From contig NC_092675.1 of NCBI RefSeq assembly GCF_964355755.1, forward strand, positions 9,809,312-9,873,311: a stretch of DNA of 64,000 nt, given 5' to 3'. Positions within the stretch are counted from its first letter, which is position 1. Every line of letters begins with the position of its first letter. This document shows positions 1 through 64,000 of this stretch, in pieces. The stretch comes from Antedon mediterranea. Taxonomy: Eukaryota; Echinodermata; Crinoidea; Comatulida; Antedonidae. The translations under genes and the position numbers were made by a program. Below the pieces are notes generated by a model, which had not been told where the DNA came from, ran no database searches, and was given only the letters and a program-made list of their open reading frames with translations.

Positions 1-1352
1 CATATTTAAAACTTAGGTTATCAACAATATTGTCATAAGGTAACTAAAAATGATAAAAACTATCTTAATTATTGATTATTGTAGCGTTGACCAACAAGAG
101 GATTGTACCACGCCCACTCAGTTCTAAAAAATATTTGTTTGAAATAAATCTCTCATCCCTAAAAAAAAGAAAGAATTCTCAAAAGCAAAATTTATCCATC
201 AAATTGTTGTTTTTTTTTTCAAACTCTATAAATGATAAATGTTCTGGCAATCTACGGTATTTCTTTAGTTACATAAGCTACAATATTGATAGGATACGAT
301 AATGTTGTAATTGTGAGCGTTCCATAGTTAATTAGGCCAACAGTATTTTTAATATAAAGGTCTTTGGGCTATTATGCGGCTATTTACAATTGAAGCTTTA
401 CCTTATTTTTTTATTATTATTTTCACGCGTCTGCAAAGGGACTGATTAGGCCTGATTAATTAATATCATTCCAGAACACATGTGTTCAACATGTACGTGA
501 GAAACGTTGGCTTCATGGCCGTTATGTTTTTTAGTTTGTACATTTTTAAGTTGAAAATTATTATCTGAGATTTGTTTTGCATCTGATATTATCTCGCTTG
601 TGACCATCCTTTCATTATGCACGTTGCTTGATCTTACCTTCATTATAGTATAGGTTTTCGTTTCTTATAGGATTGTGACAAAAGGAATTTGATGATGATT
701 TGATGTAATTTGATTCAATTATATCATTTTTATATTTTGTCATGGGTATATTTTATGTTATTAAAATATCTTACTTATTTTTTATTGGAGAGAACAGCGT
801 TGTCCAACAAGAGAATTGTACCACTCCCTCTCAGTTTTTAAAATAATTTGAAATCTATAATGTTGTGGAAACCTATTTCTTTAGTTTATTATTATTAACG
901 ATACATTTATTTATTTATTTATATTTATAGTAATATTTGTTGTGTTATGGTTCGCTAAGCTTTTGGTATTTTATGACATATTTTGTTCCAAATAAAATAT
1001 TACTGCATTCGAATTGATAATAACATTCGTGGTTGAATGATAAATGGTATTTATTGTAGAAGTTTATAAAAGAATATGTGATTGTACAGTATTCTATTAT
1101 TCACATTATTGAATAAACGCCATCGATAAGAAGTCACGTGATTATGGATATTGTTATCTTCTGCCGCACCGTCCGTACAATTGATTGTGCGATCAGCAAC
1201 CAACTTCATTTGGCATTTTATATTTCTGTTGTAAGTATACAAGGACTATCATCTGTTATTGGATGCTTGTATACGTAGACAGGGCTTATCAATAGTCTAC
1301 ATGTAGCTGCTCATGTCAGTCATTTGACGTTTTTCTGCAACATAGAAAACCA
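1..1352. other. Upstream region of the opsin gene with a diverged internal duplication
   Basis: No coding region is convincing here. The short open frames are AT-rich and show no family features. A motif of about 55 bases containing CCAACAAGAG and ATTGTACCAC occurs at about 84-138 and again at about 797-852. The related string TATTTCTTTAGTT follows both copies, so this looks like an old dispersed or tandem duplication. The opsin promoter and 5' UTR should lie near the right end, but I see no clear TATA box. Confidence 0.4.
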
Positions 1353-1531
1353 ATGATGGCAGGAATAACGCAGAGTTTTGATCTGACAACTATTTTGGAA
1401 AACGATGAATGCGAAGATGCGAAAACTGTAGAAGTGCCTCGGTATCTTGGTTACTTTTTGGCCGTATACCTTGTGATCGTTGGAACTATAGGCGGAATTG
1501 GGAATGTAATCGTCATAGTAGTGTTCACAAA
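1353..1531 (+). CDS. Opsin coding exon 1: N-terminus and TM1
   Basis: Encodes the extracellular N-terminus and TM1, ending in the IVIVVF helix end and TK. The donor is AA|GTGAGA at 1532. Two adjacent Met codons open the frame and I use the first. The N-terminus has no NxS/T glycosylation sequon, which is unusual for an opsin. Read past the donor, the frame stops at once. Confidence 0.82.
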
Positions 1532-4500
1532 GTGAGATTTTGGGTTTATTTTTTTGCATGAATGTACGGTAACAGTTAAATAGTGGCGAACATGTGGGTA
1601 CCAGTTGGTCTTGGTATAATATAGTATGACATGATAGGATAAAAAAGTGGGGGTGGGGGGAGGTGATATATGAAATCCATCATAACTGTCACGGGTGTTT
1701 ATTTGAGGAAAGGAATGAAGAAATGGATAGATCTAGAGAGTATAGGATTGTGACGTTACATTGTGTAAAACACTTTCTAAACACGGTAAATGATGATATA
1801 ATAGTATGAGATTATTAGACGAAAGTAAATGTGGAATGTCAAGTGGGTGAGGTAACGATGGTCAAGCAAGAGATGTGATTGAATTAGATGCGCATAAAAG
1901 GTGCAAATAATCAATACAATTGTTAAACCATAATTTTAAAACAGTTCACATTGTCTTACATTAAATGCATCTTTCCCATATTAAAGTTTCTCATGAATGA
2001 ATGGTTAAAGACTTTCTTTAACTACGCTCGTTTTAACTAAATCTAAAGTTTTAATATTCTTAATAATTTGTTTTTTTCTCTTTTGTGACGTTAACCACTA
2101 TTTATTCATTTCATCTTCAACAGATTAATACAATTATTTCTAATAATAATAATAATAATAATAACACTAATAATAATAATAATAACTATTTCATTGTTAT
2201 TCTCACCTTTGTTAGGTTTATATACATATCTTTATCGTTTCAAATTAATTAATTAAATTAACATTAGAATTAATGTTCTTTGCCTCTTGTGTTTTTATAT
2301 ATATATGTATTTTACATTATGTGATTTTATCAATGTTACTGTTCTTAGAATCAGAACATTAATATTTCTTTTCTGTTATCCACCTTGCATAATTTTCTAA
2401 TATTTACTTTTGTTCTATAATTCTCAACATCTAAAATTGTAAACACTTAACTAATAAATGTACTGTAGAAGATACATTTACTAATGTTATATTATTATTT
2501 TCGGTATGTATTTCTTTTTATATATATAATTCATTTATACCCTATATACAGACTATATACATCATTTTAAAATACGAATATAAAAAATAAACAACAATAT
2601 TAAAAATGCCTTTCTTACTCCTGTGTCTAGTTTTATGTGTGTTGCTTATTTTCCATTTTAACAGCCTTCTTTTGGTAGGTGTTATACAATGCAGTAGTTT
2701 GATGTTCAAGTGTTTAAGTTTATTATCTTTAATATCTTTAATTGTTCTTTTCCATGTTAGAGACCAATCGTTCTCTATGTTAACATATATTTTCCACTTT
2801 GTTTTACTTTTGGATGGTTCTAGACATTTTTCCTTAATAAAGAAAGAACATATTTGTTTTTGAGTGCTTTTGTTTTTTATCCCTTAAAAATATTTTCTCT
2901 TTCCAATCTTTTGGAATTGAATTTAATACAATTTGCCATTCTACAATCCAGTTTGATTTATACCTAAGCATATCAATTAATTCATTTGCGTTAATGAACC
3001 TATTCTCAATTACAATTTCATTAATATTTCGCACACCTGACCTTATCCAGTTTCTAAAAAATAATGACATGTCATTGTATAAAATCATTTTGTTATACCA
3101 GAGTTGTTGATGCAATATATCATCATAACATAATTGACGTTTAGTCATACCACTATTAAGTTTGACTAAAATACATAGTATAGATTTATAGAAATCGGGT
3201 ATGGCTTTAAAAATAGTAATTTTTTTATCAATATATGATATGTTTTCAATAATATCTTTTGGGCCTATTCTATTAAAGTATGTGTTTGGCAGACATTTCC
3301 ACTTTGAATCCTCATTGTTATACAATCTTTTAAGCCAAGATATTTTTAAAGATTTCACCTGTGACCTGAAATCTACTCTTTCAACCTTTTCTCTTTTTCC
3401 ATCCCACAAAAAGTCAAAAATTATGTTATCAACACGTTTTAGAACACTTTCAGGCGTGTCTATAATACTTGCAACATAAACAAGTTTTGACAGGCCAAGT
3501 GTTATTATTTTTTCAAAAATGGTCAGATTTCTTTTTCGCCACGATTTAAGGGTGTTTTGTAACGAATGGATTTGTTTCGGACCAATTTTTAGCAAAACAA
3601 AATTCTTTATAATTAATGGAAAATCGCTTGAACAAAAAATTAATTGCTGGGCTGACAAAAGTCGACAGTCTAGGAAAATTCATTTAGAATACATTATTTA
3701 CAGCATTAAGTTGTCATTATTAAAATGAAATGTGAGTTTATAAATGTAAATACATTTATAAATCGGCAAATTCAGCATTTAATTTGTATTAGTTTGTATC
3801 AAACGCACTTAACGTTGTATGTAGCTGATTATAGTCTATTATTAGCATCCTATGTCACATTAAACTCACTCAACTGTCAGTAATGTATTAAAATGTAATT
3901 ATAGCCATATCATAACTACCAGCTAAGAATCAAGGCTCCACAAAAATAAATTGAGAGAACAAAATAAAAATTCCACTAGTAAGTATTTAAATTAATTTTA
4001 GTACGACATTTGTCCATTTACGAAAGGGTGACCTTCTTTCTAAGAAATAAAGAGAGGCTTCTTTTCAAAACGACTGCTGTAAATGTTGTGAATTGCTACT
4101 ATCTGTATCTGGAATTAAATGTGAGTGAGTGTGGCCGAGCGGTTAAGACAGTGGAACCGTAATCCATAGCCATAACATCGGCAAGGGTTCGAGGTCTCAC
4201 TCGCTCCATGGTTCTGGTTATAGAACAAGTCTTCTCGGATAAGGACTATAAACCGAGGTCCAGTGTACATCTGGCTCATGTGCACTTTAAAGAACCTAGT
4301 ACATCTTTCGAGACGAGTAGGGGGTTACCCCGGTGTCACGTAATGGCGCCATAGTTGGCTGCCGATGACACGTTGGGACCCTTAGGGGAGAAGAATGTTG
4401 TTGAAAAGGTGTAACATTTTAGTTCACAGCGCCTTTGATCGCTATTGTTGCTGGAATTGGCGCTTTACAAATTCGTATATATATTATTATTATTAAATCA

Positions 4501-7500
4501 CCTTTTTCCTTTGATATTCAAATCATCTCGCAATGAAGTCCATACTATCTTGAAAAGAAGCTCAGCTGGATGGATTTCGATATGGATTTCTTTTTGAGAT
4601 TACTTTTGAAAACCAAAGAAGGGAGCATCTTTTCGAGAGATGGGCTTCTTTTCGAAAAAAGTCCAGTGGGTTTCTTTTCGAGGTTTTACCGTATCTACTT
4701 GACCACAGCAAATATAAGCTATTATAGGAATATTTGATACTATCAATAATTCAAGTAATTAAATAGACACCTGCCTGTAACATGATAAACCTGCAATTTA
4801 GTAAAAACAAAGATGGATACAAATAATGCCAGTTTAAACATAATCGGTTGCTTAAATTTCCTGTTAAAGGAAGTGTTTATTTAAAGGTATTTTCTAGAAC
4901 TGTGGGAATGGTGTTCCCTGTATGATCACCACTAGTTGTAATTGTCTGTGGGAATGGTGTTCCCTGTATGATCACCACTAGTTGTAATTGTTACAGTTTT
5001 AGATTACTGTAATCTTACTCTGATCATCCCTGCTAATTAACCAACCCACCATGGGTCTATTTAGTAAACATGTTCATTAAACCGCAATACATCTAGTGTG
5101 CTAAAATACATTCATCATCATAACAAACATTACTTTATAAAGATGATGAAAGTCCTCTTACATAAGTAAAATAGAGGAGTTTGCGCGAACGCAAAAAGAC
5201 TGGTTAAGAGAATTATAAACCAGTATTCAGTGTATTGAAAGGCCGATAACGATACGATAAAATATAGATAGATTTTCTTTCTTAGAGTTGTCATTCTAGA
5301 ACTATAGAATAAACATTTATGATGTTTTGGATAAAAATAACATTCTTAAAACTCCAATGAAATCACCGATCAATAAGAAGAATAAAATCATGACGTAATT
5401 TTATTGGACATGCGAAAATATTATATATATTTTCATCTGTTCAATTCATAAATTGGATATTTTATTTTTATATTGAACACTTTTTAATTCAATTCAATTT
5501 ATTGAGGATATTAGGCCTACAATACAATCAATACCACAAACATCACACATGCTAGACCCAGATAACTCCAACAGCAAACTAAAACGCTTTCGATGGGACG
5601 TCCCAGCCAGCAGTGGCACATCTTTACAAATTTAAAATAAATAAAATAGATTGGTTAAGACCAAACATTGTTTACTTGAAATCAGATATAAAACTCATAT
5701 AAGATCATAATAAATACACAGCTGAATTACATAAAATAAAATATAAGTAACACTTTAAAGTTTTCTTTCGTAAATTACTTGTTTAAGTTTAACAGAAATA
5801 AGTCTAACATCAAGTATGCATTATGTATTGGACACCTGATTCAGAGGAAATCTAATAAACGTACTGTTAAAGAAAGCATTGGGTCTAGATTTGTGATGTA
5901 TGCATTTTAGGTGATGATGACTTTCCTAATTTCTTTATTTTTTTGTAAAAAAAATGCGTATTTATCTTTATCGTCGATCATCATCCATATACCTAACGTA
6001 TCTTGTTCACCTGTCTTCTTCATCTTCCATTTGGCAGGTCCATGATGTTCTGTATTATGAATACACTATTATTGTTTGTATATTTATTGATTTTAATTGA
6101 AATAATGTTTTCCTCCATATTATAGCCTACAGTCATACAGCTGGTCTATAAAAGAATAATTTTACATCTATGATGATGGTTCAAAGTATTGTATACTCAT
6201 GAACGTAAATTGATAAGTTAATGGTATATTCATGCATATTTGTCTCCATATTTCACCATATACACCATACACCCTATTGAAATATTAGAACAAAAAAAAT
6301 ATTGGATCATGTTTAAAAATAAATACTGTAGGTACATTTTAGATTATTAGATTTTTGATATTATTATTACTATTATTAGAATTATAAATATTTACCATTT
6401 ATTGACACGATTTGAGTCGATTTGTTTAATGTACCGGTAACTTGATAGCGAAGTTTAACTATATCAATTACTGTATCTCATTTGTCAAGTTCGTTTTCAT
6501 GGAAACACTTTTTTATTTATTTTCATTTTTATTTATTTATTTTCCTATCTTATATTATTGCCATTGTATTGCTACTGGGTATAATCATTAATATCATGTG
6601 TATTGTTATATCATCATCATCACAGCCTGAGATGATTAATTGTAAACATAAAACAGTATCAGCACAGAATTTAATTATGAAACCAGAGGACATTACACAT
6701 TTATGAGCCTGTTGACAAATTACGTATTTGTGTGAGAAAACTATAAAAAAAAGATTTCTACTATAGGCCTACTCGGAATACATTGCATAAAGTTATAATA
6801 TCACATGTACTAAAGAAAAAATATCAGATCAATAATTTCAGCAACCAATATTCTGCGCAGCAGCATTGTTATACAGAAAATATCAAGCAGCAACAATACG
6901 ATCTAACAAGGCCATATACATGGCTGCAGTCGCGTGCTAGTTAGTGTTTACTGACTAACCGACCGACCAACTGACCGACATAGTCAGCTGTACACACTTA
7001 AAACTAAAGGTGCAATAAAAGGTGCAAACCTATAAAAGGGTGCTAATTTGCGCCTTTTTCTCATAAAATGGTGCAGAGTTCATAAAAGGTTTATTTTTGC
7101 ACCTTTTATATCGAAAAATGCAGACAAGTATAAAAAGGTGCAGAACTGCACCGCAAAGGCCCAAGTAGGCCATGGTGACTGTGTGACAAATAAGACCTAT
7201 TAGATTAATGAACGCTTCTTGATATGTTTAACTTAGGGCTTCTAAAAGCTTAAAAGGTGATGATAAGGACAATTTTTTTAGAATGACATTATTGTGGTAA
7301 GTTAAAACAAAAATAAGAAAGATTAATAATAATATAGATAGGTTTGTGGGGACAAATACAAAATTCGAACAAATCTTTTTTTTACGGAACATTAGAAAGT
7401 CGCTGGCTTGTAACTGAAAATTAAAGTTTTATACCTTTAACATGATAAATTCAAAGGTTCAACTGGGCACCCTATAAGGTTTAACATCAGTTAAAAGGTG

Positions 7501-10500
7501 CATAATAGCACCTTTTTGTACAATTTTTGTACAATTTTCGTACCGTATGCGCACGCAAGATGTCTGTAAACAATTGTTAAAATATTGAATTTCAGAGGTT
7601 ATTTACTCTGGTTTGCTTAAGTCTAGAATAAGTAAACTTTTCTTTCATATTTAACAATATTATTAGAATATCTAATATCATAATGTAGGCATCTGTTCTA
7701 AATTTATTTGAAACAGGAATTGAACAATAATTTTAAGCGCGTGCGGTTGTTAAACATGCAGTTTGAATTGAGGAGTTTGCGCCCAAAAAATCAGGCTATA
7801 AAATTAAACTAGGGCCTAGGCTAGGCCTAGCTCCCACACCTCTCCGGTGTAGGATAGCTGTTAAAAGTAAGTAACGAAGCTTTATAGGCATGTAGTTTGG
7901 TTGTTTTTATTAGATTAATTATTGTATAGGCCTATAAGCCTAGGCTAGGCCTAAAACTTAAAAATGATAGCTAAATAAATAAATATGGCTAGCTAGAGGC
8001 CTCCTACCTAGCCTATCTAGGCGGCCTCTATTAGGCCTAGGCCTAGGCTAGGTTAAGCCTAAAGTAGGCAGTCTAGAGGCCTACTTAGCCTACAGTAGCC
8101 TTTCGGGCGGGGGCTAGTCCTAGACCAGGCCTAGCTAGCCTACTTACCTGGGTCTAGCTAGTAGGTTAGGCATAATAGGCTAGCTATGCCTAGGTTACTA
8201 GGTAGGCCTAGACCTTAAACTTAATTAAAAGCAGTCCTAGGCCTAGCTAGCCGGCTAGGCCTATAATTAATAATAGGCCTAGCTAGGCAGGCCAGGGGCC
8301 TAGTTATTAATATTAGTTATTACAGTAGCTGGGTATTATTAGGCCTAGGCCTATATTAAATTCTTATACACATTATCATTATTTTTAATTATAGTTACAG
8401 CCTACATGATGTCATGGAGGGATAAAATAAGTTTAAAACATGAAAGAGCACCTCTGCTCTAATCAGCAGCAAAAAAGATGTTCAGAAAAGGAGAAAGAAA
8501 TGTGACCACATGTACTCTAATACTCTAGTATATAATAGGGCCTACTATACTACGAGCTGAGGAAAGGGAGAGGAACATACTTTAAAGTATGTGAAGCATG
8601 TGGTCAAGGTAATTTTACTTTAAAAATCAGAACAATGTCAATAATGTATTGTATGATGTTGTCATATTAATGATAATATTAATATAATATTTTCCCTTCC
8701 TATTTCATGCTTTTTAGGAAAGTACATAATCAGGTGAAAATGTTCGGAAAAGGTGAACCAGACATCAAGAACACTGTTTCAGATATATGGGGATACGAAG
8801 AGAATACTGCCAAAGATGTCATCATTAGATAATTTTAACAATAGGCCTATTGTTGGTTTGAGAAGAGATGGCCACACTCTATTTAAGGTGCAGAGACTGG
8901 TAATTGCCATCCATTAATTCAGCAGTTGAATTGAATAATGTAATGTTTTAAAGTTGAATAAAATTATACAAAGCTTAATCAATATTTTTTGTATTTTAGT
9001 GATTTTTATTTGTGCACCTTTTTAACAGAAATTGGAATCTTAGAGGAGCATTATTGAACCTTTTATTAGGGTGTAAAGTTGCACCTTTATTTAGAGGTTG
9101 AATTTTGCTCCTTTGGGGAGCTGCTATTGTTGCATTTAGTTTGCACCTTTTAGGGTAGAAAATTACACCTTATATGGTGCAAATGTGAACTCCAAAGGAG
9201 CATTATAGCACCCTTTATCAGGGTTCAAAATTGCACCTTCCGTCAAAGGTGCAGTTGTGCACCTTAAAGGGAGCTGCTATTGTTGCATCGGTTTGCACCT
9301 TTTTAGGTAGAGATTTGCACCTTTTTTTTTTAGTGTGTAGAGTCGCGTTGCACGCGCGCGACTTAAAACACAATGTTGTAGATATGCCCTTGGAATCCGA
9401 AATTATGCCACAAATCTTTCAGTTCTTTCAGAAATTGGGCGTTTTCCGATGAAAAAACACATTGTATCTCTTTACAGATGTATTGTATGTGCATATAGAT
9501 CACGTCAATTGTACCTATCTAAAAATGTTTATGGTAACTTATAGTACTTGTGTTTTGGGGGATGTTGGCCTGTAACTGACTGTATGCCGACACGGAAGGC
9601 ATATTGAGCCTTATCAAGAATCTTATTTTTTTTAAAACATTTTGATTGTTTTATATAAAATCTCAGCCTTGCTTCAATTACTGAATTGCAAATAGATCAT
9701 AAGTGTACACGATAGCTTTCAACATCCAAATTAAGCATAATTGTTGTGATTTGGCGTACGGATGAGACTGTACTTGAATAGACTATATACATTAAGACAA
9801 ATTTTAAAATAGAAAACCTCCAATGAAGAAATGAGCTAATGACATTTAACCATAAATTTCATAATTTAAGCAACGATTAAGCGACAGATAAAAACGGCTT
9901 AAAGATTTATTTCCAACAAATAGAAGCATAAAAATCAATAATGTTCTTAGAACAAAAACTAAACTTCAAGCTGCCAGTATGCTTTTATACAACGTTACAA
10001 ATGGTCATTATATTTTCAATAAGAAACCTTGCATTTAAGAAGGCGCTTCATAATCTAGCACTACAATATCTGTCATTGCATGCACACACGACAAAGATCC
10101 TTTAATTCTACTTTATTAAACTTTTAGCTTCAGTGCTTTCTTTAATTCTCCTCCTTTATATAATATATCCGACATCCTTCATCCTAATCTTCTTTCAAAT
10201 ATTTTCTAAACAATTACCACGTCGTTCAGTTGGCCAATCAATTTTTAATTTTTTTTATTTGAAAAGATTCTAATCCTTATAATAATAACATCTAACGATA
10301 TGCGAGTTGTAATCGACATGTACGAGTGGGTTATTTTTTACTTTTCAACTTAATCTGGATACTTTAAGAGACATCTTGAAGAACTTTTATATTATATTGT
10401 TGATATTGTAGTTTTCTAATTAGACGTTGATTCTTATAAACCTATTTTATCTTTATTTCTTATGGCTTTTGGTTGTCATTTTGTGGTTAAAACAGTTACA

Positions 10501-13500
10501 GTGGGCTGTTTTGGTCTGTTGATTCTCTCGATTTCAAAAACCAGTTCTTGGTATATTTGTACCTTTTTTTCTCTCTCTGTTTATGATGTTTTGGCACGCT
10601 GGTACAGCTATGTCAACCAATGTCTATTCATGTGGGCCTACATTTCTTTACAATAGTAATATCAGGTCGATTGTGTTTTAATTTCTTATCCGTGTAAACT
10701 TTCATGTCCCAAGTAATTTGAATGTTTTTATTCTCTGTGACTGCTATTGGCTGATGGTCATACCATTTGTCAGTACATTCGATTCCATATTTTCTGCAAA
10801 TCTCCAACCAAGTGTATCCACAATGCCACCTTGTAGTGACACTTTCTATACTCTCTCTGCGCGAGCATCTTGCATCCAACGATAATATGTTTCACAGTTT
10901 CAGTAGAGTCTCCACACAATCTACATAACTGTGTTTCTGATCTGTACTGTATTTTATCGCATTCTTTCTTAAAGCTTTTTCTTGAGCAGCTAGTATCAAA
11001 CCTTCTGTATCCTTCTTCAAAAAACATTCCTAAGCCATCTCCATGAATCTCCATGTAGGGCTTTCTCTTTCCAGCCCTTGATTTTCCCCTCTTGCCACCT
11101 CTTCTGATAACCTATAAGATTTCCTTTTTCATCTAGGCCTAACACCCTCTCCCTCTCACAGCAAATTGCAGCATTTATTGTAGTATTTTTACTCTACTCT
11201 ACAGCTCACTATGTCAGTCGGTTAGTCGGATGGTTGGTCGGTCGGTTGGTCGATCAGTAAATACTAACTCAAATTTGAGCACGCGACTGAAGCGACCTGT
11301 GTATGTGTGTATGGCCTTGTTATTACCGTTACCGCTCGTCTGTGTAAATTGGCCTTTAGGCGGTATATATTTTAAAAGCAAACACGCAGGCGATGGATTA
11401 ATCTGGCCATCTCTTTTCTCGACCACAAACCATTCGATGGCAGTACAGTAGGTCTTTCTTCAAATTCTTCAAGTCCAAACCATTTTTTTAAACATTTTAT
11501 TGATTTATTTGTTGTCATTTTTTTTACAAATTTATTATTTCTATACTTGTAACTGTTTCGCATCGACCTTTTCACACTTCAGAGTAATAATATCGAATTG
11601 AATTACAAAATATGTACAGACACGTGTGTGCACCTTCGCTATAAATGATATTATAGTTAATGTTACTCCTAGGTGAATATGCATGAGCCTGGAAACAAAG
11701 TGAAAAGAAAAAAGTGCAACCCGTGACCTCCACCATCACAGCATATACCGTTTGTATTTATTATAGTAATGTTAATGTGTTCTCATTTTTAAAGCATTTA
11801 AAATAATAAAAATAAATGAAATATTGATCACTTTATTTCATATTCCAATTTAGCTCATTATGAAGCTGATGCATTTATATGGTTTTAGTCTACATTTGAT
11901 AGATTTTAGGGTTACAGATTAGTTTTCCTTGGTTTCACGCATGCGCATCATCACCGTAATCATCATTATCATTATAATATAACTATTACTATTACCTATT
12001 TTCATTTGAATACAATGAGATAACCATGATGTAAATGTCCGTATAACAATATCAATTGTTCCAATAAAAATCTTCTATTCATTTAAATGTAAGGAAATTC
12101 AGTAAACAGTTTTAAAAGAAAATGCTTAAATATGGAACGTTCATCATCTTGAGATGCAGCTTGACTTATAATACCAAAGTACATGGTTCAATCTTGCACA
12201 TAGTGCCCATGTTTCCTAACAGTACGGTATATCCGTCATGCAATGCGCGGGATAAAGAAACAGCAAATCTTATAGTAGATTGGTAATTGATATAATGATT
12301 GTCGGTTTGGTACTTTTCTTTTTTAAAGGGGGGTTCCGGGTTTAAAATGAATAGTAAAAAATGTAAAATATATTTGTTTGTCTCTTGAACGGTAAAAGTT
12401 TCAATTTATATAAGCGTCCAGTGAAGCAGAACGAAGGCTGTGAAATCAGGCCAGATTACAAGTGCAGCTACGGCAAAATCACACTGTGGTTACAAAATAG
12501 GAAATTCGTGAAATGGTCCATCTTCCGACGACTCGTTATCATAAACCATATCAATTACTTTTGTAAAATTATACTTATCTGATGTAATTTTAGTCGGTCT
12601 TCCCATTTATAAAGTCAATTTTTTATGAAAATTCATCAAAACAGTGAAAAATTAGATATGTTTGCACTTTACGTTTGCCGATTTTCGCACCGACTTAGGG
12701 AAAAATCAAAATCAATGAATCGTAACGTATACTGTACATTCCTGCTGAGGATCGAGCGAGACGACGATACACGTGCTCTCTCTGCTGCCCATGCCTGGCA
12801 TCGTCACGTGATAAGCAGATACAACAATACCAAACTGGTCGGGTCGAGTATACCCCGTCTATAATCACAACATGAACGATGTACAGTATTTGATTGAAGG
12901 TCGACTCGACCTACCGGAATGGTATAGATAATATAGCTCGAATGAGAGAGTTGGAATATTTGTGTAGTGCAGCCTATAGTAAAAGGCCTGGTAGTATCAA
13001 TTCGCATAGGGTCTACTACACTAGCTAGCTAAATTTTTAACTGGGCCGGATCGGCTAGGTCTCCTTCCTACTACCTGGTCTACTTGCTTGATGCATGAGT
13101 ATCCGCTTTTTTGGAGAGTAAACTAAACTTATTTATTTTAGGCCTACTTAGACGATCGGGACACCATACGTGTGGACGGCGATCGGACCTTGTTTTGCTT
13201 CAATATTTACAGCCGATTTTGTAGAATGTTTTAGGTTTAGATTGTTTAGGAGTTTGGTTGATAAGATGGGTTTTGTTATTTATTTATGGGCCAATCGTCT
13301 AGTAGTAGGCTAGCTAGGCCCATGGGCCCCATTGTTTTAACGTAGCCATCGTGGCATGGAATCCCTAGTCAGAATGGCTCTCGCCCATATTATTATTAGG
13401 CTAGGCCTAGAGTAGTATTGTACGTGAAGCCGATAATACGATCTGTACTATAGAGGTATAAAAATAGTATAATATGACTCCGTATCTGTACTAAATTTTG

Positions 13501-16500
13501 TATTTCATTAAATGTCAAATAAATATATGCTACTACTGTTATTATTACACTTTAGGCCTAGCTTAGAAAATCTACAAAAAATGTATTTCACAATGATCAC
13601 AATGGTGGTCGTCGTTTGACAGGGGAGAGAGATGTAAATTAGTTGACAAACACAACGTACATGACGTCGCGAGTTTCGAATCCACTGGTGACGTGATTTT
13701 GTGAATATCTCATGAATATTAATGAGCTTCCCTAAGCTGCTAAAAAACAGACTTTCCATGAATTTACCCTAAAATGTATATGAAATTTAATTTTTTTAAT
13801 TTCTCGTTATTACTTCTTCATTCTGAAATGTCTATATTGTTATAATATTTTTTATTTAATAAATAAACGATATTTAAATACAATTTTAAACACAGAATCC
13901 CCCTTTAAGAACAAATGACATGTTCGTATCAGACGCAACGTGATAACCATATTATGTGTTTTCTTATTGTATTTGTAATGTATTCCTTCGTTGTTTATGC
14001 TTTTATCTTTGAGCAATGAAGGAAACCTTAAAGCACGTAATAAACATGTATGAACAGCAAAGCAAACGTAAGACATTTTACTAATCTCATTTAAATCCTT
14101 TTACCTGAGATTTTCATAATTAGAAAACACATTTAATATGTTTACTTCTGTTGGAAATTACACAATTCTGTTACTTAAACCATCTCTTAATTACTGAGTT
14201 ACAGCATGCTTTTAGATGTATGAGGATAAATGAATTATTGAAATAAACATATACAAATTAAATAGAGTGTGGTTATAATAATGGATTATCGAATAAGACA
14301 AGAAGATACTGGGCGGCTTTTATTTAGTTAGTTAAGTCTATAAAATAAGTTTAACAAATACAAGACCAAAACTTCCTTAGTGTTGAAATCAGACATATTG
14401 TATAATGTATACACTTTGAAACCACTATAACAGCGCTTACCCCTTCATGTAACTTAAAGATACAACCATAAAACGTCCGGAAACATTGTCCATTCTGTCC
14501 GCGACATTTCTAATTGTTGTCTCAGCTTAAAATTACAAAACCAACAAAAAACAGAACTAACGACACACGGTCACATTAATGGTTGTCCCCTGAATGAATT
14601 TGGTCGTGGTTAAACATATAGGCTCGTAATTAAATATTCATTTTCGATGTATTATAAATTTAGGCCTGCAATATTTGCTTTCGCCACATACTTCCGATAG
14701 CACTGAAGTAGTGTATAATCTCACCCACTGGTGACAGCCGGAATAGCTTGAAACAGAAGCAATTTCTGAATACTATTTACAACAAGGGAATGGATTCAAA
14801 TAATGCACTGATGTCAAATATATCGACAATGTTTTACATAGGTCTACAGATAGAATAACCTGCACATTAATCTGATCGACTTGTATATGTTCTATGTACT
14901 TGAAATGTGTTCTATCGTGTAACAAAAAATACAATACAATTTTATGTACAGTATGGATACTTTTATGTATGTATTATTTATATATATTATATACCATATT
15001 CACACAATGTTAAGCTACAAATATATGACGTTTAAATTCACTTGTTATTATAGAACAAAGAAACTGTTCACACCTGGAAACATGCTGATCATAAATCTGG
15101 CCGTTAGTGATCTAAATATGGTGATTACCCAGTTTCCAGCCATGTTTATTACCAGTGTAGTTGGCAAATGGTTATACGGAGACGTAGGTAAGACAAGTCA
15201 TTTTGTATAACATCGTTAATGTGTGACCATGATATATTGTGTGTTAACATTATAGTATAACATCTGACGCATTTGACGAAAATATTCAAAGCTTATTCCT
15301 ATTCTTTCGATTACGTTTAATTTTCAGTAATTACCGTACATATTTGATGGTAAATGTGCCTTTTGGCAAATTTGATAGCAATGTAAATTAGTGGAGTTAG
15401 TGATGATAAAAATGCATAATCATGTCACCAATCCATGCAGAAGTTTGTAATAGCGTGTACATCAAAACTTCTACCAATTTGGTAGAAGTTTTGAAGTAAT
15501 AATTATCAAAGACATCCATGCGATTTCTAAATTAAAGTGAACTTGAAATTGAATAATAAATAGAAACAGGTCTTCATTTTCATATCAAATCAATTAAGAG
15601 GATGGATTGAATTCATTGCTAATGTGAACCGGAAAACATGGTTTTACGTACTCTGATGACTAAACGACTGCTCATTATCCAGTGAAATACGACAAATTAT
15701 TGCGCATGCCTGAGTAGGCCTTTGTAGGCTTTCTAGTTGCAAATTCTTGAGCTTGTTGAAGGCGGCAACTTAATAAAAGAAGATGTAGTTTAGTTTTTAA
15801 ATAAGAATTATATAATGCAGTTTATGTAACACCTAAATAAATCCATGTCATTTCAGTGGACAATTATGGGTCACATGGCGTGCAATAGTACGTACTAGTT
15901 AATGATCGTTTAATAGTAACAAATAAAATCTTTCGCGTACGGAAAATATTTTAAAAACATTACTTTATAAATCAGCCGCCTATTTTGTACTTCCGCCGCG
16001 ATGATAAAGTGTGATACGGATCCGAGGCGATTCGGCCCGAGACGATTCGGTACGGGACGATTCGGCCCACTTTTGGTCATGATATTGGCAAAGTTGATAT
16101 AATTATTATAATATAAAAATAATGAATGTTTTTGAGTGTAATTGTAAAAATAATGGCATTCACCAAATGCCATTAACACGAATATAAAACATTCATTAAT
16201 TGTTTTATTTAACATCTAAATAGATTCCTGTCATTTGAATCAAATAAAAAGTAGGCCTAGCCAAGGCCTATATTTGATTTACATTAATTAAAACAGTAAC
16301 ATTTGGTTTTTAATAATTATATTGAATATTATTATTTATATGGATGTTATAAACGCACCGCACTGTAGTGTTAATTATGTCAACAAACGACCAAACAATT
16401 ATCCTATGCCTAGCAAGGCTAAAACGCCTAGGCCTAATAATACTAACAGGCTTGGCTCAGCTAGGCTGTAGCTGAATACAAAACTTCGACCGGAAACTGA

Positions 16501-19500
16501 ACTCATATATAGGCTAATTATTTTTCTAACCATTCCACCTCTTGTAGGGATGTCCCCTTAATTAATCAAAATCCTAAAAATTATCTAAGGCTAATTTAAA
16601 AGCCTTTTTGAATGAAATTAGTACATATAGGCACATATCTCTCCAAATCGTACACAAATATTTTCTGCTGGTGTTTACAAACAAAATGCTGTTGTATTTT
16701 ACAGTAATTTGTACACTAGATTTTTTTTTTCATCCGCGAAACGTTTTAAAAAATGTTGAAAAAGTACCGTTAAACGATCGTTTAATAGTGCACGCCATGT
16801 GTCCCAATCGTCAAATCAAATTATAGAAATTAATTTAGGTGTTATATAAAATAAATTATGGCCTCGGGCCGAATCGTCTCAGAGCAGAAGCTTCCCGCTA
16901 CCTGCGTATCGCGACGAAAGTACATTTTTAAAGAGATATAAATGTAGGCCTAGACCTACTAATTTAGACCAAAAAAGACATTCAAATTAATTTTAGATCG
17001 TAATGTGATTTTAATTAATTTATTAATTAATGGGAACATCGCTACAAGACGTGGAATCAGTTTTATTTGCCTATCGAAGTTTCGTAATGGTATCGCTGTC
17101 TTTCTAGCCTAGCTTGGACTAGGATTGTTTGCTCGTTTGTTGGCAAACATAATTAACACTACTTTAGGTGTGTTTATAAAATACAAATAAATATAATATG
17201 TAATATATCATATATCGTAAGTCACGTCACTAATAATTACTTTCAGGTGTTATTATAGTGATATTTCTTGAGTTAGTCGAAATTTGCTTATACTTAACTC
17301 TATAGGTAAATAGCTTGTGATAGGGTTGCCATGGCATTTTTCGTATACAAAATAAAGATTTCAATGTTTGAATGTGCCTCTTTGTCAAAGCGGCCCGGTC
17401 TTCCCTAGGCCTATCTTTTATTGAATCTGATTCAATTGACAGGAATCTATTTAGATGTTATATAATAAAAATAATGAATGTTTTATATTCATGGAATGGT
17501 ACGAATAATGTCATTCTGTGAATGATGAAAGGTTAAAATAAATAACAAATAATAGTAAGAATTATAACCATTCATCATTCACTTCATAGCATTATTTGTA
17601 CCATTCCACCACTCATTCATTATAAATAATATCGATTGAATCTAACACGTATAAGCATTCAACTGCATCGAGATCAACATGCATTATCTCCTTATTTTCA
17701 AAATACGGCTGCATCATAAACGACCAATCTTCATTTTGTCAATAGTTTTTGTGACTCTAATATTAACCCTCATGGGTTACTATTAGAGTAGTGGGTTATT
17801 ATTATAGATTGACTTATAAGGTGGGTTACTATTAGAAGAGGGCTTACTACAGAGTGTGGGTTACTATTAGAAGAGGGCTTACTACAGAGTGTGGGTTACT
17901 ATTAGAAGAGGGCTTACTACTAGAGTGTGGGTTACTATTAGAAGAGGGCTTACTACTAGAGTGTGGGTTACTATTAGAAGAGGGCTTACTACTGGAGTGT
18001 GGGTTACTATTAGAAGAGGGCTTACTACTAAAGTGTGCGTTACTATTAGATGAGGGCTTACTAGAGTGTGGGTTAGGCCTACTCTTAGAAGAGGGCTTAC
18101 TACAAGAGTGTGGGTAACTATTAGAAGAGGGCTTACTACTAGAGTGTGGGTTACTATTAGAAGAGGGCTTACTACTAGAGTGTGGGTTACTATTAGAAGA
18201 GGGCTTAGTACTAGAGTGTGGATTACTATTAGAAGAGGGCTTACTACAGAGTGTGGGTTACTATATTAGAAGAGGGCTTACTACTAGAGTGTGGGTTACT
18301 ATTAGAAGAGGGCTTACTACTAGAGTGTGGGTTACTATTAAAAGAGGGCTTACTACTAGTGTGGGTTACTATTAGAAGAGGGCTTACTACTAGAGTGTGG
18401 GTTACTATTAAAAGAGGGCTTACTACTAGAGTGTGGGTTACTATTAAAAGATTGACGGTTTGTATTATCTGTAGTGTTGTATTATTCAAATGGATTGGTG
18501 GTGAAAAAAAAAATGAAAACAAGAACGAACCTTTTCTTTTGTAGTTTATTGTACAACTATGGAAACGCTTATAATGTAGGTCTAGTAAAATAAAACTGTA
18601 AACCTAATACATTATGAAAAACACAGTATCGTTTGAATATGACATACTCTATAGGCCTAAGTACAATCATTAGGGCGCTAATGTAAAGTTTCGTAGGCAA
18701 CTCTTAAAATTACTCAAAATTGTTTCAATGCTTCACCCAACGTAGGCCTACTTACGGGTTGTCTACTGTAAGCATACAATTGTAAAAAAAACAATTGTTT
18801 AGTTTAGGCCTATAACTATTTTTATAATATATAATATATATAAAAAATAAGTAATTCAAATCAGAAATCCATCGCTAGCCTAGCTTCGTGAAAATCATCG
18901 CTACGCCTGGATACATTATGACAAACACAATATCGTTTGAATATGACATACTCTTTATAGTAGGCCTACGTACAATCATTAGGGCGCCAATGTAAAGTTT
19001 CGTAGGCACGGCAACTCTTAAAATTACTCAAAATTGTTTCAATGCTTCATCCAACGTAGGCCTACTTACGGGTTGTCTACAACATCCTGTAAGCATACAA
19101 CTGTAAAAAAGATATTTTTTTAAATTTAGGCCTATAACTATTTTATATATAAAAAATAAGTAATTCAAATCAGAAATCCATCGCTAGCCTAGCATTGTGA
19201 AAATCATCGCTATGCCGGGAATGGAAAAAACAATGAAGGCCATAAACATGTGGAGTACCGTGTGCGCTCGTTCGCCTAGTTGTATTGGTGTTATTTTAAA
19301 ATTTATTTTATAGAAAAATTAAAACCGCTTTAAAATTGAAATCAAAAAATATTTATTTACTACTACATTGTAATATACATAACAGTGATACTTATTATCC
19401 GTTCACCGACTAGCGAGTCTTACAATAACAACTCACTTTCCCTTACTCAAATTATAATATAGATTGAGGATTATTTCAATATTTTTTTTTCTTTTTAGGT

Positions 19501-20304
19501 TGTCAAATTTACGCCTTCTTTGGTTCTACGTTCGGTGTCATGTCTATAACCACAATTTCGGCTATATCTCTGGATCGGTACTATGTCATATGTAAACCAA
19601 TGAAAGCTACACGTACTGTGACGAAGCGTCGATCTATGTATATAATAGCATTTGTTTGGATATATTCGATAGCTTGGGCAGTTCCGCCACTTCTTGGTTT
19701 CGGTCGATATACTCGTGAAGGATACGGACTGAGTTGTACATTTGATTATACAGACCAGAGTATCAGTAACAAGTGTTTTGTCGGTATGATATTCGGAACA
19801 GATTTTCTCCTTCAACTGGCATTAATTATTTGCTGTTATGTAAAGATCGTATCGACTATGAGACATCATCGCAATGAAATGAAACGAATATCAAGGAACA
19901 CAAAATCACCGAGCAAAAGTAAATCTGAATTCAAAATCGCAAAAATAGGAATGATCATGACTGCTTTGTTCTGTTTGACGTGGCTACCATATGCCTCCGT
20001 TGCGTTTATTGGTCAATTCATAGATCCATCTATAGTCTCACCGATGGTGCAGACATTACCAGTCGTTTTGGCAAAAACGTCAGCGGTGTTGAATCCAATT
20101 GTGTACGCAATGTCTTATGACAAATTCAAAATCGCATTTACTGAGCGATTTTTACATTGCTGCTGTAAGCAATTTGAAAATGAGAAGTTGATGGGACACG
20201 AGTCACGCAGTCAAACTTTACGACGAACATACACTCCTGTGATAGAATGTGATCCGGCCAATAGTATTCCTTTAGAGGACGTACCAACCACAAAGCCCCA
20301 GTGA
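1353..20304 (+). CDS. Opsin, rhabdomeric/melanopsin-like (3 coding exons, 372 aa)
   Basis: Joined exons 1353-1531, 15054-15187 and 19499-20304 give a 372-residue seven-transmembrane receptor. All junctions are GT/AG and in frame (phase 2, then phase 1). Visible opsin hallmarks are the TM1 GN pair, NLAVSD in TM2, Cys106 and Cys184 for the extracellular disulfide, DRY at 130-132, WLPY in TM6, the retinal-linking lysine K297 in LAKTSA, NPIVY at 303-307, and a Cys triplet (325-327) that may be palmitoylated. Tyr109 sits at the bovine 113 position and Glu178 at 181, as in r-opsins. The SCTFDY loop and the TKRR and FKIAK segments also resemble melanopsins. The expected role is a light-sensing GPCR in a photoreceptor membrane. 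The G-protein tripeptide after NPxxY reads YDK, not the HPK usual in Gq opsins, so an echinoderm-specific group (echinopsin, chaopsin or bathyopsin) is possible. The family is certain; the subgroup is not. Confidence 0.9.
2137..2185. repeat. (TAA)n microsatellite
   Basis: Run of AAT/TAA trinucleotides with one interruption. It may be the 3' tail of the adjacent minus-strand LINE fragment. Confidence 0.8.
2230..2310. repeat. Dispersed repeat also found beside the tRNA-like gene
   Basis: The block runs from TCTTTATCGTTTCAAA through TAATTAATTAAATT to TTAGAATTAATGTTCTTTGC. It recurs at about 46891-46965, just downstream of the tRNA-like gene. There the block is split by about 20 extra bases. This implies a mobile or duplicated sequence family. 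Confidence 0.6.
4121..4491 (+). mobile_element. tRNA-derived SINE with 7-bp target-site duplication
   Basis: The head resembles a Ser/Leu-type tRNA, with an A box (GTGGCCGAGCGGTTAAG) and a B box (GGGTTCGAGGTC). A central body contains CTCGGATAAGGACTATAAAC and CACTTTAAAGAACC. The tail reads TTGGCGCTTTACAAATT followed by an (ATT)n tract. The direct repeat ATTAAAT at 4114-4120 and 4492-4498 is the target-site duplication. The central body looks like the conserved central domain of an invertebrate or deuterostome SINE superfamily; which one I cannot tell. The tail suggests mobilisation by a CR1/L2-type LINE. Confidence 0.85.
4900..4991. repeat. Perfect 46-bp tandem duplication
   Basis: Two adjacent identical 46-bp copies, 4900-4945 and 4946-4991, each beginning CTGTGGGAATGG. 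The perfect identity suggests a recent event or a local assembly duplication. Confidence 0.9.
5489..5645 (-). mobile_element. 3' tail fragment of a CR1/Jockey-like LINE
   Basis: Begins with TTCAATTCAATTTATTGAGG, the reverse complement of an ATTGAATTGAA-type LINE tail. A GC-richer block follows (GACGTCCCAGCCAGCAGTGG). No coding remains, so this is a tentative call from the tail alone. Confidence 0.4.
6911..6992 (+). repeat. CGAC-rich dispersed repeat, left part, split by the 6993-9337 insertion
   Basis: Starts GGCCATATACATGGCTGCAG, then TCGCGTGC, GTTTACTGAC and a short (CGAC)n stretch ending CATAGTCAGCTG. The family continues after the insertion with GAGTCGCGTTGCACGCG at about 9340. Related copies are at 11203-11315 (minus), 28838-28955 and 31303-31418. 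Confidence 0.75.
6993..9337. mobile_element. CACTA-like non-autonomous DNA transposon with GGTGCA subterminal repeats
   Basis: The left end is CACACTTAAAACTAAAGG followed by TGCAA. The right end is TTGCACC, a T run, then AGTGTG. These are inverted, and the element is flanked by TA at 6991-6992 and 9338-9339. GGTGCA or its complement recurs many times near both ends (about 7008-7160 and 9010-9320), like transposase-binding subterminal repeats. The middle has an AGGCCTA-rich block and one possible short coding piece, but no transposase. CACxx termini with subterminal arrays suggest the EnSpm/CACTA group; a TA target also fits other superfamilies. Confidence 0.72.
7795..8360. repeat. Cluster of AGGCCTAG-type palindromic motifs
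   Basis: Dense irregular runs of TAGGCCTA, CCTAGGCC and CTAGCTAG, with no fixed period. The same motif is scattered through the window and clusters again at 50700-51240. Confidence 0.8.
9338..9364 (+). repeat. CGAC-rich dispersed repeat, right remnant
   Basis: TAGAGTCGCGTTGCACGCG continues the repeat interrupted at 6992. Uninterrupted relatives read AGCTGTAGAG across the same point. Confidence 0.7.
10640..11054 (-). pseudogene. C-terminal fragment of an R2-like (restriction-like endonuclease) LINE
   Basis: Two overlapping minus-strand frames together carry a CCHC motif (CRLCGDSTETVKHIIVGC), LAQREYRKCHYKVA, KYGIECTDKWYDHQP and HNRPDITIV. This order (CCHC finger, then a conserved block with a PD-D/E-x-K-like PDI motif) is typical of the C-terminus of R2/NeSL-type non-LTR retrotransposons. 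The frame shifts near 10870 and no reverse transcriptase is left. It is a dead fragment, antisense in opsin intron 1. Confidence 0.65.
11203..11315 (-). repeat. CGAC-rich dispersed repeat, uninterrupted copy
   Basis: The reverse complement reads TCGCGTGCTC, AGTATTTACTGATCGACC, repeated CGACCAAC units, then CATAGTGAGCTGTAGAG. It shows the empty-site form of the position occupied by the element at 6993-9337. Confidence 0.72.
12327..13904. mobile_element. TTAA-flanked DNA transposon, Kolobok- or piggyBac-like, non-autonomous
   Basis: TTAA lies at 12323-12326 and 13905-13908. Just inside are inverted termini, AGGGGGGTTCCGGGTTTAAA on the left and the complement of AGGGGGATTCTGTGTTTAAA on the right, matching at 17 of 20 positions. 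The purine-first end (AGGGG) fits Kolobok better than piggyBac, whose ends usually start CCC. The inside has only short open frames and no recognisable transposase. It lies in opsin intron 1. Confidence 0.72.
15054..15187 (+). CDS. Opsin coding exon 2: ICL1, TM2 and start of TM3
   Basis: The acceptor TTGTTATTATAG precedes this exon and the donor is G|GTAAGA at 15188. It encodes KLFTPGNMLIINLAVSD and the loop ending KWLYGDVG, the typical opsin TM2 and first extracellular loop. The junction with exon 3 rebuilds GDVGCQIY, where the Cys is the conserved disulfide partner. Confidence 0.88.
15462..15494. repeat. 33-nt near-perfect palindrome in opsin intron 2
   Basis: TCAAAACTTCTACCAA and TTGGTAGAAGTTTTGA are exact inverted arms around a single T. 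It could form a cruciform or RNA hairpin, or be a degenerate foldback element. Confidence 0.85.
15835..16215. repeat. Foldback/inverted repeat cluster with GATTCGGCCC motifs
   Basis: Contains three short CGATTCGG(C/T) repeats at about 16028-16070 and a foldback at about 16122-16203 (ATAATGAATG ... AATGGCATTC and GAATGCCATT-like ... CATTCATTA arms). Parts recur inverted further right: CACGCCATGTG at about 16791 and GACAGGAATCTATTTAG at about 17440. This suggests a rearranged foldback element. Confidence 0.5.
17463..17632. repeat. Foldback (MITE-like) inverted repeat
   Basis: ATAATGAATG and ATGGAATGGTACGAATAATG on the left are answered by CATTATTTGTACCATTCCA and CATTCATTAT on the right. The arms are imperfect, 60-70 bases long, with a short AT-rich loop. 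There is no coding capacity. Confidence 0.7.
17821..18450. repeat. 36-bp minisatellite, about 17 units
   Basis: The unit begins GAGTGTGGGTTACTATTAG and continues AAGAGGGCTTACTACTA. Some units are one to three bases shorter. Because 36 is a multiple of three, long open frames appear on both strands. These encode only monotonous repeats and shift frame with unit length, so I do not call them genes. It lies in opsin intron 2. Confidence 0.95.
18607..19219. repeat. About 304-bp tandem duplication
   Basis: Copy 1 (18607-18910) and copy 2 (18911-19219) both start ATACATTATGA and share TATCGTTTGAATATGACATA, the AGGGCG(C)(T/C)AATGTAAAG block and GAAATCCATCGCTAGCCTAG. Differences are small indels and a few substitutions. 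Confidence 0.9.
19499..20304 (+). CDS. Opsin coding exon 3: TM3 to C-terminus
   Basis: The acceptor is a long pyrimidine tract ending TTTTTAG at 19498. This single exon holds the DRY motif, ECL2 with Glu178 and Cys184, TM5, a short third intracellular loop, TM6, the TM7 Schiff-base lysine and the cytoplasmic tail. The tail has a Cys triplet and several Ser/Thr. It ends with TGA at 20302-20304. Confidence 0.92.
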
Positions 20305-22390
20305 TACATAGGGATGACATTAACTAAATTAATGGGGAAAATGTACTTAATAACGTCATAAACAATATCTCAGTACTGCTTATTCATGTTATGATCCGCC
20401 AAGGCTTACTGCGATTCTATGTCCACTTGATAAACGTGACGTGGTCGTAATCGGGCATCGTGAAGGCATCATTATTGACAATTCAGCTAGAATTCGTTGG
20501 GGTTTTTTTTGGTTGAGGTTAGAAGCCTAGGTTATGTAACAAAAACCTGAAACAGTGTTATATTATTATGACGTCATTTATTCTTTTAAGAGAAGAGTCT
20601 ATAAAGACACTAAACTAAGACGCTTTCCGTTGAACTATCGTTTTAGTTTACACCAATGGATCATTGGAAGCGAGATGCGTCATACGCACAATGACGAATC
20701 AGAAATCTATTTATAATAGTTATTTGTGGGCCAGTGTACATCCTGTGATGTCATTATCAGAGAATCTTTGTATTTGATGCAATTCTATATTTGTATGTAT
20801 TCATTCTATACATTTTCTGTTGGTTTTTTTCATAATTTGTGTTGTTATCATGAATAGTTGTACCAATCTGATTAAGTTTTTCATGTGGAACTATAAATAT
20901 CGATCTTCTTCTAGATTGTAACATTTGGGTAAAAGAGTTGCAAAGCGTCAGTGTTACATGTTACCAAGGAAGAGTGAGAGTATAATTGTAATATAACACT
21001 TCCCTGCTTATTGCCTATTTGTCAACAACATCAACTCACTTCGCTTCGAATTACGTCCATCTTGTAAATGTTCGATTATTAACGAATTATTGTTTCAGCC
21101 TAAAATTAGCAAAGTAAATTATAGGTTTTCAAAAGTTCAACGTCATACTGTATATACAACATATGGGATCCTCCTCTTCTACGCCATACAGCTGGAGTCG
21201 AACACTTATTCAGAACTAAATAACCTACTAAGGTTTTCATTAAGATTTTTTCCGATTGTGTAATGGCTTGCCTGATTTCTATATTTTTAAAACAATTGAG
21301 ATTTTAATCCACGGTATTTTTGGAACAGCAAACAGCATCTTTTTTTGTAATTGAGGTATTCGGTAGTCTATCCCATATTGACCAATATATCTAATATACA
21401 GACTGTCAGCGACGATTTTTCAACAATTTCACATCCTTTCGTTGGGATATACAAATAATCCTCATGTAGTTGGTCATCTTCATGCCTTGCCCTATCAAAC
21501 TCTTTCTTGACCCTTTGTACCAACATGATTCCAACTTCTTTATTTCATTTTTTGGAAACCATATATGGTACCTTACGCCTTTAAAATGGTCCTTCTCGTC
21601 TTCATATAGACATTTGTAGTGAATTTTATAGAGTTGGTTCCAAGCGTAATGTGTTCTCTGGCGTATTTAATTCACGCGACGTACACTGACTGCCAAATGA
21701 TTCCACATACAAAAAGTATAGTGTATTCAGCTAAAACTTTTATTTCTTGTAACTCAGTATTAATACAACTTTCTGTCAGTCTAGACCTTTCTTCTCTATA
21801 CTCTATACGTCTTTCTAATATCATATTATTTTCTCTTCTCCCCTAATATCTATAACATTTACTACTTATACTAGACATACAAATTAGGGGCTTCTGAGGA
21901 GGATCAACAAATATTGCCTCAAAAAGTTTCCCACCAACATTATACTATTCTGATTGGCTCATAATTTAAGCAGACCTATAGCCTGAAACATCCTTTATCT
22001 AACCATAGGAAATCAGAAACATAATATTATGACAACATTATAATCCTTTAAAACTTCTTTTTAACTCATGGAACTTTCCTACAGCACTTCTATCTATGTT
22101 CTATGATCAAAAGCAGCCATTTTCTTTATTTGTAATTGTATGCCCAAGTAACAATCATCTAAACGTCATCTTTTTCTTCTTCTAACATTTTTTTTCAATA
22201 ACCTTAAGACGCTAGATGATCTTGGGTTGAAAGTTAATCATTAATTAAGCAATCATTAATATTTGGCAAAAACCTACGACCTAAACCTACGTTTACACTG
22301 ACAGACGAGGACATCAAAATGTAGAGACGCTAGCAACTTTAGTCTGAACACTGTACTCGATTAAATATCTACTATCAAATTAGTTTTTGA
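20305..22390. other. Opsin 3' flank, no gene seen
   Basis: No convincing coding region. The first kilobase probably includes the opsin 3' UTR, but the polyadenylation site is not clear. At about 20966-21005 an imperfect inverted pair (GGAAGAGTGA ... TAACACTTCC) recurs at about 61211-61251, marking a short dispersed foldback. Confidence 0.5.
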
Positions 22391-22396
22391 CTAAAA

Positions 22397-22464
22397 AAGT
22401 GTGATGTGCCCAAATATGGTAGTGATATGACGTCATCGTATCCATATATGGGCACATCACATTT
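22397..22464. repeat. Palindromic element with GATGTGCCCA arms and a TGACGTCA centre
   Basis: The left arm GTGTGATGTGCCCAAATATG is matched by the right arm CATATATGGGCACATCACA with few mismatches. The loop holds a perfect CRE palindrome, TGACGTCA, at 22428-22435. It probably belongs to a small foldback family rather than a gene control site. Confidence 0.75.
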
Positions 22465-22831
22465 TGTTTGTCACATACAGTTTAATAGTGCAGATAGCTT
22501 TAAACTTAATAAAATATGACAACCAATTATAGAATCACTTAACAAATAAGAGCAAATTTTGACGAAGCTGTTTTCAATTCAAAAATCGACAAGCTACTAA
22601 ATGTTACTACAGTCCTTTATGCATTACAAAAGACATTTTTCATAGACAGTTCACCTAAACTCTGTAAAACCACCTATACATGTACTGTATGCCTAAATAT
22701 ATTTAAATGACACTGACAGGATGAGAGCAAGAGGGTACCATATAAGCTCTATAGCTTTTTTCTATAGGGACCTTTTATGTAGTGTTTTCTTTCCTAATTA
22801 ACCTCTCCACTGACATGGGAGACCTTGTTGA

Positions 22832-23224
22832 ACCCACAAATGTGAAAACACCCACAAATGTGAAAACAACCACAAATGTGAAAACGCATCACCCACAAAT
22901 GTGAAACAACCACAAATGTGAAAACGCATCACCCACAATGTATATAACATTGACATTAACTCGATCAAAATTGTTTGGGCCTAGCTCTAAATTTGATTTG
23001 GATTTTATTTTACATTTTTTAGCAAAAATGTCTCTCTTTTTTTCACATCTGTGGGCGCTGTTTTCACATTTGTGGGTGATGCGTTTTTACATTTGTGGTT
23101 GTTTTCACATTGTGGGTGATCCGTTTTCACATTTGTGGTTGTTTTCACATTTGTGGTTGTTTTCACATTTGTGGGTGATACGTTTTCACATTTAGGGCTG
23201 TTTTCCCATTTGTGGGCGTTTTCA
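22832..23224. repeat. 18-bp minisatellite in two inverted blocks
   Basis: 22832-22939 repeats CCCACAAATGTGAAAAC and the variant ending GCATCA. 23041-23224 repeats the reverse complement, TTTTCACATTTGTGGG, with the same TGATGCG variant. About 100 bases separate the blocks. The short open frames are by-products of the repeat. Confidence 0.92.
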
Positions 23225-25522
23225 ACGTTCACCAGACGTACCGGCCGAAACTACGGTCATTGTGAAACCACACAGGCTACTGCTGATCCGGGGATATTCT
23301 CAAAATTGGAATTTTGATCAACTCACCACAGTTGATCTACTTATAGGCCTATAGTGTTGATATTTTAGTTCTATTACAAATATTAATGTTATTATTTTAT
23401 ACATATTTTGTTTTGTACCTCCACCTTCAACAACCCCTTCTTTCCGAAATGAAATTATCGGCATCAACTTGGCAACTCCAACAAAAAGCTATTCCAAACT
23501 GAAATCACATTACCGTTTTGTAATTGGACGAAATGCTTCATTTAACGACACGCTAATGCTTGTTCAATTATTTGTTTTATATGACTTTTTGTCAGTGTTT
23601 GTACTTATTGATCATAAATGAAGTATTAACGTTATTTGAACGCGAAAGCTGTTGGGAAATAATAAGGTATGTCTCATGATTCCCTTGGTCTGCACTTCTA
23701 GATCAGCCAAAAAGGATTTCTCGACGCATCTGTAAACGGTGTAGATGTTTGGTCAGCATTGATGTATCCATGCTTTAACATAGATCACTAAATACACTGA
23801 TAATGTAATGTGGTATGTGTATAAGGTTACACATGCCAACTGATATTTATTTTGTTGATCGATATTATAATGCTTTATTTTTAAATTATTTATACAGTAT
23901 AACATTGTGCAATACTTTTAAAGTAATCTATGCTTGTGTAAGTGCTTTATGTTCACGTGCCTAATAAGCTCGCTGGTTGAGTACAATCTTGAATTATATA
24001 GCATATTATTATATAATTGTATTAGACAATTATTACACAATGAACATGTATTACAGAATGTTTATTTATTTTTGTATTACCACTAATATATATAGTTATA
24101 TAAGTAAGTCTATAGACATATAATACCATTGGCCAGTTTTAGATATGAACAAAACGATTTAAACTATTGTATTCAGTTGTTTCGATAGCTATGCAAACAT
24201 TTTCTTATACACAGTTTATTAGAACAAATTGACTCAAAGATAAATAGCTATGACAAAAAAAATTATAAAAATGTATGAGTTCTATGGCACAAATAATGTC
24301 ATGAGGTGAAAGTTGAAATTCTATTTTCATGAGGCGCAGTCTGAGTAAAAATCTAAGTAGATTCTTGTCATTGTCATTGTTCTGATCTTGTTGTTTACAG
24401 AACAAAACAGACGATGCTGCTATTGAATTTCACGAGGCGAAGCCTGAATGAAAATTGAATTTGTATATTTCACCGAAATTAAAAAAGCATTTACCTGAAA
24501 AAGCACGTAATTTAAAAAAATGTCAGACAACTGTTTTTGGACAAATAATCGAACCATTTATTTTGTATTTTTATAAGTTAGTGTTTTTTTAACTGTGGAA
24601 GTAAATAACTGTAAACTACAAAATGGCTTATTCAACATTTACTTGTTTTTTGGGGACAATACAGCTTTAAGGAACATTTTAGCACTGTTTATGTATGATG
24701 TATGTTAATGTAAATAATTGGAAATTGCAATTTGAATTATTGAACATTTTAGCATCATTAACTTACTATTATTATACTTAGATTATAGAACAAACGGTTA
24801 TTAATATAATTATAGTATAGGCATAATTGGAAAAAGTAGCATGGACCTATATTATATGCGTATTCATATAATAAATAATGATAGTTCTTAATTATTTTCA
24901 AACGCTTTGTTCGTATGTGTTTAAATTGTTTGTGCTTTGTGAGTAGTTTACATCGTGTCACCTGCCGTTCAGTATTAGTTATATTAAATGGTAAAAGTTG
25001 AATGGTTCTATTATATTTTGGGGTGTTTTTTTTTTTTCCAGTACGCGCCTTTAGAAAATGGTAGTATACTGAGCTCTGGTGTTCAAAGGGCTGCGACACG
25101 ATCAGTTCCACGCCTTTTAACAGCACCGCACGCCGCGGAGAATATGAACATAGTACAGTATTATGTTGGTATTTGTCGCAACCAGACATAAGATCAGAGG
25201 ACTGTTACGAATTATTATTGGCACGGAAAACTCAGTGTCCTGTTAGATTGCATTGGTTAAGAGTTTTGTTTTTGTTTAAAGAAAAGGATATTTCCATTCG
25301 TTGAAAGCCTTGAAATATCTATCAATTTATATCAGATAGCATTTAAAGGTTAGAGAATGAAATATATGTCACAAAGCTGTATTTTTAGGTTGTTCATCCT
25401 TAGCAACATGGTTGCTGTAGGCTATAGAAGCATTACATTAAATACGTGTGGAACTATGGTATAGATTATAATATTATGAGAAAGAAAAATGTTATTTTTC
25501 TGCTGACAACAGTATGCCTATA
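23225..25522. other. Intergenic, with one exon-like block and one dispersed repeat
   Basis: 24480-24700 shares several strings with 60460-60735 (TTACCTGAAAA, TTTATTTTGT, ACTACAAAAT, GGGACAATA), indicating an old repeat. At 25041, a strong polypyrimidine tract ending TTTTCCAG precedes a GC-richer 150-base open stretch that stops at 25189-25191. This could be an orphan terminal exon, but no partner exon is seen. Confidence 0.4.
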
Positions 25523-25925
25523 TCAATCAATCAATCAAAGTAACATTTATTTCTCTTCTTTTCTTTTATAGAATATAAAAATTAATAGTAAATATGATTA
25601 ACATAAGAGGGGCAACATTCCAAAAAAGCGAAGGTTGTAGAAGGCAGCCCATAAAAACTGGAAAAAAAAAACAGGACAACACGGGAACCGGAAACAGGAC
25701 AAAAACAGTAATGAAGACTTTTAGTTTCAGGGTACCGAAAAGAATAAATATTAAAACTACAATGAGTGAAAGGATAATTACACATAACTAGATAAGAGGT
25801 GCCGTTTCAATTTAAAAGAAAAACTATTCTTAGACAAATCACTTTTTATATTAAGGTACGTTATCCCAGAGTTTAGGACCAGTAAACTTAATGCTAATGT
25901 TTAAAAGAAGTAGTTTAAAAAAAGG
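25523..25925 (-). mobile_element. 3' end fragment of a CR1/Jockey-type LINE with (GATT)n tail
   Basis: On the minus strand the block GPKLWDNVP, then after a one-base frame change LNIKSDLSKNSFSFKLKRHLL, matches the usual C-terminal end of these LINE polyproteins. The plus strand begins (ATCA)n at 25523, so on the minus strand the element ends in a TGAT-type tail, as these LINEs often do. Confidence 0.6.
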
Positions 25926-25942
25926 AATACGTATTTGATTTA

Positions 25943-27970
25943 TTATCATTATTATTATTTATTGCCAAAAACCAGTTACAAACAAACAAAAACACAGAAA
26001 CTAAGAGAGTAGGCAGGAACCTAAAAGTGAACCTAATCACTACAACAAGAGTTCAGGTTCCGTACTCCCAAAGTAACAACAATGATATATATATTTGCGC
26101 TTCTTGTGAAAATTAAGATTGAAACTAAAAGAATCATCAAAGTATGATGGCAGGATCGAGTTTAGCCATGAATAAAGAAAAACCCTTTGTTGAAGATGGT
26201 TAATATCCTAAATTTTAAGAACTCCAAATAATATTACAGTAAGTGAGGTAAGGGAGGATTAGTGAACAGTAAAGAATCCGGAGTATGTTTTGAGGGATTA
26301 AAGATGATAATCTATATATGATACCAGAACTTCTGGATATTTTGTTTTCGACTTGAGTAATCTGATGTTTCCAATTTAGTTTACTGTCCAGATAAACACC
26401 AAGAAATTTAGTTTTCTCAACAATAGGTATTAATTGATCTTTAATTTTTAGTTTGAAAGTACTGGTATTTAGTGGTATTTGTGAATTTTTAAACACCATA
26501 CAACAGCACTTCTTTAGATTAACAGAAAGTTTGTTTGCAGAAAAGTAGGTTAAAATTTTGTGTAGATTTTCTGTTGAAATTTTAAAAAGGAAATATATAT
26601 TTTTATCAGTGTAAATTAGGGTTGTGTCATCAGCATACAAGAGAAACGAAACATATTTGAGGCATTATGGATATCATTTATGTATAATAAAAATAATAGA
26701 GGCCCAAGCATGGAACCTTGAGGGACTCCACAAATAATAGGAAGAAAATCAGAAAGGGTATGTTTAAATTGAGTGCATTGCTTGCGGTTTGAAAGGTAGC
26801 TTTTGAATAAATTATATACATGGCCACGGATTCCATAATTATGTAACTTATATAATAGAATATCGTGATCAATTGTATCAAAGGCCTTCGAGAGATCAAT
26901 GAAAATACCAATGGCAAATTCACCCCTCTCGAAAGCCCCAAAAATTTCATTTGTTAATTGAAGAAGGTGCGGTGGATGTATTATAGTTCTTACGAAAGCC
27001 AAATTGTTTATTGTAAAGTATATTATTTTTTTGAAAATAATTGTATGTTCGATCATAAATAAGGCGTTCAAGTATTTTGGAAAAGATCGGTAGCACTGAT
27101 ATAGGACGGTAATTACTGGAATCAGATTTGTCACCAGTTTTAAAAATAGGAGTTACTTTAGCTAGTTTAAGGGTGTCAGGAAAGGTGCCATTTACAAAAA
27201 AAAGATTGAAAATGTAGCAGAGGGGTTCAGAAATAAAAGGGATAAGTTGTTTAATAATAGACGGGTTAATATCATCAATGCCAGGTGCTTTACCAGTTTT
27301 GAGGCGCATAACAATATCCATAATCTCAAAAACAGTCACAGAATTTAGAAATAAATAATTTAATAAAATAATAATAATAAAAAAATTATTAAAATGATTT
27401 GAAATTATGTTGGGATCATCCGTTAAGTTTCCTTCGCAATTTACAGTGGTCTTCGAAATGCTTACTTTCATTCGTTTTTATTAGACTATTTATAATTGTC
27501 CATGTTCCTTTGATATTATCTTTCTGCTGCTTAAACTTTTTTTTCATAATAATCGCGTTTTGTTAATTTTATTAAAGAGTTAAGGGAGTTACGGAATTGT
27601 TTATATTCATTCATGTTTTTGTCATTCGGATAGCGGAGGGATTTGGAATACAGTTTTTGTTTATGCTTTATTGAATTTAAGAGTTCATCCGTCATCCAGG
27701 TCTTTATTTTTTTTTTGACCTGCAGACTGCTCTTGAATTTGTAAAATGTTTATCATACAGTCGTTTAAATTCAGTTTCAAATGAAAGTAAAGCAATATTA
27801 GGATTATCCGTACCATAAACACCAGTCCAATTCATGTTTGACAAATCGTTTTTTATGTTTGAAATATAATAATGATTGCATACAACAAATGGTTTTCAGT
27901 GTAATTAATAGAGGGAACTTGCCTAACAGACGTGCCTACAATGAAATCATGACAAACCGGTGGCGCTTGT
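25943..27970 (-). mobile_element. CR1/Jockey-like LINE, truncated and frameshifted reverse transcriptase
   Basis: Reading minus from about 27970, a pre-RT region (TWMTDELLNSIKHKQKLY, KDNIKGTWTIINSLI) leads into the RT: GKAPGIDDINPSIIK, NYRPISVLPIFSKILE, KQFGFRKNYNTSTA, FIDLSKAFDTIDHDILLYKL, GVPQGSMLGPLLFLLYIND, and the catalytic YADDT. The later block LPYLTYCNIIW follows. Frameshifts lie near 27470, 26960 and 26630, and part of the C-terminus is missing. The 3' end is an ATT-rich tail near 25945. The endonuclease is lost, so the copy is 5'-truncated and dead. Confidence 0.85.
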
Positions 27971-28837
27971 GATATATAAAAAATAAAAAACATGAGTAGT
28001 CAGATAAAAATCAAGTCAAGTAGTATATTATACATTTAAGTATACCATTATAATATAAGAATTCACATCTAAGTACACCCGTTCTACTCGTAGTTATTCT
28101 ATCGGTGGTATCCTGTACATTCTTCTTACAATTACTGTATATACAAACCCACAACCTGTAAACTAATATGCAAATTATTGATATGCAATATGTAAATGAA
28201 AGTATTTACAGAAAGTCTACGTAAACACGACAGCGCAATGTACATGCTTACAGTCACGATGCTTTCTCAATGTGTATGTCACTGCAGCACGAACATTCCT
28301 GGCGTACTAACTTCAAACGCAGTCAAAATATATGACTTCTATATGGCAGATTTTTATTTTGAAAAAAACAATGGAAAATTAGTGAGAGTAGGTCACTGTG
28401 CCTTGTGGCTACATCAGTGTTGTACCTAGTTTAGGCCCCTCATAAAGGTAAAACACGCTAAGTTTTTAATATGGTAAATAAAATGAAGATTTGTCTATAG
28501 GCCTACTGCATTAGGATTAATACAATTGTTTTTCAGCTATTTTGTACAATGTGTTTATACATGTTTGTACATACATTTTAAACATTGCCGTACAAAAACA
28601 ATGTTTACCCAATTCGCCAGTTTGGAGTAGTGACATCAGCTTTCAGCATTTCTATCTATTTAATTATACATTCATTCATTCAAGGAGTTATTATTATTGA
28701 TACTTTAAAATAACTTTATTGTCTGTCCAAACACTATATATTTCATACAATATAGACAAAAAATTTGCACAATTTACCGTATTTTAATATGGTTTTAGAA
28801 TAATATACGATGACATGTTATCAATTTACAGTAAAAA

Positions 28838-28955
28838 CAAGGCCAACAGCCATAAGTCGGGTGCTAAAACGCATAGTGATACCGGACCGACAGACAGACC
28901 GACAGACCGACAGACCGACCGACCGACATAGTGAACTATAGAGTCGCGACTAAAA
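28838..28955 (+). repeat. CGAC-rich dispersed repeat with intact junction
   Basis: Runs of GACCGACAGACC, then CGACATAGTGAACTATAGAG and TCGCGAC. This is a second uninterrupted relative of the repeat split by the transposon at 6993. Confidence 0.75.
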
Positions 28956-30804
28956 ACAAGAAGAACTGAATACAGTATTGTTTTGCCACGCGATACTTAT
29001 TTATCGAATACACAAAAATGAAGCCATATATAATCATCATCGACAGCAACGCTATCGTTTGTTATGACAATCTCAGACGATATAAAATTGAGATGTAAAG
29101 AAAATATTTGAACAATCATCATATCTATGTCCTACAGTAGGCTACACTGTACATTTGCTATACTGGCATTGCTGCTGTGGTTGAAATGATATTTGATGAT
29201 AATAAATAAATAAAGGATAATTTCCTGTAACAATTAATAGCAATCTGATTTATATTTATTTTGTATTGTTCCCAGCATCTCGTTCGATCAATTGAATTCA
29301 AAATATCTTTGTACCTTGCATTTCCTTTTATTACCCTTATTTAAATAAATACCACTCAAAGAGAAACTATATTAAGAAATATACTTAGTTTTCTTAGGCC
29401 TATAAAATATCATTATTCTTTTGGATCCTCTGATAATATTTATTATTCATTTACAAATGAAATAATTGTTGTTGGTTCATTTAATGATATTTCTATTAAC
29501 CAAAAGGTTAACTTATTGACGAAGACGGAACAAGAAAATAACAAATAAAAGAGAAATAGAAAATAAATTGCTTATTCAATTCTGGCAAACAAATTCTTTA
29601 TTTTGCATTCTTGTATCTCAACTTTCTCAACTCGATTTTCAATAGTCAGATTTATCTATGACAGCTGAAGAATCGGATGTCACACCGTACCAATTGAAAA
29701 TGAAGAGGGTGCTATATATTGGCATTTGGCAAAATATGGTGTATTAAGTGCAATCATTTCCATTCTATAAGCATGTGAACATTCTTCAGACCTGAATGAC
29801 AAGTTTTCCTCTGCATTCTATCCATTATGTGATATAACCAACATTAAACGTACTAAATCAAATAGACTTTGTTTCGGATTCATTGCAAATAAAAAAAATC
29901 CAATGCCAATAAATAAGGAACAGCGTCGAGACAACGGATTGTTGTCTCATTACTTATGCGCATTATTTAATCAAAGTCTCTCTCCTCTCAAACTAGATTT
30001 ATAGAATTATCATAATACACACTATCATATTTAAGTACCCGTGCCTATTTCAAATTACAGTATTCGACAATAATATCAACACGTAGGCATATATAGGATG
30101 ACGTAATGATCACCTATTTATTACAGATGTATGTGCATTATTCTTGATAACCTTTTGGTTTTTGTAGGCCTATATGAAACCTATATGATAGAAAACGCAG
30201 AATATTTCATCATGTTGCTAAAAAAACATTTAATATTTTAAAAGAGTACCAACTAAATAAAAATAGATGGACGTACGGCAATTGTAGGACTGCTGTTGAC
30301 GATTAATTAAAATTCAAAATATCATAAAGATAAAGATTGATGAATATGGTACAGTAATCAGTAATCGGATAATGTACTTATGCTATTAGTGTTTTTCTGT
30401 GTGAAATAATGGTTGGCCTAGACTGTATAGGCCTACGAAACGTGTATTCATCGAGGTGTGTACCAATCAAAAGTCTAAATTTGTCCTCTTTCTTTTTCAC
30501 AAATATAAAAAATATCTACACCACCACCTGCTCGTGGTTTCAGTGACATATGACACACACTATTTATTCAGCATACACATATAATATCTTCTAAAATATA
30601 GCTTTCAATAATGTTATAGTTTCATTTTATTTCATAACATTTATTTCTTATCTTTCAAAGTAAAAACAAAATAACAATTTAAATATAAGAGGCAAAAACC
30701 CAGAAAGTAATAACATTTGGAGGTATAGTGCATATAAGATATAAGATAGTGTATGGTATGCAAAGAAAATAGAATAGTAGGGTGAACCAGTCTATGTGTA
30801 GGCC

Positions 30805-30874
30805 TATATTCAATTCCTCAGTCACTCCAGTGGTGTTAAACAAAACATTGGAAGCAACTGAGGAATTGAATGTA
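30805..30874 (+). other. Hairpin with 18-bp lower stem (possible small-RNA precursor or foldback)
   Basis: ATTCAATTCCTCAGT (30808-30822) is perfectly complementary to ACTGAGGAATTGAAT (30857-30871). Three more pairs, including one G:T, extend the base. Above a small internal loop, CCAGTG can pair with CATTGG, leaving a loop of about 13 nt. Size and shape resemble an animal pre-miRNA, but I recognise no known miRNA seed. Confidence 0.4.
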
Positions 30875-31302
30875 TACCTTTGTAATTACTACGATAATCA
30901 AAAATGTTCAAGTTCAGTATATTTGAGGACTACATGGAATGACTGTTGGGTTATATTACAAAAACATCGCCGGCTGATTGACCAGGTACACTTATTAACA
31001 ATGGCAGATAATCATCTATAATTATGTGTGACATTGGGATTTTTTTCATGGTAAATGAAGAAATAAAATAATAAAATTTATGTGACCACCACATGTTTAT
31101 GTGGAAGTTCTCACATAACGTCAGAAAATATATTGAGTTGTGAGTTCAATATCTGCAATATTGAATAAATAAATATTAGTTACCACTGTTACTAAAACTG
31201 TAATTACTTGGCCTTTACTTAAGCATAATTTATTACTGTAGTATCGTATTCTGTTTATTGAATGAATTGATATGCTTGTAGAATTGTTATACTGTATTAC
31301 CA

Positions 31303-31418
31303 AGGCCATATACATGGCTGCAGTTGCGTGCTCAAGTTAGTGTTTACCGACCAACCGACCCACCAACCACCGACCAACCGACCAACCGACCGACCGACCG
31401 ACCAACCTACTGATCATA
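31303..31418 (+). repeat. CGAC-rich dispersed repeat
   Basis: GGCCATATACATGGCTGCAG, TTGCGTGCTCAAGTTAGTG, then an expanded CCGACCAACCGAC array ending near CTACTGATCAT. It has the same start as the copy at 6911. Confidence 0.75.
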
Positions 31419-33518
31419 TAAATATATACAGTTCTAACATGAACTTCTGACATTACATGTAAGAAAAACATTTATAAAAAAAGATTTTCCAGGATAGCTC
31501 AAACAGCTTATAGTATAGCTTATTTTGATTGGGAATATAACTAGAAAACCAACCATTAGCCATCTCATTATTGTCAACACACATTTTTATTGATAAAGTG
31601 ATAAAGTATATCTAATAATAATCTAATCAGCTTATAAATATGAAATGCATCAGATATCTTGAAAATCATTAGAATTTGAATGATTAATTGTTAGCAGGAC
31701 TATTAAATCAATCAATATAAAAGGCTATGTCAGGTGTTCTAACATAAGACCAGAGCAATTGGATAATTCATCAACTTGTTCACATAAAGTTGTAACGATG
31801 ATTTATTAGAGCAAAACACACCATTTGAAGTCTTATCTATAACATCAAATGTTTTGAATTACAAAAGCTGAAAAGTTATGAAGTCAAATTTATTTCGACA
31901 GAATTGGAGTAAACATGACACTCTTCTCATCTTCCCTTTAAAGGACATACTACTCGTTTTCTTCACTCTACTCTACCTCACTCACTCTCAATCGCTCAAT
32001 CTTTTCATCTTAACGTGTCTTCCTCTTCTGTGCTTGACATTAAAACTGCCCTTAAGATGTAAATGTATAATTTGTTACACTTTCATTAAATATTATTATA
32101 ACAATAATCATAATAACAATAATTACAATAATTAAAAATAATAATAACTACTACAGTAGTAATGAATAATTTGTATGTGTTTAAATTTTAAATGTAAATA
32201 TGTATAATTATGTTTGTATGATGTAGTATGTTAAAGCGGATATTAGCCCTTGATGGCATTTGAATTGAATACAATAATAACTTGGAGGCTTGTTTAAATA
32301 CCATAATGCCTTATTTTGTATTGTTAAAAATGATATGGTTTTGTCAAATTGTTGTTAATCTAATGACATAGTTGCTTGGCCTAGATAGGCCTATTGAAGT
32401 TTTGCAAATTTGGATAGAAAATTGTTTACACACATGTGTTGAACTAGAAGAATATTGCACGAGGCTGATGTGTACCATATTTATGTTTATGTACTTGTTT
32501 GGAAAAATGAATATCGATTTTATTTCAGTTCAGGTATTATCTCTATGAAAGTACTAAAATAACTTATTTTATATCAACACGTAGCCTAGCCTATTGTAAA
32601 TATATACTTACTTGATGTGGGTTGATTTTTATTAATTACAGCTTTATTATAATAATTATAAATAGTTGATAAATATTTACTATCCTGATTCTGAACAGAT
32701 AGATTGGACGAAATGTGCTTAGTGTGCAAATACCATATTGTATAAGAGGTTCTTTTCAAGATGGTCACTGACGGACACTGATGACACGTTAAGAATAAAA
32801 TAGACAATAACTATGCAAAGGTATTTATAAATAAAGTGACTCAAATTATGATGGTTAAAGGGATATTTAAAAAAATCTAAACGGAACTTTTGGTATCAAA
32901 ATTAACATTGTCTTGTCCTACTACGATAAACTGATTACCTGATATGATGTGTGCCGTTTGGGTGTTTAGTGCTTTAGGCATATCAACTAATCATGGTACA
33001 TACAACTTTGTTATTTATTATAATTATTATTTTGAATATTACTTTTAGTAGGCCTAATAAAGAACTGCATTATTTCAATCCCCTCCACTCCGAACAGTTC
33101 ATTTATATGCTTCCCAGACAACGGTATGCCTAAACCTTCTCAACTGTGATGGTTCACTCTTTCCTGATGATTGGGTTATGTCAGTACTGAGTATAAATTT
33201 ACTTTTCAGAAGTACCGATTTTAAAAATGGATTCTCTGTTATAGTAGGGCTATGTGATCACTAATTACTGAAATTGAATAAACTATACTGGTCTTTTTAT
33301 CAATTTTTGTTCAAATTAGTTTAATATGTCACAGTTGTTTGTAAATAATCTTACACAAGAAAATCATTTTGTGAGTCGGATGTCGACTGAACAATTATTT
33401 GAAATTATAATTATCCTTAACTATTATTTAAATACAGTAACACATTTTAAGTAGGTCTTTCATTATAATCCACTTGTTGAAGTGTCTCATTATATCCAAC
33501 TACTTCATAATTGTATTG

Positions 33519-33594
33519 TATAAAAAACGTATAAAAGGACAGTAACTGTAACAGAGATCAGAAAGAACCCGTAGAACGACAACATAGCTAGGAG
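33519..33594 (+). promoter_or_regulatory. Lectin core promoter and non-coding exon 1
   Basis: Two TATA-like boxes, TATAAAAAA at 33519 and the canonical TATAAAAGG at 33530-33538. Transcription should start near 33560. A short 5' UTR exon then ends at 33594 with the donor GAG|GTAAGT. The intron runs to the acceptor TTTTTTTTCAG at 34864, just before the coding exon. The duplicated lectin copy at 43330 lacks this whole block. Confidence 0.6.
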
Positions 33595-34888
33595 GTAAGT
33601 TGGTTGATTTCTTACATCTTATTTAACCACATAGCATAATATTTCTGTATGCATTAATTAGATTGTAATTTTGATTAAAATTGTTCATCTGGTTTTGGAT
33701 ATTTATGAATTTATATTTCTTTTTGAAAAAGAAACCAGAAGTTACCGAAACTAACCTGCTTGAAATTTTCACTAACTTTTATTTTTCTTTTCGAAAAGAA
33801 TTATAAATTTAAGATAATGATGCTAATAAATGTAACTTAAGATTTTCCACAAATATGCTTGCTACAGTAAGAGACATCAGATACTTTCTTGTCTGGTTTT
33901 ATTTAAACTATAAAATTAAAACTAAGATCAAATGATAACAATAAAACCGCTAAGAAGCTATACACTTTAAACAACTCATCACAACACAGATTTTCTATTA
34001 ATGGAAACGGTAACGCTACATGTTTGTAAATTCATTGAAATTACTTCATTTGGTTTTTATGGTAAAACAATACTAGTAAAGTGCGGTATATCTGGTAGCC
34101 TACATTTTGAAAGTGTTTTTTCATTCCATTATGTTATAACAGACCTTATTGTACTCTCCTATTTCTTCTAAAGAAAATACGGTATAGTAATTGCAGATAT
34201 ATTATTGTTTGATGATATGTTTTCTGAGACAATTCGAATTATATTAACAATTTTCATTGATTTATGTTTCATTTATTTTGTTTTCGTAATTATTTTACAT
34301 ATAAAATGATAACATATAAACAACTCTTTATATACATAACTATACAAAAAAGATACACTAACAAAGACCCATGGACCCATAGGCTGGCAAATATATTAAA
34401 ACTCTTGCAGTAGAAAACGACAGTTTGCATCTGCACATAACCAAAACATTATTAGTGTTTAATTCTTAGTGAGAAACCTTAACTAGATTCTCTGATGGTT
34501 TCTTTGAAATATAACAAAGCATTATTAACAAACATAGTTGACGCACTAATGTGGCCTTGGTAAATTAAGTATCATAATGAGTTAATATAACAAATTTGAA
34601 GCTTCCTGAACAATACCGTATTTAATTAACATTTAATTAGGCTTTTCCAAACATTGGATACAAAACATCTGTAAAAAGTATACTATAACTTCACATTCCC
34701 TCATAGGTGCTGTCATGGTCCGAAGGCGCCAAAATCGGTCACGCCGGACTAGGAAAATTTCGGGTTTCGGGATAATGTGCTCTTGCAACTCATTGTACAT
34801 AACTAATAATATTTATGTCTACTAAAATTGTGTTTAAAAATAAATCACCGATTTTTTTTTTCAGATTTCACTGAAATTTCAACACAAA

Positions 34889-35410
34889 ATGTTCAAAATG
34901 ATGTTTGTTGCGTTGGTAGCAGTAATGGTAGAGGTTACTCTTCCAGCATTAGCTTTATACCACCCCGGACGTTCGTGCTGTCCCAGCTATTGGACATCAT
35001 ACAACAACAACTGCTACAGAATTTTTGGCGAATCTCTAAATTGGCAAGACGCTGAAAATTACTGTCAGCATCAGGGATCTGATGCTCATCTAGTATCTCT
35101 CCACAGCCAAGGCGAATCAGATTTCGTTAAAGATTTTTGGAACACAGCTACCGGAAACAGAGTCACTGAACGGGTCTGGAGAAATATGTACTGGATTGGA
35201 TTGACAGACGCGCATTATGAAGGACATTTCAAGTGGTCTGATGGCAGCGGATATGCCTCTTACAGAAATTTCCACGCTGGTGAACCAAACAACCATAGAG
35301 GAAACCAAGACTGCATTGTAGTGTGGGATTACCAACATAAAAATAAAGGATTGTGGGATGACCAACAGTGCTATAATAAACATCCTTTTATTTGCAAAAT
35401 GAGTCAATAA
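34889..35410 (+). CDS. Secreted C-type lectin (173 aa), intact copy
   Basis: A signal peptide (residues 1-22, ending LPALA) precedes a single long-form carbohydrate-recognition domain. Cysteines at 31/42, 59/169 and 142/161 are placed for the three standard disulfides. WIGL is at 102-105, the EPN mannose-type calcium/sugar motif at 132-134, and WDD at 156-158 where WND is usual. Asp in place of Asn at this calcium ligand may alter affinity. There is no transmembrane segment or other domain, so the product should be a small soluble lectin, like the innate-immunity or coelomic-fluid lectins of echinoderms. The ATG is the first in the exon, 24 bases after the acceptor at 34864. An AATAAA overlaps the stop and another is at 35506. 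The sugar specificity is inferred from EPN only. Confidence 0.92.
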   Translation: MFKMMFVALVAVMVEVTLPALALYHPGRSCCPSYWTSYNNNCYRIFGESLNWQDAENYCQHQGSDAHLVSLHSQGESDFVKDFWNTATGNRVTERVWRNMYWIGLTDAHYEGHFKWSDGSGYASYRNFHAGEPNNHRGNQDCIVVWDYQHKNKGLWDDQQCYNKHPFICKMSQ

Positions 35411-36279
35411 AAAAATACTTGTTTTAAAATCTTAAAACATATCTATTATTACTAGTAATAGTAGTAGTAATTAAAGAAAACTGTTCACATAACTGTTTTA
35501 TTTTAAATAAAATATAATATTCAGTACAAACGTTCGAGTATTCTCCATAACTCGCTAGTGGTATGGAGATCAGAAAGCATTCGTAGTAGTATTTTTATCG
35601 ATACACTTAATCAAGCTCAAGGTTCTGTTTAAATAAATTTAAATTGCATACACGTTGGTCGTGTATTTTGTTATTAATTAAGTAAATATCTAATTAATTA
35701 ACGATTGAATGAATGAATGAATGAAAAATATTATTATTAAAAAATAAATGAGACGGTTTTAATGCTGCATAAGCAGCCGATTATCGTACGGTCCTGTCTC
35801 TAGAACAATAAAGCAAGGTCTAACTGTAATAGTATTAACATACAAATTTCTAGGTGACTATTTAGTTAGTAATTAATAGTTAGTTACAGTCTATCTAGTG
35901 ACAACTGCAGAACCCAGTGAATATTGAACGAGGACTACAATTTCATTCTCTCGTGGTAAGCAATTTCTAATTCAAAATCTCTAACCCAATTTTATGTCAT
36001 AACCTAAGAAAGTCACACTTAATACTTATGAATGTATACAATAAATAAGTATAGCGAATGTCGATAGTGAATGTCTAAGGAAGGATATCAAACAACAGAC
36101 AGTGAGTGCATTGGATGCCATACGATTATGCTCCCACAGGCTTTCTGGTATGGTATCGACTTTGCTTCCACAAAACGTCATTAGAATCTACCGTACGGGC
36201 TAATGTAGCCTATGGCCTACCGTATATGAGCGAATGTGACTGGTAATACAATCCATATATATATATCTGTAAACTTTTT
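35411..36279. other. Lectin 3' flank, duplicated at 43852-44750
   Basis: AT-rich 3' UTR and flank with AATAAA at 35506-35511. No second gene is seen. The region is repeated almost unchanged in copy B. Confidence 0.6.
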
Positions 36280-37481
36280 GATAGCATATCCTGACCCGTA
36301 TGATAAATAACTTTAATAAACAATGAATATGTCTTTGAGAACATCGATGTTCTACCTCTTTCCTTCCGAGTTGGATGCATGGCTAAACTTATTATTGTCA
36401 TCAATAGCAAAGGCAATTGGTTTTCGCTCTTGTAGGCAACAACAACCCAGTCCACACTTTGAACCGTCACAAATTAGTGTGATTTCTTTTTTCACATCGT
36501 AAAATGCAAGGACTGGTGGTAAGATTAACTTTTGCTTTAATCTTTCAAATGAGGTTCCCATTTCCATATGACGTTCTAACGAAGCATCTCTCGTATAGTG
36601 GGGCTGTCATTTCACTGAAGTTGGTGTCTACGAACTTGGACACTTAGTTTAGCATTCCCAAAAAACCTGCTCAGCTCAGTTTGGTTTTCAGGTGGTGGTA
36701 TTTCAACAATTTTTTTTCGGGTCTGGTTTGATTCCATCTAGTTATTAGGTGTCCAACATAAGATACTTGGCTTGTTCTGAATCTACATTTGGACTGGTTC
36801 AGTTTTAGGTTTAGAAGGTCATCCACTATCATTTCGCATGGGTATCCTTCGAAGTGTGTCTCCATTGCCCTTTGGTATACTTCGCTTCCACTGTTTACTC
36901 CGTATGGTAGCCGTAAGTATTTGAATCTTCCTAGTGGAGTGTTAAAACAGGTCAGGTTTGTTGATTCGTCATCGAGTGGAATCTGCCAAAAAGATCGAGT
37001 ACAGTAAAAATCTTTAAATTTGTAAGATTCGTTGTGGCTTGTTTTATTGTACGCATGGGGTGGTGTGGCCTTTTTAAGGCTTTGTTTAGATCACGCGGAT
37101 CGATACATTATTATTATGTCATCAGTGTTTTTCTTTTTGGTTGCAACCATTAAAGAAACCCAATCGGTGGTTTCTTCTACTGGTGTTATGACACCAAGAT
37201 CTGTCATTCTCTTTGGCACACGCCTTGGTGGTCGAATGATTGCTGGTATATCTGGATCAATTTTCATTTTATATTTTAAAGGCAGTTTGCCTAATTTTCT
37301 ATCAAACACTTCTGGAAACTTTGTAATCTCACAAGCTTTAGCATTGGCTAGCTCGTGTACAAAATCATCGTTGATAGTTATGAGGTTCAGTTTCAGTGAG
37401 TCAACAAGTCCAAGAATGGGTGAGCAGTTTTCTTTCAATATGCAGAAGCATGTGTTGTATGTTTCACCAGCGACAGTTATT
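36280..37481 (-). mobile_element. Ty3/gypsy element, copy A: 3' LTR start, RNase H, RT, end of protease region
   Basis: Minus strand. Reading from 37481: ITVAGETYNTCF (protease tail), FDRKLGKLPLKYKM and LGVITPVEETTDWVS (RT start), then METHFEGYPCEMIVDDLL (RT active-site block), a linker, and an RNase H piece with ITLICDGSKCGLG. A purine tract and the LTR start (TAGAACATCGATG) follow at about 36353. Several frameshifts are present. The element stops abruptly at 37481 where the LINE poly(A) begins. The rest exists only in copy B. Confidence 0.8.
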
Positions 37482-38304
37482 TTTTTTTTCTCTTTTGTGG
37501 CGCAAACACCACTTTTATTCACATTCATATTATCTCATATTACATAAAATCGTATTATTTAACTTGTAAATGTTGTTACAGTTCATAATTAACATTTTTA
37601 CATATATGAATTCTGTATTACTCCTTTTTTCATTAATTTTCTTATATTTTGTTATACACTTGACAGGATCATCATTATCATCTATCCCGTTTTAAAATAG
37701 TTCACACATTTTCATTTGTTTGTTTTCATTTTACAACCCGGATTATACAATATATTTATATACATGATAAAAAAAACAATAATAGCTCAGTACCACCAGT
37801 AACCCGTATCACTGTAATTCCTTTTCGGTTAATCGTATCAAATTAGAAATTATATTATCATAATCTTATTTCTTAAAGCTACCCATTTTTCTATACTTGT
37901 TTCTTTATTGTTATATGTTTCACATTCAATGTTATATAACATATTGCTTTTAAATGAATTCCATAAAGATTTACCCACTGGCTTATTTAGTGCAGATAAC
38001 ATTTTTATTCTATAAATAGTAAATGCTGCAAAAGTGTAAATATAATCTATTAGCTTATCTCCCGTTCCTAGTATTAATTGTTTAAATGATATATTATTGT
38101 GATTTAAACTTACAAAGATACTAAGCATTTTCCTCCAATATTTCTGAATAAATCTACAACTAAAAAACAAATGATTTTCATTTTCAATTTCTCAACATTT
38201 GTCACACGTTTGTGTTTCCTTAACTTTCCACTGATACAGCCGTTTGTTGGTAGGCAGTATTCTATGTAACATCTTATAATTGAATTGTGCTAGTTTCTTA
38301 TCTT

Positions 38305-40983
38305 TCATTTTACATACTTTCCGTAACCAAGAGTTTTCCAATCAAAGTTGTTATCATTGAAGTACTCTTCCCATTTTAGTTGTGACATTGGAATAATGAA
38401 ATATTCTTTCACAAACCATGAGTATATTAGTTTGGTAGTATTAATCTCATACTTGGTCCCAACTAATTCATCATTATCATCACAATTGAAAATATCTACC
38501 TCCTTAATAATACGTTTCCATTGAATTGGTATTGCCTTAATAATGCACAAATACTCATTTAACCAGTTTGTTTTACATTGTAGTTTCACCAGTATTTCGT
38601 TTGATGTTAAAAAAGTGTTCTTATTAACAATGTCTTTAATACTGATAATGCCACTGTCAATCCAATGCTTGTAGAAAAGCGATTTTTTTTTAAGTTTAAC
38701 GTAGTGGTTTCCCCACAGTTGCTCATTCATTATATCGTTATAAGTTTCAGGTTTTTTTTTAGAGATTCTGTTATAATTTATGTAGGCTTTTATCATATTT
38801 TTGTAAAACAGTGGAATTTTATCAGAATTAACATCAATAATGTTATAACATGACATATTAAGTAAAACATTAACATCACATATTTTTTTAATATAATACA
38901 TTGGAATATTTTTCCATTTAGCACCATCATCATTCATAATTCTTTTTAACCAGCCACACATGAGTGCGTTAACATGAAGAGTAAAATCAGGCATTTTAAT
39001 GCCTCCCATCTCAATATCACCAATTAGAGTTTTTCTTTTTATCTTTTCCCTTTTATTGTTCCAAATAAAATTATATATTAGATTTGTAACTTGTGTATAT
39101 ACATATTTTGGAACATCAGTGATATTTGCAGCATATGTTAATTTAGATAGTGCAAGACTTTTCAGGATTATTATTCTACCAAAAATTGAGAGATTTCTAG
39201 CATTCCATTGTTTTAAAGTCTTTTCTAGCTCTATTAATTTAACATCCCAGTTTTTTCTGGTACATTCTTCTGTATTATACCCTACATATATGCCTAAAAT
39301 TTTGATCGGGTGTTTTACCCAATTTAATTCTAAAGGTCTATCTATTCTGTTCTTCCATTTACCAATCCAAAAAGCATTGGTTTTTTTTTTATTTAGTGTC
39401 ATTCCAGATACTTCACAAAAACGTTCAATTACACTGACTGCTGACTTAATACTTTTGTCATTACCAACATACAAAACAGTATCATCGGCTAATTGGCTTA
39501 TTCTAGCTTCTATGTTATCTAAAATGAATAACAGAGCAGATAGAGGACAACCTTGTCTAATACCTCTTTCCATTTTAAAATTGTTTGAAACCCAACCATT
39601 GTTAACTGTGACACATTCAACGTTATTGTATAATACTTTTACCCAGTTACATAAGAACATTCCAAAGTTAAACTTTTCTAGAACATTGAACATAAAATCT
39701 CTACTAATAGAGTCAAAAGCCTTCTTAAAATCTATGGTAATTATTGCCCCTTCGATATCATTACACTCTGTATAATAAAGCAGGTCTTCTATTAACCGAA
39801 TGTTTTCACCAGCGAAACGGCCTTTTATATAACCTATTGATTTAATAACCATTTTAAGTCTGTTACTTAAAACATGTGCAAGAATTTTGTAATCGGTGTT
39901 TAAGAGGGTAATGGGACGCCAATTATTCAAATTTTCTTTTTCTCCATCCTTGAACAAAAGGGTGATTACACCTCGTTTTTGCGAAAAGGATAATTCTTGA
40001 GAATTATAACTTTCATTTAACGCATCGCAAATTAAATGTTTAATATTATTCCAAAAGAACACATAAAATTCAACACTTAGACCATCCGATCCAGGTGTTT
40101 TATTTTTTTCCATCATTGAAATGGCCTTTTTACATTCATCAATAGTGACGTAACCTTCACAATTTTCTTTTTCTATTTCTGAAAGCTTGTTTATAATAGA
40201 ATTACAAAGGTATTTATTAATTTTTCCAGGGTTTATAACATTTTTTGCGTATAAACCTTCGAAATGTTGTATTTGTTCCTTTAAAATATCAATTGGGCTC
40301 GTTGCTAAGCTCCCATCTTTAGTAATTAAACTTTTTATGTGTTTCTTTTTACTTTTGGATCTTTCTAACCCAAGAAAGTATTTTGTATTCCGGTCGCCTT
40401 CCTCTATCCATTTTACTCTGGACCTAATTTGCGCGCCTTTTGCTTCTACATTATAAATGTTTTCAAGCTCTATTTTTTTATTTTCAATTTTATTTTCAAT
40501 GGTTATATCACAATTTTGAGTATTCATAATTGTTTCATTTAAGTTTTTTATTTGTTTTTGTAATTTTTCTTTCTTTTTATTCTGGTTTTTATTTTTTTGT
40601 TTTCCGTATGCAATTGAAAAATCTTTTATTTTTGTTTTTACAAGCTCCCATAACAAACTTGCACTTACAGGTTCTCTATTATTTTTTAGTATTGAAACAT
40701 CAATTATTTTAATTACTAATTTTGTAAATGTTTCATCTTTCAGAAAGCTATTGTTGAGCATCCATAAACCAGGACCGCGTATTTTTTCATGCAAATCTAT
40801 TTTAATTGATACCGCCTGGTGATCTGTGAGAATAGCTGGACGAATGTCACAGGCTAAAATATCTCCATTTGAAAAGAGATCTTCTGATATTAACCAGTAA
40901 TCCAGCCTACGGAAAATGTTGTTAAATCTCTTACGCCACGTAAATTGTTGCTTATTCATGTTTTTGGATCTCCAAATAATCAT
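38305..40983 (-). pseudogene. LINE ORF2: endonuclease end, reverse transcriptase and C-terminal region
   Basis: 892 residues open on the minus strand. In order: the endonuclease end (FRRLDYWLISED, TDHQAV), a coiled Lys/Glu-rich linker, and RT blocks NKTPGSDGLSVEFY, NWRPITLLNTDYKILAHVL, IITIDFKKAFDSISRDF, GIRQGCPLSALLFIL and LADDTVLYVGND. After these comes the typical L1/Tx1 post-RT region (WNARNLSIFGRI, LSKLTYAANI). Between LLFIL and LADDT the usual stretch of some 40 residues is missing, so an internal deletion has removed part of the RT palm. The frame is lost at the C-terminal end; the rest (QFNYKMLHRILPTNKRLYQW, CDKC..H..C) continues in another frame to about 37850. Confidence 0.88.
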
Positions 40984-41521
40984 TTAAATTTAAATTTTTC
41001 ATTAGGTTTTTAATCGTAAAAACAGATTTATCAGACCTATTTGCGCTACCTTTTTGGTCAATGTCAGTATTCATGATGCAATTCAGATCTCCACCTAGAA
41101 TGATAGAATTACCCTTCCCTCCACCAAAGTCATTGTAACATTTGTGTATGGTACTAAAGAATGCACTTCTATTTTTGCTTTCATTAGGAGCATAAATATT
41201 TATAATGTCCAATTCCTTTTCATTTATCATTAAATTAAGAAATATATATCTTCCATCAATATCAGTTAACTTTTTAACAATTTTTCATTCAAGACCTTTT
41301 CGTAATAGTATCGACACTCCTCTACTATGTGAATTACCTATACTATGGATCGCTTCACCTTCCCAAACAAAGTTTGATTTATTAATAATCTCATTTGTTA
41401 GATGGGTTTCCTGAAGCAGACATATATCCGCTTTTTGATCTTTTACCCATTGGAATAGCTTATGTTGCTTATTTATATTTCTAGCTCCTCTAACGTTTAG
41501 TGTTATACAATGTAAATTCAT
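40952..41521 (-). pseudogene. LINE ORF2 N-terminus: apurinic endonuclease, frameshifted
   Basis: Two minus-strand frames give LNVRGARNINKQHKLFQW, CLLQETHL (catalytic Glu), GVSILLRKG, then IINIYAPNES and ILGGDLNCIMN (the GDLN motif). These are the AP-endonuclease blocks of L1/Tx1-type ORF2. The frame shifts near 41250 and again near 40970, where it joins the RT frame. Confidence 0.85.
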
Positions 41522-41581
41522 AAGATTAGAGTAAAGAGCTTCCTAGGGAAATTACAATATTTAGAATACATATTATTAAGA

Positions 41582-42750
41582 TTAAATTACTTGTTTTTGT
41601 TTCTCTTTCTTAAACTTCTTTTTTTCAATACTCTTTGTTTTTTCTTCTGTCCTGCCTTCATTTCCGGACTGTTCCTTCAGATCTCTCGCTGCTTTCTTGT
41701 TTGTGCTAACACTTTTACTTTTTTGCATACTTTTTTCAAAGTAGTCAGTTACCTTCTTCTGTTCATGCTCCTCTCTTTCCCCAACTTCCTGCTCCTCTCT
41801 TTTTTCAGCTTTTTGGTACTTTCTTCTCGGTAATTCTTGTTCCTCTCCTTCTTCAACTTCCTCCTCCTCTCTTTCGTCCACTTCCTGCTCTTCTCTCTGC
41901 TCCTCTCTGTCATCATCTTCCTGCTCATTTTGGTTTGTGTGTTGTTCTATAGTGATCACACTTGTTTCTTTCTGCGCATTTTCATCATCTGATGATTCAC
42001 TACTTCCATCAAAACTAAACACTTCATCATGTGTTTCTGTATCAGATTGTACCGTAGCTCTTTTCCCGTAGTGGTTATCGTTAGCATTATTATTTTTTGG
42101 GTTTTCAAAGTTAAAAACCGATTCCCAAACTTTATTAATGTATGCACCAGGTGAACCAGATGATGATACATTATGCGCTTCAACATTACATCTGTCCCTA
42201 GTATGCCCTGGTAAATGACACTTGAAACAGATTATATCAGCTTTGCATTGAAAAGCTTCACTTCCTGACCGTCATGAAAAGCCCGTGCTCTAAAACCATT
42301 TATTATTATCTGTCTTGGTATTGGCGATTTTAGCTTTTCTACAACGACAGCTCTGTCACCGTTTAGCCAGCTGGTTAATTGACCATTAACCCTTATTTTT
42401 AGCCTTGTAACATCTCCTATTGGTTTGCATCCTAGCGCTTTCAACTTGCTAGCAATCTCTACGTCAGCAACCGATATTGGTATATCCTTTATGACTATTC
42501 TCGTTGTTTCCATGTTTGTATGCCAAATAAGGATTTTTGTCATGAATTGTAATATTACAATTCCTAATGTTTAGTCCATTCGTAATTAGTTTCACTCTAT
42601 CATTTCTATTATTTAGATAAATTCGCCATAGGTTCCGTATTTTTTGAACACCGATTATACTTTCTGCAGCAATTATTTTTAGTAGGGCTATACATAGATC
42701 TTCATCTTTGAAAAAGCTTTTTCCTGTTGGTATTTATTAATAACTTCACA
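41582..42750 (-). pseudogene. LINE ORF1: RRM-like region, CCHC knuckle and acidic tail, frameshifted
   Basis: From 42750 downward the minus strand reads IIGVQKIRNLWRIYLNN, then METTRIVIKDIPISVADVEI and INGFRARAFHDGQE. A one-base shift follows, then the knuckle CFKCHLPGHTRDRC, and finally a Glu/Lys-rich low-complexity tail (41582-42022). This matches the layout of Tx1/L1 nucleic-acid-binding ORF1 proteins. The start codon is missing because the element is truncated at 42750. Confidence 0.78.
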
Positions 42751-43329
42751 TTATTTTGTTTTCGTAATTATTTTACATATAAAATTATAACATATAAACA
42801 ACTCTTTATATACATAACTATACAAAAAAGATACAGTAACAAAGACCCATGGACCCATAGGCTGGCAAATATATTAAAACTCTTGCAGTAGAAAACGACA
42901 GTTTGCATCTGAACATAACCAAAACATTATTAGTGTTTAATTCTTAGTGAGAAACCTTAAATAGATTCTCTGATGGTTTCTTTGAAATATAACAAAGCAT
43001 TATTAACAAACATAGTTGATGCACTAATGTGGCCTTGGTAAATTAAGTATCATGATGAGTTAATATAACAAATTTGAATCTTCCTGAACAATACCGTATT
43101 TAATTAACATTTAATTAGGCTTTTCCAAACATTGGATACAAAACATCTGTAAAAAGTATACTATAACTACCAAAATCGGTCACGCCGGACTAGGAAAATT
43201 TCGGGTTTCGGGATAATGTGCTCTTGCAACTCATTGTACATAACCAATACTATTTATGTCTACTAAAATTGTGTTTAAAAATAAATCACCGATTTTTTTT
43301 TTCAGATTTCACTGAAATTTCAACACAAA

Positions 43330-43851
43330 ATGTTCAAAATGATGTTTGTTGTGTTGGTAGCAGTAATGGTAGAGGTTACTCTTCCAGCATTAGCTTCATA
43401 CCACCCCGGACGTTCGTGCTGTCCCAGCTATTAGACATCATACAACAACAACTGCTACAGAATTTTTGGCCAATCTGTAACTTGGCAAGACGCTGAAAAT
43501 TACTGTCAGCATCAGGGATCTGATGCTCATCTAGTATCTCTCCACAGCCAAGGCGAATCAGATTTCGTTAAAGATTTATGGAACACAGCTACCGGAAACA
43601 GAGTCACTGAACGAGTCTGGAGAAATATGTACTGGATTGGATTGACAGACGCGCATTATGAAGGACATTTCAAGTGGTCTGATGGCAGCGGATATGCCTC
43701 TTACAGAAATTTCCACGCTGGTGAACCAAACAACCATAGAGGAAACCAAGACTGCATTGTAGTGTGGGATTACCAACATAAAAATAAAGGATTGTGGGAT
43801 GACCAACAGTGCTATAATAAACATCCTTTTATTTGCAAAATGTGTCAATAA
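43330..43851 (+). pseudogene. C-type lectin copy B, nonsense codon at residue 35, no promoter
   Basis: Same 174-codon frame as the intact gene. Codon 35 is TAG (43432-43434) instead of TGG, cutting the protein just before the recognition domain. The rest stays open to the TAA at 43849-43851, including WIGL, EPN and WDD, so the lesion is young. Other changes include E48Q, L50V, N51T, F83L and S172C. The promoter and non-coding exon 1 lie outside the duplicated segment, and upstream is an antisense LINE. Re-initiation at a downstream ATG (43627) would give only a fragment without a signal peptide. Confidence 0.93.
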
Positions 43852-44750
43852 GAAAATACTTGTTTTAAAATCTTAAAACATATCTATTATTATTATTAGT
43901 AATAGTAGTAGTAATTAAAGAAAACTGTTTACATAACTGTTTCATTTTAAATAAAATATAATATTCAGTACAAAGGAGCATTCTCCATAACTCGCTAGTG
44001 GTATGGAGATGATTAGAAAGCATTCGTTATTTTTATCGATACACTTAATCAAGCTCAAAGTTCTATTTAAATAAATTTAAATTGCATATACGTTGGGCGT
44101 GTATTTTGTTATTAATTAAGTAAATATCTAATCAATTAACGATTGAATGGATGAATGAATGAAAAATATTATTATTAAAAAATAAATGAGACGGTTTTAA
44201 TGCTGCATAGGCAGCCGATTATCGTACGGTCCTGTCTCTAGAACAATAAAGCAAGGTCTAACTGTGTAATAGTATTAATATACAAATTTCTAGGTGACTA
44301 GTTAGTTAGTAATTAATAGTTAGTTACAGTCTATCTAGTGACAACTGCACACCCAGTGAATTTTGAACGAGGACTACAATTTCATTCTCTCGTGGTAAGC
44401 AAATTCAAAATCTCTAACCCAATTTTATGTCATAACCTAAGAAAGTCACACTTAATACTTATGAATATATACAATAAATACGTATAGTGAATGTCGATAG
44501 TGAATGTTTAAGGAAGGATATCAAACAACAGACAGTGAGTGGCACTGGATCAAACATTATTGTTTGGATGCGATACGATTATGCCCCTACAGGTTTTCTG
44601 GTATGGTATCGACTTTGCTTCCACAAAACGTCATTAGAATCTACCGTACGGGCTAATGTAGCCTATGGGCTACCGTATATGAGCGAATGGGACTGGTAAT
44701 ACCAAAACGGCATGCCTACCATCCATATATATATATCTGTAAACTTTTTG

Positions 44751-44826
44751 ATAGCATATCGTGACCCGTATGATAAACAACTTTAATAAACAATGAATAT
44801 GTCTTTGAGAACATCGATGTTCTACA
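44751..44826 (-). repeat. Partial 3' LTR and adjoining polypurine tract
   Basis: The stretch GCATATCGTGACCCGTATGA through AACATCGATGTTCTACA matches the inner part of the 5' LTR at 49580-49659. Just right of it the minus strand reads GGAAGGAAAGA, a polypurine tract, followed by the LTR start TGTAGAACATCG. The outer part of the LTR is diverged or lost. Confidence 0.75.
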
Positions 44827-45089
44827 TCTTTCCTTCCAAGTTGGTAGCTCTTGTAGGCAACCACAACCCAGTCCACACTTTGAACCGTCACAAATTAGTG
44901 TGATTTCTTTTTTCACATCGTAAAATGCAAGGACTGTGGTGAGATTAACTTTTGCTTTAATCTTTCAAATGAGGTTCCCATTTCCATATGACGTCCTGAC
45001 GAAGCAGCTCTCGTATAGTGGGGCTGTCATTTCACTGACGTTGATGTCTACGAACTTGGACAGATAGTTTAGCATTCCGAAAAACCTGC

Positions 45090-45790
45090 TCAGCTCAGTT
45101 TGGTTTTCAGGTGGTGGTATTTCAACAATTTTTTTTCGGGTCTGGTTTGATTCCATCTAGTTATTAGGTGTCCAACATAAGATACTTGGCTTGTTCTGAA
45201 TCTACATTTGGACTGGTTCAGTTTTAGGTTTAGAAGGTCATCCACTATCATTTCGCATGGGTATCCTTCGAAGTGTGTCTCCATTGCCCTTTGGTATACT
45301 TCGCTTCCACTGTTTACTCCGTATGGTAGCCGTAAGTTGAATCTTCCCAGTGGAGTGTTAAAACAGGTAAGGTTTGTTGATTCGTCATCGAGTGGAATCT
45401 GCCAAAAAGAGTTTTTAGCATCGAGCACAGTAACAATCTTACAATTTGCAAGATTCATTGTGGCTTGTTTTATTGTAGGCCTACACATGGGATGGTGTGG
45501 TCTTTTAAAGGCTTTGTTTAGATCACGGGGATCGATAGATAATCTTATTATTATGTCATCAGTGTTTTTCTTTTTGGTTGCAACCATTAAAGAAACCCAA
45601 TCGGTGGCTTCTTCTACTGGTGTTATGACACCAAGATCTGTCATTCTCTTTGGCACACGCCTTGGTGTTCGAATGATTGGTGGTATATCTGGGTAAATTT
45701 TCATTTTATATTTTAAATGCAGTTTGCCTAATTTTCTATCAAACACTTGGAAACTTTGTAATCTCACAAGCTTCACCATTGGCTAGCTCG
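45090..45790 (-). pseudogene. Gypsy reverse transcriptase region (copy B)
   Basis: Open minus-strand frame with FDRKLGKLHLKYKM, PRRVPKRMTDLGVITPVEE, LSIDPRDLNKAFKRPHHP, VTVLDAKNSFWQIPLD, FNTPLGRFNLRLPYGVNSG, and the active-site block reading IVDDLL. These are the ordered RT blocks of Ty3/gypsy pol. A linker and RNase H lie downstream in other frames. The matching region of copy A has an internal deletion near 36990-37110. Confidence 0.85.
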
Positions 45791-45916
45791 TGTACAAAAT
45801 CATCGTTGATAGTTATGAGGTTCAGTTTCAATGAGTCTTAAAGTCCAAGAATGGATGAGCAGTTTTCTTTCAATATGTAGAAGCTTGTGCTGTATGTTTC
45901 ACCAGCTACAGTTATT

Positions 45917-46125
45917 GGTAGCTTTATTTATCCCATTGTATGAATAATTGTACCACCGAAAGCTCTTAGGCGGGCACGCTTTGTACTGAGTGTCAATTGC
46001 AGCTTCTTGTTCAATACCTTGTACCATGTGATATGGTAAGACATTACACTTTGCACCTGTGTCTAACTTTAAAGTTAGAGGTTTGCTGCATGTGGTTACG
46101 TTAACCTTGATATCATTTGCCTTAT
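45917..46125 (-). pseudogene. Gypsy aspartic protease fragment
   Basis: The minus strand reads VTTCSKPLTLKLDTGAKCNV, holding the DTGA catalytic loop of a retrotransposon protease, then a flap-like segment in another frame. The 5' side is cut by the repeat inserted at about 46126. Confidence 0.7.
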
Positions 46126-47080
46126 TTACCTCCGCCAAGGAGGCATATGTAATCGGTAGCGGGTGTTTGTTTGTTTGTTATCAGGATTACTCAAAAAGTA
46201 ATTACAAGATCTTCACCAAAATATATAATATACAGATAGATATGTGGTCAAGGACCATTCCATTACATTTTTGGACCATGGTCCCAATTCTGGACCACTT
46301 TTTAGTATACTTTTCCGACCTGCTAGTGTTAAAAGGTAGGACAGAATTTTTCAAAAGATGGCGAGCAGTCTTAAAGTAACAAGTAAACTGAAATTGCATT
46401 TTCTCGAGAACTACTTGTCCAAAAAACTTCATTTTTGTACAAGAGGCAAGAGTTATAATTTGTTATTTGTAATTTTGAAACATAATTTGATTGAATTTGC
46501 ACGTTTTTTGATGCGAGTAGTTTAAAAAACCAAATTCACTCGTTTGATTTTCGCGTTGCTGTTCTATTGTTAGTCAACTGAAGCTATTGTTAATTGAAAG
46601 GCTTGTTACATTACATCAAACTCGCATACAACACATGCTTGTAGTGAAATTAGCCTAAATCACAAACAGCATTATGACACACACAAATATATATATATTA
46701 TAAATAATAAAAATAGTGCTGTTCCGCCGTACCACGCCGAGAATGTTAAAGAGTCGCTATCCAATCGAGTTCGAACAATACCATGAAAGCCCCAGTGGTC
46801 TAATGGTTAGGACATCTGCATATCAAGCAGGCGGTCCGAGTTCGAGTCTCGGTTGGGGCGACTTTTTCTCATTCTCACAGATTTCCTCGTCTTTATCGTT
46901 TCAAACTAATTAATTAAATTTCAGTATATCACCGGGCGGTTTAGAATTAATGTTCTTTGCCTGATTTGTTTATATTATAAATCATTATATATATATATTT
47001 TTTTTTTTTACCGGAGAAATCTTATGTAGGAGAATTTTACAGTAGGCGAAGTTATGCACTCTCGGTGTGGCTTTCAAGTT
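46126..47080. mobile_element. CCTCCGCC-ended repeat (MITE-like), carrying a tRNA-bearing insertion
   Basis: Begins TTACCTCCGCCAAGGAGG and ends near GTAGGCGAAGTTATGCACTC, an imperfect inverted terminus. The body contains GTTTGTTTGTTATCAGGATT, GGACCATGGTCCCAATTCTG and CTCGAGAACTACTTGTCC, all repeated at 51234-52580. It splits the gypsy protease region. Compared with the other copy, about 330 extra bases (about 46700-47020) include the tRNA-like gene. Confidence 0.8.
46789..46860 (+). tRNA. tRNA-like gene, full cloverleaf, anticodon ATC (would decode Asp GAU)
   Basis: 72 nt. The 7-bp acceptor stem pairs GCCCCAG with TTGGGGC (last pair G:T). The D stem is GTC/GAC, the anticodon stem TCTGC/GCAGG with 7-nt loop ATATCAA, and the T arm CCGAG-TTCGAGT-CTCGG. 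The discriminator is G. A TTTTT terminator follows at 46863-46867. T33 is in place and the anticodon at 46822-46824 is ATC. The D-arm sequence (TGGTCTAATGGTTAGGA) is most like eukaryotic tRNA-Glu, so a T34-to-A change from TTC may explain it. It sits inside a mobile repeat, so it may be a pseudogene or a SINE head rather than a working tRNA. Confidence 0.7.
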
Positions 47081-47214
47081 GAGTAGATCGATTTCAATTA
47101 CTTGGTCAATTTGTTCCATTTCATAATCACACTCGTCACTTTCAGGCAATTGGCTGATTTACTGAACGTTTTATAACGCGAATAGCTTGGACGTCTTCGC
47201 TCCTGTCGGACACT

Positions 47215-47345
47215 GTCGTCTGCATAGTATAGTGCCGATTTGCTGTCCTGTCACATTTTCTGCACCTGGCACCAAATGCCGGGCAGTTTCTACTAGAGTC
47301 TGATTTTCCACAGCGAGAACAGTCTTTAATCCATGAGTTTGGTAC
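47215..47345 (-). pseudogene. Gypsy gag/pol Cys-rich knuckle region
   Basis: The minus strand reads DCSRCGKSDSSRN, CPAFGARCRKCDR and NRHY, the CxxC...CPAFGxxCxxCxxxNH arrangement common just upstream of the protease in Ty3/gypsy elements. The frame continues ESDECDYEMEQIDQ toward the insertion at 47080. Confidence 0.75.
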
Positions 47346-47444
47346 TACTAATATTATTGTTATTACCTGTTGGTTTACCTGAGATAGTCAATAGTCAAAA
47401 GTTGGTCATAGCACCTAAGCATTTCACTTGATTTGTCAGTGGCC

Positions 47445-48865
47445 CAGTGGTGGCGCCAGCGGGGGGGCTACGGGGGCTCTAGCCCCCTCGTCGGGGAGCC
47501 TAGCCCCCCCGTCGGGGAACACGGGTACTTTTTGTCGGGGAATATAATATACAGTAAAAAACGTTCGCGTTCACTTCATATAGCTTCAGCGCCTAGAAAA
47601 CCACGACGTTCCATTGACCGTGAGAGTACGTCAGAGGGCTATTATGCACTTTTATGCATTCATTATTGCCAGAGATCTAACTACTAAACAATAGCTAGTA
47701 CGCACTTGTTTGGCGGTATCCCTTTGTACGAATCGTTCACCGTTGGGTCGAGATGCGTGATATCATGTTCCATCCAGGGACCAAAATGTGTAATGTAGTT
47801 ATTTTCCAGGCGAAGTTTACCGACGGTTACCGAAGGGAACACGGGTACTTTTTGTCGGGGAATATAATATACAGTACAGTAAAAAACGTTCGCGTTCATT
47901 TGGTAGCTTCAGCGCCTAGAAAACCGCGACGTTTCATTGACATTGAGAGTACGTCAGAGTGCTATTATGCAATTTATATGCATTCATTATTGCCAGCGAT
48001 CTAACTTACTACTAAACATTAGCTAGGTACGCACTTGTCTGGCGGTATCCCTTTGTACGAATCGTTCAACGTTGGGTCGAGACGCGTGATATCAAGTTCC
48101 ATCCAGGGACCAAAATGTGTAATGTAGTTATTTTCCAGGCGAAGTTTACCGACGGTTCGGGTACTTTTTGTCGGGGAATATAATTCGTTCGCGTTCACTT
48201 CGTAGCTTCAGCGCCTAGAAAACCTCGACGTTTCATTGACCGTGAGAGTACGGCAGAGTGATATTATGCACTTTATATGCATTCATTATTGCCAGCGATC
48301 TAACTTACTACTAAACAATAGCTATAGGTACGCACTTGTCTGGCGGTATCCCTTTGTACGAATCGTTCAACGTTGGGTCGTGATATCATGTTCCATCCAG
48401 GGACCAAAATGTGTACTGTAGTTATTTTCCAGGCGAAGTTTACCGACGGTTACGTCGTGTACTGTGTCGACGTACGCTACACTACAGCAAAAACGAATTA
48501 TGTTAATTGTTCGTATGTTCACCAATTTTTTAATTCACAAGTAACCTTCTGTACCGTGGGGCACCTAAAATAAATATTTCATCCATTACTAAACAAAAAA
48601 ACATGCCATTTTCGCTTAGCCAACATCTTATTATAGCTAAGTTATTAAATTTTCAATGTCCTGTATGTCATGAATTTCTCACCACCCGGAAGTCCAGATG
48701 GTACGCAGGCATACACTTGGGAGGAATAAACTTATTTCCCTGGACCCCCACCGAGGGCCCTTGGCGGCCCCCTGGCCTCCAGCCTTGTGATGCTCGCTTC
48801 GCTCGCATAGCCCCCTCGTCGGGGAATGTAGCCCCCGCGTCGGGAAGATCCTGGCGCCACCCCTG
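47445..48865. mobile_element. hAT-type non-autonomous DNA transposon with 8-bp TSD
   Basis: The left terminus CAGTGGTGGCGCCAG and right terminus CTGGCGCCACCCCTG match as inverted repeats at 14 of 15 bases. CAGTGGCC flanks both ends (47437-47444 and 48866-48873), an 8-bp target duplication typical of hAT. Inside are GC-rich CCCCCTCGTCGGGG blocks near each end and about three copies of a 320-bp unit (from about 47516, 47835 and 48155). There is no transposase frame. Confidence 0.92.
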
Positions 48866-48874
48866 CAGTGGCCT

Positions 48875-49440
48875 CGTGTATTTGGCAGATTTGTATAACC
48901 TTTTCTAGTTTAGGTCTTTTTCTCGGAGGAGGGCCTTTCTGACCCTATCGTTGTCTATATCCCTACGACTATTCTTTCTCTGATTAATAACTCATCTCAT
49001 AACTCACCAAATTCGCACGTGCCTGCTAACTTCTTGAGTGTGGCGATGTATGTTTGTATAGATTCGCCACTATTCTAATTATTTGTTGTGTGTTATACTT
49101 GTGTGTTTCAATGACTTTTTTTTTTTTTGCGGTGCGCAATGTGCTTTGAATTTTTTCTTTACAACGTCAAGGTTTACTATCGAATAAAATCAATTTAATA
49201 TCGAATAAAATCAATCAATCAATCTACCTTTGCTTCTTCGTTCTCAAAATCAAATGACCTGTAGCGTTCGGTTTCCTCCTCGCCTGCTAATAGAAATATG
49301 AAGCACTTCTCCTTGTCATTTTTTGTACTGTGAGCGGCTGCTGGATACACGTCAAAATCTAGGCCTAGGCCTAGCCTCTAGGTCGAATTTTCACAAATTG
49401 TCGGCGACGTTTATTTCAAAACTAAGTTGGTTAGGTCTAT
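48875..49440 (-). pseudogene. Gypsy gag capsid remnants
   Basis: The minus strand gives NDKEKCFIFLLAGEEETERY, then after a short GATT-rich insertion NLDVVKKKFKAH, and then SIQTYIATLKKLAGTCEFGE and LLIRERIVVGI. These are the order and motifs of Ty3/gypsy gag (CEFGEL..ELIRDRIV.GI). Stops and small insertions break the frame, and the hAT element splits it from the knuckle region. Confidence 0.7.
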
Positions 49441-49447
49441 AAAGGTC

Positions 49448-49465
49448 TCGCCCATTCTGACACCA
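49448..49465 (-). other. Gypsy primer-binding site
   Basis: On the minus strand TGGTGTCAGAATGGGCGA directly follows the LTR end (TTACA). TGG as the first three bases, complementary to a tRNA CCA end, and the TGGTGTCAGAA string are usual for gypsy primer-binding sites. Confidence 0.7.
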
Positions 49466-49659
49466 TGTAATTTATTGTAGAAATAAGACGAGAAGACTAT
49501 AGAATGACGTTTAATACCAATCAGTTTTATTATTTTACACCGTTACTTTTTACGATCATGTGCGTGTCTGTGGATCGTATGACAGCATATCGTGACCCGT
49601 ATGATAAACAACTTTAATAAACAATGAACATGTCTTTTTGAGAACATCGATGTTCTACA
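49466..49659 (-). repeat. Gypsy 5' LTR (194 bp)
   Basis: Minus-strand orientation, beginning TGTAGAACATCGATGTTC and ending AATAAATTACA, so it has the canonical TG...CA ends. The first 75 or so bases are shared with the partial LTRs at 44751-44826 and 36280-36353. It contains AATAAAACTG, a likely polyadenylation signal. Confidence 0.8.
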
Positions 49660-50699
49660 ATTTTAATGTAAACATTTTCAAATGACGGTACACATCATTT
49701 CAATTCACACAGGAATGAAAAACATAAAGAAAATGTTAAACTAAAATATTGTGTATCTTGATCAAATAAACTTTAAAGATTAGATTAGATTTCATGTTCG
49801 TTAACAAGTGATGACATTATTAGGATTTTTACAGTACCATCCAACTATTTAAACAGCCTGGTTAGAGGGGAACAGAAAAAAGGAGGGAAGTAATAATAAA
49901 ATAACATTAAATACAAATGTTTCTTACAAAAACGTCGCTCGACCTTTTGACGTCACAGTTTTAATTATTGTTCGTTCGTCATTAAATGATGTTTAAATTA
50001 ATATTCTATTTATTAATTTAAGAAATAATGAGTCCATCGGCTACTGATGTATAGAACAAAAATATATCCTAAGCTAAACTATACTGTGCATATTTTGGGG
50101 TAGGAGGTTACTCCCTAAGGTCGTAGTGACCCACATAGGCCTACCCCAACGTTTTCCCGAACCTTCTTCGTACAGACGCCGACAAACGTATACACTAATC
50201 AAATAATACTTGATCTACACCAGAATATACACACACGTCCATTCGCCAAAGCTATTTACGATAGAATGATTTGACCATTATTCAATGATAATTTAAATCC
50301 ATACGTTGACAGTACATCCCATAGACTCTCTTCTCCCAGACGTGCTTTGGAGTTTGAGCATGCCCAGTCCGAGTTTCCAAATACCTTTTTTTTTAGCCGC
50401 AGTAAACAAGCTACCGATGGTAACTGTTTCCTACTGATTCTGTTCTCTTCTTGAATATAAATGCCTAGATGAGCGGCGCGAAAAGATATTAGGCTACCAT
50501 GTTTCAGTCAGTCTTTTTAACTATGATTATGAATCGTAAATAAGAGAGATGTAAAATTAATGAAATTTATGATTAACGTTCTGATGTTGAGGGCGTTTTA
50601 CCATCCATGTGCGCGCATAATCGAATCAGGAACAAACGTAACGTGAGTGCAGAGTGGCGTCTGTATTATTAATATTACATGCAGTCGATCCTCTGAGTG

Positions 50700-51240
50700 C
50701 ATTTTTCTGTCATGTAGCCTAGGCCTAGCTCTAGGCCTATTTCTATTTTGTTTGTCCTATGAATCAAAGAAATTACGTTCTTTTCTATAATATAAAACTA
50801 AGATCCCTAATGGTTAGTATTTTACAATTTTTTTTTATGGTTTGGGTCCGATCTTTTTACCGATTTCATTCACATTTTACCTCATAACCAGGTTAAACCT
50901 AGGCCTAGGCCTAGACTAGCTAGGCCTACTAGAGTCTAGGCCTAGGCTAGCTAAGGTAGCCTACTAGGGGCCTACACTACTACTAGTTAGGCGGATTGCC
51001 TACTAGGCTAGGCCTATTTAATAGGCTACACTAGCTAGGCCTAGAGAGCTAGTAGTAGTAGGCTCTAGACTTGCTAGTTACTTGCCTAAATTACTCAGTA
51101 TTTACTATTATTAGTATTACTGTTATATTATTACTATTTATTCTACTGTCAGTGTAGTGCAGGATAGTCGCCGCCAGCTAGGCCTAGCTACGTTTTAGTA
51201 ATAGCCTACTAAGGCCTATTAGTCTATACTTATTTACCTC
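50700..51240. repeat. AGGCCTAG-rich cluster
   Basis: Repeated AGGCCTA, CTAGGCC and CTAGCTAGG without a fixed period, as at 7795-8360. Densest at 50888-51070. Confidence 0.8.
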
Positions 51241-52580
51241 CGCCAAGGAGGTATATATGTAATCGATCGCGTGTGTTTGTTACTTGGCCAAATTGAAAAT
51301 TGGCCAAGTATGTTGATTGGTGCGGTTTGTGTGTGGGTGTGTTTGTTTGTTTGTCATCACTCTAGCGCACACAATTTTGATTCGAATGACTCCAAATTAC
51401 TACCATACATGTCACCTGGTGCAAGGACGACACTGCCCAATTTTGGTGAAAATCCGGACCACGGTCCCAATTCTGGACCACTTTTAAAAATTATTTTCAG
51501 ACCTGCTAGTGTTAAAAGATAGGACAGAATTTTCAAAAGCCGGTGAGCAGTCTTAAATTAACAAGTAAACTAAAATTGCATTTTCTCGAGAACTACTTGT
51601 CCAAAAAACCTCATTTTTGTACAAGAGGCAAGAGCTATAATTTGTGATTTGTAATTTTAAAACATAATTTGATTTAATATACAGGCTTTTTGATGCGAAT
51701 AGTTTAAAAAACCTATTTCTTTTCATATTCACCCGTGTGTGTTTCGCGTTGCTGTTCTATTGTTAGTCGACTGAAACTATTGTTAATTGAAAGGCTTGTT
51801 ACATAACCGTTACACCAAACTCGTATACACATGATAGTAGTGGATTTAGCCTAAATCACACAGCATAAGACACACACTTTTGGTGAAAATCGGGTCATGG
51901 TTATTAGGCCAATTTTGATTTGGCCAAGTATCGCGCTATGCGCGAAGGCTAGTTTGTCTGTCTGTTTGTTTGTTTGTTAGCAGGATTACTCAAAAAGTAA
52001 TTACAAGGTCTTAACCAAAATGAATGTACAGATAGATATGTGGTCAAGGACCATTCCATTAAAATTTGGGACCATTTCGGACCACGGTCCCAATTCTGGA
52101 CCACTTTTTAGTATACTTTTCAGACCTGCTAGTGTTAAAAGATTTTATTCAAGAAAATTTTTCAAAAGCCGGCGAGCAGTCTTAAAGTAACAAGTAAACT
52201 GTAATTGCATTTTCTCGAAAACTACTTGTCCAAAAAACTTCATTTTTGTACAAGAGGCAAGAGTTATAATTTCTGATTTGTAATTTTGAAACATAATTTT
52301 ATTTAATGTGCACGTTTTTTGATGCGAGTAGTTTAAAAAAACCTATTTCTTTTCAAAGTCACTCGTTTGATTTTCGCGTTGCTGTTCTATTGTTAGCCAA
52401 TGAAGCTATTGTTAATTGTTGAAAGGCTTGTTACATAACCATTACACCAAACTCGCATACACATGCTTGTATTTAAATTAGCCTAAATCAGACCCACACA
52501 AATATATATATATATATAATCTTATGTAGGAGAATTTTACAGTAGGCGGAGGTATGCACTCTCGGAGTGGCTTTCTAGTT
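51234..52580. mobile_element. CCTCCGCC-ended MITE-like composite with internally duplicated body
   Basis: TACCTCCGCC near the left end and GGCGGAGGTA (about 52545-52554) near the right form exact 10-bp inverted termini. The body appears twice. At about 51430-51845 and 52065-52495, both modules carry CCCAATTCTGGACCACTTTT, CTCGAGAACTACTTGTCC (with one change in the second) and AAAGGCTTGTTACATAACC. Between them lies a TTGGCCAAGTAT module that also opens the first unit. A simpler relative is at 46126-47080. Confidence 0.75.
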
Positions 52581-52826
52581 AGGCCTTCAAATGTATTGCC
52601 ATCCTACCAGTATTGCTAGTAGTACAGTATATACAAATTGATTAACTGTTTTGTACATCATCGTCATTATTAGCAACTCTCCTTTCAAGTCTCCTATTTA
52701 AGTATCTAGGCTTGGCCTACTACTAGTTAACATTTTTATATATTTACCCTACAGGGATGATTACTTACTAAATTGTTGGCAAATTCATACTGTATTTTTT
52801 ATACTGTAGGTCATCACAATTAGAAG

Positions 52827-53552
52827 ATGAATGAAACAGAAGAGGAGTTTGAACTCGAACTACTTGGCCTCAACCAAATAGACTACGAGGTCACCAGTGA
52901 AGATGAACGTCATGAAATAGAGGAAGCTCTGTATCAATCTATGCATTATGCAAAATCTATAACTGTTCATGAAAACAAAGTAATACCAACAGCAGCACAT
53001 AAAATTGAAGATAAATCTAAACTTCTACAAATAGATACAGAAAAGGAGGTTATTGCAACCACCAAGGATAAGCATAACATATTGAATGAGGATAATGAAC
53101 ACTCAAAGTATTATTTAAACCAAACATCCAAAACAACATTAATCATTGGTAAAAATTCTATCGAAAGTACTGTTACTGAGTCGGATATCAATATTGTTGG
53201 TTTAAAATCCATCAATAAAGGCCCTACACAAAACACAGATTCTACCAAATTAAAAGAAAATTCAATGAATAAAACTATTATAAAGTCAACTAACAGATTT
53301 TTTCAGGACAGTGAATCCGAAGATGATTGTTGTCTTATTGAATCTGCAAGTGAAGATGAAAATCTTCAGGTCCATGTTGCCTCAAACTCAACAACAATCT
53401 CAACAACAATGGATGCAACAACAACACAAGTGAAAACTCCAGTCAACAAGGTGAAGAGATACTTTGCAGAACCATCGACTAAGCCTATGACAGGAACATG
53501 TTTCAATTGTAAAGAAACTGGGCATTATATGAGTGATTGTCCTCAAGAAAAG
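52827..53552 (+). CDS. ZCCHC7: ZCCHC7 coding exon 1: acidic N-terminus and knuckle 1
   Basis: 242 codons ending PQEK|GTATGA, phase 0. A probable acceptor at 52809 lies 17 bases before the ATG, so a 5' UTR exon exists upstream. The region is low-complexity and Ser/Thr/Glu-rich until residue 225, where the first CCHC begins. Confidence 0.9.
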
Positions 53553-56500
53553 GTATGACAATGGTGATGATTGGTTCTATGTTATGATATTTAATTACTT
53601 TTTATACAAAAACTGTCTAAATACTGATTAGGTTGATTCCAAAACTGAAGACCACCCTCTGTGACATGATTTTTTTGCGAAGAATCTGATGATTGGCACC
53701 TTTTAGAGTGAGATGTTTGACAATAATTTAACTTGTATCCTGGAAATAAAAATATATAAATCTTGATCGCACTGGACTTCTTAATTTGGTCTCAAAATTA
53801 ACCGAGTCGCTGGCTAAAGTGACCAACAAAAGTCCAATCTGAACACTGGCTACAATTCCCACACAGGGTTAAATTAACCAAGTAAATTATTATTATTTAT
53901 AAAGTGCCTTTCCAGAAGATAAATGCGCTGTACAGAGAGATTATAAAAAACCACACAAAAAAATGAACTTACTGTCGCCAAGAACCCTTCTTGTGGCGGG
54001 GGACATGAATGTTTATAAGTTGGATGGAGAGAATATTTAAAGTTGGACAATTTTTGTCAATTGAATTATTCTCTCCATTCAATGAATACAAAACATCCAT
54101 TATTTGTATTATAACACACCTACTTTTATTCAAGTTATCTATCGTTAATCATTAATGAATGCTAGGCCGGAAAGGCTGCTAGGCCATTAAAAAAGGCAAT
54201 ACCTCAACTTTAGATGCGAAGTAGAACAGTTATATGGCGCCCACAGCACATTGATTTCTAAACTCAGTCAATAAAAATTTCTCAAAATGTTTATAGAAAG
54301 CTCCGTTGGATATTGTGCTTCGCCAACAGAGCAAACAGAATTTCTATGTTTTTCTTAAAACAAATGACAATAAATGATACTGTACTTGACTTAAACATGA
54401 ATTAGAGAAAACATTAATTGTCACCACTAGATAATCACTTTTTCATAAGATAGGGCTAATTCCAAATAACATGTGATGTAAAAATTGCAAGAATATAACA
54501 TGAGCTACAGTAGCCAGCTAGGTATGTAATAGTCTGTAGAGAATCTTGATCAAGTTGATTTCGCTGATGGAGTATAGAATGTGTTTTCGCTTAGTAGGAT
54601 GATTTAAGTTCACTGGCAAATGTTCATCTATGTTGATTTATGTTTTTCTTTCATTGTCATTTCGTCTGTCCCATAAATCTTATCTTTTTTATTTACTTGT
54701 AAACCAGATAATTACAGTAGTCTTAATTTTAGTTTTTGTGCCAATTAATCACATGTTTTGTTCTTTACGCTGATAGATAATCATCTGCGGCACGTCCTAA
54801 TTAAAGACTTCCGATCAGTAAGCCTACAGCTTATTTCAATGGTTTTTTTCTACAATCTCTTCTTAAATGCCCTTGGGTAACAGTCGCCCACTCTCAATTT
54901 TGTTGATATTTAACCACCCTTTGGTACAGTTTTAGCTTAAACTAAAAAGTAACATTTTTCAAACTTTTGCAATTTCTCATTTGTGTCCAAATTTTAATTT
55001 AATGTTGTTGTCATTTTCATATACTAATTACTGTAATTTACAGTCAAAATCATCTAAATACCTGACACTCTTTCAAAACCAGACTGTGTATTACATTACA
55101 TGTAAATATACAGCATTTTGCCAAAAAAAAAACCTGCGATTCCAATGAAGTCCTGCTTTATGCAATTTTTCTTAAAGCATAATCTCTAAAGATTGTAACA
55201 AAAACTTTTTCTTTCCTTACAGAAACCTGTAACTTGTATTTTATGTGGTCTACAGGGTCACTACTACAAGAAATGTCCAAATCAGCTGTGTTATAACTGT
55301 GACTCACCTGGTCATGAGAACAAATCCTGTAGTAAGAAACGTGTACACTGGAGCACTGTCTGCAAACGTTGCTATATGCCAGGCCACGAGATGGTTGTAA
55401 GCACTGTATAATATAATGCACTTGCCAATTATATGACCCACTACACGACCCCTGGGAGATTTTTTTTTGTCATTTAAAAATAATCATTGAGGCAGGGATC
55501 CGCCAAAAAAAACCTAAATGGTATGTCACATCAATGAACAATGGTGTGACAGTGTCAATGTCCGTCACTTTACCACCCTTCATATCATGAAAAACATGGA
55601 CACATTGCGTCAAAATGGATGTGTCATTGTCGTATAAAGATTAGACAATAGAGAAAATAAATATTGTTTATGGTTTTGTACTATTAATTGGAAACATAAT
55701 GTACTCACATTTGATAATTGTTCTCTTTAGGCTTGTGCTGATCGCTGGAGGCAATTTCATTTAACAACAGTAAGTTTTTTTTTTTATTTGTTTTTTCCTT
55801 TAGTTGATAAGTAATGTTTGAAATTCAACATGTGCTTTGTAGAAGTAATTGTTTGGTATATCCCTCAGAAATATCTGCCTTTTGTCTGTACCAAACAGCA
55901 CAGTCATAGTTAAATTGAATATTAATTATTATTTAGAAAATTAGTAAATTTGTAATGAAAAAAAACATAAAGTACAGTTCTGTTTAGTTAAGGACTTGAT
56001 ATTGTATTTATGTTTTCAATATTAGAGTAGATTGTATCATTCTTTAGGTAAATATTGTATTAATTCAGTTTCTGCTGCCCCATTCATCCATTACATTACT
56101 GTTTTAAAACATCTGGCATTAAACTACTACCACCACCAAAAGCCAATCTATGTAGAACTAGGAAGTCTATTGTTGTAAATCATCGCAATCATTATGTATA
56201 ATCATGGAGAAATATGGTATAATTCAAATATTTAATGATAACTCTATACTGTAATTTGGGTTTTGATTTTTAATTGTTTTAACAGTATTTTAACATTGGC
56301 CTATTAACCATATTTTATCATTGGCCTATTAACCGTATTTTATCATAGGCCTATAGCTGTTTTTTAATTTGTAGTTGTGTTGTCTTAATGATGTCTTAAT
56401 TATGCCAAGCAAAAACGAGCTTCCATTTTAAGTGGACCAATAACCTTTCTTGAAATTATATATTCTTTTATTTACAGAAAGCAAAACCAAAGTTATTGTA

Positions 56501-59305
56501 TGGTGCTGAGGAAAGTTTGCAACATAAATATTGTTACAACTGTGGTAAAGAAGGCCACTTGGGTTATGTATGTTTTATATTTATCTACTTGTTTAAAGGC
56601 ACTTTTATCTACTGGAAAACTACTGTATGTTTTTGAAACAGTGACATGCTTCTAGAGAGATATCTAGAGTAATTAACATAAAGTAAAGGAAAAATGATTT
56701 AACAAATGAAAATTACAAGAAAATTTCACTAAATTATGTACAAAGTATAAGTAACAAACGTAATTTAAGGATTTAATAACAAAGAACTAGTGAAGCAATT
56801 GCAGTAATTATTTGTAAGAAGATACAAGTATGGTTGAACCAAGAAAATACATTAATTTTTTATCTATTGTCCCATTAATATATTGTTTCCAAACAACAAC
56901 CCAAGGCACTATCTACTCTTTTTTTTTTCACTATCCTACTTGTTCTATGGACACTTGGGTTATGTTTCATATTTTAAATATTAATACAATGCACTACCTA
57001 AGTAGCTCTTGTCAAATGTTCTCTCGTAGACAGTCTTAAACCTAACCTAACTTAGCTAGGCATAGATTTGTAGGCCTAGCTGGTAATTTAGCTGGAGGCC
57101 TAGCCTGATGCATTCTGGTATTTATAGCGGGCCACTTAAATTAGATGAACTGATATTTTTTACCACTTAAAGATGAACAAAATTATCGCAATAGGTCTAT
57201 GAAGTATTTATTTTTATATAGAATATAGTTTGGGACCTTAAATTAGATTGAAAAATGTAGGTAAAGTAGCATTAAATGAGAGTCAATTTAAGACATATAA
57301 AGTTTGATGAAATGTTGTGTTTTGCTGCAAGATATCGTCAAAACAAATAACAAATCATTTAATTATTAATATTAAATTAGTTATATTTCTATATTTTACA
57401 TTGATTTGCAAAGTCTATTTCAACCCACCTCTTTTTTCAATACAGTAACAGAAATTTGAATTTCTTACAGGAATGTGAAGATGATAGAATAGACCGTTAT
57501 GTAAAGGTGTACTATCCATTTGTTTGTAACTATAGCCACAGACGATTTTCATATATGAACTTCACAGAAGAGGACAGTGAGTCTAGTAAGCCAGCTTTAG
57601 TTTAAGCTGTCCACATTATTTAATTAAAAATTAATAGTTATGTAATCTAGCTTACATGACTGACTGACTGTTTTTTGTTTTTCAGAAGTGTCCTCGACCC
57701 CACAAATTGAATCTCTCTCGCCAGAAGGTGTTGATGTCTGCAGAAAAAAGAAGACGAAAACAAAATTACTTAAAACTGTTAAAGAAACAGATGTACCTCT
57801 TCAAAATTCTGCAAAGACAAAAAAGGTGGATGACAAAATTCTGAAGATCATTGATGAAAAGGAAAATGATTTAGTGACAACGACCAATTTACACATTACA
57901 TCTTTGCGTGCTGGGAAGAAAAGAAAAATAGAATGTGAAAATGAGAAAGAATTTCATAAGAAAGACAATAAAAAGAAGAAAACAGAAATTGGTTTAAAAG
58001 TAACCATTTCAAAATCAAAAAAGAAAAGAAATGTTCAATGTCAAGATAATGAGAAAATAAACGAAACAACGAATATCGAAACAAAACATGATAAAAAGAA
58101 GAAAAAGAAACGCAAAAAATTGAAGAACTCACAGGAAGTTTCTAAAGATCTAGAAATTCAAGAAAATAGTAGTAGTATAAAAGGAAATAGTAAAACCCAA
58201 ATAGTTGCTGACAATACACAAACAAAAAGTGTTAAGAGTAGTGAAACCAAACAGAAGGAAAAAAAGGATGATTCGAATATTATTGATGCCTCTGAAAATA
58301 AAAATGCCATGACTACAAATGTGGCATCTTGTGAAGATGAAGAAGTCATTATTCTTAAAACGGTAAAAAAAAAGAATAACATCCTAAATGAAGATGATGT
58401 GATTGTTCTAAGTAGTGACCCAGAAGTGACCAAAGATGAAGTAATTGTCATCAGTAGTGAGGATGACACAAGACAGAAAGCTGTTCAGTCTATTAAAAAG
58501 AAAAAAAATCGTAATGTTATTTTATTATCTGATCATGAAAACGGCACTGGCAACAGATTTAAAGAAAATGACACAACAAGAACTCCTTTTGCTTTAGTTT
58601 GGGGGCTTCCTGAAACGGTTAAAAATACTGTTAAACCCCTCACGAATAAAATGAAACGGATGTTTGGAAGAAATATGAAAAAAAATGACATTATGTTACA
58701 GGAGGGAAAAAGGAAGAAGAAAAGAAAAAATAGGCCAAAATCAGCTTACAATGGCAATCAATTTATATGTAATGAACCTGGGTTAGCTCCAGCAGTGCCT
58801 AGAAGAAGGCGAAAGAGGAAAATTGCATCAACATTCCGAAAGTTTGGTATGTTTTGTATGTGTTTTTGTCATTTTAGTTTGCTGTTAGGAAGATGATGTT
58901 GAAATGATACTGATACCAACCACAGGTATTAATTAATTCTCGTCCTGACAAACTGTAATTAAAAATTTATCTGCGCCAGGATAAATTGAGAGCTTTCGAT
59001 TTGCAGTGACCTTATTTCATGTTCAGTTTTTGAGTTGTCGCTCGACCCAATTTTGTTGACTCTATGTCCATGTGGATTCTGATAATCGCATGTTTATGCA
59101 TTTGTACAGTCGTTTGTAAAAATCAAGTGACAAAATAATGTGTTGAAATGCATAATTGACAAATTAAGATCTCCCTAATATTTCAACAACTTATCCACAG
59201 TAATCATTTGAATCTATAACTTATATGATTTCATTTTTCTTCTATGTAGGAAAGAGGCTTGGTGCGAAGTCTGAAACAGCTAGTGTGTCTTATAAAATGG
59301 AATGA
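52827..59305 (+). CDS. ZCCHC7: ZCCHC7: zinc-knuckle RNA-surveillance protein (7 coding exons, about 783 aa)
   Basis: Exons 52827-53552, 55223-55396, 55731-55769, 56478-56567, 57471-57576 (or to 57585), 57686-58846 and 59250-59305 join in frame with GT/AG borders. The protein has an acidic N-terminus with LYQSMHYAKS, five CCHC knuckles (CFNCKETGHYMSDC, CILCGLQGHYYKKC, CYNCDSPGHENKSC, CKRCYMPGHEMVAC, CYNCGKEGHLGYEC), and the diagnostic WRQFHLTT between knuckles 4 and 5. YYPFVCNY follows the last knuckle, and a long Lys-rich tail contains several acidic VIVLSSD-like motifs. Knuckle spacing and WRQ(Y/F)HLTT match vertebrate ZCCHC7, the Air1/Air2 relative of the TRAMP-type nuclear complex that marks RNAs for exosome decay. 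The tail is longer than in human (543 aa, from memory). An AATAAA at 59429 ends the 3' UTR. Family assignment is secure; the exon 5 donor choice is open. Confidence 0.92.
53885..54010 (-). mobile_element. SINE/LINE tail fragment in ZCCHC7 intron 1
   Basis: The plus strand reads ATTATTATTTATAAAGTGCC, CCAGAAGATAAATGCGCTGT. Reversed, this is the AGCGCAT...GGCACTTTATAAAT(AAT)n end typical of CR1/L2-tailed SINEs. It resembles the tail of the SINE at 4121-4491 but is not identical. Confidence 0.55.
55223..55396 (+). CDS. ZCCHC7: ZCCHC7 coding exon 2: knuckles 2, 3 and most of 4
   Basis: 58 codons, phase 0 at both ends, acceptor CTTTCCTTACAG and donor GTT|GTAAGC. Holds CILCGLQGHYYKKC, CYNCDSPGHENKSC and the first part of CKRCYMPGHEMV; the last Cys of knuckle 4 comes from the next exon. 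Confidence 0.92.
55731..55769 (+). CDS. ZCCHC7: ZCCHC7 coding exon 3: 39-base micro-exon, WRQFHLTT
   Basis: 13 codons, ACADRWRQFHLTT, between TTCTCTTTAG and GTAAGT. It supplies the last Cys of knuckle 4 and the family signature. It is too short for ordinary gene finding, but frame, borders and conservation agree. Confidence 0.92.
56478..56567 (+). CDS. ZCCHC7: ZCCHC7 coding exon 4: knuckle 5
   Basis: 30 codons between TTTATTTACAG and GTATGT, phase 0. Contains CYNCGKEGHLGY; the final Cys lies in exon 5 (GAA TGT). Confidence 0.9.
57471..57576 (+). CDS. ZCCHC7: ZCCHC7 coding exon 5
   Basis: Begins ECEDDRIDRYVKVYYPFV after the acceptor TTTCTTACAG. Two donors are possible: A|GTGAGT after 57576 and A|GTAAGC after 57585. 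Both leave phase 1 and both join in frame to exon 6, so a three-residue alternative (SES) is possible. Confidence 0.85.
57686..58846 (+). CDS. ZCCHC7: ZCCHC7 coding exon 6: basic tail with acidic hydrophobic motifs
   Basis: 387 codons of Lys-rich sequence with likely nuclear-localisation clusters (KKKKKRKK, RRRRKRK). Between 58331 and 58540 four motifs look like SUMO-interacting sites: EEVIILK, DDVIVLSSD, DEVIVISSEDD and NVILLSDHE. The donor TTTG|GTATGT is at 58847; reading past it adds only an unrelated tail. Confidence 0.88.
59250..59305 (+). CDS. ZCCHC7: ZCCHC7 terminal coding exon 7
   Basis: After TTCTATGTAG the frame reads GKRLGAKSETASVSYKME and stops at TGA (59303-59305). The Ser/Thr-rich end is short. 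The 3' UTR runs to about 59450 (AATAAA at 59429-59434). Confidence 0.82.
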
Positions 59306-62300
59306 ATGTGACATGCAGTAAACTGAACTGAAAATTGATAACCCTCTCCCCAAACCCAGAATATCCTATTATTTCTATTTCAATTTTTTTTTATGATCCT
59401 AGGTTTCCAACCAATTGTACCTGTATTGAATAAACACATGCAATATAAAATTACCTAGTAAAAAAACAATACTATTATTTACAACAAACAAAAACATTAA
59501 ATGTTCGATAATAAGCAAAGTTTATAATTTATAGTCAATGATGAGTTGAACAGCTTTGCTTGATTGTTTTGTTTACTATAAATTGATTTATTAATAATAC
59601 TTAAATGTTTGACTACACTAATAATTTGATAATGACTTACTATTACTGTATTGTTATGTCGATTTAAAAATAATCATACTTAATGTTTGACATACGTTTT
59701 TTTCCTAATGTCTGTACAACATTTAGTAATAAACATTTATAGCATAAATTTAGACAACCAAACAATCCTTATCTATACTGATTATTATAGATAATCTATA
59801 CAGATTATCGTTTTTGGAAAGCTCATCCCATTCCATTATTTTCATTTTTCAGTATTTATGTCTGAAAGCTGGAATGAAATATATAGGTTGGTTCCCACTT
59901 GAATACAATGATTAGACTCAGTGAGTTTACCAACAAGCAACAGTTAGATGATTTGTCAGGTCCAAGTGAGAACCAAGCTTAATACACATTATTGTTATTA
60001 TTTCAGATTACGTCAATAAAAACCAATTATATAACACAACAATGGTACAGAAAGGGGTACTACACTTGCTAGCCCAGTACTTGTACACAAATTATTATTT
60101 ATTAATCATGTTGTCTATTGTTAAGAAATGAAATAAAACATGTCAAAAGTACTGCTTGAGAAATGTGTTATAATAGAAGGTAAAATGATAAATAATTTAA
60201 AAATTATGATTTTTTTTTCTTGTAAAACAAATTCGGTGATAAAATAATTAATGATGCATTATGTCTAAAATTAAGTACCTCCTTTATAATTTTTATTTTG
60301 GTAAAAATAAGTTTCATTCATCAATATGCAATGGAAAATGGAAGGTAGCAACTTTAGTTTAAAAACTTGATGGACTCTGGATTATTGGGTAGTTTAGAGA
60401 CAAATTGACGAACTTTAGAAAACTATTTTGTAAAATATTACTCAATCATGCACTGGAAAAAAATGTATTTCTTCAAATTTTTGTTGAATATGCCATTTTT
60501 ATGTTCCATAAAATCTTTCAAAAATTGGATCGGAAAAAAAAATTATTTACCTGAAAATAAGTCAATGGGTTTTTGGTTGAATTTAACAGTTTATTTTGTC
60601 TTTTAAAAGTTTTTTTCTTTTTCTGCGGAAGTTATTAACTTATTAAAACTACAAAATAGCATATTCAAAATCTGATTTCATTAATCTTCAGTTTTTATAT
60701 TGGGAACAATATATCTTTAACTTTGTAATCTCTGTGAATCAAATAAAGTTTCCTACTGGGGATTTTTTTCGAACCTGTTTTCCGAAGTTTTTGAACTGTG
60801 TTTTTTGCGACCAGTGTAGACTAGACAACTTCTCTAAACGTTTGGTAGTTGACGTAGGCCTACTCTGGGCCGGGTTGAGTTTGGCAAGAAAAGTTTACTA
60901 GCGTGTATTTCCGAGGACTACCACTCTTTGTAAGGACGATAACGTAAATGTCATACTATTATTGGTGATATGTAGGATAACATCACGTTTGCTTTGGTAA
61001 AGGATTATCTTTTTAGTAAGGGTACATTCTGTGGACAAGCGCATTATTGCGATTTTATGTTTTAAGCATAGCTGCAGAGTGACGTCTAGCATTTCGGTTA
61101 CCACTTCAAGGGACAAATCGGAAATTACTTTAAAATATAATACAATATGTATGAAATTAAATAATACTAAACTTAAACAATATTATTATAATTTAAACTA
61201 TATATTATACCAGGGAAGAGTGAAATTACAGTGTAATTTAACACTTCCCTCATTCTCCGAAATCTTTATGAAATATTTATGTAGCTCGTAATTGGCTCTA
61301 CTCCACCCTCAAGCGTTAATCCTAAATTGGTTCAAAATTTAAAAAAGAACATCACAAAGATTAAGGAATATGTGCATTGACAACGTAGTATGCGACAACT
61401 TATCGCATTCTATTAGCCTTCAAGTCCTCATAAATCATAAATAAATTTAAATTAAAATACAAAACTTGGTAAATAATGTGAACTCGGCGAATCTTTGTAG
61501 TTTTGCTAGTGTATACGTCTTCACCCGTTTTCTGCAGTTTGCCGAATTTTGTAAACTGTTCTACATCAGAAAACATTTCTTGACAAACTTATTAGAATTT
61601 TTGGTCGAGTTTGCCAACAAACGTTTGCCAATTTAGACTGAGCAACTTCTTCAAACAGTGGCAAACAAACGTTGGGTAAGTTGTGGAGAAATAAGTTTTC
61701 CATGGTAAAAAAGTAACTCGGACCAGTGGTTTTGTTGAAGTAATGAGATATATGCCTAGGCCTAAAAGTAAAAAATAATATTCCTCCATTCATCTTCTTT
61801 CATACCCAAATGATGTATCAATTTAAGATCAATGTTAATGTCACTACTTTCCTGAATTTGGATATTTAAAGTTAGTCTATAATAATAATATTAGAAACGA
61901 TGATTTTTAAACGAGCAAAAAATAATCTAATTATAATCTACACTACAATTTCTGTAGATCATAATGGCAGCACAATTTGCTTACACATTTGCGGTCTTTA
62001 TAAACGGACAAATTATTTTGTGGCTATACGTTATAGTGAACTATAATATCTCTATGGTCCGTATAATTCAATCAGGGAATGTTCTGATATTTAATTTGAA
62101 TAACTGCCCCCAACGTTTGTCTAAAATACTATTTCACATTATTGAATATTGATATATCACGTTATTTCAGAATAAAAATTCCATATAGGCCTTTACAACA
62201 ACAAAAAGGGAAAATCACACTAACATAAGATTTTCTCCCATTTAGTGAAGAAGTTTTAAGATCGTAACAAGATAGCTCGTAGTACATAACAAGATCATTT

Positions 62301-63708
62301 TTTGACTATTCAAAACTCTTTAAAACCACAGACGCACTTGCGGACATGCTCGTAAAAAGAGGGAATTCTCCTCGTGCCAAACATGTTACTAGTGCTTAGG
62401 TAAGCCTAGCAACATTCTCAATGAGGAGTTGTTATAGCACATCTCAAGAGATTTGATAGTTTAAAATCGATTATTATGTTTACGCATTTTAATGTGTTAT
62501 AAAAGTATATGTAAATGTCACAATGTGAGAAGGCCTACTACAGTGTATTAACCATGTAGCACATTCAACTCTCTTTATTCGTCCGAAATTCTAGTGGAAA
62601 ATTTTCTGATGTTCGTTAAATCCGAAAAAAAAAAGTGTATTGCCTAATGTCGGTAGTGCAATCTACCACCCATAAAGTATAATATTCACAGTGCATTTAT
62701 TATACACCGCACATCCGGTATTGCTCAACGCGCTTCCGATATTGTAACATTGTTATATAATAGCTGAGACAACAATGCCGACATTAAAAATCGCAAAAAT
62801 CGATATACATACTGCCCTCTATACATGTACAATATAGTGCAGTCTCAAGAAACTCTCCTTGGGGCTCTTTCTTGTATAATATTATTAAATACATTTTTTA
62901 ATGATAAAGATGCTTCTTATTTTATTTTCTAATAAATATATTTAAGTAATACAAATCATTAAAATAAAGTGCTGATATTTTTAACTTGAAAAAAGATGAT
63001 GATTCCATATTCATAAAAAAATTAAATTCTTGTCATACTTTTATTATAATACAATTTTTAAATTAGTAATAGTTTATCAGTCTAAAAATATACATACGAG
63101 GTTTAATATCATAACCGATCACTATGCACATGATTTTTCTTAAGATTAGACAAATATCAATGTATTTTGAAAACGCCTATATTATTAAACTATTATAGAT
63201 TGATAGTATTATATTATAAGCAATTTGTAATGATAATTATGCTTCTAATATTATATTATTAATCAAAAGAAATACAAGCGTTAACAACTTTAATTTACAG
63301 CCTTAGTCATCTGTACCGTAATTCTACTGAAGATGTATTTATTATTTTTAATAATCGCGGTCGCTACGATTAATAAATATGCACCAAAAAATGTCCAAAT
63401 ACATCACAACCACACACATAAAGTGATATAATTGACCATAGAATTATGTGGAAAACCTCTTTAGTATTACGAACACACAGGAAATTCACAGGATTAACCA
63501 ACGTCGAGCTATTGTATAAAAAGTCTATAATGTATATTGAGAATATCCACAGCGATATGAAAAGGTTTATTTTTTACGGGTGATTGACACAATAACGAAG
63601 CATGATTCATTCAACTAAAGAAGTTGTTTACAATATTCAACACAAACCCGCCGGCGGCGTCCAGAGAACGATGCATGACGGGACCATTACGAGCCAGTTG
63701 GGCTGAAG
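59306..63708. other. Intergenic between ZCCHC7 and the Dok-7-like gene
   Basis: No convincing gene. It holds the ZCCHC7 3' UTR, an old repeat shared with 24480-24700 (about 60460-60735), and a small foldback at 61211-61251 (GGGAAGAGTGA ... TAACACTTCCC) shared with 20966-21005. The rest is AT-rich and plain. Confidence 0.5.
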
Positions 63709-63903
63709 ATGGAAGATGTCGCGAAAACGGCACTGCAGTGCTCGTTAAAGATTCGTCAAGGAAGAAAGGTAATCTATTGGAAATTACTTTTAAATCGTTG
63801 TAGAGGAACATGAGTTAACTGTGCTCCTAACTGGGTGATTTTTTTTTTCTTTTGCAGTGGAAGAATCGTAGGTGTGTTTTGTCGAAACGGAGCCCTATCG
63901 CCG
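63709..63903 (+). CDS. DOK7: Dok-7-like adaptor, first two coding exons (partial; runs off the window)
   Basis: Exon 1 (63709-63768) encodes MEDVAKTALQCSLKIRQGRK and ends AAG|GTAATC, phase 0. Exon 2 (63858-63903) follows TTTTTGCAG-type pyrimidines and reads WKNRRCVLSKRSPIA, ending G|GTAAGT, phase 1. The joined LKIRQGRKWKNRRCVLSKR is the first strand pair of a PH domain, and KWK-R--VL-K-SP-A- is closest to Dok-7, the cytoplasmic adaptor that activates the muscle kinase MuSK. Exon 2 is 46 bases, a small exon of the kind I recall at this place in vertebrate DOK7. No PTB domain is visible because the gene continues beyond 64000. Only 35 residues are seen, so another Dok/IRS-type PH protein remains possible. 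Confidence 0.65.
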
Positions 63904-64000
63904 GTAAGTACTTGCCGTTTTCAATCTTTTAGTACGGGCTTCGTGTACTGATTAAAGACCAGTCAACCGTTACGTGTTGTTTTTTATCCTGGCTTTTCAT

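Follow-up and report, generated by a model that had tools for sequence, protein, structure and literature searches.

A 3.2-kb direct repeat on both sides of an L1-type LINE in the crinoid Antedon mediterranea, a possible outcome of a single integration

The target-site duplications (TSDs) of L1-clade elements peak at lengths of 13-15 bp (PMC4245944). In tumours, one L1 event made a somatic tandem duplication of 22.6 Mb, attributed to the joining of the cDNA to a break on the sister chromatid, and L1-mediated deletions without TSDs have also been described (PMC7058536). The LINE analysed here lies in a window of 64,000 nucleotides, which is the whole stretch of DNA under study, from the crinoid Antedon mediterranea. 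It resembles ordinary L1-clade insertions (PMC4245944) in its endonuclease-reverse transcriptase, its poly(A), its 5' truncation, its TT/(A,G) nick and the TSDs of 11-25 bp found at most members of its family, while it differs from them in that its own direct repeats measure 3.2 kb. Like the tumour duplication (PMC7058536), it is a case of one LINE placed where two tandem copies meet; it is set apart by its size of 3.2 kb, its presence in a reference genome and the existence of shorter cases in the same family. With L1-mediated target-site deletions (PMC7058536) it has in common the lack of an ordinary TSD and a non-standard 5' junction; however, target DNA was gained in the window, unless a deletion took out an older tandem junction. 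The locus is thus placed among known events, as a germline case of kilobase size, and does not represent a new kind.

Self-comparison of the window and base-level alignment, by which both edges were mapped, confirmed what the first-pass annotation had proposed: one pair of long direct repeats, copies A and B, surrounds the LINE (Table 1). The alignment comprises 3100 columns with 96 substitutions (3.1%) and 18 indels. The assembly to which the window belongs (354 Mb in 18 contigs, eleven of them large) was searched for further copies, and A and B are the only two found that contain the complete segment; no mitochondrial COX1 was found in this assembly. The lectin coding exon, here an intact C-type lectin ORF, and the part of a gypsy element that had been described as its content were both found in copy A. 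Other tandem or local direct repeats were seen in the self-comparison at 17774-18451, 47515-48453 and 51455-52490.

Table 1. Position of the LINE, the two copies of the duplicated segment and the features that they contain, numbered from the first nucleotide of the window.
Feature	Position	Strand	Description	Basis
Dispersed ~300-bp repeat	34268..34606	.	Its end falls 5-6 bp beyond the A/B homology	
Copy A	34273..37481	+	Dispersed-repeat end, intact C-type lectin ORF, gypsy fragment	Self-comparison, alignment
Lectin ORF, copy A	34889..35410	+	Intact, 173 aa	Pfam Lectin_C 2.4e-21
gypsy pol fragment in A	36407..37481	-	Cut at 37481 by the LINE	
L1-type LINE	37482..42735	-	Poly(A) at the left (3') end; truncated at the 5' end; private deletion of 72 bp at 39518/39519	
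15 extra nucleotides ATTAATAACTTCACA	42736..42750	.	Between LINE 5' end and copy B; family copies have GATCAGCC here	
Copy B	42751..45916	+		Self-comparison, alignment
Lectin pseudogene, copy B	43330..43851	+	W35 to stop	
gypsy fragment in B and right flank	44849..46126	-	Unoccupied LINE target CAGTTATT/GGTAGC at 45916/45917	

The flanks of the two copies are distributed as had been claimed, the original left flank with A and the original right flank with B. At its left edge, copy A continues into the end of a dispersed repeat of about 300 bp (consensus TTCATT), as eight other copies of that repeat do, and copy B has no exact match to this end. At the other edge, the gypsy element extends in B beyond 45916, as in other gypsy copies, and stops in A at the LINE. 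Since the gypsy sequence is unbroken across 45916 in B and broken in A, the right flank of B represents the intact, LINE-free site. When the changes in the gypsy part (1051 sites) were polarised with outgroup gypsy copies, 21 were assigned to A and 21 to B. The sequence TTATT is common to both ends of the 3.2-kb segment (chance about 0.0015).

The LINE was classified as L1-type by its predicted apurinic-type endonuclease and reverse transcriptase (Exo_endo_phos, 1.8e-6; RVT_1, 5.6e-27), with an ORF2 that matches human LINE-1 ORF2p at 2e-53. A poly(A) 3' end and variable 5' truncation are found across its multicopy family, for which we obtained 686 candidates with the whole element as query and 386 with the 3' end. 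The reported 5' truncation and poly(A) were verified, and the 5' end is 370 bp short of full-length family copies. The start given for the element also stood, while its end had to be moved from 42750 to 42735, where the family copies continue with a different sequence. It follows the nick context of its family at the 3' junction, TT/(A or G). Three family copies (C5:7668751, C3:16519620 and C1:31075660) all begin matching at query base 335, which suggests a 3' end variant of the family.

The claim that the copies abut both LINE ends was confirmed with one correction: the right end of A, CAGTTATT, lies directly against the poly(T) of the LINE, and B begins 15 extra bases past the truncated 5' end. 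Together with the next TT, these bases are unique in the genome; extra 5' bases were found at other family members too. Eleven of the 15, with the following TT, match positions 34685-34697 (13 bases; p about 0.004, post hoc). Copy B lacks at 43168 a stretch of 37 bp (34691-34727 in A), exactly where the extra bases match, and the gap and the extra bases are possibly linked by template switching.

To place these junctions within the behaviour of the family, TSDs were surveyed at about 30 of the approximately 386 candidate 3' ends, and 21 insertions other than that of the window were resolved at both ends; some short TSDs were read by eye from the flanks where the script had missed them, e.g., at L024 and L028. 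Ordinary TSDs of 11-25 bp were present at 18 of the 21 (13 and 5 in two rounds), with a nick context that is mostly TT/A and sometimes TT/G, and the flanks of control insertions with short TSDs have no homology. The remaining three carry long direct repeats that abut both LINE ends: 356 bp, identical, at L041; 245-247 bp, 98.4% identical, at L040; and 125 bp, identical, at L036/L047, a case slightly less secure because it lies inside a high-copy repeat. In these three the repeats are as young as their LINEs (0.14% vs 0.13% per branch). Such long duplications are therefore a behaviour of the family, of which the 3.2-kb segment would be the extreme case. At the LINE ends of the window no ordinary TSD of 11-25 bp was found, and direct repeats abut both ends and the unoccupied site is known, with the 15 extra bases on the 5' side. 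A later, exact landing of the LINE with an ordinary TSD was rejected, since only repeats of 5-7 bp (TTATT/TTATTTT) occur at its ends, outside the range of the 18 others.

Several family copies seemed at first to lack a TSD and were checked: other high-copy repeats interrupt C9:20931 and C4:15010, C1:23319 is not truncated at that point, L022 runs into another LINE-like sequence, and L090 is interrupted. At L044 (C6:24203921-24206417), the LINE is flanked by a direct repeat of 1.06 kb with 97.7% identity that does not reach its ends; a second copy of this locus was found some 28.5 kb away. Two family members (C6:20352988-20359504 and C10:20305659-20310100) lie in the same high-copy, near-identical host repeat: the flanks of L047 and L078 jointly match dozens of loci, with a spacing of about 190 bp.

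Had A and B been identical when the LINE inserted, the divergence of each would be expected to equal that of the LINE, in which 27 of 5248 compared sites carry private substitutions (0.51%). Over the whole segment, the per-branch divergence of A and B is 1.55% (p=5e-8), three times that of the LINE, which counts against a giant TSD made simply by two nicks in a single molecule. The divergence is not uniform (changepoint permutation p=0.008) and rises away from the LINE along copy B: the left 1.13 kb differs by 1.8% with one indel, an age compatible with that of the LINE (p=0.08), and the right 1.97 kb differs by 3.9% with 17 indels, fourfold the LINE age and not compatible with it (p=3e-10). 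Copy B has the LINE on its left, so exchange of its right part through a crossover with a LINE-free chromosome would produce the observed pattern. One such crossover, or capture of the homologue, would explain the non-uniform divergence, and needs allelic differences of roughly 2-4%; the mismatch in age would also follow from a tandem duplication that predates a LINE inserted at its junction. We initially took the mismatch as disproof of a giant TSD, a view abandoned in the light of the long repeats elsewhere in the family and of the uneven divergence.

The lectin ORFs of A and B differ by 8 nonsynonymous or nonsense changes and 1 synonymous change, a ratio that looks more like long neutral decay than allelic variation. 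No intron interrupts the coding part of the lectin in A, whereas a split near residue 61 is present in several paralogues; the gene in A may have arisen as a retrocopy or through intron loss.

The first-pass annotation attributed the structure to one integration with nicks 3.2 kb apart, and we give a single, integration-coupled duplication of the segment an even chance of being correct. In this reading the LINE integrated inside the gypsy fragment, at CAGTTATT/GG, through target-primed reverse transcription, as the poly(A) junction and the target left intact in B show. The 5' end of its cDNA would then have been joined, with the 15 extra bases in between, to a second break at a distance of 3.2 kb rather than some 14 bp, so that the DNA between the breaks became duplicated on both sides of the LINE. 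The route may have been through widely staggered nicks or through joining of the cDNA to a break on the sister or homologous chromatid, and later recombination between B and LINE-free haplotypes, or involvement of the homologue from the start, may have raised the divergence of the right part. We favour a single event because the family makes long abutting duplications, no short TSD is present and the age of the left block agrees. The original claim is partly supported: the repeats of 125-356 bp in the family, the TT/(A or G) context and the lack of a TSD of 11-25 bp all fit it, but its implication that the copies are as old as the LINE agrees with the left block and not with the right; given the threefold per-branch excess, recombination with a LINE-free allele or use of the homologue must be added. 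Also counting against a single integration are the TTATT at both segment ends, which it does not predict, the 8:1 ratio in the lectin, and the size of the next longest TSD in the survey, 356 bp, a ninth of that in the window.

The argument that a later LINE at an existing breakpoint would be a coincidence is not watertight. The same abutment results, with no coincidence involved, if the LINE inserts with a target deletion that spans an older tandem junction, or if a rearrangement breakpoint falls inside the LINE. The main rival, which we consider unlikely yet worth serious attention, accordingly has two steps: an older tandem duplication of 3.2 kb or more, and then a younger LINE at or near its junction, with the junction lost by a target-site or later deletion. 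It explains more directly why the LINE is younger than the A-B divergence and why the lectin pseudogene in B has decayed, as it would over a long existence as a dead copy; the derived changes in the gypsy parts are evenly split, TTATT at both ends resembles the microhomology of a tandem junction, and the lack of an ordinary TSD is shared with L1-mediated deletions (PMC7058536). Against it, the LINE would have had to hit the junction to the base, or a deletion would have had to span it by chance; extra gene conversion is required for the non-uniform divergence, and the long TSDs of the family make a single event likelier beforehand. We regard as improbable an unequal exchange between homologues, in which the LINE inserted normally at the segment end and a break in its 5' part was joined to the start of the segment on a LINE-free homologue, A and B being alleles. 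With the break inside the LINE, homology must stop at the LINE on both sides and no coincidence is needed; the older A-B divergence, the absence of a TSD, the match of the extra bases inside the segment and the missing 370 bp are explained as well. Yet this class of event is rare, the long abutting repeats at other family members are left unexplained, and the lectin ratio is unlike that of two functional alleles. The weights of these three leading readings are a matter of judgement and not of calculation.

Two other explanations carry far less weight. An assembly error that joined two haplotypes would fit the extent of the A-B divergence, which is in the range of allelic differences in diverse species. 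Yet a normal LINE insertion, in whichever haplotype, could not create the junction of LINE, 15 bases and copy B, which must therefore represent DNA that was actually read, and we consider such an error very improbable. A classical ectopic exchange, in which two LINEs of the same family, one per edge on different homologues, merged into a hybrid LINE, is barely credible: the 3' part of the LINE has fewer private substitutions than the 5' part (5/2037 vs 22/3211, p=0.03), but the difference in rate is only marginal and two polymorphic insertions in the same orientation, 3.2 kb apart, are required.

As a tentative generalisation that we hold with some doubt, this germline L1-type family may join its 5' ends in a manner loosely tied to the first nick, with a heavy-tailed distribution of target duplications from 11 bp to kilobases and single insertions able to duplicate whole genes. 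Under a single integration, the locus would show a trap for age comparisons: kilobase target duplications can recombine with empty alleles, and their divergence therefore does not date the insertion. If the single integration is right, LINE integration would itself be a source of germline gene duplications of kilobase size, and the family would offer a natural series (125, 247, 356 and 3200 bp) for studying the choice of the second strand.
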